Of a DNA stretch of 42,105 nt, positions 1 through 42,105 are shown piece by piece. Position numbers and translations under genes: made by a program. The stretch lies in contig CAJXOU010000026.1 of assembly GCA_913057645.1 (NCBI GenBank), positions 1 through 42,105 of the forward strand, read 5' to 3'. The notes beneath the pieces are model-generated. The model ran no database searches, was not told where the DNA came from, and saw only the letters and a list, made by a program, of their open reading frames with translations. Each line of letters starts with the position of its first letter. Position 1 is the first letter of the stretch. Origin of the DNA: an uncultured Rhodobiaceae bacterium. Lineage in GTDB: Bacteria; Pseudomonadota; Alphaproteobacteria; Parvibaculales; Parvibaculaceae.

Positions 1-35
1 GAACGTCGTGGGATGGTCGGGAGCGGAAGATGGGA

Positions 36-203
36 CTAGGCGACAGCCTGGTAGCGGCCCGCGACAAGCAGCGCATCGACATAACCGAGCCCTGCCGCTT
101 CCGTCTCGATCACGACTTCGCCCGCGCGGGGTGAGGGATCGTCCATCTCGTCCAGCACAAGCGCGGAGGGCGCCCCGTAATCGAGGCAGCGGATCGCTTT
201 CAT
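36..203 (-). pseudogene. Truncated zinc-type/quinone oxidoreductase family gene, N-terminal fragment
   Basis: The minus strand opens with ATG at 203, preceded by a good ribosome site (GGAAGA), and reads 55 codons to an in-frame TAG at 36-38. The translation begins MKAIRCLDYGAPSALVLDE and contains a GYVDALLVAGRYQ segment, the typical GroES-like N-terminus of medium-chain dehydrogenase/reductase (quinone oxidoreductase) proteins, which normally run to about 320-340 residues. Past the stop the same frame stays open to the window edge and reads LPLPTIP, which resembles the LPxxPG segment expected next in the family. I infer a nonsense mutation, a rearrangement or a sequencing error; a stand-alone 55-residue protein is less likely. 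It lies downstream of, and in the same direction as, the 5-oxoprolinase gene. Confidence 0.55.
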
Positions 204-225
204 TTTTTCTTCCATTCTTTTCTGT

Positions 226-324
226 CGTCATTGCGAGGAGCGGCGAAGCCGCGACGCGGCAATCCAGGGGCCGCTTGCTCCGTGCCAGCCGCCCCTGGAT
301 TGCTTCGCTTCGCTCGCAATGACG
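226..324. repeat. Palindromic intergenic repeat element (about 99 bp)
   Basis: The left end reads CGTCATTGCGAGGAGCGGCG and the right end reads GCTTCGCTCGCAATGACG, so the termini are inverted copies. A second pair of arms, CAATCCAGGGG and CCCCTGGATTG, lies inside. This looks like the dispersed palindromic elements (CGTCATTGCGAGCGAAGC type) common between genes in alphaproteobacterial genomes. It separates the 5-oxoprolinase stop from the truncated dehydrogenase start. There is no T-run, so it is not a classical terminator. Confidence 0.7.
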
Positions 325-374
325 GTGCTGATTTTAATGCAGGGAGCCTACGACAATCGTGCTGCTTGCGGGAG

Positions 375-3300
375 TCAGGCCTTGCCGTATCCGCCGCCGC
401 CCGGCGTCCTGACGATCACCGTGTCGCCCGCTTCGAGTTCTGCCGTAGCGGAACCGCCAAGCTTCTCGGTGCGCCCGTCCGCGCGGCGGATTTCATTCTC
501 GCCGAGTGCCGCGTCGCTGCCGCCGTCGAGGCCGAAGGGCGGAACGATCCGGTGCGTCGAGAGAATCGAAAGTCCCATCTTCTCGCGGAAGCGGATCGCG
601 CGCGTCGTGCCGTCTCCGCCCTTGTGGCGTCCCGCACCGCCGGACCCACGCCGGATCGAGAACTCCTCCAGCAGCACCGGGAAGCGCCATTCGAGGATTT
701 CGGGATCGGTCAGCCGCGAATTCGTCATGTGAGTCTGCACGGCGTCCGCACCGTCGAAATCCGGCCCCGCGCCCGCGCCGCCCGCAATCGTCTCGTAATA
801 CTGGTGGCGTTCATTGCCGAAGGTAAGGTTGTTCATCGTGCCCTGTGCCGCCGCCATCGCGCCGAAAGCGCCGAACAGCGCGTCGGTCACGGCCTGGCTC
901 GTTTCGACATTGCCGCCGACGACGGCGGCGGGATATTCCGGCGCGAGCATCGAGCCTTCCGGAATGACGATCTCGATGGGCTTCAGGCAACCCTCGTTCA
1001 GCGGAATGTCGTCATCCACCATGCAGCGGAAGACGTAGAGCACCGCCGCGCGCGTGACGGAGGAGGGCGCATTGAGGTTGCTCGAAAGCGCCGCGCTCGT
1101 GCCCGTGAAGTCGATCTTCGCGGTCCGCGCCTGCCGGTCGACGGTGACGTTCACGCAGATCACCGAGCCATCATCCATCTTCTGCTCGAAGCGCGCATCC
1201 TTCAGCCGGCCGATCACGCGGCGGACATTCTCTTCCGCATTGTCCTGCACATGTCCCATATAGGCGTCGACGACGTCGAGGCCGAATTCCGCGACCATAC
1301 GGCGGAGCTCCTGCGCGCCCTTTTCGCAGGCCGCGATCTGCGCGCGCAGATCGGCAAGGTTCTGTTCGGGGTTGCGCGCCGGATAGGCAGCGCCGGTCAG
1401 CAGCGCCTTCATCTCGGCTTCGCGGAACCTGCCGCGCTCGACGATCCGGAAATTGTCGATCAGCACACCTTCTTCTTCCACGGTCCGCGAATGCGCGGGC
1501 ATGGAGCCGGGCGAGATGCCGCCGATGTCGGCGTGGTGGCCGCGCGCGGCGGTGTAGAACAGCCGCTCCTTGCCCGCCTCGTCATGAACGGGCGCGACGA
1601 CCGTCACGTCGGGGAGATGCGTGCCACCATTGTAGGGCGCGTTCAGCACGAAGACGTCGCCGGGGGCCATGTCGGGGTTCTGCTCGATCACGGCACGCAC
1701 GCTCGCGCCCATGGAGCCCAGGTGCACCGGCATGTGCGGCGCGTTGGAGACGAGCCCGCCGTCGCGGTCGAAGACGGCGCAGGAGAAATCGAGCCGCTCC
1801 TTGATGTTCACCGAAGACGCCGTGTTCTGCAGCGCCGCGCCCATCTGCTCGGCGATGGACATGAAGCGGTTGTTGAAGATTTCGAGCATCACGGGGTCGG
1901 CATCCGTGCCGACGGAGCGGCGCGGCGGCAGGGCCACGGTCCGCGTGAGCACGATGTGGTCGAGGGCCGTCACTTCCGCCGTCCAGCCGGGCTCCACCAC
2001 GATGGTCTGGTTGTCCTCGATCACGAGGGCGGGCCCCTCCATGCGGTCGCCGGGCGTGAGGTCCGGGCGGCGAAAGACCTTCGTGTCGTGCCGCTCGCCG
2101 CCGAAGCGGATGCTGCGCCTGTCCTTCGTTTCCGGCACGCGCGCTTCCGGCCGCGCTTCGCTGTGGCCCATGCCCGCCATGCCGCGCGACGCCGCGGAGA
2201 CTTCCACCGCTTCCACCATTACGGTCTTGTTTTCGAAGCTGAAGCCGAATTGCGCGCGATGCGCCGCCTTGAAATTTTCGAGCGCACTCATGCGGTCGCG
2301 GTTCGCGAAACCGGTTTCGAGCGCCGTGTCGCTGCCGTCATAGCGCAGATGAAGAAGCGGTGTGCATTCCACCTCTTCGGAGGCGACGCCCTGCGAAGTG
2401 ATTTCTTCTCGCGCTTCGTCCGAAAGTTCCGCGATGGCCGCATCGAGTTCGCTGAGCAACGTCTCGTCGAAAGGCTTGATGACGGCGCGCACACGCGAGG
2501 TGGCGATGCGCGCAAGTCCGATGCCGTAGGCCGAGAGCAGGCCGGAGAAAGGATGGATGTGAACGGTCTTCATGCCGAGCGCGTCGGCGACGAGGCAGGC
2601 ATGCTGACCGCCCGCGCCGCCGAAGCAGGAGAGCGTGTAACCCGTCACGTTGTGCCCGCGCTCGATGGAAATCTTCTTGATCGCGTTCGCCATGTTCTCG
2701 ACGGCGACACGGAGGAAGCCTTCGGCCACTTCTTCCGGCGTCCGTCCGCCGCCAATGCGGGCCGCGAGGTCGGCGAAACCCTGCCGCACGGCTTCCGCGT
2801 CCAGCGGTTCGTCCTGTCCGGGCCCGAAGACCCGCGGGAAAAGATCGGGCTGCAATTTGCCGAGCATCACGTTCGCGTCGGTGACGGTGAGCGGTCCGCA
2901 ACGCCGGTAGCAGGCCGGGCCGGGGTTCGCGCCCGCCGAGTCCGGTCCCGCCTGGAAGCGTCCGTCCTCGTAATGGAGGATCGAGCCACCGCCCGCCGCG
3001 ACGGTGTGAATACGCATCATCGGCACGCGCATGCGCACGCCCGCGATTTCCGTTTCGAAGCTGCGCTCATAATCGCCGCTGTAGTGGCAGACATCCGTCG
3101 AGGTGCCGCCCATGTCGAAGCCGATCACCTTGGCAAAGCCCGCTTCCGCCGCCGTCATCGCCGCGCCGACCACGCCGCCTGCCGGTCCGGAAAGGATCGC
3201 GTCCTTGCCTTGAAACAGCGTCGCGTCGGTCAGCCCCCCGGAGGACTGCATGAAGAAGAGACGCGTTTCCGGGTCTTCCGTGCCGATGGCGTCCGCCACC

Positions 3301-3992
3301 CGGTCGACATAGCGGCGCAGCAGCGGCGACAGGTAAGCGTCCACGACCGTCGTGTCACCGCGCGAGACGAATTTGACGAGCGGGCTCACGCGGTGGCTCG
3401 CGGAGATTTGCGTGTAGCCGATATCGCGGGCGACCTCTTCGGCTTCGCGCTCATGCGCCGGATAGCGGTAGCCATGCATGAAGCAGATCGCGACGGAGCG
3501 AAGGCCCGCGGCATGAGCCGCTTCGAGCGCCGCGCGCGTCGCCTCGCGGTCGAGCGGCGTCAGTTCCTCGCCTTCCGCCGTCACGCGTCCATCGACTTCC
3601 GCGACTTGCTCGTAAAGCAGTTCCGGCTTCTCGATCTTCAGGCGGAAGAGGTGAGGGCGCGCCTGATAGCCGATGGCGAGCGCATCGCGAAAGCCGCGCG
3701 TCGTGAGGAACAGCGTCCGGTCGCCCTTGCGCTCCAGCAGTGCATTGGTTGCGACCGTCGTTCCCATCTTCACCGCGCCGATCCGCTCGCCGGGCAGTGC
3801 GGCGTCCACGTTCACGCCGAGCATCTCTCGAATGCCCTGCAGCGCCGCGTCTTCGTAATGTTCCGGGTTTTCCGAGAGCAGTTTCCGCGCATGGAGCGTG
3901 CCGTCCGGCGCCCGGCCGATCACATCCGTGAAGGTGCCGCCCCGGTCGATCCAGAAATCCCAGCGGTCTCTATGCGTGTCGCTCCGCGTCAT
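375..3992 (-). CDS. 5-oxoprolinase / hydantoinase A-B fusion protein
   Basis: The 1205-residue product matches the length of ATP-dependent 5-oxoprolinases, in which HyuA-like and HyuB-like halves are fused. The N-terminal half carries the ASKHA-type phosphate loop [11 protein letters not shown] (residues 14-24) and a second [11 protein letters not shown] motif near residue 290. The hydantoinase B half begins near residue 700 ([16 protein letters not shown]) and runs to the typical glycine-rich end [11 protein letters not shown]. By family, it would open 5-oxoproline to glutamate in the cytoplasm using ATP, or hydrolyse a related cyclic amide; the substrate cannot be read from sequence. I chose ATG at 3992; an in-frame TTG at 4001 would add three residues. 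Neither start has a strong ribosome site. No hydantoin racemase or transporter lies beside it. Confidence 0.9.
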
Positions 3993-4091
3993 GCGCTGCA
4001 AATTGCCACAGGCTTTCCGGTCTGTCTCATGCTCCGGCGAGACGGGCGGTCGCTTTCTGACTTTGCGATTCCTCCCTTCTCAAAACGCCGT

Positions 4092-4182
4092 GTCACCCCG
4101 GCGAAAGCCGGGGTCCATGGGCATCTCCTCGATTCCCTCGCTTGCCGGACAGCACATGGATCCCGGCTTTCGCCGGGATGAC
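4092..4182. repeat. Palindromic repeat element (GTCAYCCCGGCGAAAGCCGG type)
   Basis: The outer arms are inverted copies: GTCACCCCGGCGAAAGCCGG at the left and CCGGCTTTCGCCGGGATGAC at the right. Each arm is itself a small palindrome (CCGGCGAAAGCCGG). This sequence type is a very common dispersed intergenic repeat in proteobacteria. It occupies most of the space between the divergent 5-oxoprolinase and TerB/J-domain genes. The rest of that roughly 300-bp gap (4002-4300) shows nothing else I can call with confidence. Confidence 0.7.
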
Positions 4183-4300
4183 ATCGAATGTCAGGAGACG
4201 GCATGGAACCCTGGGGCCACCCCCAAATCCCCCCATTTACGCAAGGGTATCCGCCGATTTCGCAGGTGCGAGACGGAGCAAAACGTCCTAAAGTCTCCTC

Positions 4301-5011
4301 ATGTCGATTTGGGGAAAAATCGCGGGCGCCGGCGTGGGTCTTGCCGTCGGTGGGCCCCTGGGTGCGCTTCTGGGCGCGGTCGCCGGCCATGTGGTCATCG
4401 ACCGGGCGCTCCAGGACAGCGAGGTCGTGTTCACGATCGCCCTCATCGCGCTCTCGGCCAAGATGGCGAAGGCGGATGGCGAGGTCAGCGATTCCGAAAT
4501 CCGCGCCTTCGAGGAAATCTTCAAGATACCGCCCGGCGAGGCTCGCAATGTCGCCCGCGTCTACAAGGTCGCGCAGCAGGACGTTGCGGGTTTCGAGGCC
4601 TATGCGCGGCAGGTCGCGCGTATCTATCAGGACCGCCCGGCGGTGCTCGAAGACGTGCTCGACGCGCTCTTCCACATCGCCAAGGCAGACGGGCATGTCC
4701 ATCCGCAGGAACTCGAATATCTGCGGACCGTTGCCGACATCTTCGGCTTTTCGGAAATCGAGTTCGCCCGCATCCGCGCGAGCCATCTCGGCCACGAGAA
4801 GGGCGATCCCTATCTCGTGCTCGGCATCACGCCGGACATTTCAGACGAGGACCTCAAAAAGGCCTATCGCCGACTCGTGCGCGAGAATCACCCCGACACG
4901 CTGATCGCGCGTGGCGTGCCGCAGGAACTCGTCACCATCGCGAACGAGAAGCTCGCGGCGATCAATGTCGCCTATGGCAAGATCGCGAAGACGCGCGGCA
5001 TCGCGGCCTAG
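4301..5011 (+). CDS. TerB-like and J-domain (DjlA-type) co-chaperone
   Basis: The 236-residue product starts with a glycine/alanine-rich hydrophobic stretch (residues about 8-32) that could insert in or touch the membrane. A TerB-like helical domain follows (about 45-150). The C-terminal J domain begins at DPYLVLGI (from residue 169) and has the essential HPD tripeptide at residues 197-199. This is the architecture of DjlA-type co-chaperones, which recruit and stimulate the ATPase of DnaK. Its client is unknown. The start ATG at 4301 follows a weak ribosome site (TCTCCTC has no purine run). The next gene, an MFS transporter, begins about 90 bp downstream on the same strand. The family assignment is firm; the membrane topology is inferred. 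Confidence 0.85.
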   Translation: MSIWGKIAGAGVGLAVGGPLGALLGAVAGHVVIDRALQDSEVVFTIALIALSAKMAKADGEVSDSEIRAFEEIFKIPPGEARNVARVYKVAQQDVAGFEAYARQVARIYQDRPAVLEDVLDALFHIAKADGHVHPQELEYLRTVADIFGFSEIEFARIRASHLGHEKGDPYLVLGITPDISDEDLKKAYRRLVRENHPDTLIARGVPQELVTIANEKLAAINVAYGKIAKTRGIAA

Positions 5012-5100
5012 ATGCAGGGATCGTTTGCCGGAGAGGGGACGAGCGTTGCAGCGGTCACATGGCCGGAAGGTGCCGGTCTGCCATTGACGCTGGCGGCGTG

Positions 5101-6276
5101 ATGACGCCGTTCTGGAAACTCTCCGCGGCCGGCTTTGCTGCCACCGCCATTACCTACGGCCCGGCCCGCATGGGCTTCGGCCTGTTCCTGCCGGAATTCA
5201 GGTCGGTGTTCTCGATCTCGATCCAGCAAGCCGGCATCGTTTCGAGCCTGGGCTTTTTCGGTTTCTTTGCGGGCCTGCTGATTTCGCAGGCCATGACGGC
5301 CTCGAAAGGGCCGCGACTGCCGATTGTTTTCGGTCTGGCTGCCGCGACCGCCGGTATCGGGATGGTTGCGGCGGCGCCAAACCTGCCGGTCCTTTCCCTG
5401 GGTATCCTTCTGGCGATGTCGAGTGCCGGCTTCTCGTGGACGCCGTTCAGCGATGCCATCAATCACGGGGTAAAGGAGGCGTTGAGGCCCACCGCGCTCT
5501 CCCTCGTCAGCACCGGCACGAGCCTCGGGATCACGGCCGCAGGCACCGCCGCTCTTCTCATGAGCATCGGCGGCGTTTCCTGGCGGCTCTGCTGGGCCAT
5601 CTTCGCCGTCGGCAGCGCCCTTTCGCTTCTCGGCAACTGGATAGCGCTGCGGGATGCTGCCGGAAGGCCGGGTTCGCGTCCGGCACTGCGATGGCGGGCG
5701 CTGTTTCATCGGGCGGCTCTGCCGTTGTTCGGGATCGGTTTGTGCTTCGGCATCACGTCGACGGTCTACATTTCCTTTGCCGCCGACCGGATTGCGCAGG
5801 CAGGCGGCGTGCCGGGCATTCCCGCCAATGTCTCGGGCAGCCTCGTCTTCATCTGCTACGGCGTCTTCGGCCTTCTCGGGCTTGTCACGGGGAGCGTGAA
5901 GGTGGCGTTGGGGTTGCCGTTGCTGCTGCGCCTGCTGATGCTGGCCTCCGCCCTGTCTTCCGCCCTCATTGCGTTGATGCCGACGTCCTGGGCGGGCGTG
6001 GTCGTCTCGGCGGGACTGCAAGGCATCAATGTCATGATGATGAGCGCCGCGATGGCGTTCTGGTCGGACCGGCTGTTTCCGTCCTTCCCGTCGCGCGGCT
6101 TCACGGCGGTGCTTCTGGCCGTTGCCACGGGCAGCGTGCTCGGTCCGGTGGCCGCCGGGTCGGCTGCCGATGCGTTCGGCGCGGCGCCGATGTTCCTCGG
6201 GACCGCCGCCCTTGCGGCGGTTGCGGCGCTGGCCATCCACTCCAGCTACATCAGGGAAAACCCTCATCCGGAGTGA
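5101..6276 (+). CDS. MFS transporter
   Basis: The product of 391 residues is almost entirely hydrophobic, with about 12 predicted membrane segments, a short hydrophilic loop in the middle (around residues 186-200, DAAGRPGSRPALRW) and the size typical of the major facilitator superfamily. An early segment, GPARMGFGLFLPEF, resembles the first helix of YbfB/CynX-like transporters. The substrate cannot be deduced. The start is uncertain: ATG at 5101 lacks a clear ribosome site, and an in-frame ATG at 5059 would add 14 residues. It lies 90 bp after the TerB/J-domain gene, with which it may be co-transcribed. Confidence 0.8.
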   Translation: MTPFWKLSAAGFAATAITYGPARMGFGLFLPEFRSVFSISIQQAGIVSSLGFFGFFAGLLISQAMTASKGPRLPIVFGLAAATAGIGMVAAAPNLPVLSLGILLAMSSAGFSWTPFSDAINHGVKEALRPTALSLVSTGTSLGITAAGTAALLMSIGGVSWRLCWAIFAVGSALSLLGNWIALRDAAGRPGSRPALRWRALFHRAALPLFGIGLCFGITSTVYISFAADRIAQAGGVPGIPANVSGSLVFICYGVFGLLGLVTGSVKVALGLPLLLRLLMLASALSSALIALMPTSWAGVVVSAGLQGINVMMMSAAMAFWSDRLFPSFPSRGFTAVLLAVATGSVLGPVAAGSAADAFGAAPMFLGTAALAAVAALAIHSSYIRENPHPE

Positions 6277-6429
6277 CCGCCACCATGAGGCGGTTCGCGT
6301 TCGGTCCGCGCCGCGTCAATCCTTCTCGCCCCCGATGGCGTGGTGCCCGTTTTTCGTCGCCGTTCCGCTACGGCAGCTGGCTTCCGTGCCGGCCTTTCTC
6401 TACCCTTCCGTAAGGAAGAGGGGGAAATC

Positions 6430-7425
6430 ATGAATTTCGCAGCTGTACGGATTCTGTGCCTTGCCGCCATTCTCGCCGCGCCGGTCGCGACGGGGTATGC
6501 CGCCGATGTCGAGGGTGTGCAGGAACATCCGATGATCGAGCGTTATCCCGGACAGGAAATACGCTGGCAGAAAATCGAAAATCACATGCCCTACAAGGTT
6601 CCGGCAGGTCCCGTCAGCGGTTACCGCGCCATAGGTGAGGTGATCGAAACGGCGGGACGCGTGACGCGCACCTTCTACGTCTATGAGGGAGCGGACCGGA
6701 CCCACACCGAGATCTGGAAGAATTATTCCGACGCGCTCAAGGAAGCCGGATTCGAGATCATCGGCGAGGGCGCGCCGACGACACGGCCGGGACGCAGCGA
6801 GATCGGCGGCCGGGCATGGCTTGAAGCCGCGTTCGGGATGAACCCCTGGAGCGCGCAAGGCGAGCCCGTCAACATGATGACGGCGGGCACCTCGACGCAG
6901 GGCGACAGCGCCGCCATTGTCGCGAAGAAGGACAGGGCGGCGGGCACGGCCTATGTCGTCGTTACTGTCGAACAGCACAGCGCCGACACCGTCGCGAGCC
7001 TGATCGACATCGTCGAAGTCGAGGCCGCCGAAACGGGGCTCGTCTCGGTCGACGCGGAGGCCATCGGCAAGGGTATCGCGGAAAAGGGGCGGGTCGTACT
7101 CGACGGCGTCGTCTTCGAATTCGACAAGGCGACGTTGAAGCCGGAGTCGCAGGAGACGCTTTCCGCCATCGCGTCCTATCTCGCCGCGAATCCCGACCTC
7201 GATTTCTACGTCGTCGGCCATACCGATCAGGTCGGGACCTTCGCCTACAACCAGAATCTCTCGGCCGACAGGGCGGCGGCGGTCGTCGAGGCGCTGACAA
7301 GGGATCATGGCGTGGCATCCGGGCGGCTCGAACCCCATGGCGTCGGTCCGCTGTCGCCGGTCTATTCGAACGGGACGGATGCAGGCCGCGAGCAGAACAG
7401 GCGCGTGGAACTGGTGGAGCGGTAG
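6430..7425 (+). CDS. Secreted DUF4892 and OmpA-domain envelope protein
   Basis: The ATG at 6430 follows a strong ribosome site (GGAAGAGGGGGA). The first 25 residues form a signal peptide ending near GYAA. The mature N-terminal part (DVEGVQEHPMIERYPGQEI, then a tyrosine-rich region and KNYSDALKEAGFEII) fits the DUF4892 family found in OmpA-like outer membrane proteins. The OmpA C-terminal peptidoglycan-binding domain begins near residue 220 (VVFEFDKATLKPES). It contains VVGHTDQVGTFAYNQNLS, an SADRAAAVVEAL helix and the final GREQNRRVELV motif with the Asp and Arg that hold diaminopimelate in the family. The protein (331 residues) probably sits in the periplasm or outer membrane, bound to the wall. 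It may be a lone transcription unit, since about 100 bp of unremarkable sequence separates it from the MFS gene. Confidence 0.88.
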   Translation: MNFAAVRILCLAAILAAPVATGYAADVEGVQEHPMIERYPGQEIRWQKIENHMPYKVPAGPVSGYRAIGEVIETAGRVTRTFYVYEGADRTHTEIWKNYSDALKEAGFEIIGEGAPTTRPGRSEIGGRAWLEAAFGMNPWSAQGEPVNMMTAGTSTQGDSAAIVAKKDRAAGTAYVVVTVEQHSADTVASLIDIVEVEAAETGLVSVDAEAIGKGIAEKGRVVLDGVVFEFDKATLKPESQETLSAIASYLAANPDLDFYVVGHTDQVGTFAYNQNLSADRAAAVVEALTRDHGVASGRLEPHGVGPLSPVYSNGTDAGREQNRRVELVER

Positions 7426-7557
7426 TGGTGGGCAATTTCGCTTCGCCGAAAGCAGTTTTCGTCCGCCGCCTCAGTAAAGGCCAAGTATAGCCGGAGTAAA
7501 ATAGGGACCTCCGAAACCGGGGATATCTCTTCTTTGCTGTCGCGCCGCTGCATGTTG

Positions 7558-7590
7558 TGACGTTTACGTGACATTTCGATGACGGTCTTT
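7558..7590. promoter_or_regulatory. Array A of 11-bp direct repeats (PhoB/OmpR-type operator candidate)
   Basis: Three adjoining 11-bp units share TGAC at the same phase: TGACGTTTACG (7558), TGACATTTCGA (7569) and TGACGGTCTTT (7580). Read on the minus strand this is GTCA every 11 bp, the layout of Pho boxes and other sites bound by OmpR/PhoB-family response regulators. The regulator is an inference; the periodicity is seen directly. Confidence 0.5.
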
Positions 7591-7681
7591 GCTGAACTGC
7601 GGGGATATCTCGCTCGCCGAACCGGGCGGGGACTAAGTTTCCGGGAAACCGGCCCGGGAAGTGCGCACCCTAATCGTCCTT

Positions 7682-7725
7682 GCGACGTTCCATGACGTTT
7701 CAATGGCGGTTTGGTGACGGTCGGC
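7682..7725. promoter_or_regulatory. Array B of 11-bp direct repeats (PhoB/OmpR-type operator candidate)
   Basis: Four adjoining 11-bp units: GCGACGTTCCA (7682), TGACGTTTCAA (7693), TGGCGGTTTGG (7704) and TGACGGTCGGC (7715). Units two and four begin with the same eight bases, TGACGTTT and TGACGGTC, as units one and three of array A, with the same 22-bp spacing. The last unit overlaps a possible -35 element of the next gene. Confidence 0.5.
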
Positions 7726-7743
7726 CCGGAAACGGGGTATTTA
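7714..7743 (+). promoter_or_regulatory. Possible promoter for the EamA-family gene
   Basis: GTGACG (7714-7719) and TATTTA (7738-7743) are 18 bp apart and resemble a sigma-70 promoter. The -35 element overlaps the last unit of array B, the geometry expected if a response regulator acts next to RNA polymerase. The hexamers are imperfect, so this is tentative. Confidence 0.3.
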
Positions 7744-7883
7744 TCCCCGGTCCGGTGCCTGGCGCGAGGTGGCGGACACGACCCCTTTTTCTCTTCTCTG
7801 CCCTATGCGCCGTCCTCTTGCTGCGCTAACAACGGGCCGCAGGGCACCGGCCGGACGGGGCCTCCGGAAGGCATGGATTCGCG

Positions 7884-8750
7884 ATGACCCCCCTCCATCT
7901 GGGCTTCATGGTCCTCATCAATCTGATCTGGGGTTTCGCGCTCATTGCGGCGAAGGTGTCGCTCGACCATTTTCCGCCGCTGCTCTTCGCGGCGCTGCGC
8001 TTCATCCTGATCGTAGCCGTGCTGTTTCCGTTCCTGAAGGTCCATCGCGGACGGATGAAGCAAGTCATCATCATCGCGCTCTGCGCCGGACCGGTCGGCT
8101 TCGGCTTCTTCTTTCTCGGTCTTGCGCTCTCCAATGCCTCCGTCGTCGCGGTCACGAGCCAGCTCGGCGTGCCCTTCGCGACCATCATGTCGATCGTCTT
8201 CCTGAAGGAAGAGGTTCACTGGCGGCGCTGGCTCGGCATTTCGCTGTCGTTCCTCGGCGTCATGGTGATCAGCTTCGATCCGGCGGTCTTCAGCTATATC
8301 GACGGGCTGCTCTTCGTTGTCGCCTCGGCGCTGGTCGGCTCCGTCGGGACGATATATCAGCGCCAGATAAAGAATGTCGGCGTCTTCGAACTGCAGGCCT
8401 GGGTCGCGGTTGCCGCCGCGCCGCTGATGCTCGGTGCGTCGCTCATCTTCGAGCGCGACCTGGTCGAGACGATCATGACCGCGAACCTTCTCGACTGGTC
8501 CGGCATTCTCTATGTCGCCTTCGCCTCCAGTCTTGTCGGTCATGCGGGCATCTATTACCTGCTGCAGCGCTACGAGGTGACGCAGACCGCGCCGCTGACA
8601 CTGCTGGCGCCGATATTCACGGTGTTTTTCGCGGTGTTGCTGCTTGGCGAAGTGCTGACGACGCGTATGCTCGTCGGAGCGCTGATCGCGCTCACCGGCG
8701 TTCTCATCGTGTCGATCCGGCAGAAGCGGATCGTGGATACGGGGTTCTGA
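7884..8750 (+). CDS. EamA/DMT-family inner membrane permease
   Basis: The product of 288 residues has about ten hydrophobic segments arranged as two EamA repeats (about residues 1-136 and 148-285). It begins MTPLHLGFMVLINLIWGFAL, a typical start for drug/metabolite transporters of this family. The first repeat ends ASVVAVTSQLGVPFATI and the second has the matching APLTLLAPIFTVFFAVL segment. These proteins export or import small metabolites such as amino acids, but the substrate is not predictable here. The stop codon overlaps the start of the amidase gene by one base (TGATG), so the two are probably co-expressed. Confidence 0.88.
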   Translation: MTPLHLGFMVLINLIWGFALIAAKVSLDHFPPLLFAALRFILIVAVLFPFLKVHRGRMKQVIIIALCAGPVGFGFFFLGLALSNASVVAVTSQLGVPFATIMSIVFLKEEVHWRRWLGISLSFLGVMVISFDPAVFSYIDGLLFVVASALVGSVGTIYQRQIKNVGVFELQAWVAVAAAPLMLGASLIFERDLVETIMTANLLDWSGILYVAFASSLVGHAGIYYLLQRYEVTQTAPLTLLAPIFTVFFAVLLLGEVLTTRMLVGALIALTGVLIVSIRQKRIVDTGF

Positions 8751-9493
8751 TGTCTCTCGCCTGCACCGAACGGCCATCGCCGAATTTCAACGAGCGCCCA
8801 AGCGGGCGGGGCGTCGACATCCTGCTTCTGCACTACACCGGCATGGAAAGCGCGGAAGCGGCGGCGTCACGTCTCTGCGATCCCGCAGCGAAGGTTTCGT
8901 CGCATTATCTCGTCGATGAGGCGGGCGCCGTCACGCGCATGGTGCCGGAGCATCTGCGCGCCTGGCATGCGGGCGCCGGCAACTGGGCGGGCGAGACCGA
9001 CATCAACGGATGTTCCATCGGCATCGAGATCGCGAATGGCGGTCACGATTTCGGCTCACCGCCCTATCCCGATGTTCAGATGCGCGCCGTCGAGGCGCTC
9101 TGTCTCGACATTCTCTCGCGTCATGCGATTCCGGCGCGGCGCGTGCTCGGTCATTCCGACATCGCGCCCGGACGGAAGGCGGACCCCGGCGAGTGGTTCG
9201 ACTGGGCGCGGCTGTCGCGCGCCGGCATCGGCGTCTGGATCGAGCCGGAGCCTGTCATGGAAGGACCCGTTCTCTCGGAGGGCGACCGCGGCGACACTGT
9301 TGCCGAGCTTCAATATCTGCTCGCCGATTATGGCTACGGGATCGAAGTGCTCGGCCGCTACGACGAAATGACAAAGGCCGTTGTTGCAGCATTTCAGCGC
9401 CATTTCCGGCCCGAAAAGGTCGACGGGGTGGCGGACGTTTCTACCGTCGCCACGCTCCGCCGTCTTCTCGATACGGTGAAGTCGACCGCCTAG
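8750..9493 (+). CDS. AmpD/AmiD-like N-acetylmuramoyl-L-alanine amidase
   Basis: The 247-residue product has an N-terminal amidase_2 domain and a C-terminal peptidoglycan-binding domain (about residues 176-243, GDTVAELQYLLADYGY). The zinc ligands of the family fit His28 (LLLHYTG), His135 (LGHSDIAPGRKADPG) and Asp145, with the supporting Lys143 two residues before the Asp as in AmpD. There is no signal peptide, so it probably acts in the cytoplasm on recycled anhydromuropeptides, cleaving the bond between N-acetylmuramic acid and L-alanine. Start coupled to the upstream EamA-family gene. The stop TAG at 9491-9493 overlaps the opposing gene's stop codon. Confidence 0.9.
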   Translation: MSLACTERPSPNFNERPSGRGVDILLLHYTGMESAEAAASRLCDPAAKVSSHYLVDEAGAVTRMVPEHLRAWHAGAGNWAGETDINGCSIGIEIANGGHDFGSPPYPDVQMRAVEALCLDILSRHAIPARRVLGHSDIAPGRKADPGEWFDWARLSRAGIGVWIEPEPVMEGPVLSEGDRGDTVAELQYLLADYGYGIEVLGRYDEMTKAVVAAFQRHFRPEKVDGVADVSTVATLRRLLDTVKSTA

Positions 9494-10452
9494 GGCGTCA
9501 GCGTCACGCGGCCGAAGGCCTTGCGGCTTTCGATGAACTCGTGCGCTGCTGCCGCATCCTTCAATGCGAAGTTCTTGTCGAGCACGACCTTTAGCTCGCC
9601 CTTCGCAATCTCCTCGATCATCTTCTGGATGTTGTTGTGGACGCGGTCGGTGAAGATTTCCGCGCCGAGGAAGACGCCCGACAGTGACTGGTTGCCCGCC
9701 ATCATGGTCGAGACGTCGAGTTTCATTTCCTCGCGTCCGGCCTGGCCGACCATCGAGATGCGTCCGCGGTAGCCGAGCGAGAGCACCGACTTCTGCAGCG
9801 TCGAGCCGCCGACCGGGTCGACGACGAGGTTCACGCCCTGATTGTCGGTGAGGCGTTTCACTTCCGCGACGAGATCCTGCGTCCTGTAGTTGATGCCGTG
9901 ATCCATGCCGTATTCGCGGAGCTTTTCGAGCCGGTCGTCGCTCGATGCCGTTGCGATCACCGTTGCGCCCGCGCGTTTCGCGAGTTGGATCGCGGCGAGG
10001 CCGACGGCGCCGGCGCCTGCCTGCACGAGAACCGTTTCGCCCTTCTGCAGACGGCCGAATTCGAACAGGCAGTCATGCGCCGTGCCGAAGGGAACGGGGA
10101 TCGCGGCTGCCGTCCTGATGTCCATGCTGTCGGGGATGGCCCAGGCGGTGCGTGCGAAGACGGAACGCTTTTCCGCATGCGAGCCTGCGAAGTTCACCGT
10201 GGTCACGCGCTGGCCGGGCTTCAGGTCCGTCACCTTCTCGCCCACCTCGATGATCGTGCCTGCCGCCTGGTAGCCGACGATATGCGGTCGGCTTGCCAGT
10301 TCGCCGCGCGCGCGGTTCAGCGTGTCGCCGCCTTCGATGCTGACGGCGCCGACCTCGATCACGATGCCTTCGGGAAGGCAGGCCGGGTCTTCGACGTCCT
10401 CGTACTTGAAGACGCTGGGCGGGCCGTTCTCGTAATAGACGGCGGCTTTCAT
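9490..10452 (-). CDS. NADPH:quinone oxidoreductase-like zinc-independent alcohol dehydrogenase family protein
   Basis: The product of 320 residues is a full-length medium-chain dehydrogenase. It has a GroES-like N-terminal half (MKAAVYYENGPPSVFKYED) and a Rossmann domain with AGAGAVG at residues 145-151. The catalytic zinc-binding Cys/His set is absent, as in quinone oxidoreductases. By family it reduces quinones or enones using NADPH. I chose ATG at 10452 because AGGAGG lies just before it; the open frame extends 21 codons further upstream without a comparable ribosome site. It converges with the amidase gene, the two stop codons sharing the palindrome CTAG (9490-9493). It is divergent from rnpB. 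Confidence 0.9.
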   Translation of the reverse strand: MKAAVYYENGPPSVFKYEDVEDPACLPEGIVIEVGAVSIEGGDTLNRARGELASRPHIVGYQAAGTIIEVGEKVTDLKPGQRVTTVNFAGSHAEKRSVFARTAWAIPDSMDIRTAAAIPVPFGTAHDCLFEFGRLQKGETVLVQAGAGAVGLAAIQLAKRAGATVIATASSDDRLEKLREYGMDHGINYRTQDLVAEVKRLTDNQGVNLVVDPVGGSTLQKSVLSLGYRGRISMVGQAGREEMKLDVSTMMAGNQSLSGVFLGAEIFTDRVHNNIQKMIEEIAKGELKVVLDKNFALKDAAAAHEFIESRKAFGRVTLTP

Positions 10453-10520
10453 GACGTTCCTCCTGCGGCTGATTTTCGTTGCCGTCAATGTCGGGACCGC
10501 GCCCGCGATCCGCAAGTCCC

Positions 10521-10549
10521 TTGACGCAAATGAGTTTTCGGCTCATGTC
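10521..10549 (+). promoter_or_regulatory. Likely rnpB promoter
   Basis: TTGACG (10521-10526) is followed after 17 bp by CATGTC (10544-10549). The predicted start, about 7 bp further, coincides with the first base of the paired P1 helix of RNase P RNA at 10556. The -35 element is good and the -10 weak; position is the main argument. Confidence 0.45.
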
Positions 10550-10555
10550 CAGATG

Positions 10556-10920
<365 letters not shown>

Positions 10921-10952
10921 ACATCGCTTTTGACACCTCGTTTTCCCGTCGA

Positions 10953-10985
10953 CTGTCATCGAACAGTCATCGAACTGTCACGCTT
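10953..10985 (+). promoter_or_regulatory. Triple Pho-box-like array
   Basis: Three 11-bp units in direct tandem: CTGTCATCGAA (10953), CAGTCATCGAA (10964) and CTGTCACGCTT (10975). The known PhoB site is two 11-bp units of the form CTGTCATAWAW followed by CTGTCAY, which units one and three match in the conserved seven bases. TTGACA lies just upstream at 10930-10935. PhoB binding is inferred from the motif; the gene it would control is unclear, since mraZ starts about 470 bp downstream. Confidence 0.55.
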
Positions 10986-11159
10986 CCGGTGCGAGCTATG
11001 GAGGGGCCGCTTCGCGTTCACGGTTTTGGACCGTTTTCCGACCGCAAAGCCCGACTTGCAGAAGACCGGCATCTTTCCCCACACGGTTATCCCCGTCCGA
11101 TCCCTCCGGCTGGCACAGGTGTGTCACCGTGAAACAATGAGAACAAAGTAGAGACGAAT

Positions 11160-11174
11160 GTTCTATTTATGTTC
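11160..11174. promoter_or_regulatory. LexA-type (SOS) box, GTTC-N7-GTTC
   Basis: GTTC at 11160-11163 and GTTC at 11171-11174 are separated by exactly seven AT-rich bases (TATTTAT). This is the direct-repeat LexA box of alphaproteobacteria. A TACAAT hexamer (11186-11191) lies 11 bp further on, so LexA bound here could block a promoter firing toward mraZ. No good -35 hexamer accompanies it. The match is seen; its function is inferred. Confidence 0.5.
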
Positions 11175-11192
11175 TCAACAATATCTACAATT

Positions 11193-11207
11193 TTAACGGT
11201 CTGTTAA
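11193..11207. promoter_or_regulatory. CtrA box, TTAA-N7-TTAA
   Basis: TTAA at 11193-11196 and TTAA at 11204-11207, with seven bases between, is a perfect match to the full CtrA site known from Caulobacter. It sits right after the TACAAT hexamer and about 50 bp before the MraZ operator. CtrA controls division genes in Caulobacter, so the placement before a dcw cluster makes biological sense. Confidence 0.55.
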
Positions 11208-11252
11208 GCCTCCCAATACCGCTCAAAACCGCGAAAATACTAGGGTTTCCCG

Positions 11253-11298
11253 TTGACGCCCATGTAATCCCATGATATCCCATGATGTCCCGTATAAG
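11253..11298 (+). promoter_or_regulatory. dcw operon promoter elements overlapping the MraZ repeats
   Basis: TTGACG (11253-11258) is a good -35 element; 17 bp later TATCCC (11276-11281) is a moderate -10. A better -10, TATAAG (11293-11298), also lies nearby but is too far from the TTGACG and has only a poor -35 at the right spacing. Either way the MraZ repeats cover the promoter core, which fits autorepression. Confidence 0.5.
11258..11292 (-). promoter_or_regulatory. MraZ operator: four direct repeats with 10-bp period
   Basis: On the plus strand GCCCA (11258), TCCCA (11268), TCCCA (11278) and TCCCG (11288) recur every 10 bp; on the minus strand these read TGGGC, TGGGA, TGGGA and CGGGA. MraZ is known to bind TGGGN repeats separated by 5 nt upstream of its own gene and to repress the dcw operon. 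The first three units fit perfectly and the fourth has one change. Confidence 0.8.
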
Positions 11299-11452
11299 GC
11301 CATGCTGCCCCGATTGGTGCCAGCCGGTCCCGTGGACAAGACCTTCCCGACGGGAGGGGATGCCCGAGGACAGGATGTCCGGATGGGAGACGAGCGAAGG
11401 GCGGGTCTTTCCGGCAGGGGAAGACAACCCGACAGAGGGAGCAGGTCGGACG

Positions 11453-11938
11453 ATGGAGTCGTTCCGGGGGCGTTTCACGAACAGGATCGACGCGAAGGGG
11501 CGGGTTTCCGTGCCTGCGAAGTTCCGTGCCGTGACCATGGCTCAGGGGCTCAATGGCGTGATCTGCTTTCCGCCGCTCAATCCCGGCTCCTTCATCGAGG
11601 GCTGCGGCCCCGCCTTTTCCGAGATCGTCGACCAGATGCTCGACCGGCTCGACCCGTTCGCGCCGGAGCGCCAATCCCTCGCGGCGGTGCTGATCGGCGA
11701 GAGCGCGGAACTCACCTTCGATTCCGACGGCCGCGTGATCCTGCCCGAGACGCTGCGCAACCTCGCGGGCATCAGCGACGAGGCAACATTTGTCGGCATG
11801 GGGCAGCGCTTCCAGATATGGGAGCCGAAGGCCTACGACGCCTACTATGCGAAGGCGCTGGAAGACGCGCAGAAGTACCGCGATCTGCTGCGCTCGCCCT
11901 CGGCGCCCGCGAACCCTGGAACCGGAGGGACGCGATGA
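11453..11938 (+). CDS. mraZ: MraZ transcriptional regulator
   Basis: First gene of the division and cell wall cluster. The 161-residue product has two AbrB/SpoVT-like MraZ repeats: [25 protein letters not shown] (broken here as residues 1-25) and the second around [20 protein letters not shown]. Each holds the D-x-K/D-GRV-x-(V/I)P signature. MraZ forms rings and binds tandem TGGG repeats to repress its own operon; such repeats lie about 160 bp upstream. The start ATG at 11453 was chosen for the family N-terminus; AGGGAGCAGG precedes it. Its stop overlaps the rsmH start by four bases (ATGA). Confidence 0.95.
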
Positions 11939-12966
11939 GCGCTACCGGCCAGGGCAGAGTTCCTCATGTTCCGGTGATGCTGGCCGACGTTCTCGACGTT
12001 CTTCAACCTCGCGACGGCGGCATCTATGTGGACGGCACCTTCGGCGCCGGCGGCTACACGCGCGCGATCCTGGGCGCGGCCGACTGTGCGGTGCTGGCCA
12101 TCGACCGCGATCCGAATGCGATCCTCCGGGGGCGAGAGCTTGCGACCGAATTTGCGGGACGCCTGACGCTGATCGAAGGCCGTTTCGGGGATATGGAGCA
12201 GCTTGTACGTGCGCTCGGCCATGACGCGGTCGATGGCGTGGTCCTCGATATCGGCGTTTCCTCGATGCAGCTCGATGAGGCGGAACGCGGTTTCTCGTTC
12301 CAGCAGGACGGACCGCTCGACATGCGCATGAGCGCGGAAGGACCGTCCGCCGCCGATGTGGTCAACGGTTTCGACGAGGGCGATCTTGCCCGGATCATCG
12401 CCGTCTATGGCGAGGAGAGGCGGGCGCGGGCCGTGGCGCGGGCGATCGTGAAGGCGCGCGAGGAGGCGGAGCTTCACCGCACCCTCGAGCTTGCCGATCT
12501 GGTGGCGAAGGTCATCGGCCGCAAGCCACAGGACAAGATTCATCCCGCGACGCGCACTTTCCAGGCGCTCAGGATCTTCGTGAACGACGAACTCGGCGAG
12601 CTTGCGCGCGGGCTTTCCGGCGCCGAGGCGCTGCTCGGCGAGGGCGGACGGCTCGCGGTGGTCGCGTTCCATTCGCTCGAAGACCGGATCGTGAAGCGCT
12701 TCCTCACGGAGCGGACGGGCAGGGCGGGTCGCGCCAACCGCTACATGCCTGCGAGCGAAGAGGTGGTCCCCTCCTTCAGTGAGATCGCGCACAGGGCGCG
12801 CAAGGCCTCCGGCGCCGAAGTGGAAACGAATGCAAGGGCGCGCTCGGCGAAATTGCGCGCGGCAATCCGCACGGCCGCTCCGGCTCTGCCGCTCGACATG
12901 GGCGCGCTCGGCTTCCGCGCGGTTCCCTCGCTTGACGGAATTTCGCATGCGGGAGGCGCCGCATGA
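11935..12966 (+). CDS. rsmH: 16S rRNA (cytosine-1402-N4)-methyltransferase RsmH
   Basis: Also known as MraW. It transfers a methyl group from S-adenosylmethionine to N4 of C1402 in the decoding centre of 16S rRNA. The product of 343 residues opens with HVPVML (11-16) and the SAM-binding loop DGTFGAGG (33-40). It continues with [18 protein letters not shown] and, near the C-terminal end, [12 protein letters not shown], both hallmarks of the family. Four-base overlaps with mraZ and ftsL indicate translational coupling. Confidence 0.97.
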
Positions 12967-13340
12967 TCCGTTTCATCAATCTTCTTCTCGTGATGGCGGT
13001 GATCGGTCTTTCGGTCGGTCTCTACGACATCAAGTACCGGGCAGAGAGCGCGGACCGCCATGCGCGCCAGCTCGAACAGCGCATCGCCAAGGAGCAGGAA
13101 GCAATCCGCGTCCTGCGCGCCGAGTGGAGCTATCTCAACCAGCCGGAGCGGCTCCAGGAGCTGGCGAACCGCTACACGGAACTGAAGCCGCTGACGGCGG
13201 AGCAGATCGGCAGCTTCGAAGATGTTCCGATGCCGCACATGGCGGACGACTTCTATGTGCCGTCCGGCCGTCAGCCGCTCGGTGGCTATGCGGGGGTTTC
13301 GACACAGGGCATCGGTATGCCCGGGAGTACCATCCAATGA
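12963..13340 (+). CDS. ftsL: Cell division protein FtsL
   Basis: A small bitopic membrane protein (125 residues). It has one membrane segment at residues about 4-20 ([18 protein letters not shown]) and then a coiled-coil with heptads (residues about 30-60, [20 protein letters not shown]). A conserved stretch, [20 protein letters not shown], follows. The last 40 residues are proline/glycine-rich and probably unordered. FtsL works with FtsB and FtsQ to activate FtsW-FtsI at the septum. Identity rests on topology, coiled coil and position between rsmH and ftsI, since FtsL sequence is poorly conserved. Both ends overlap the neighbours by four bases. Confidence 0.88.
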
Positions 13341-15091
13341 TCGGCCGCAACAACAGCGCGTCTCACGGGCGCTACCTTCCGCCGGGCCATGACGCCATTT
13401 CAATGCGGCGCGCACCGCATCAGGGGGCCGGGCGCACAGCGTCGCAGCGGCGCATATTCCTTTCGCTCGCGGTCTTCGCCGCCTGTTTCACGCTGGTTGG
13501 CGCAAGGCTTGTCGGGCTCGCGATCATGGGCGGGAGCGGCGAGGGTGCCGCCGTCGTCGCGAGCGCCGCCACGCAGGTGCATCGTCCCGACATCGTGGAC
13601 CGGAACGGCGAGGTGATGGCGACGGATATTGCGACTGCCTCGCTCTTTGCCGATGCGCGCTATGTGATCGATCCGGCGGAGACCGCGCGTCAGCTGACCA
13701 GCGTTCTGCCCGATCTCGATCTCGCCGATACGACGGAAAAACTTTCCTCGGGCCGTGCCTTCATCTGGCTGAAGCGGGATCTCACACCGAAGCAGCAATA
13801 TGCGGTGCACTATCTCGGCCTGCCCGGGCTCGACTTCCGCAGCGAACAGAAACGTGTCTACCCGAACGGCAAGACAGGCTCCAACGTGCTCGGCATGGTC
13901 GATATCGACAATCGGGGTATCGCGGGCATCGAACGCTACATGGACAGCCGTCTTGCCCAGGAGGACGCGGCGGGCGCACCTCGCTTCGACCGGAACACGA
14001 CGGTAATGCTGTCGATCGATCTCCATGTGCAGCATGCGCTGCGCGACGAGCTCGAAAAGGCAATGGGCGAGTTCAGCGCGATGGCCGCCGCAGGCGTCAT
14101 CATGGACGTGCATACGGGCGAAGTGGTGGCGATGAGCTCGCTTCCCGATTTCGATCCGAACGACCCGATGGCATCGCCCGACGAGAACCGTTTCAACCGG
14201 GCGACGCTCGGCGTCTACGAGATGGGTTCGGTCTTCAAGGCTGTTACGCTTGCGGCAGCGCTCGACAGCGGCAAGGTAAATCTCGACGGGCGCTTCGATG
14301 CGACGAAGCCGCTGAAGGTCGCGCGTTTCACCATCCATGATTACCATGCGGAGAACCGCTGGCTCTCCGTGCCGGAAGTCTTCATTCACTCCTCGAACAT
14401 CGGTACGGCGAAGATTGCGCTGCAGCTCGGGGGCGAGGAGCATCGCGACTATCTGCGACGCTTCGGTCTTCTCACCCGCCCGCAAATCGAGTTGCCGGAA
14501 TCGGGTGCGCCGCTCACGCCCGCGCGGTGGGGCGAGCTTGCCACGATCACGACGTCATATGGTCACGGTATCGCCGTAACGCCGCTGCAGGTGGCGAGCG
14601 CGGTTTCCACCATCGTGAACGGCGGTTTCAAGGTGCAGCCCACATTCATGCGCCGCAACGAGGCGGCTCTCGGCGAACGCGTGATCTCGGCGGATACGAG
14701 CGCGACCATGCGGGGGCTGCTCCGTCTCGTCGTTATGGAAGGTACGGGGCGCAAGGCGGATGTCGCCGGCTATCCCGTGATGGGCAAGACCGGTACGGCG
14801 GAGAAGCCTTTCAATGGCGGCTATTCGCGGACGAAGCTCATCACCTCCTTCATCAGCGCTTTCCCGGCGAACGATCCTCGTTACGCCATGATCGTGATGT
14901 TCGATGAGCCGAAGGCGAACAAGGAAACATTCGGTTACGCGACGGCCGGCTGGAACGCAGCGCCGGTGACATCGCGCGTCGTCTCGCGCGTGGCGCCGCT
15001 GCTGGGTCTGCGTCCGGCGACGAAGCCGCAGGAGAACGAAATGATGCGGGAAGCAAAGCTCGTCTCCTACGAGACGTTGAGCGGACAGTGA
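13337..15091 (+). CDS. ftsI: Peptidoglycan DD-transpeptidase FtsI (PBP3)
   Basis: Class B penicillin-binding protein that crosslinks septal peptidoglycan. The product of 584 residues has a basic cytoplasmic N-terminus, one membrane segment near residues 40-62 (RIFLSLAVFAACFTLVGARL), a dimerisation domain (VDRNGEVMATDI onward) and the transpeptidase domain. The three active-site motifs are visible: SVFK with the acylated Ser298, SSN at 352-354 and KTG at 484-486. It would be anchored in the inner membrane with the enzyme domain in the periplasm, as partner of FtsW encoded downstream. Start overlaps ftsL by four bases. A 44-bp gap, the first in the operon, separates it from murE. Confidence 0.97.
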   Translation: MIGRNNSASHGRYLPPGHDAISMRRAPHQGAGRTASQRRIFLSLAVFAACFTLVGARLVGLAIMGGSGEGAAVVASAATQVHRPDIVDRNGEVMATDIATASLFADARYVIDPAETARQLTSVLPDLDLADTTEKLSSGRAFIWLKRDLTPKQQYAVHYLGLPGLDFRSEQKRVYPNGKTGSNVLGMVDIDNRGIAGIERYMDSRLAQEDAAGAPRFDRNTTVMLSIDLHVQHALRDELEKAMGEFSAMAAAGVIMDVHTGEVVAMSSLPDFDPNDPMASPDENRFNRATLGVYEMGSVFKAVTLAAALDSGKVNLDGRFDATKPLKVARFTIHDYHAENRWLSVPEVFIHSSNIGTAKIALQLGGEEHRDYLRRFGLLTRPQIELPESGAPLTPARWGELATITTSYGHGIAVTPLQVASAVSTIVNGGFKVQPTFMRRNEAALGERVISADTSATMRGLLRLVVMEGTGRKADVAGYPVMGKTGTAEKPFNGGYSRTKLITSFISAFPANDPRYAMIVMFDEPKANKETFGYATAGWNAAPVTSRVVSRVAPLLGLRPATKPQENEMMREAKLVSYETLSGQ

Positions 15092-15135
15092 AAGATCGCC
15101 GGGTGGCGTGAGTTTGTTGAAGGCGGCAAGCGGGA

Positions 15136-16605
15136 ATGTTGGGTGATATGCAATTGGCGGCGCTGATCGGGTCCGATGCCCTGCCGCTCCCCGAAGGGGG
15201 GGCGACGGAGATTGCCGGGCTGACGGCGGACAGCCGTGCCGTCAAACCCGGCTATCTCTTCGCGGCATTGCCGGGCACGAAGCTCGACGGCACGGCCTTC
15301 ATTGCGCAGGCGCTGGAAAAGGGCGCGGCGGCGCTTCTTGTGCCGCAGGGCTCGGCTGTCGAGGCGGGCGTGCCGGTGATTGCCGACCGCAACCCACGCC
15401 GCAGGCTTGCACATATGGCGGCTCGCTTCTTCGGCGCGCAGCCGCGCACCATCGCGGCCGTAACCGGCACGAACGGCAAGACCTCGGTCGCGACTTTCCT
15501 CCGGCAGATATGGGCGGCGCTCGGCGAGGAAGCGGCGAGCCTCGGCACGCTCGGCATTGCGAGCCCGAAGGGCGAACGCCCGCTCGGCTACACCACGCCC
15601 GATCCCGTGGCCTTGCAGGCCGAACTCGCCGCGCTCGCGAAAGAGGGCGTGACGCATCTTGCGATGGAAGCATCGAGCCATGGCCTCGCACAGTACCGGC
15701 TCGACGGTGCGAAGCTCACGGCGGCGGGCTTCACCAACATCACCCGCGACCACATGGACTACCATGCCAGTTTCGACGATTACCTCTATGCGAAGCTGCG
15801 TCTCTTCGGCGAGGTGATGGGCCCGGGCGGCGTCGCCGTCATCAATGCCGACAGCGCGCAATTCGCCGAGTTCGAGGCTGTCTCCTGGGCGCGTGGGCAC
15901 CGCGTGATCTCGGTCGGCCGCAAGGGCCGCGACATCTGTCTGGTGAGCACGCAGGCCCATGCACGCGGCCAGACGCTCGCCCTTGTCCATGACGGTGACA
16001 ATTATGAAGTGAAGCTGCCGCTGGTCGGTGGCTTCCAGGCCTCGAACGCGCTTGTCGCGGCGGGGCTCGCCATCGGTTGCGGCGCGGATGCCGCGAAGGT
16101 CTTTGCGGCACTCGAGAAACTCACGGGCGCCAAGGGCCGGATGGAAGAAGCGGCGCACCTCGCAAACGGTGCTTCGGTCTATATCGATTATGCGCATACA
16201 CCGGATGCGCTCGAAAACGTGCTGGAAGCGATGCGTCCGCACACGAAGAAGCGGCTTCACGTCGTGTTCGGCTGCGGCGGCGACCGGGATCCGGGCAAGC
16301 GCCCGATCATGGGCGAGATCGCGGCGAAACTTGCCGATGCCGTCTATGTGACCGACGACAATCCGCGTGGCGAGGATGCGGGCACGATCCGCGCGGCCAT
16401 CATGAAGGGTTGTCCCGGCGCAACGGAGATCGGCGACCGGGCGAAAGCCATCGAAACGGCGACCGCAGCGCTCGATACCGGCGACGTTCTCGTCGTCGCG
16501 GGCAAGGGGCATGAGACCGGACAGATCATCGGGGAGAAAACGGTCCCCTTTTCCGACCACGAGGCGGTGCTGGCGGCAGCGAAAAGACATGGAGGTGGCG
16601 CATGA
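15136..16605 (+). CDS. murE: UDP-MurNAc-tripeptide synthetase MurE
   Basis: Adds the third residue of the stem peptide in the cytoplasm. The Mur ligase P-loop GTNGKTS lies at 111-117, followed by TPDPVALQAELA and the carbamylated-lysine region (YHASFDDYLYAKLRLF). The specificity motif DNPR at 408-411 (TDDNPRGED) is the signature of enzymes that use meso-diaminopimelate rather than lysine. The length of 489 residues is normal. I kept the first ATG (15136); a second in-frame ATG at 15148 would give a protein four residues shorter. The 3' end overlaps murF by four bases. Confidence 0.97.
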   Translation: MLGDMQLAALIGSDALPLPEGGATEIAGLTADSRAVKPGYLFAALPGTKLDGTAFIAQALEKGAAALLVPQGSAVEAGVPVIADRNPRRRLAHMAARFFGAQPRTIAAVTGTNGKTSVATFLRQIWAALGEEAASLGTLGIASPKGERPLGYTTPDPVALQAELAALAKEGVTHLAMEASSHGLAQYRLDGAKLTAAGFTNITRDHMDYHASFDDYLYAKLRLFGEVMGPGGVAVINADSAQFAEFEAVSWARGHRVISVGRKGRDICLVSTQAHARGQTLALVHDGDNYEVKLPLVGGFQASNALVAAGLAIGCGADAAKVFAALEKLTGAKGRMEEAAHLANGASVYIDYAHTPDALENVLEAMRPHTKKRLHVVFGCGGDRDPGKRPIMGEIAAKLADAVYVTDDNPRGEDAGTIRAAIMKGCPGATEIGDRAKAIETATAALDTGDVLVVAGKGHETGQIIGEKTVPFSDHEAVLAAAKRHGGGA

Positions 16606-18041
16606 CGGCCCCTCTGTGGACGCGAGACGAGGTGATCGCCGCGACCGGAGGCCGCGCGCAGGGCGCGGACTGGTCGGCGAGCGGTGTTTCCATCGACAGC
16701 CGTACGCTGGAGGCGGGTGATCTCTTCGTGGCCATCGCCGGTGAAAATTCGGATGGACATACATATGTGGAGCGAGCGCTGAAGAGCGGCGCGTCCGCCG
16801 CCATCGTTGCCCGCTCCGACGAGGCGATGCGCGCCGCGGGATCGCTCGTCGTCGTGGACGACACGCTCAAGGCCCTGGAGGCGCTCGGCCGCGCGGCGCG
16901 GGCGCGCACGCAAGCGAAAGTCGTCGCCGTTACCGGCAGCGTCGGCAAGACCGGCACGAAGGAGGCGCTGCGGCTCATCCTTTCCGAGCAGGGCGCGACC
17001 CATGCTTCTGCCGCTTCCTACAACAACATGTGGGGCGTGCCGCTTTCGCTGGCGCGGATGCCCGCCGATACGCGGTTCGGCATTTTCGAAGTGGGGATGA
17101 ACCATCCCGGCGAGATCACGCCGCTGTCGAGGCTCGTCGAGCCGTTCGCCGCACTCATCACGACGGTCGAGGCCGTGCACATGGCCTTCTTCGACTCGGT
17201 CGAACAGATCGCGGATGCAAAGGGCGAGATCTTCGACGGACTGCAGAAGGGCGGCGTGGCGATCCTCAATCGCGACAACCCGCATTTCGAGCGCCTGCTT
17301 GCGAAGGCAAAGGCGAGCGGCGCCGGACGCATCATTTCCTTCGGCGAACACGCGGACGCGGAAGCCCGGCTCGACAAGGTGGCGCTGAAGGAAGACTGTT
17401 CCTGCGTTTCGGCGACGATTTGCGGACAGCCCGTCACATACAAGCTCTCGGTGCCGGGGCGTCACATCGTGATGAACTCGCTGGCGATGCTCGCGGTCGT
17501 GCATGCGCTCGATGCCGATCTCGCGATGGCGGCACTTGCGATGGCGCATCTCAAGGCACCGAAGGGCCGTGGCGAACGGCACCGCGTGGAAACGCCACTC
17601 GGTCCCTTCACGGTCATCGACGAGAGCTACAACGCCAATCCAGCCTCGATGCGCGCCGCGCTCGAAGCGCTGGGGCAGGCGAAACCGGAAGCGCAGGGCC
17701 GGCGCATCGCCGTTATCGGCGACATGCTGGAACTCGGCGACGACTCCATTGCGATGCATCGCGGGCTTGCCGAAACGATCCGCGAGGCGGATGTCGATCT
17801 CGTTTTCGCGAGCGGACCGCATATGCGCGAACTCTTCAAGGCGCTACCCGCCGGGACGCAGGGTGCCTATGGGGAAACGTCGGACGAACTCGGCGAGGCG
17901 TTGCGCGAGGCGGTGGAGCCGGGCGACGTGGTGATGGTGAAGGGATCTCTCGGTTCCCGCATGGGGCCGATCGTCGATCTGCTGAGGGGGCTCGGCGACG
18001 ACGAAGGCGAGAGCATCCGGCGCAACAGGGGGGGCAACTGA
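16602..18041 (+). CDS. murF: UDP-MurNAc-tripeptide--D-Ala-D-Ala ligase MurF
   Basis: Joins the D-alanyl-D-alanine dipeptide (made by Ddl, encoded downstream) to the UDP-MurNAc tripeptide, giving the pentapeptide. The product of 479 residues has the N-terminal substrate domain with [17 protein letters not shown] (about 29-45), the ATP loop [11 protein letters not shown] (111-121), and the C-terminal domain with [16 protein letters not shown]. The last third includes [10 protein letters not shown], conserved in MurF. It overlaps murE by four bases and mraY by one (TGATG). Confidence 0.97.
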
Positions 18042-19129
18042 TGCTTTACGACTGGCTCGGAGGCATGGCGGGCGATGTGCCGGCGCTGAACGTGTTCCGC
18101 TACATCACCTTCCGCACCGGCGGTGCGACGGTGACGGCGCTGCTGATCAGCTTCCTGTTCGGTCCGCGCATCATTGCGCTTCTGCGCGCGCGGCAGCGGC
18201 GCGGACAGCCGATCCGCGAGGACGGACCGCAGACGCATATCATCCAGAAGCAGGGAACGCCCACGATGGGCGGCTTTCTCATCCTGGTCGGGCTCGTGCC
18301 GTCCGTCCTTCTCTGGGCGGACTGGAGCAACCGTTACGTCTGGATCGTGCTCTTCGTGACGCTCGGCTTCGGCGCGGTCGGGTTTGCGGACGATTATCTG
18401 AAAGTGTCGAAAATCTCGCCGAAGGGCGTACCGGGCCGCGTGAAGCTGCTGTTCGAATTCGCGATCGCGCTCGTCGCCATGTGGGCGCTGGTGCTGGCGT
18501 CGAGCGAGCCCCTGCAGACGGCGCTCACCGTGCCGTTCTTCAAGACGGTGCTGATCCAGATGGGCGGTTTCTTCTTCCTGTTCGGGGCGCTGGTGATCGT
18601 CGGTTCGTCGAACGCGGTGAACCTCACGGACGGGCTCGACGGGCTCGCCATCGTGCCGGTGATGATCGCAGCAGCGGCCTTCGGCCTCATCGTCTACCTG
18701 GTCGGCAATGCGGTCTTCGCGGATTACCTGCAACTCCATTTCGTGCCCGGGTCCGGCGAGCTCGCGGTCTTCTGCGGTGCGCTGATCGGCGCGGGCCTCG
18801 GTTTCCTCTGGTACAACGCGCCGCCTGCGATGGTTTTCATGGGCGACACCGGCTCGCTCGCGCTGGGTGCGGCGCTCGGTGCCATTTCGGTCGCGGCGAA
18901 GCACGAACTGGTGCTCGCGATCATCGGCGGGCTCTTCGTACTCGAAGCCGTGTCGGTCATCGTGCAGGTCGCCTCCTTCAAGCTCACGGGCAAGCGGGTC
19001 TTCCGGATGGCGCCGCTTCATCATCATTTCGAACAGAAGGGCTGGGCGGAATCGACCGTCGTCGTGCGCTTCTGGATCATTTCGGTCGTGCTCGCGATGG
19101 CGGGCCTTGCGACGCTGAAGCTGAGGTAG
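18041..19129 (+). CDS. mraY: Phospho-MurNAc-pentapeptide translocase MraY
   Basis: Integral membrane enzyme of about ten helices that moves phospho-MurNAc-pentapeptide onto undecaprenyl phosphate, making lipid I. The 362-residue product shows all family blocks: [15 protein letters not shown] near the N-terminus, the acidic FADDYLK motif, [21 protein letters not shown] and the histidine motif [11 protein letters not shown]. The catalytic aspartates lie in these loops on the cytoplasmic side. Start overlaps the murF stop by one base, and murD follows after two bases. Confidence 0.98.
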
Positions 19130-19131
19130 GG

Positions 19132-20541
19132 ATGATCGCGGCGACAGGCTTCGAGAGAAAGAACGTAGCGGTGCTGGGCCTCGGCAGGTCCGGCCTTGCG
19201 ACCGCGCGTTCGCTCGAGGCCGGCGGCGCACATGTGTTCGCCTGGGACGATGCGGAAGCAAAACGCGCGGAAGCGGCGAAGGAAGGCTTCACGCTTGCCG
19301 ATTCCTCGGGCTGGGACTGGAAGACTTTCGCCGCGCTCGTGCTCAGCCCCGGTATTCCACTGACGCATCCCGAACCGCATCCCGCGGTGAAGAAGGCAAA
19401 AGGCGCGGGCGTCGAGGTGATCGGCGATGTCGAACTCTTCCAGCGCGCGGTCGCGGCGAGCGGCAAGGGTGCAAAGGTCGTTGCCGTGACGGGAACGAAC
19501 GGCAAGTCGACGACGACGGCGCTGATCGGGCACATGGTCCGGCGCTGCGGTGGCGACGCGCAGGTGGGCGGCAATATCGGCAGGGCTGTGCTCGATCTCG
19601 ACGCGCCGTCGGCGGGAACCGTTTACGTGGTGGAGGTTTCCTCCTACCAGATCGATCTTGCGCCTTCGCTGGCACCGAATGTCGGCGTTCTCCTCAACAT
19701 CACGCCGGACCATATCGACCGGCACGGCACGGTGGAGCACTACGCCGAGGTGAAGGCGCGCATCTTCGCGCATCAGACCGAGAAGGATACCGCGGTGATC
19801 GGTATCGACGATCCGCGCACCGGCGAAATCTGCACCCATGAAGGCGCGAGGCGGGTGGAAAAGGTCGTGCCGGTCTCCGTCGGCAAGACCCTGTCGCGCG
19901 GCGTCTATGCGCTCGGCGGCGTCATCTATGACAGCATGGGCACGCAGACGGTGAAGGCGGGGGATCTCGGCGAGATCAAGACGCTGGCGGGCGCGCATAA
20001 CTGGCAGAACGCGGCCGCAGCCTATGCCGCTGGCCGCGCGCTCGGTTATCCGCGTGAGCGCATCTTCGCGGCCTTCGAAAGTTTCCCGGGTCTTGCGCAC
20101 CGCATGGAGATCGTCGGCGAAGCGGACGGCGTGCGTTTCGTCAACGACAGCAAGGCGACGAATGCCGACGCGGCCTCCAAGGCGCTCGCGACCTACGACA
20201 ACATCTACTGGATCATCGGCGGCAAGGCGAAGGAAGGCGGCATCGCCTCCCTCGAGGAATGGTTCCCGCGTGTCCGGCGCGCCTATCTGATCGGCGACGC
20301 GGCCAAACAGTTCGCCGAAACGCTGAAGAACAAGGTCGAGACGGTTCATTGCGGCACGCTCGACCGGGCGGTCGAGGCGGCCTCGCGCGATGCGGCAGCG
20401 GATGAAGCGGAACTGAAGATCGTCCTGCTCTCTCCCGCCTGCGCTTCGTTCGACCAGTTCTCGAGCTTCGAGGAGCGCGGCGATGTCTTCCGTGCCGCCG
20501 TGCAGGAGCGTCTCAAGGTGAAGGGAGGGGCTGCCGCATGA
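19132..20541 (+). CDS. murD: UDP-MurNAc-L-alanine--D-glutamate ligase MurD
   Basis: Adds D-glutamate to UDP-MurNAc-L-alanine. The 469-residue protein begins with a Rossmann-like fold (VAVLGLGRSGLATARSL, about 12-28) that binds the nucleotide sugar. The Mur ligase ATP loop GTNGKSTTT (121-129) and the middle domain EVSSYQIDLAP and NITPDHIDRHG follow, then the C-terminal domain with HRMEIVGEADGVRFVNDSKATN. All are characteristic of MurD. The 3' end overlaps ftsW by four bases. Confidence 0.97.
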   Translation: MIAATGFERKNVAVLGLGRSGLATARSLEAGGAHVFAWDDAEAKRAEAAKEGFTLADSSGWDWKTFAALVLSPGIPLTHPEPHPAVKKAKGAGVEVIGDVELFQRAVAASGKGAKVVAVTGTNGKSTTTALIGHMVRRCGGDAQVGGNIGRAVLDLDAPSAGTVYVVEVSSYQIDLAPSLAPNVGVLLNITPDHIDRHGTVEHYAEVKARIFAHQTEKDTAVIGIDDPRTGEICTHEGARRVEKVVPVSVGKTLSRGVYALGGVIYDSMGTQTVKAGDLGEIKTLAGAHNWQNAAAAYAAGRALGYPRERIFAAFESFPGLAHRMEIVGEADGVRFVNDSKATNADAASKALATYDNIYWIIGGKAKEGGIASLEEWFPRVRRAYLIGDAAKQFAETLKNKVETVHCGTLDRAVEAASRDAAADEAELKIVLLSPACASFDQFSSFEERGDVFRAAVQERLKVKGGAAA

Positions 20542-21686
20542 TCCGCCTCGCCCGCACGAACCGCAGCCTGATCGCCGAATGGTGGTGGACCGTCGACAAG
20601 TGGACGCTTTTGATGCTCGTCTGCCTGATGATCGTCGGTGGTGTGCTTGCGCTCGCCGCGAGCCCGGCCGTCGCCATGCGCATTCACCTGCCGCCGTTTT
20701 ATTTCGTCTACAAGCAGCTTGCCTTCTTTGTCCCGGCCATCGTCGTTCTGATCGGCGTGTCGCTGCTCAATGTGCGGCAGGTGCGCCGCGCCGCGGCGCT
20801 CGTTTTCGCGGTCGCCTTCGTGCTGATGGCGCTGACGCCGGTGCTCGGACAGGAAGTGAAGGGCGCGCATCGCTGGCTGCAGCTCGGTCCGGTCGGCATT
20901 CAGCCGTCGGAATTCGTGAAGCCCGCCTTCATCGTGCTCGTCGCGTGGCTCTTCGCCGAGGCGCAGCGGACGCCGGGCATTCCGGGGACGGCGCTTGCCG
21001 TTGCGCTTTACGGCATGGTGGTTGCGGTGCTTGCGGTGCAGCCCGATTTCGGCCAGCTCATGCTCGTCACCCTCGTCTTCGGTGCGATGTTCTTCATGGC
21101 CGGGCTTTCCTGGGGCTGGATCGGATCGCTTGCGGCCATCGCGGTTGCGGGCGCCATCACCGCCTATTCGATGATGCCGCATGTCGCGAGCCGCGTGGAC
21201 CGCTTCCTCGATCCGGAATCGGGCGACACCTACCAGATCGACCGGGCGCTCGATGCGGTGAACGCGGGCGGGCTCTTCGGCCGCGGGCCGGGCGAGGGCG
21301 TGGTGAAGCGCATTCTCCCGGATGCCCATACCGATTTCATTTTTGCGGTTGCGGCCGAGGAATACGGCGTCATTGCCGGGCTCATCATCATCGGCCTCTT
21401 CGCCACCATCGTGATGCGGACGCTTCGCCAGGCGATGGAGGAGCAGGACCTCTTCGTGCAGTTCGCGGCCTGCGGCCTGGTCGCCCTGTTCGGGCTGCAG
21501 GCGCTCATCAACATGTCGGTCAATGTGAACCTGATGCCCGCGAAGGGCATGACGCTGCCGTTCATCTCCTATGGCGGCTCCTCGCTCCTCGCGCTCGCCT
21601 TTGCGATGGGAATGCTTCTCGCGCTGACGCGGCGCCGTGCAGGCAGCAACGTGTCTGCGGCAAGCGGGCGGAGGGCCAACGCATGA
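20538..21686 (+). CDS. ftsW: Septal peptidoglycan glycosyltransferase FtsW
   Basis: SEDS-family membrane protein of 382 residues with about ten helices; polymerises lipid II at the septum together with FtsI. Family motifs include [20 protein letters not shown] and, after the large periplasmic loop, [20 protein letters not shown] followed by [12 protein letters not shown]. The Asp in the loop before HTDF is the residue required for polymerase activity in SEDS proteins. The C-terminal [19 protein letters not shown] and ISYGGSS block is also diagnostic. Its place in the dcw cluster next to murG separates it from RodA. Confidence 0.97.
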
Positions 21687-22876
21687 CGCGCCATCCTCAC
21701 GGTCCCATCGTCATCGCAGCGGGCGGCACGGGCGGACATCTGTTCCCCGGTCAGGCACTCGCGCAGGAGCTGCGCCGCCGCGGCCGCAGGATCGTGCTGA
21801 TCACGGACGAACGCGTGCAGCGGTTCGACAAGCTTTTCCCGGAAGCGGATATCTACGAGGTTCCGTCGGCGACACCTTCAGGCAAAGGCCTCGCCGGCCT
21901 GTTGAGGGCGGCGCCCGCGATTATTGCGGGTGTCGCCCGGTCTTTCGCGATCCTGCAGCGGGTGAAGCCTGCGGCCCTGATCGGCTTCGGCGGTTATCCG
22001 ACGCTGCCGCCGGTTGCGGCTGCGATCCTGCGCGGGATACCGGTCTGCGTGCACGAACAGAATGCCGTGCTCGGACGCGTGAACCGTCTCGTTGCGCCTC
22101 ATGTGGAAGCCATTGCCTCGACCTTCGATGCGCCGAAGTTCCTGAAGGCGCGCGATGCGGGCAAGCTCGCCCTGACGGGGAACCCTGTGCGCGACGCCGT
22201 GATCGCGCAGGCGAATGCGCCCTACACCGCACCGGAAGACAAGGGACCGATCCATCTGCTGGTTTTCGGCGGCAGCCAGGGCGCGCGGGTGATGAGCGAT
22301 GTGGTGCCCGCCGCGCTTGCGCGGTTGCCGCAGGACATGCGCGGCCGGCTCCGCGTGGTGCAGCAGGCGCGGCCGGAGGATATTGCGCGCGTGCGCGCGA
22401 TTTACATGAATGCGGGCATCGAAGCGGAACTCAATTCCTTCTTCGACGACATGCCGGAGCGGATCGCCGCCGCGCATCTCGTGATCGGGCGTTCGGGCGC
22501 CTCGACGGTGAGCGAGCTTGCCGTGATCGGGCGTCCGTCGGTTCTCGTGCCGCTGCCGCATTCGCTCGACAACGACCAGAAGGCCAATGCCGAAAAACTC
22601 GCCGAGGCGGGAGCGGCCGTCATGATCGAGCAGAAGGATTTCACCGAAGAGGCGCTGGCTGCGCGGCTTGCGCAGCTGTTTGCCACGCCTGCCGCGCTGG
22701 AAGCCGCCGCGAAGGCCGCCCGGGAGAAGGGGCAGCCCGGTGCCGTGCGGGCGCTTGCCGATCTCGTGGAGGCGCTTGGCCGCGGCGAATATCGCGCGCT
22801 CCGCAATCCGGCCGCAAGGGATGCCCCGAACGAAGACGGACCGACAATGCTCAAATTCGTCGCGGGAGGCCTGTGA
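21683..22876 (+). CDS. murG: UDP-GlcNAc:lipid I N-acetylglucosaminyltransferase MurG
   Basis: Peripheral inner membrane enzyme that completes lipid II. The product of 397 residues is slightly longer than typical (about 360). It has the G loop GGTGGH (14-19), the [17 protein letters not shown] and [12 protein letters not shown] segments, a second glycine loop FGGSQGA, and the UDP-GlcNAc site [21 protein letters not shown] with QKANAEKL. The extra length is a C-terminal tail of about 30 residues ([20 protein letters not shown]) without recognised function. It overlaps ftsW by four bases and murC by one. Confidence 0.97.
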
Positions 22877-24351
22877 TGCGTCCGGCGCCTCTCGACATCG
22901 GCAACATCCATTTCACCGGCATCGGCGGCATCGGCATGAGCGGCATTGCCGAAGTCATGCACAATCTCGGCTACACGGTGCAGGGGAGCGACCTTGCCGA
23001 CAGCGCCAATGTCAAGCGTCTCAAGTCGCTCGGCATCAAGGTCTTCATCGGTCAGAAGGCGGAGAACCTGAAGGACGCGCAGGTGATCGTGGTGTCCTCG
23101 GCGATCCGGCCGGACAATCCGGAACTGATGGAGGCGCGTGCGCGCTTCCTCCCCGTCGTGCGCCGCGCGGAAATGCTCGCCGAGCTGATGCGCCTCAAGA
23201 GCTGCGTCACGATCGCCGGCACGCATGGCAAGACGACGACGACCTCGCTCGTCGCGGCGATCCTCGACAAGGGCGGCGTCGATCCGACCGTCATCAATGG
23301 CGGCATCATCAATGCCTACGGCACCAATGCGCGCCTCGGCGAAGGCGAGTGGATGGTGGTGGAGGCGGACGAGTCCGACGGCACCTTCGTGAAGCTGCCT
23401 GCGACCATCGCCATCGTCACGAATATCGACCCCGAGCATCTCGACTATTACGGCACGTTCGAGGCGGCGAAGGATGCCTTCCTCGCCTTTGTCGAGAAGG
23501 TGCCGTTCTACGGCGCGGCCGTGATGTGCATCGACCATCCCGAAGTGCAGGCGCTGATCGGGCGCGTGCGCGACAGGCGGATCGTCACCTATGGCACCAA
23601 CCCGCAGGCCGACATCCGCGCGACCAATATTCGTGTCGAGGACGGCTTCAACGTGTTCGACGTGACGATCACGGACCGCAAGACGCGCAAGACGCGCGAC
23701 ATGAAGGCGGTCCGACTGGCCATGCACGGCACGCATAACATGCTGAACAGCCTGGCGGCTGTCGGCGTTGCACTGCAGATGGGGATCGGCGACGCGCAGA
23801 TCCGCGAGGCGCTCGAAGGCTTCGGCGGGGTCAAGCGGCGCTTCACGCCCGTCGGCGAATGGAACGGTGTCAAGCTTTACGACGATTACGGGCATCACCC
23901 GGTCGAGATTGCGGCGGTGCTGCAGGCCGCGCGTTCGGCGACGCAGGGACGGACCATCGCCGTCGTGCAGCCGCACCGCTACACGCGGCTCCACAACCTG
24001 TTCGACGAGTTCTGTGCCTGCTTCAACGATGCCGATGCCGTGATCGTCGCGGATGTCTACGAAGCGGGCGAGAAGCCCATCGAGGGCGCCAATCGCGATG
24101 CACTGGTGCAGGGGCTGCGCGACCGCGGGCACCGCGATGTGATGCCGCTCGAAGGACCGGAAGCGCTTCCCGGATTGATCGCAAAAGTGGCGAAGCCCGG
24201 CGATCTCGTCGTCTGTCTCGGCGCGGGAAGCATCACCTACTGGGCGAACGATCTCGCCGTGAACCTCGCGAAGCTCGACGCGAAGGGCAGGAAGAAAGCT
24301 CCCGCGAAGAAAACGACCGCAAAAACAAAGAAGCCGGGGAGGAAGAAATGA
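22876..24351 (+). CDS. murC: UDP-MurNAc--L-alanine ligase MurC
   Basis: First amino acid ligase of the pathway. The protein has 491 residues. The N-terminal [17 protein letters not shown] loop binds the UDP sugar, the ATP loop GTHGKTTTT starts at residue 115, and [20 protein letters not shown] and the C-terminal [14 protein letters not shown] follow; all are family hallmarks. The last 20 or so residues form an unusual basic tail rich in Lys, Ala and Pro (after [13 protein letters not shown]) that goes beyond the usual fold and could bind nucleic acid or acidic surfaces. It overlaps murB by four bases. Confidence 0.97.
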
Positions 24352-25277
24352 TGGCCGCTGAAGCCACATCTCTGATCGACCGGTTGCCGAAAGTGCGCGG
24401 CGAACTCGTCGCTGGCGCCGCTCTCGCGCCGCTCACCTGGTTCCGCGTCGGCGGCACGGCGGAAGTGCTGTTCCGTCCGGCGGATGCCGACGATCTCGCC
24501 GATTTCCTCGCGGGCACACCGGAAGACGTGCCGGTGACGGTGATCGGTGTCGGATCGAACCTGCTGGTGCGCGAAGGTGGCGTGAAGGGCGTCGTCATCC
24601 GGCTCGGCCGTCCGTTCATGAATATCGAGGTTGCAGAGGGGGCCTGTGTCCGCGCGGGCACGGCGGCGCTCGACGTCGCCGTGTCTCGCGCGGCACAGGA
24701 GGCCGGCCTCGCGGGACTCGAATTCTATCGCGGTATTCCGGGTTCCATCGGTGGCGCCCTGCGCATGAACGGTGGCGCCTATGGCCGCGAGACGAAAGAC
24801 GTATTGGTGGAAGCGGTCGCGATCGACCGCAAGGGCAAACGTCATGTGCTCTCGAATGCCGACATGCATTACAGCTATCGCCATTGCGGCGCGCCGGAAG
24901 ACCTGATCTTCGTGGAAGCGTTATTCCAGGCCGCACCCGGCAATGCAGAAGAAATTCTGAGACGCATGAACGAGATCACGGCGTCGCGCGAAGCGACGCA
25001 GCCGATCCGCACGCGCACCGGCGGTTCCACCTTCAAGAACCCCGAAGGCCAGAAGTCCTGGCAATTGATCGACGCTGCCGGGTGCCGCGGTCTCAGGCGC
25101 GGCGGGGCGCAGGTGTCGGAGCTGCATTGCAACTTCCTCATCAACACGGGCGATGCGACGGCGAGCGACCTCGAGGAACTCGGAGAGGAAGTGCGCGCGC
25201 GGGTGAAGGAGACGAGCGGCATCACGCTCGAATGGGAAATCAGGCGCATCGGTATGCGCGAAGGAGAGGGCGCATGA
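24348..25277 (+). CDS. murB: UDP-N-acetylenolpyruvoylglucosamine reductase MurB
   Basis: FAD enzyme that reduces the enolpyruvyl group with NADPH to give UDP-MurNAc. The 309-residue product shows the flavin-binding [15 protein letters not shown] and [14 protein letters not shown] segments, [21 protein letters not shown], and the active-site GGSTFKNP with the proton-donating Ser227. Two adjacent ATG codons (24348 and 24351) are possible starts; I chose the first because GGGGAGGAAG precedes it and it gives the same four-base overlap seen at most junctions. Confidence 0.97.
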
Positions 25278-26200
25278 GCGGCGGAAAGCACGTCGCCGTC
25301 CTCAAGGGCGGCTGGAGCGCGGAACGCGAGGTAAGCCTCGTGTCGGGGCGCGGCTGCGCCGACGCACTCAAGCAGATGGGTTACCGCGTCAGCGAAATCG
25401 ATGTCGGCCGGGATATTGCCGACCAGCTTCTGACGGTGAAGCCCGACGTCGCCTTCAACGCGCTGCATGGCCGCTGGGGCGAGGATGGCTGTGTGCAAGG
25501 TCTTCTCGAAATCCTGCGCGTGCCATACACGCATTCGGGTGTGCTCGCCTCGGCGCTCGCCATGAACAAGGAGCGAGCGAAGCCGGTCTTCCGGGCGGCG
25601 GGGCTTCCCGTTGCCGAAAGCGTCGTTGTGCCGCGCGAACAGGCGGCGCACGGCCATGTCATGGATCCGCCCTATGTCATCAAGCCGGTGAGCGAAGGTT
25701 CGTCTGTCGGCGTCTTCATCGTGCGCGCCGGCGACAACCGCCCTCCCGCCGAGCTTACCTCGCCCGAATGGAACCTCGGCGACGAGGTGATGGCGGAACG
25801 CTACATCGCGGGGCGCGAGCTTACTTGCGCCGTGATGGGCGAGGAAATCTTCGGCGTGACGGAGATCATCGCAGCGACACAGTTCTACGACTATGAAGCG
25901 AAATACAAGGCGGGGGGCTCGCGCCATGTCATTCCCGCGCCGCTCGATGCGGACACCTATGCCGAGGTGCAGCGGCTGACGCTCGCCGCGCACAAGGCGT
26001 TGGGCTGCCGGGGTGTCAGCCGCGCGGATTTCCGCTTCGACGATACGCGCCCCGGCAAGCCCGAACTCATTCTTCTCGAGGTCAACACGCAGCCGGGCAT
26101 GACGCCGACATCGCTTGTGCCCGAACTCGCGGGGCTCGCGGGCTATTCCTATGGCGAACTCGTGAGCTGGATGGTGGAGGACGCATCATGCGACAGGTGA
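25274..26200 (+). CDS. ddl: D-alanine--D-alanine ligase
   Basis: ATP-grasp enzyme that makes D-Ala-D-Ala for MurF. The product of 308 residues starts with the substrate loop [16 protein letters not shown] (about 10-25). It continues with [16 protein letters not shown], the ATP-grasp lysine segment [16 protein letters not shown], and the Mg-binding [20 protein letters not shown] near the C-terminus. Length and order of motifs are those of DdlB, the dcw-encoded form. It overlaps murB by four bases and runs 13 bases into ftsQ, the longest overlap in the cluster. Confidence 0.97.
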
Positions 26201-27192
26201 AGAAGGCCTCGCGCACCGGCGTCCGGACGGCGCCGAAGAAGAAGGGCTCGAAGATCGCGCCCGGCAAGCGGCGCAATGCGAGCGCAATGAGCACGTTCGG
26301 ACGGCGCAAGGAGCGGCCCGCCGGTCCGCTCATGCAGTGGATCGACAATGTGCGAGAGGGCAATTTCGGCACCAGACCGTTCGCCTGGAGCGCGCTCGTG
26401 CTCCTCGGCCTCGTTGCCATCTATGGCTTCGCGGTCGGCGGCCACGCGCAGGCGATGCGCGATGCGGCTGTTGCCAAGACGAACCAGGCTCTCGCGCTGT
26501 CGGGATTTTCGATCCAGGACGTGCGCGTGACGGGCCGTGCGCAGACACGCAAGGACGACCTTCTCGTCGCGGTCGGCGTCGAGCGCGGTGATCCGATTTT
26601 CGGTTTCGACACGGAAGCGGCACGGCAGCGGATCGAGCGGCTCGGGTGGGTGCGCTCGGCGACGGTAACGCGATTGCTGCCGGACACGATCCGCATAGAG
26701 GTGGTGGAGCGCGAGCCGTTCGCGCTCTGGCAGCGTGGCGGCGAGCTGTCGCTGATCGACGCGGAAGGGCGGCCGATTACGGATGAAGGCGTTCAGGATT
26801 TTGCCCATCTCCCGTTCATCGTCGGCTTCGGCGCACCGCGCGAGGCGCCGGTCCTGCTGAAGATGATGCGCGCCGAACAGCCGCAGCTTCTCGCCCGTGT
26901 GCGCGCTTTCGTGCGCGTGGGCGACAGGCGCTGGAACCTGCGTCTCGAAAACGGCGTCGACGTGAAGTTGCCGGAGGCCGGCGTCGAGGCGGCGCTGGCG
27001 GGGCTCAGGGATTACGACACGCAATACAAGATTCTGTCGCGCGACATCGTCGCGGTCGATCTGCGTCTGCCGGACCGCGTATCGGTCGAACTTACGGAGA
27101 GCGCGGCGGCGGACGGCGGCATCGCGACGGAAGCAAAGATGAAACAGGGCGTGGCGCGGCCGGGTGGGCCCGCGCGTGGAGGCAACACATGA
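26188..27192 (+). CDS. ftsQ: Cell division protein FtsQ
   Basis: Bitopic inner membrane protein of 334 residues. A strongly basic cytoplasmic N-terminus of about 60 residues ([18 protein letters not shown]) precedes one membrane segment at 65-84. A POTRA domain follows (SIQDVRVTGRAQTRKDDLLVAV, about 105-175), with FDTEAARQRIERLGWVRSATV, and then the FtsQ beta domain (REPFALWQRGGELSLIDAEG). FtsQ links the FtsL/FtsB complex to FtsW-FtsI in the periplasm. A good ribosome site, GGTGGAGG, lies inside the ddl 3' end. The stop overlaps ftsA by four bases. Confidence 0.95.
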   Translation: MRQVKKASRTGVRTAPKKKGSKIAPGKRRNASAMSTFGRRKERPAGPLMQWIDNVREGNFGTRPFAWSALVLLGLVAIYGFAVGGHAQAMRDAAVAKTNQALALSGFSIQDVRVTGRAQTRKDDLLVAVGVERGDPIFGFDTEAARQRIERLGWVRSATVTRLLPDTIRIEVVEREPFALWQRGGELSLIDAEGRPITDEGVQDFAHLPFIVGFGAPREAPVLLKMMRAEQPQLLARVRAFVRVGDRRWNLRLENGVDVKLPEAGVEAALAGLRDYDTQYKILSRDIVAVDLRLPDRVSVELTESAAADGGIATEAKMKQGVARPGGPARGGNT

Positions 27193-28499
27193 ATATGGTT
27201 TCTCTGGGTTCGAGGAGCTTTCAGGGCAGGCCCGTTGCGGCGGGGCGGTCGGGCACGATCGCCGCGCTCGATGTCGGGTCGAGCAAGATCTCGTGCTTCA
27301 TCGCGAAGATCGAACCGGGCAAACTCGCGAACGGGCATGCGCCGGTCCGCGTCATCGGCATCGGGCACCAGGTCTCGCGCGGCATTCGCGCGGGCGCGGT
27401 GGTCGACATGGACGCCGCGGAAGAGGCGATCCGCGTCGCCGTCGATGCGGCGGAGCGGATGGCAGGCGTCACGATCCGCGAGGTCGTGGTGGGCTTCTCC
27501 GGCGCCGAGCCGAAAAGCCAGACGGTCGGCGTACGTGCGTCCATCGCCGGCGGCGAGGTGACGGATACCGATGTGTCGCGGCTCATCCACCACGCGCAGA
27601 CGAATTTCCAGCCGGACGGCCGCGACGTCATGCACGCAATCCCGACCAACTACTCCGTGGACGGCAGCCGGGGCGTGCGCGACCCGCGCGGCATGTTCGG
27701 CGAGAAGCTCGGTGTCGAGGTTCATATGGTAAGCGTGCTTCGGGGCCCGCTCCGGAACCTCGAACTCTGCATCGAGCGCTGTCACCTCTCGGTAGCGGGA
27801 ATCGCCGTATCGCCCTATGCGAGCGGGCTTGCCTGCCTCGTCGAGGACGAAACCGATCTCGGCGTTGCGATGATCGACATGGGCGGCGGTACGACCTCAC
27901 TCGGAATCTTCTTCGAAGGCGCGATGGTCTACTGCGATTCCGTGTCAATCGGCGGGAATCACATTACCAATGATATTGCGCGGGGGCTCTCCACGCCGCT
28001 CGCCCATGCGGAGCGGATGAAGACGCTGTACGGGAGCGCGCTTGCAAGCCCGTCGGACGAAAGAGAGATGATCGACGTGCCGCAGGTGGGTGAAAGCGAT
28101 GCCGATTCGGCGAATCATATTCCGAGGTCGATGCTGACAGGCATCATTCAGCCGCGGCTGGAGGAAACTTTCGAACTTGTACGCGACAGGATGGAGGCGA
28201 GCGGCTACGGCCGGCTCGCGGGACGGCGTGTGGTGCTGACAGGCGGCGCTGCGCAGCTCAACGGCGCGCGGGAACTCGCCGCGCGGATGCTCGACAAGCA
28301 GGTGCGCGTCGGGCAGCCGGTCAGGCTTACGGGCCTTGCCGACGCGACGGGCGGCCCCGCCTTCTCGACCTGTGCGGGACTTCTCACCTATTCGCAAATC
28401 TCTCCCCTCGAGGCAGCAGGCGCGGACGACGGCGCCGAGTCGGCCATGCCGCGCGGACAGTTCCGCCGGTTCGGCCGCTGGCTGAAGGAGAATTTCTGA
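27189..28499 (+). CDS. ftsA: Cell division protein FtsA
   Basis: Actin-like ATPase that tethers FtsZ filaments to the membrane. The 436-residue product has the phosphate-1 motif [19 protein letters not shown], the 1C insertion (from about residue 90), the phosphate-2 motif [16 protein letters not shown] and the adenosine motif [14 protein letters not shown]. The C-terminal amphipathic helix [12 protein letters not shown] is the membrane-targeting sequence of the family. It overlaps ftsQ by four bases. A 148-bp gap to ftsZ follows, in which a 50-codon open frame is coupled to the ftsA stop. Confidence 0.97.
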
Positions 28500-28651
28500 T
28501 GAAGAGGGCAAAGCCCGGAACGGCTTTCGTCGAACGTGCTCTGGGGCGGCTTGCGGCGCCGCCCGGCAAAGGGGCCAAGAAACCGCCGCCCCGACGATGT
28601 GCGGCCAACGCGACCCCGGTTTTCAATTTCGCTCCCAGGAGGCAGACATGA
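28499..28651 (+). CDS. Possible small protein between ftsA and ftsZ (50 aa)
   Basis: An open frame of 50 codons fills the whole ftsA-ftsZ gap. Its ATG shares one base with the ftsA stop (TGATG), and its TGA overlaps the ftsZ start (ATGA), the same coupling used throughout the cluster. The translation begins [20 protein letters not shown] and is very basic and rich in Pro, Ala and Arg, with no membrane segment and no domain I recognise. There is no separate ribosome site beyond the ftsA end. It may be a fortuitous open frame in high-GC DNA; the fit at both ends is the only argument for a gene. Confidence 0.25.
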
Positions 28652-30339
28652 GCATCAAACTTTCGGTTCCCCAGTCACAGGAACTCAAGCCCCGGATCAC
28701 CGTTTTCGGCGTTGGCGGCGCCGGCGGTAATGCAGTCAACAACATGATCGAGGCGGGCCTCGAAGGCGTCGACTTCGTGGTCGCCAATACGGATGCGCAG
28801 GCACTCTCGCTGTCTTCCGCCGAACGGCGCATCCAGCTCGGCGCGTCGATTACCGAAGGTCTTGGCGCGGGTTCGCGTCCGGAAGTCGGTTGCGCGGCGG
28901 CCGAAGAGGCGCTCGGCGAGATCGTCGAGCACCTTCAGGGCGCGCACATGGTCTTCATTACGGCCGGCATGGGCGGCGGAACGGGCACAGGGGCGGGTCC
29001 CGTCATCGCCCGCGCGGCGCGCGAGCACGGCATCCTCACCGTCGGCGTGGTGACGAAACCCTTCCAGTTCGAAGGTTCGCGCCGGATGCGGCTCGCGGAG
29101 GAAGGCATCCGCGACCTGCATCAATATGTCGACACGCTCATCATCATCCCGAACCAGAATCTGTTCCGCGTCGCGAACGAGAACACGACCTTTGCCGATG
29201 CCTTCGGCATGGCCGACCAGGTGCTGCATTCGGGCGTGGCGGGCATTACCGACCTCATGATGAAGCCCGGCCTCATCAATCTCGACTTCGCGGATGTGCG
29301 CACCGTGATGAACGAGATGGGCAAGGCCATGATGGGCACGGGCGAAGCCGCCGGCGAGAACCGGGCGATCGAGGCCGCCGAAGCCGCGATCTCGAACCCG
29401 CTCCTCGACGAGGTATCGATGAAGGGCGCCAAAGGCGTTCTCATCAACATCACGGGTGGCATGGACCTCACCCTTTATGAAGTGGACGAGGCGGCGAACC
29501 GTATCCGTTCTGAAGTCGATCCGGATGCGAACATCATCGTCGGCTCGACCTTCGATACCTCGCTCGACGGGCGCATGCGCGTCTCCGTTGTCGCAACCGG
29601 CATCGAGGTCGAGGAAGGCCAACAACCGCGGTCCGAAACGCAGGCGCCGCAGCTCCGCGCCATCGCGGCGGAACGTCCCGCCGCCCGTGCGGCGGCTCAG
29701 GCCTCAGCGCCCGCCCAGGCGCATGCTTCGCGTCCGGCCAACCCGGTTCAGGCGCAGGTCGAGCGGATCGAGGAACGGATGACGCCGGCTTCGACGCAGG
29801 CCGAACTCGGCATCGAGGCGGAAGAGCGCGCCCCGGCGCCGCGTGCGTCCGGCCAGTTCGACCCGAAGGACTACGAGGCCGAGGTCATCATTCACAAGCC
29901 CGAGCAACGGCAGCAGCCCGCGCGGGAACCGGAAGCGCCCGTCGTCGCGGCGAGCGCTGTCCGGGCGGAGCCGAAGGCACAGCGCCCGTATATTCCGGGC
30001 GACCTCGACCGGGTGCAGACGGGCAAGAGCGACTTGCCGTCCTTCCTCGGCCAGAAGGCTCAGCCGGTGCAGCAGTCCCGCGCCCCGAAGAAGGGTCCGA
30101 CCTTCTTCGAGCGTTTGACCGGCGGCCGCCGCAAGGAAGCGGAAGAGGAGCAGCCCGCGCCGCAGCCGCGCCGCGAGCCGACCGTCGCGCATCGTCCCCG
30201 GCCGGAGCGTCCGGCCCATGCGGAGCAGACCCGCGCTCCGGAAAGCCTTTCCCCGTCCACGGAAAGCCGTCTCGTGCAGCCTTCCCATGAGGAAGAACAG
30301 CTCGAGATCCCGACCTTCCTGCGCCGCCAGGCGAACTAG
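28648..30339 (+). CDS. ftsZ: Cell division protein FtsZ
   Basis: Tubulin-like GTPase that forms the Z ring. The 563-residue product has the GTPase core at about 1-320: [18 protein letters not shown], the tubulin signature GGGTGTG at 109-115, and the T7 loop around [12 protein letters not shown] that completes the active site of the next subunit. A long linker of some 225 residues, rich in Pro, Gln, Ala and charged residues, follows. The C-terminal peptide [15 protein letters not shown] binds FtsA and other partners. The linker accounts for the large size compared with about 380 in E. coli. An ideal ribosome site (AGGAGG, 28637-28642) precedes ATG 28648, the strongest in the cluster, suiting high expression. 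Confidence 0.98.
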
Positions 30340-30363
30340 GCGGCCGGCAAGGCGAACAGACGA

Positions 30364-30400
30364 GCGGGGCCTCCGGAAACGGAGGCCCCGCCTTCTTTTT
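30364..30400 (+). terminator. Rho-independent terminator of the dcw operon
   Basis: GCGGGGCCTCCG (30364-30375) pairs perfectly with CGGAGGCCCCGC (30380-30391) around a GAAA tetraloop, followed by CTTCTTTTT. A 12-bp GC-rich stem plus T-run, 25 bp after the ftsZ stop, ends transcription of the cluster. There is no T-run on the minus strand. Confidence 0.95.
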
Positions 30401-30409
30401 GGAGAAAGC

Positions 30410-32341
30410 TCAGGGAGCGGCAGCTTCGACCGGGACGGCTTCGGCGGCAGTCTCCATGGCAGGCTGTGCCTCTCCGAACAGGAAAGAGGTCAGGGAACGG
30501 CCGATCGCAAGGGCGCCGACGCTGGAGACATGGTCCGGGTCGACGAGTAGAAGTTGCCGCCCGATATAGGCCCCGCAAGAGGCGCCACTGTCGGCCTCGC
30601 AGAAGGCCTTCTGGGTGTCGAACACGTTTGCAGCACCGGCGACCTCGATCATGGCCGCCCGGGCAGTACGAGCGGCGTCATCCCCGAAGGGGTAAGCTCC
30701 CGTGAACGGGTCTTCACCGGCAAGCGCGCGCCTCGCCATCTCGTCTTCGATATTCGGAAAGGCGGGCATGGGCGAAGCCCAGACGACGGGCCTGCCGAAC
30801 GGCCTGAAGAATTCCATCGCGGCCGCGATGTCCTCCGCCGTGAGCGGCGTGTGCGTTACGGACTGGGTGAGCAGTATTCGCAGACCGGTCCGGTCTTTGA
30901 GCCGCTGCATCGCTAGCCGGAACAACGTGGCACATTCCTCGGACATCAGGCGGGGCACCACGGCGCAGCCGGCCCCCGTCATCTGCGCCGGTTCGACACC
31001 CGCAGCGCGCAGGGCAAACGCCTTGTCTGCTGCATGGCTGTCGCCGAGGACGATGACCGACATTCCCGGCCCTTCTCCAAGGCATCCCCACTGGTTCCGG
31101 AAATCCTCGAGCGAGCCCTCCCCCGCGCGGTAGTGGCATTCGTTCGTGCGGATGCCTGCCACGCGCTTCAGCCCCTCGCTCTCACGCAGCGCCCGGATGT
31201 CGACATATTCGGGCCGGGTCATGAATTCGAGGCCGCGCGTCTTTATCATGACGGCGGCCGTCGCCACGATGGCGATACCGACGGTTCCCGCGGTCAGAAC
31301 GAAGGGCCTGAGCTTCACGCGTCTGGCGTCGCGGAACGGTTGCTCGACGAAATGCCAGGTTGCCCAGGAGAGCGGGAAGCAAAGCAAAAGGATGACGAGG
31401 TTGTCCTTCAGATCGAGATTGTCGAGCGTTGCTAGCCGGGAAAGGGCAAGCAGCGGCTGGTGCCAGAGATACAGGGAATAGGAAAAAAGCCCGATCGCGA
31501 CGAGAGGCCGCCAGGCGAGCGCCTTGCCGACGATTTCGTCGCGGTCATCCGCAAACAGCATCAGCGCGGTTCCGAAAACAGGCACCAGCATCGCGATGCC
31601 GGGCAGGACCATCCTGTCGTGATAGGTGAATACCGGCCACACGATGAGGACCGCGCCGAGGACCCGCATGGCCGTGCCTGCCAGGGGAGGGAGCTGACCG
31701 GCGGCCGGACGCCAGAGCGCAACCAGCACGCCGGCAAGGAGCTCATAGGCGCGCGCGTGGGGCAGATAGAAAGCGGCGTCGGGATAATGCCGCGCCGCGA
31801 TCTCGCTCACCGCGAGCGAAATGATGGCGAGGACGGAAAAGATCCATCCGAGCGCGGACCGTTTCGCGGCCGCAAGCGCGATCATCAGGAGCGGGAAGAC
31901 GATATAGAACTGCTCTTCGACGCCGAGCGACCAGGTATGAATGAGCGGCTGGAGCCGGCTCGCGGTCGCGAAATAGTCGCTGGTCGCCCAGAAATAGATG
32001 TTCGCCGTGAAGGTGAGCGCGGCCGCCGCCGATTCCGAGATTTCGGTAAAGCGGTAGGGCGGGACGACAAGGACGGCAGCGATGACGGTTGCCGTCATGA
32101 CGAGGAACAGGGCGGGGAGAATGCGCCGTGCCCGGCGCTCGTAGAAGCCAAGCAGTGAGAACGACCCGGTGGCCTGCTGCTTCAGGATGATGCTGGTGAT
32201 CAGATAGCCGCTGATGACGAAGAAGACGTCGACGCCGACAAAGCCGCCGGAGAACCCGGGTACCTCGGCGTGAAACAGCATGACGGCCAGGACCGCGACC
32301 GCTCGCAAGCCATCGATGGAAGGGCGATAGGGCATACTCAT
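30410..32341 (-). CDS. AT3-SGNH (OafA/YrhL-like) O-acyltransferase
   Basis: The product of 643 residues has an acyltransferase-3 membrane domain of about ten helices (residues about 1-350) fused to a periplasmic SGNH hydrolase-like domain. The N-terminus MPYRPSIDGLRAVAVLAVML is typical; Arg and His ten residues apart (RAVAVLAVMLFH) form the R-X10-H motif of the family. In the C-terminal part the SGNH blocks GDSH (433-436) and DPDH (601-604) carry the expected Ser, Asp and His. Such proteins acetylate lipopolysaccharide O-antigen or other cell surface glycans; the acceptor here is unknown. It lies between ftsZ and lpxC on the opposite strand with its own promoter, so it is probably an insertion into the ancestral order. 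An ATG at 32335 is an alternative start. Confidence 0.92.
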   Translation of the reverse strand: MSMPYRPSIDGLRAVAVLAVMLFHAEVPGFSGGFVGVDVFFVISGYLITSIILKQQATGSFSLLGFYERRARRILPALFLVMTATVIAAVLVVPPYRFTEISESAAAALTFTANIYFWATSDYFATASRLQPLIHTWSLGVEEQFYIVFPLLMIALAAAKRSALGWIFSVLAIISLAVSEIAARHYPDAAFYLPHARAYELLAGVLVALWRPAAGQLPPLAGTAMRVLGAVLIVWPVFTYHDRMVLPGIAMLVPVFGTALMLFADDRDEIVGKALAWRPLVAIGLFSYSLYLWHQPLLALSRLATLDNLDLKDNLVILLLCFPLSWATWHFVEQPFRDARRVKLRPFVLTAGTVGIAIVATAAVMIKTRGLEFMTRPEYVDIRALRESEGLKRVAGIRTNECHYRAGEGSLEDFRNQWGCLGEGPGMSVIVLGDSHAADKAFALRAAGVEPAQMTGAGCAVVPRLMSEECATLFRLAMQRLKDRTGLRILLTQSVTHTPLTAEDIAAAMEFFRPFGRPVVWASPMPAFPNIEDEMARRALAGEDPFTGAYPFGDDAARTARAAMIEVAGAANVFDTQKAFCEADSGASCGAYIGRQLLLVDPDHVSSVGALAIGRSLTSFLFGEAQPAMETAAEAVPVEAAAP

Positions 32342-32729
32342 CGGGAGGCGGCCTCGGATTTGACGTTCAACCGCCTACAGGCTGAGGGCCATTGTCCAGA
32401 TCTTCGTTTGAAACGCCCCTTGGGAATAGATATCTCCGAAACGGGTGTCAAACCCGATCGCAGGCTGTTGGCCGGCGGGGTGGCATGTGTCCCGCTTGGG
32501 CAAGTCAGGGGAAACACACCGTTTTCCTGGTCGCCCAACGGAATACGAATTTTCCTTTTCAGATCAATATATTAGCTCCATTAGACAACGGTAACATTCA
32601 GTAAAAATCTGTTATTTGAGGGAGATTCAGGGCGCTGCTAGAACCACTCTCAGCGAACCGGAGGGGGCGGGGTTTGCTTTGGGGGTATCGAAGGTGTTCA
32701 CAGTGCCGAAGTCCGAGTTTGAAACAATC
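32342..32729. other. Divergent region between the acyltransferase and lpxC
   Basis: These 388 bases hold a clear minus-strand promoter (annotated) and an AT-rich stretch from about 32540 to 32620. In the latter TATATT (32568-32573) could be a -10 for lpxC, but no good -35 accompanies it. No reliable gene is visible; a minus-strand frame of 66 codons overlaps the acyltransferase start and looks spurious. Confidence 0.5.
32423..32451 (-). promoter_or_regulatory. Sigma-70 promoter of the acyltransferase gene
   Basis: On the minus strand TTGACA (32446-32451) is a perfect -35, followed after 17 bp by TATTCC (32423-32428). The predicted start is about 75 nt upstream of the acyltransferase ATG. Confidence 0.6.
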
Positions 32730-33701
32730 ATGCTGGAAAATGTCCGGCGCGAGCGTCGCGTGCGGGCCATTGCCTTTCCGCAGATGACGCTGGTGCGGCC
32801 CGTCGTGATCGACGGCGTGGGCCTGCACAGCGGCAGCAACATCCACATGGTTCTGCATCCTGCGGAAGCCGATCGGGGCATCGTGTTCCGGCGGACCGAT
32901 CTCGTGGCCGGGGGGCGCGAGGTTTCGGATATTCCGGCGGCGTTCGATCATGTCGCCGATACGACGCTGTCGACGGCGATCGGCAATGCTGCCGGCACGA
33001 CCGTCAGCACGGTCGAACATCTGATGGCGGCCTTCTCGGCGCTCGGCATCGACAACGCGCTGGTCGAGATCGACGGCGCGGAAGTGCCGGTGCTCGACGG
33101 CAGCAGCGAAATCTTCATCGAGAAGATCGAGGCCGCCGGGCTCGAAAAGCTCGACGCGCCGCGCAAGGCGATCCGTATCCTCAAGCCGGTGGTGGTGGAA
33201 GACGGTGCGAAGCGCGCCGCGCTCCTGCCGGGTGAGGGCTTCAAGCTCTTCTTCGAGATCGATTTCGACAACGAAGTGATCGGCCACCAGGAAATCGAAG
33301 CGGATCTGCGCGATCCCTTCTTCGCCGAAGACATCCTGCGCGCGCGCACCTTCTGCCTGCGCCACGATATCGAGGCGATGTGGGCGGCAGGGCTTGCGAA
33401 GGGCGGTTCGCTCGAAAACGCGGTCGTGGTCGACAAGCATGCGATCCTCAACGAAGAGGGGTTGCGCTACGACGACGAGTTCGTGCGTCACAAGATGCTG
33501 GACGCGGTGGGCGACCTCGCGCTTTCCGGCCTGCCGCTGATCGGCCGCTACGAGGGCTCGCGTGCCGGCCACGCCATGAACAATCGTGTGCTGCGCGCGC
33601 TCATGGCCGACCGGTCGGCCTGGGAAATCGTGGATTATGCCGAAACGAACCGCCCGGCGATCTCCATGCGCGGCGAACTGGCGGCGATCCCGGCGGACTG
33701 A
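32730..33701 (+). CDS. lpxC: UDP-3-O-acyl-N-acetylglucosamine deacetylase LpxC
   Basis: Zinc enzyme for the committed step of lipid A synthesis in the cytoplasm. The 323-residue form has GVGLHSGSNIHMVLHPAEAD near the N-terminus, STVEHLMAAFSALGIDNALV with the zinc ligand His97, DGAEVPVLDGSS, and HKMLDAVGDLALSG with His254 and Asp258 completing the site. The start is not settled: ATG 32730 has no strong ribosome site, and the frame is open to 32616 with GTG codons at 32694 and 32703. Even from 32730, about 15 residues precede the usual N-terminus. lpxC directly follows ftsZ in many alphaproteobacteria; here an acyltransferase gene intervenes. Confidence 0.95.
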   Translation: MLENVRRERRVRAIAFPQMTLVRPVVIDGVGLHSGSNIHMVLHPAEADRGIVFRRTDLVAGGREVSDIPAAFDHVADTTLSTAIGNAAGTTVSTVEHLMAAFSALGIDNALVEIDGAEVPVLDGSSEIFIEKIEAAGLEKLDAPRKAIRILKPVVVEDGAKRAALLPGEGFKLFFEIDFDNEVIGHQEIEADLRDPFFAEDILRARTFCLRHDIEAMWAAGLAKGGSLENAVVVDKHAILNEEGLRYDDEFVRHKMLDAVGDLALSGLPLIGRYEGSRAGHAMNNRVLRALMADRSAWEIVDYAETNRPAISMRGELAAIPAD

Positions 33702-33726
33702 CGGGATTTCCCCGCTGAAGAACATG

Positions 33727-33754
33727 AAGGCGCGCTCCGGCGCGCCTTTTCTTT
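33727..33754 (+). terminator. Rho-independent terminator after lpxC
   Basis: AAGGCGCGC (33727-33735) pairs with GCGCGCCTT (33740-33748) around TCCG, followed by TTCTTTAT-type sequence. It lies 25 bp after the lpxC stop and separates lpxC from bamD. Confidence 0.85.
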
Positions 33755-33901
33755 ATGGTCCAATCCCCCGGCGGAGACGCCCCTCGCTATGGTCTCACAG
33801 GGCTTATTGGGATAGAAAGACTGCCGGATCGGCCCCTGGCCGGGCGAGTCGGCGGGTTTTGGCGCCGGTCCGCGCGGCGGTGCCGGAATGAGAGAACGAA
33901 A

Positions 33902-34771
33902 ATGGACTTTGCCCGCATGCGTGAGGCCAGGCTGCCCATCCGAGATCACCGTCCTTCCTTCTTCCGCGCCGCCGTTGCGGGAGCCGCCGTGCTCGCCGCC
34001 GCCGCGCTGGCGGGCTGCTCGTCGGATAGCGACGAACTTCCCTATGAGGAACGTCCCGTCGAGCAGATCTACAACACGGCCATGGATCACATGGACGAGA
34101 AGGAATACACCCCGGCCGCCAAGGAATTCGACGAGGTCGAGCGTCAGCACCCCTATTCGGAATGGGCGCGCCGCTCGATGCTCATGGGCGCCTATGCGCA
34201 TTACAAGATCAATGAATACGACGAGGCGATCCTCAGCGCGCAGCGGTTCATCTCACTGCATCCGAGCAACAAGGACGTGCCTTACGCCTACTACCTGATC
34301 GGCCTTTCCTACTACGAGCGGATTTCCGACGTTGGCCGCGACCAGAAGATGACGGAGAACGCGCTCAACTCCTTCTACGAGCTGACGCGCCGCTTTCCGA
34401 CCAGCGAGTACGCGCGCGATGCGCAGCTCAAGATCGATCTCACGCTCGACCATCTGGCGGGCAAGGAGATGGAGATCGGCCGCTACTATCTGAACCGCCA
34501 CGACTACATCGCTGCGATCAACCGCTTCCGCGAGGTGATCGAGAGATACCAGACGACGACGCACACGCCCGAAGCCCTCGAACGGCTGACGGAAGCCTAT
34601 CTCGCGCTCGGCATCAAGACCGAGGCGCAGACGGCTGCGGCGATCCTCGGCTACAACTTCCCGGGCAGCGAATGGTACGAAGACAGTTACGCGCTGCTGG
34701 CGGATCAGGGGCTCGAGCCGCAGGAGAACAAGGACTCCTGGATAAGCAGGGCCTGGAATACCGTTTTCTGA
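33902..34771 (+). CDS. bamD: Outer membrane assembly lipoprotein BamD (ComL)
   Basis: Part of the BAM complex that inserts beta-barrel proteins in the outer membrane. The 289-residue precursor has a lipoprotein signal peptide with lipobox LAGC; Cys39 would be lipidated. The mature protein consists of tetratricopeptide-like repeats, including YNTAMDHMDEKEYTPAAKEFD, HPYSEWARRSMLMGAYAHY, and NALNSFYELTRRFPTSEYARDA, which are diagnostic of BamD. ATG 33902 follows GAGAGAACG; a later ATG at 33917 is possible. recN begins 31 bp downstream. Confidence 0.95.
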   Translation: MDFARMREARLPIRDHRPSFFRAAVAGAAVLAAAALAGCSSDSDELPYEERPVEQIYNTAMDHMDEKEYTPAAKEFDEVERQHPYSEWARRSMLMGAYAHYKINEYDEAILSAQRFISLHPSNKDVPYAYYLIGLSYYERISDVGRDQKMTENALNSFYELTRRFPTSEYARDAQLKIDLTLDHLAGKEMEIGRYYLNRHDYIAAINRFREVIERYQTTTHTPEALERLTEAYLALGIKTEAQTAAAILGYNFPGSEWYEDSYALLADQGLEPQENKDSWISRAWNTVF

Positions 34772-34802
34772 CCTTTGGATGTGTCCATAGAAGGCGTGTT
34801 TG

Positions 34803-38632
<3,830 letters not shown>

Positions 38633-38721
38633 GGCTTTCCCCCGGTTAGGCGTTCTTAACCCCGCTCGGGCGACACTCCCCGGAAGCCGGCTGCGGCGGT
38701 GCAGCCTCCGGGCGGAGACAC

Positions 38722-39942
38722 ATGGAAACCATTCTGTTCCTTCAGGAAGCGCTTTTCCTCGACCAGCTGATCTATGCGGCCGGGGCGGCGATTCCGCGCG
38801 GGCGCCGGGCGGAGGCGGCATCGGAAATCGTTGCGGCTTCGCTCAAGGGCGAGGCGGCCGGCAGGCTTGCGGACGAATGGCGCGCGCTCGAGGCGCGGGC
38901 GCCGCACGCGGCCACGGCCTTTCAGTCCTGCGACCTCGTTCTCGCCTGGGCGCGGCATTTCACGGATGCGCGCACGGAGCTTCGTGTCGTCACGGTGCGC
39001 TGTCACGGTGAGCTGGTGCTTGTCTGGCCGCTCGCCGTCGAACGCACGCCTTTCGGCAGGACCGCGTCCTGGGCGGGCGATCCCATCGGGCAATATGGCG
39101 ATGTCGTCGCGCCGGAAAGCACGATGCGCGAGGCATGGATCGATGCCGCCTTTGCGGAGATCGGGCGCTGGGACGATGTTGACTTCCTCTGCCTGCGCGG
39201 GGTGCGGGCGGATGGGGCGATTGCCGCCTGGGCCGCGCGCAAGGGCCGGGAGATCGGTCCCACGAGCGAGGCGCCGTCCTTCGATGCGGCGCCCTTCGGC
39301 AATGAACAGGCCTTCGAAGCGGCGCGCTGGCCGGAACTGAAGCGCAACCGGCGGCGAGCGAAGAAACTCGGCGCGATGGGCGACATCCGGTTCGAAATGG
39401 TGACGCCGGGTGCGAAGGCTTCGATGCTCGTCGCGCGCGCCTTCGCCTTCAAGCGGAACTGGCTTGCGGAGCGCGGATTCTACGGCCGCGCTCTGATCGA
39501 CCGGCGGGCCGAGGCATGCCTCGCCGCGCTCGCACACGGCAAGGGCCCGGACTCGGGCCTCGTGGTCTCGCATCTCTCGGTCGGCGGCAAAAGTGCCGCC
39601 ATCGAGATCGGTTTCCGGCGCAGCGGCAGGCACTATGCCTATATGGGCGCGTTCTCGCCCGCCTTCGCGAAACATGGTCCGGGCGTGCTCGCGACGGAAT
39701 TCACCATCCGCGACTGCCTCGCGGCCGGGCTTTCCGAATACGACCCGCTTCCGCCCGTTTCCGAGTACAAGCTCGCCTGGAGCAACCGCCGCGTCGCGGT
39801 GCGCGACTATGGCGTGGTGCTGTCATGGAGCGGTTATGCCGCGCTCGCCTCCGCGGCCTTCATCCGTCCGGCGGCGAAGTGGCTCTACGAGAAGTTGCCG
39901 TTGACCGTCAGGCGGCGCTTGCGGTTTCTCAGCATCAAATAG
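38722..39942 (+). CDS. CelD/FemAB-like GNAT acetyltransferase
   Basis: The 406-residue protein fits the BioF2-like acetyltransferase domain family (CelD/BcsL type), related to FemAB. Visible family features are LADEWRALEARAPHAATAFQS near residue 50, a middle segment WPELKRNRRRAKKLG, and the late block GRHYAYMGAFSPAFAKHGPG followed by EFTIRDCLAAGLSEYDPLPP. There is no signal peptide, so it probably acts in the cytoplasm. Members occur with genes for polysaccharides or surface polymers; no such cluster lies here and the substrate is unknown. A ribosome site GGCGGAG precedes ATG 38722. The 89-bp gap after ligA contains an inverted GGTTA/TAACC pair of uncertain meaning. Confidence 0.8.
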   Translation: METILFLQEALFLDQLIYAAGAAIPRGRRAEAASEIVAASLKGEAAGRLADEWRALEARAPHAATAFQSCDLVLAWARHFTDARTELRVVTVRCHGELVLVWPLAVERTPFGRTASWAGDPIGQYGDVVAPESTMREAWIDAAFAEIGRWDDVDFLCLRGVRADGAIAAWAARKGREIGPTSEAPSFDAAPFGNEQAFEAARWPELKRNRRRAKKLGAMGDIRFEMVTPGAKASMLVARAFAFKRNWLAERGFYGRALIDRRAEACLAALAHGKGPDSGLVVSHLSVGGKSAAIEIGFRRSGRHYAYMGAFSPAFAKHGPGVLATEFTIRDCLAAGLSEYDPLPPVSEYKLAWSNRRVAVRDYGVVLSWSGYAALASAAFIRPAAKWLYEKLPLTVRRRLRFLSIK

Positions 39943-39955
39943 CTCACTCCTCTTC

Positions 39956-39980
39956 CCACCCTCCCTCAAGGGGAGGGTGG
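39956..39980. terminator. Inverted repeat between convergent genes, possible bidirectional terminator
   Basis: CCACCCTCCC (39956-39965) pairs with GGGAGGGTGG (39971-39980) around TCAAG. It lies between the stop codons of the acetyltransferase (+) and aminopeptidase P (-). There is only a short A/T flank, so termination is plausible but not typical. The sequence is similar to a dispersed intergenic palindrome seen in many proteobacteria. Confidence 0.5.
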
Positions 39981-40001
39981 AAAGATGGCGCAGAATGTGC
40001 G

Positions 40002-41816
40002 TCAGATCGCCCGCGTCGCTTCCCCGAGCCACGCCTTCGTCTCCGCATCGAGCCCCGGCGACAGCGCTTCGCGCACGCGGGCGTGGTAGGCGTTGAGCCA
40101 GTCCACTTCTTCTTCCGTCAGCAGGCTCTTTTCCACCAGCGCGAGATCGATGGGCGCGAGCGTCAGCGTCTCGAAGCCCATCATCATGCGTTCGCCGCCT
40201 TCGACGGGCGCGGGCGGCGTCACGACGCAGAGATTCTCGATGCGGATGCCGTAGCCGCCAGGCTTGTAGTAGCCGGGCTCGTTCGAGACGATCATGCCCG
40301 CCTTCAGCGGCTGATGCCCCATCTTCGAGATGCGCTGCGGCCCTTCATGCACCGAAAGGTAGGAGCCGACGCCGTGGCCCGTGCCGTGGTCGTAGTCGAG
40401 GCCGGATTTCCAGAGCGCCATGCGCGCGAAGGCGTCGAGCTGCGCGCCGGAGGTCCCTTCCGGGAAGCGCGCCGTCGCGATGCCGATATGGCCTTTCAGC
40501 ACGCGGGTGAAGCGGTCGCGCTCCTCCGCGCCGGGCGTGCCGATGGCGATGGTGCGCGTCACGTCCGTCGTGCCGTCCATGTATTGCGCGCCGGAATCGA
40601 CCAGAAACAGTTCGCCGCTTTTGAGCGGCATGTTCGTCGCCGTCGTCACGCGGTAATGCACGATGGCGCCGTTCGCGCCCGCGCCGGAAATCGTGTCGAA
40701 GCTGACGTCCTTCAGTTCGCCGGTCTCCGCGCGGAAGGCTTCGAGGCGCTGCGCCGCGTCGATTTCCGTCACCCCGCCTTTCGGCGCTTCCGTTGCGATC
40801 CAGCGCAGGAATTTCGTCAGCGCCTGCCCGTCGCGCAGATGCGCCGCGCGGGTGCCGTTCACTTCCGCCTCGTTCTTGATCGCCTTTGGCAGCTCGCAGG
40901 GGTCGGTGCCGCGCTTCACTTCCGCGCCCGCCGCCGAAAGCCGCGCCTCGATCCATGAGGCGCAGGTGGCCGGGTCGACCAGCACGGTCTTCTTCGCTTG
41001 CCCCAGCTCGTCCAGCGCGCCGCCAAGGTCGCCGCGCGGGCGCACCGTCACGATGTTGCCGAGATGCGCGCGCGCCTGGTCGTCGAGTTTCCGCTCGTCG
41101 ATGAAGAGTTCGGCATGGCCGTCTTCATGCAGCAGCGCGAAGGACAAGGGCAGCGGCGTGTGCGGCACGTCGTTCCCGCGAATATTGAACGCCCAGGCGA
41201 TCGAGTCCGGCATGGTCAGGACCGCCGTGTCCGCATCGCCCGACATCAGGTCGCTTGCGAGCCGCCGGATCTTGTCGGCGGCGGGCTCGCCCGCAAACTC
41301 GATAGGGTGGGGGACGATCTTCGCGACCGGCGGTTCCGGCTGGTCGTCCCAGACGGCGTCGAGCGGGTTCGTGTCGACCGGCACCAGCGTGCCGCCCGCC
41401 TTCTCCGCGGCCTTGCGGAACCGCGCCACCGCGTCGATGGTGTGGAGCCAGGGGTCGTAGGCGAGCTTCGCGCCCTTCGGCAGATTCTCCTCGATCCAGC
41501 GCGACGGCGGCTCGTCCATCAGGTGCTTCGCCTCGAAGGTGTCGAGATCGACCTGTCCGCGCACCTGCAGCGTGTAGCGCCCGTCGACGAAGAGCACCGC
41601 GCGGCGCTTGCCGATGATCGCCAGCCCGGCCGAGCCGGAGAAGCCGGTGAGCCACTTCAGGCGCTCCGACGACGGCGGCACGTACTCACCCTGGTGCTCG
41701 TCGGCGCGCGGCACCAGAAAGGCGGCGAGCTTGGCTGTCGTCATCAGCCGCCGCAGCTCTTTGATGCGCTCTGCCGCGGCGTTGCGCTGCGTGGAGGATT
41801 CGAAGGTCTGGAACAT
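40002..41816 (-). CDS. Xaa-Pro aminopeptidase (aminopeptidase P, M24B family)
   Basis: Cytoplasmic metallopeptidase that removes N-terminal residues followed by proline. The 604-residue protein is of the long, three-domain type: two creatinase-like N-terminal domains (RIKELRRLMTTAKLAAFLVP, then a second repeat from about 160) and a C-terminal pita-bread domain. The five metal ligands fit the two aspartates in FLVDSGAQYMDGTTDVTRTI, the His in GTGHGVGSYLSVHEGP, and the glutamates in IVSNEPGYYKPGGYGIRIEN. It starts at ATG 41816, 109 bp after prmA on the same strand, with a terminator in between, so it should have its own promoter, which I cannot identify. Confidence 0.93.
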   Translation of the reverse strand: MFQTFESSTQRNAAAERIKELRRLMTTAKLAAFLVPRADEHQGEYVPPSSERLKWLTGFSGSAGLAIIGKRRAVLFVDGRYTLQVRGQVDLDTFEAKHLMDEPPSRWIEENLPKGAKLAYDPWLHTIDAVARFRKAAEKAGGTLVPVDTNPLDAVWDDQPEPPVAKIVPHPIEFAGEPAADKIRRLASDLMSGDADTAVLTMPDSIAWAFNIRGNDVPHTPLPLSFALLHEDGHAELFIDERKLDDQARAHLGNIVTVRPRGDLGGALDELGQAKKTVLVDPATCASWIEARLSAAGAEVKRGTDPCELPKAIKNEAEVNGTRAAHLRDGQALTKFLRWIATEAPKGGVTEIDAAQRLEAFRAETGELKDVSFDTISGAGANGAIVHYRVTTATNMPLKSGELFLVDSGAQYMDGTTDVTRTIAIGTPGAEERDRFTRVLKGHIGIATARFPEGTSGAQLDAFARMALWKSGLDYDHGTGHGVGSYLSVHEGPQRISKMGHQPLKAGMIVSNEPGYYKPGGYGIRIENLCVVTPPAPVEGGERMMMGFETLTLAPIDLALVEKSLLTEEEVDWLNAYHARVREALSPGLDAETKAWLGEATRAI

Positions 41817-41866
41817 CGGGGCCCATCTTTAAGGGTGTCGACGCCGGGCGGCAAACCGCGAGCTTC

Positions 41867-41896
41867 AAAAAACGGCCGCGGAAGCCGGTCCGCGGC
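41867..41896 (-). terminator. Rho-independent terminator after prmA
   Basis: On the minus strand GCCGCGGA pairs perfectly with TCCGCGGC around a six-base loop (41875-41896), and is followed by CG and six T residues (41867-41872). It ends the prmA transcript before the aminopeptidase gene. Confidence 0.8.
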
Positions 41897-41925
41897 AGAA
41901 TACCGGCGATTTCACTAAGTCTTCC

Positions 41926-42105
41926 TCAGCGGCGCTTGCGCAATGTGAGGATGGACCAGCCGGCAATCTGCCGGTGCCCGGCAAGCGCGAAGCCCAGGGC
42001 CCCGTAACGGGCCACGAGGACCGCCGCCTCCGGGGTCAGGAGGCCGGAAAGCACCACGTTCGCCCCCCCAGAGACCGCCGCGGCGATGGCCGGGGCCAGG
42101 TCGTA
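41926..42105 (-). CDS. prmA: Ribosomal protein L11 methyltransferase PrmA, C-terminal part (cut by window end)
   Basis: The last 59 codons are present; the gene continues beyond the window. The frame reads YDLAPAIAAAVSGGANVVLS followed by GLLTPEAAVLVARYGALGF and ends QIAGWSILTLRKRR. The segment around LSGLL and the final GW-S-L-L-K pattern match the end of the PrmA methyltransferase domain, where the usual sequence is LILSGLL then GEWVTLVL. PrmA trimethylates lysines and the N-terminus of ribosomal protein L11 using S-adenosylmethionine. Only the C-terminus is available, so the call rests on this short match and on common adjacency to aminopeptidase P. Confidence 0.7.
   Translation of the reverse strand, partial: YDLAPAIAAAVSGGANVVLSGLLTPEAAVLVARYGALGFALAGHRQIAGWSILTLRKRR

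Follow-up and report, generated by a model that had tools for sequence, protein, structure and literature searches.

A predicted LexA operator with constrained spacing to the MraZ-boxed dcw promoter in many Alphaproteobacteria

The major finding from the window (the whole 42,105-nucleotide stretch of DNA analyzed here) concerns a LexA-type site, GTTC-N7-GTTC, which recurs before mraZ in about half of the Alphaproteobacteria examined and whose spacing to the MraZ-boxed promoter of the dcw cluster (P2) is constrained. The 300 bp ahead of the P2 core contained an exact box at 111/210 mraZ loci, representing 53 families. This was missed by the original prediction, which was made on the window and proposed phosphate, SOS, cell cycle and MraZ control sites ahead of mraZ. 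Compared with that prediction, the LexA finding is larger, being class-wide and of constrained spacing, and the Pho finding is smaller, being confined to some members of a single genus. The site at mraZ very probably functions as a LexA operator in one way or another. Its position suggests that DNA damage and the supply of division proteins have long been linked, a connection that has drawn little attention so far.

The window originates from a Parvibaculum-like alphaproteobacterium with a draft genome of 3.75 Mb, for which Parvibaculum provided the nearest named records. Its rnpB and mraZ genes are separated by 529 bp, and mraZ is followed by a dcw cluster of ordinary make-up (Table 1). The gap is best explained as the stretch from which the dcw operon is controlled. 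The four predicted matches were all present in the sequence, over a span of about 340 bp of which the first lies 500 bp ahead of mraZ, and the LexA and CtrA matches were read with all eight fixed bases as claimed. The MraZ repeats were likewise found as an array, with the difference that the TGGG form belongs to the minus strand, the plus strand reading TCCC or CCC. Genes for the corresponding regulators LexA (TIGR00498), CtrA (NF045991) and PhoB (TIGR02154) were identified in the same genome, all above curated cut-offs. MraZ is also encoded, above the Pfam cut-off and below the NCBIfam cut-offs, the best NCBIfam MraZ model giving 143.5 bits against a cut-off of 162.

Table 1. Positions of genes and predicted control sites around the rnpB-mraZ gap of the window
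Feature	Positions	Strand	Details
rnpB, RNase P RNA class A	10557..10923	+	Rfam RF00010, 319.6 bits; upstream neighbor on the same strand as mraZ
Triple Pho-box-like array	10953..10985	+	Three 11-bp units, CTGTCAT/CAGTCAT/CTGTCAC at 10953-10981; direct reading
LexA operator (predicted)	11160..11174	+	GTTCTATTTATGTTC; GTTC-N7-GTTC; center 103 bp upstream of the P2 core
CtrA box (predicted)	11193..11207		TTAACGGTCTGTTAA; TTAA-N7-TTAA; center 70 bp upstream of the P2 core
MraZ-box array	11248..11291	-	Five units in 10-bp register; TCCC or CCC on +, TGGG type on -; overlaps P2
Promoter P2	11253..11281	+	Sigma70 type; -35 TTGACG 11253-11258, 17-bp spacer, -10 TATCCC 11276-11281; inferred start
mraZ	11453..11938	+	ATG at 11453; Pfam PF02381, 4.6e-19, above cut-off
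rsmH/mraW	11935..12966	+	Profile match; first gene after mraZ
ftsL	12963-13340	+	Profile match; after rsmH/mraW
ftsI-type transpeptidase	13337-15091	+	Profile match; dcw cluster
Two Mur ligases	15136-18041	+	Profile matches; dcw cluster
murD, ftsW, murC, FtsQ-like gene, ftsA, ftsZ	up to 30339	+	Profile matches; FtsQ models all below cut-offs

Within the window's own genome, GTTC-N7-GTTC occurs 126 times (control, 50), and the form with T at the end of the spacer, as in the mraZ site, occurs 26 times (control, 8). There were 18 distinct TTAA-N7-TTAA sites in the whole genome (control, 12). From these counts, each site is expected to be rare within a gap of 529 bp. The mraZ box resembles those that precede lexA and ssb in this genome, as well as those before a YifB/ComM-type gene and a DNA polymerase III alpha gene, the lexA site lying 76 bp upstream of the TIGR00498 match on contig C29. 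The gene beside ssb may be uvrA. Strong LexA-type sites were also observed before a trypsin-like protease gene (L004, G000:C3:69566-69580), with the very spacer of the mraZ box, and at a gene for a C5 cytosine methylase (L084, G000:C60:8878-8892), and both genes are candidates for unusual SOS genes. An assignment of rmuC behind one of the genomic sites was rejected, the gene there being a PQQ dehydrogenase.

Alignment of the region from related genomes had been proposed in the original prediction as a check on each site, and its outcome differed among the four. These data cover 22 genus-level loci, L040 and L041 having been excluded for their short upstream sequence. The LexA box passed strongly: it was exact in 20/22 loci, the other two (L047 and L048) reading GTTT-N7-GTTC, and its eight fixed columns had a mean pairwise identity of 0.978 compared to 0.462 for 82 non-site columns. 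The MraZ site passed just as clearly, P2 being near-invariant in the genus (mean pairwise identity, 0.864). Conservation of the CtrA box was moderate, with exact sites in 13/22 loci, a single mismatch in 2 more, and a mean column identity of 0.689. Conservation of the Pho array was partial: a score of at least 16 of 21 was obtained in 9/22 regions, eight of which have the array immediately behind rnpB, and it was missing at that place in the closest relative, L039.

For the class-wide survey, 237 mraZ loci were collected: a first set of 116, a second set of 80, a group of 25 from the genus itself or genera close to it, and 16 named loci from outside. The first set comprised 110 taken from among the best-listed MraZ matches in a class search (248 genomes with a match) plus 6 more from the window's family, in which 5/40 genomes gave no mraZ match. 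The second set comprised 79 of 80 genomes of at least 2 Mb (G096, with a partial match, was excluded) plus G249 (1.7 Mb). One locus was present twice (L037 and L095); the duplicate was removed for the count of 111/210 given above and is still contained in the following control counts. In the 230 bp upstream of P2 the exact box was found in 113/211 loci, compared to 1/211 for the same DNA read backwards and 3/210 for the next 230 bp upstream. Within the mraZ reading frame, the initial 230 bp contained the LexA word in 11/140 loci, and these matches were taken to be coding sequence.

The association with LexA itself was assessed in the first set. The exact box, in either orientation, was found within 600 bp upstream of mraZ in 46/89 genomes with LexA and 1/27 without (Fisher, 2.8e-6), a contrast that is confounded by lineage because the LexA-negative genomes are mostly small and distant. 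Among LexA-bearing families, 30/51 had the box. Permuted words gave 0 to 2 of the 89 LexA-bearing genomes, and the 7-bp spacer was unique among spacings of 0 to 19 (46 versus 0 to 5). AACA-N7-AACA outscored the LexA word (50/89) and was recognized as the same site shifted by one base. The large number of GTTC-N7-GTTC sites in the genome might be taken to mean that the sites before mraZ are chance matches. The conservation in the genus alignment, together with the backwards-DNA and permuted-word controls, speaks against this and refutes chance as the source of the LexA site and of the MraZ boxes; for the sites as a group, we consider chance a negligible prospect, though the Pho array taken alone may still be such a match.

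The box is not universal. It was not found in exact form in 43/89 LexA-bearing genomes, nor in any of 16 named non-Parvibaculum loci (L050-L065), many apparently of the Hyphomicrobiales type, of which 15/16 had P2, suggesting from these upstream regions that the box was lost or absent in those lineages. In 99 box-less loci, one-mismatch sites were counted 39 times in reverse and 24 times in forward orientation, compared to 7 to 15 for four control words, and only 5 of the reverse sites were located 159 to 169 bp from P2, the commonest position described below. Decayed boxes may therefore remain in some of these loci, the loss not having been clean. Two LexA boxes were observed at mraZ in some families, either overlapping in an 11-bp register or separated by 60 to 76 bp. 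The double boxes were at 93 and 104 bp from the P2 core in L195 and L231, at approximately 151 and 227 bp in L180 and L190, and at 91 and 151 bp in L294.

The assignment of P2 is supported by the following data. Its core, CCATGATATCCCA, starts at 11270, and the mean sigma70 score across loci peaked exactly at the position of its -35 hexamer. A 47-bp element, TCCC.TTGACGCCCAT..AATCCCATG.TATCCCAT.A..TCCCATA, scored at least 8 in 211/237 mraZ loci, which is no independent test since the matrix was built from 147 of the same loci; the reversed sequence scored -1.6 or less. The cut of 8 was chosen once the scores were seen, and the 26/237 loci below it were dropped from the spacing analysis. An MraZ operator is recognized by at least three TGGG-type repeats in a 10-bp register at mraZ; five units were found here, and the array is conserved class-wide. 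Autorepression by MraZ is known. The array resembles the TGGG repeats reported for E. coli (Eraso et al. 2014) in placing repeats of 10-bp register over the mraZ promoter, and it differs in having five units fused with a strongly conserved -35/-10 pair. P2 would be the working dcw promoter, overlapped by the MraZ boxes of an autorepression circuit. In the genus, a conserved patch near ACCGCGAAAATACTAGG (11223-11245) immediately precedes P2, and other families show a TTTA patch approximately 14 to 17 bp ahead of the P2 -35; this is perhaps an UP element or the site of another regulator.

The distance between the LexA box and P2 was compared across families. In the window's family the box, where found (30/34 loci with P2, including one duplicate), was always forward, and 102 to 105 bp separated its center from the P2 core downstream; in a subclade this was 114 bp, longer by one helical turn. 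Elsewhere the box was mostly reversed, and 28/70 family clusters fell at 159 to 169 bp from the P2 core. Within this modal group, conservation between box and P2 was limited to P2 itself and the TTTA patch. The distance from rnpB to the box ranged from 9 to 475 bp. Since the box-P2 distance is held while the rnpB-box distance is free and the intervening sequence has diverged, the box-P2 distance is under constraint. Because of the free rnpB-box distance beside a held box-P2 distance, and because rnpB was on the mraZ strand wherever it was found (28/40 box-bearing relatives scanned, many with only about 800 bp of upstream sequence), assignment of the box to rnpB or to a divergent gene was rejected.

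The clusters outside the 159- to 169-bp mode were in phase with the mode at 10.5 bp (V = 0.29, p = 0.003) and not at 10.0 or 11.0 bp, where the reference phase and mode limits were picked after the data were seen and the families are not independent, so that p-values serve as guides. Owing to the dominance of the mode, a plain Rayleigh analysis of all 82 values was as strong for a period of 12.25 bp (p = 1.8e-5) as for one of 10.25 bp (p = 1.4e-5). For the 30 reverse clusters outside the mode taken alone, the phasing gave a p of about 0.10. Helical phasing of box and P2 is regarded as suggestive only.

These distances also bear on the proposal that bound LexA stops transcription that runs on from rnpB into dcw. 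The box was located 9 to 40 bp after rnpB in some loci, and a scan of the window found no intrinsic terminator in 10880-11500, both of which would suit a roadblock. The proposal is nevertheless deemed very unlikely, as it is the distance to P2 that is held and not the distance to rnpB.

It was also considered that the box covers a second, poorly recognizable promoter, P1, from which classical LexA repression would be lifted to yield an extra SOS-induced mraZ-dcw transcript. Classical LexA operators overlap promoters, which counts for this explanation. The best promoter over the box was no better than with shuffled flanks: reverse boxes gave 3.82 versus 3.78 on the plus strand and 5.40 versus 5.27 on the minus strand, and forward boxes gave 4.97 versus 4.59 and 4.21 versus 4.47. 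Single offsets did exceed the shuffles, namely for a -35 that begins 10 bp ahead of reverse boxes (z = 7.7) and one 2 bp ahead of f1 boxes (z = 8.4), with poor mean scores of -1.5 and 0.9 compared to 5.4 for P2. A promoter over the box was unsupported overall on both strands although single offsets beat shuffles, and weak promoters could escape. Further support for P1 comes from agrobacterial mraZ, which is named in the accessible text of PMC10469942 among the genes with a secondary start site in at least one ortholog. Since P1 also leaves the spacing to P2 unexplained, it was judged rather unlikely. Two overlapping promoter-like matches (0.2 expected) were observed beside the LexA and CtrA boxes on the minus strand (11207-11178), reading away from mraZ. 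They were the sole matches in a stricter consensus promoter scan of the window, P2 not being among them.

Either LexA acts on P2 from approximately 80 to 140 bp away or the box covers a promoter of a strength below recognition. Given the constrained spacing and the lack of a strong recognizable promoter at the box, LexA probably acts on the P2 complex from afar, through contact or a DNA loop. The box, taken as a true LexA operator placing dcw under SOS control, lies about 80 bp upstream of the P2 -35 in the window's family and about 140 bp upstream at the commonest position elsewhere. From there LexA would most likely restrain P2 jointly with MraZ. RecA-triggered cleavage of LexA would lift the restraint and allow a pulse of mraZ-dcw transcript, which MraZ would shut off again. 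The sequences show the sites, their conservation and spacing and the regulator genes; binding, action at a distance and, above all, the direction of that action are inferred. The mechanism as a whole, a distant LexA operator restraining P2 and released in SOS, is put forward tentatively, at slightly under an even chance.

The direction could also be the opposite, with LexA an upstream activator of P2, such that intact LexA supports dcw transcription, SOS lowers it and division slows. The location of the box upstream of a clear promoter rather than over it, at constrained spacing, would fit an activator, and the LexA of Rhodobacter reportedly enhances recA transcription. For direct contact, the distance of approximately 120 to 185 bp from box center to inferred start is long. 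Caulobacter lacking lexA and sidA was not filamentous according to the accessible text of PMC12700426, which would also argue against activation if Caulobacter has the box. Activation by LexA is considered unlikely.

For restraint by LexA at P2, further inputs are suggested in Parvibaculum. There, a CtrA box between the LexA box and P2 would add cell-cycle control. In the genus this box lies 70 to 72 bp upstream of the P2 core, or 82 bp in a subclade, and outside the window's family it was found in 15/177 loci compared to 0 to 4 for permuted words, a modest class-wide enrichment. Loss of CckA, which acts upstream of CtrA, raised mraZ and ftsL in Caulobacter (PMC12421884, accessible text), and because of this CtrA is, by analogy across genera, probably a repressor at mraZ. 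A CtrA motif before mraZ has been predicted computationally for S. meliloti as well, as far as the accessible part of PMC3616915 describes it; the site here differs in being a full TTAA-N7-TTAA at a fixed distance and beside a LexA box. For some members of the genus, control by phosphate through a PhoB site would be added. The three-unit score of the Pho array was 19/21, matched by 0/60 shuffles; the array appears to be real but limited to some members of one genus. A reverse GAAC-N7-GAAC was observed within it, at 10961-10975, and was absent from relatives read in the right orientation; it is considered to arise incidentally from the Pho repeats.

More broadly, these features could represent an ancestral alphaproteobacterial SOS switch on dcw, in which LexA on a phase-locked upstream operator and MraZ on P2 form one regulatory complex, possibly a loop, which CtrA and PhoB join in Parvibaculum. 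This wider proposal is possible but doubtful. If it is true, DNA damage would directly reset the synthesis of the divisome and wall enzymes in much of the class, beside the action of small inhibitors such as SidA. SOS control of division is usually ascribed to dedicated small inhibitors such as SulA, SidA and YneA. A LexA operator heading dcw, with its spacing to the MraZ promoter fixed in many of the 53 families, would mean that many Alphaproteobacteria also couple the transcription of division and wall genes itself to DNA damage.

In the open-access literature searched, LexA at mraZ was found solely for Gram-positive gut bacteria, and an account for the alphaproteobacterial dcw cluster may exist in subscription papers. 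In the Gram-positive case, a LexA operator before mraZ in a metagenomic gene was bound by LexA in vitro (PMC3998124, 2014). As far as the accessible text of that paper goes, the protein was B. subtilis LexA, the motif was of the Gram-positive type and no spacing to an MraZ-boxed promoter was described. Since a different phylum is concerned, the two kinds of LexA-mraZ site are probably independent. The alphaproteobacterial SOS regulon of PMC12700426 shares the GTTC-N7-GTTC motif, and the same kind of site was found at lexA and ssb here; the accessible text does not name mraZ or dcw as a target. A term search found no mraZ in the main texts of the Caulobacter SOS papers PMC12700426, PMC13384398 and PMC4211646, and a Caulobacter LexA ChIP-seq data set is public (GSE76721, cited in the accessible text of PMC12700426). 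Other regulators, NtrX and CenR, were located by ChIP-seq at the mraZ promoter of R. sphaeroides, another alphaproteobacterium (PMC7240162 and PMC9275681, accessible texts). Unlike LexA, these two are not SOS regulators, and the CenR signal was reported there without its motif. A LexA operator is in itself a known kind of system; what appears new is its placement at the alphaproteobacterial dcw cluster.
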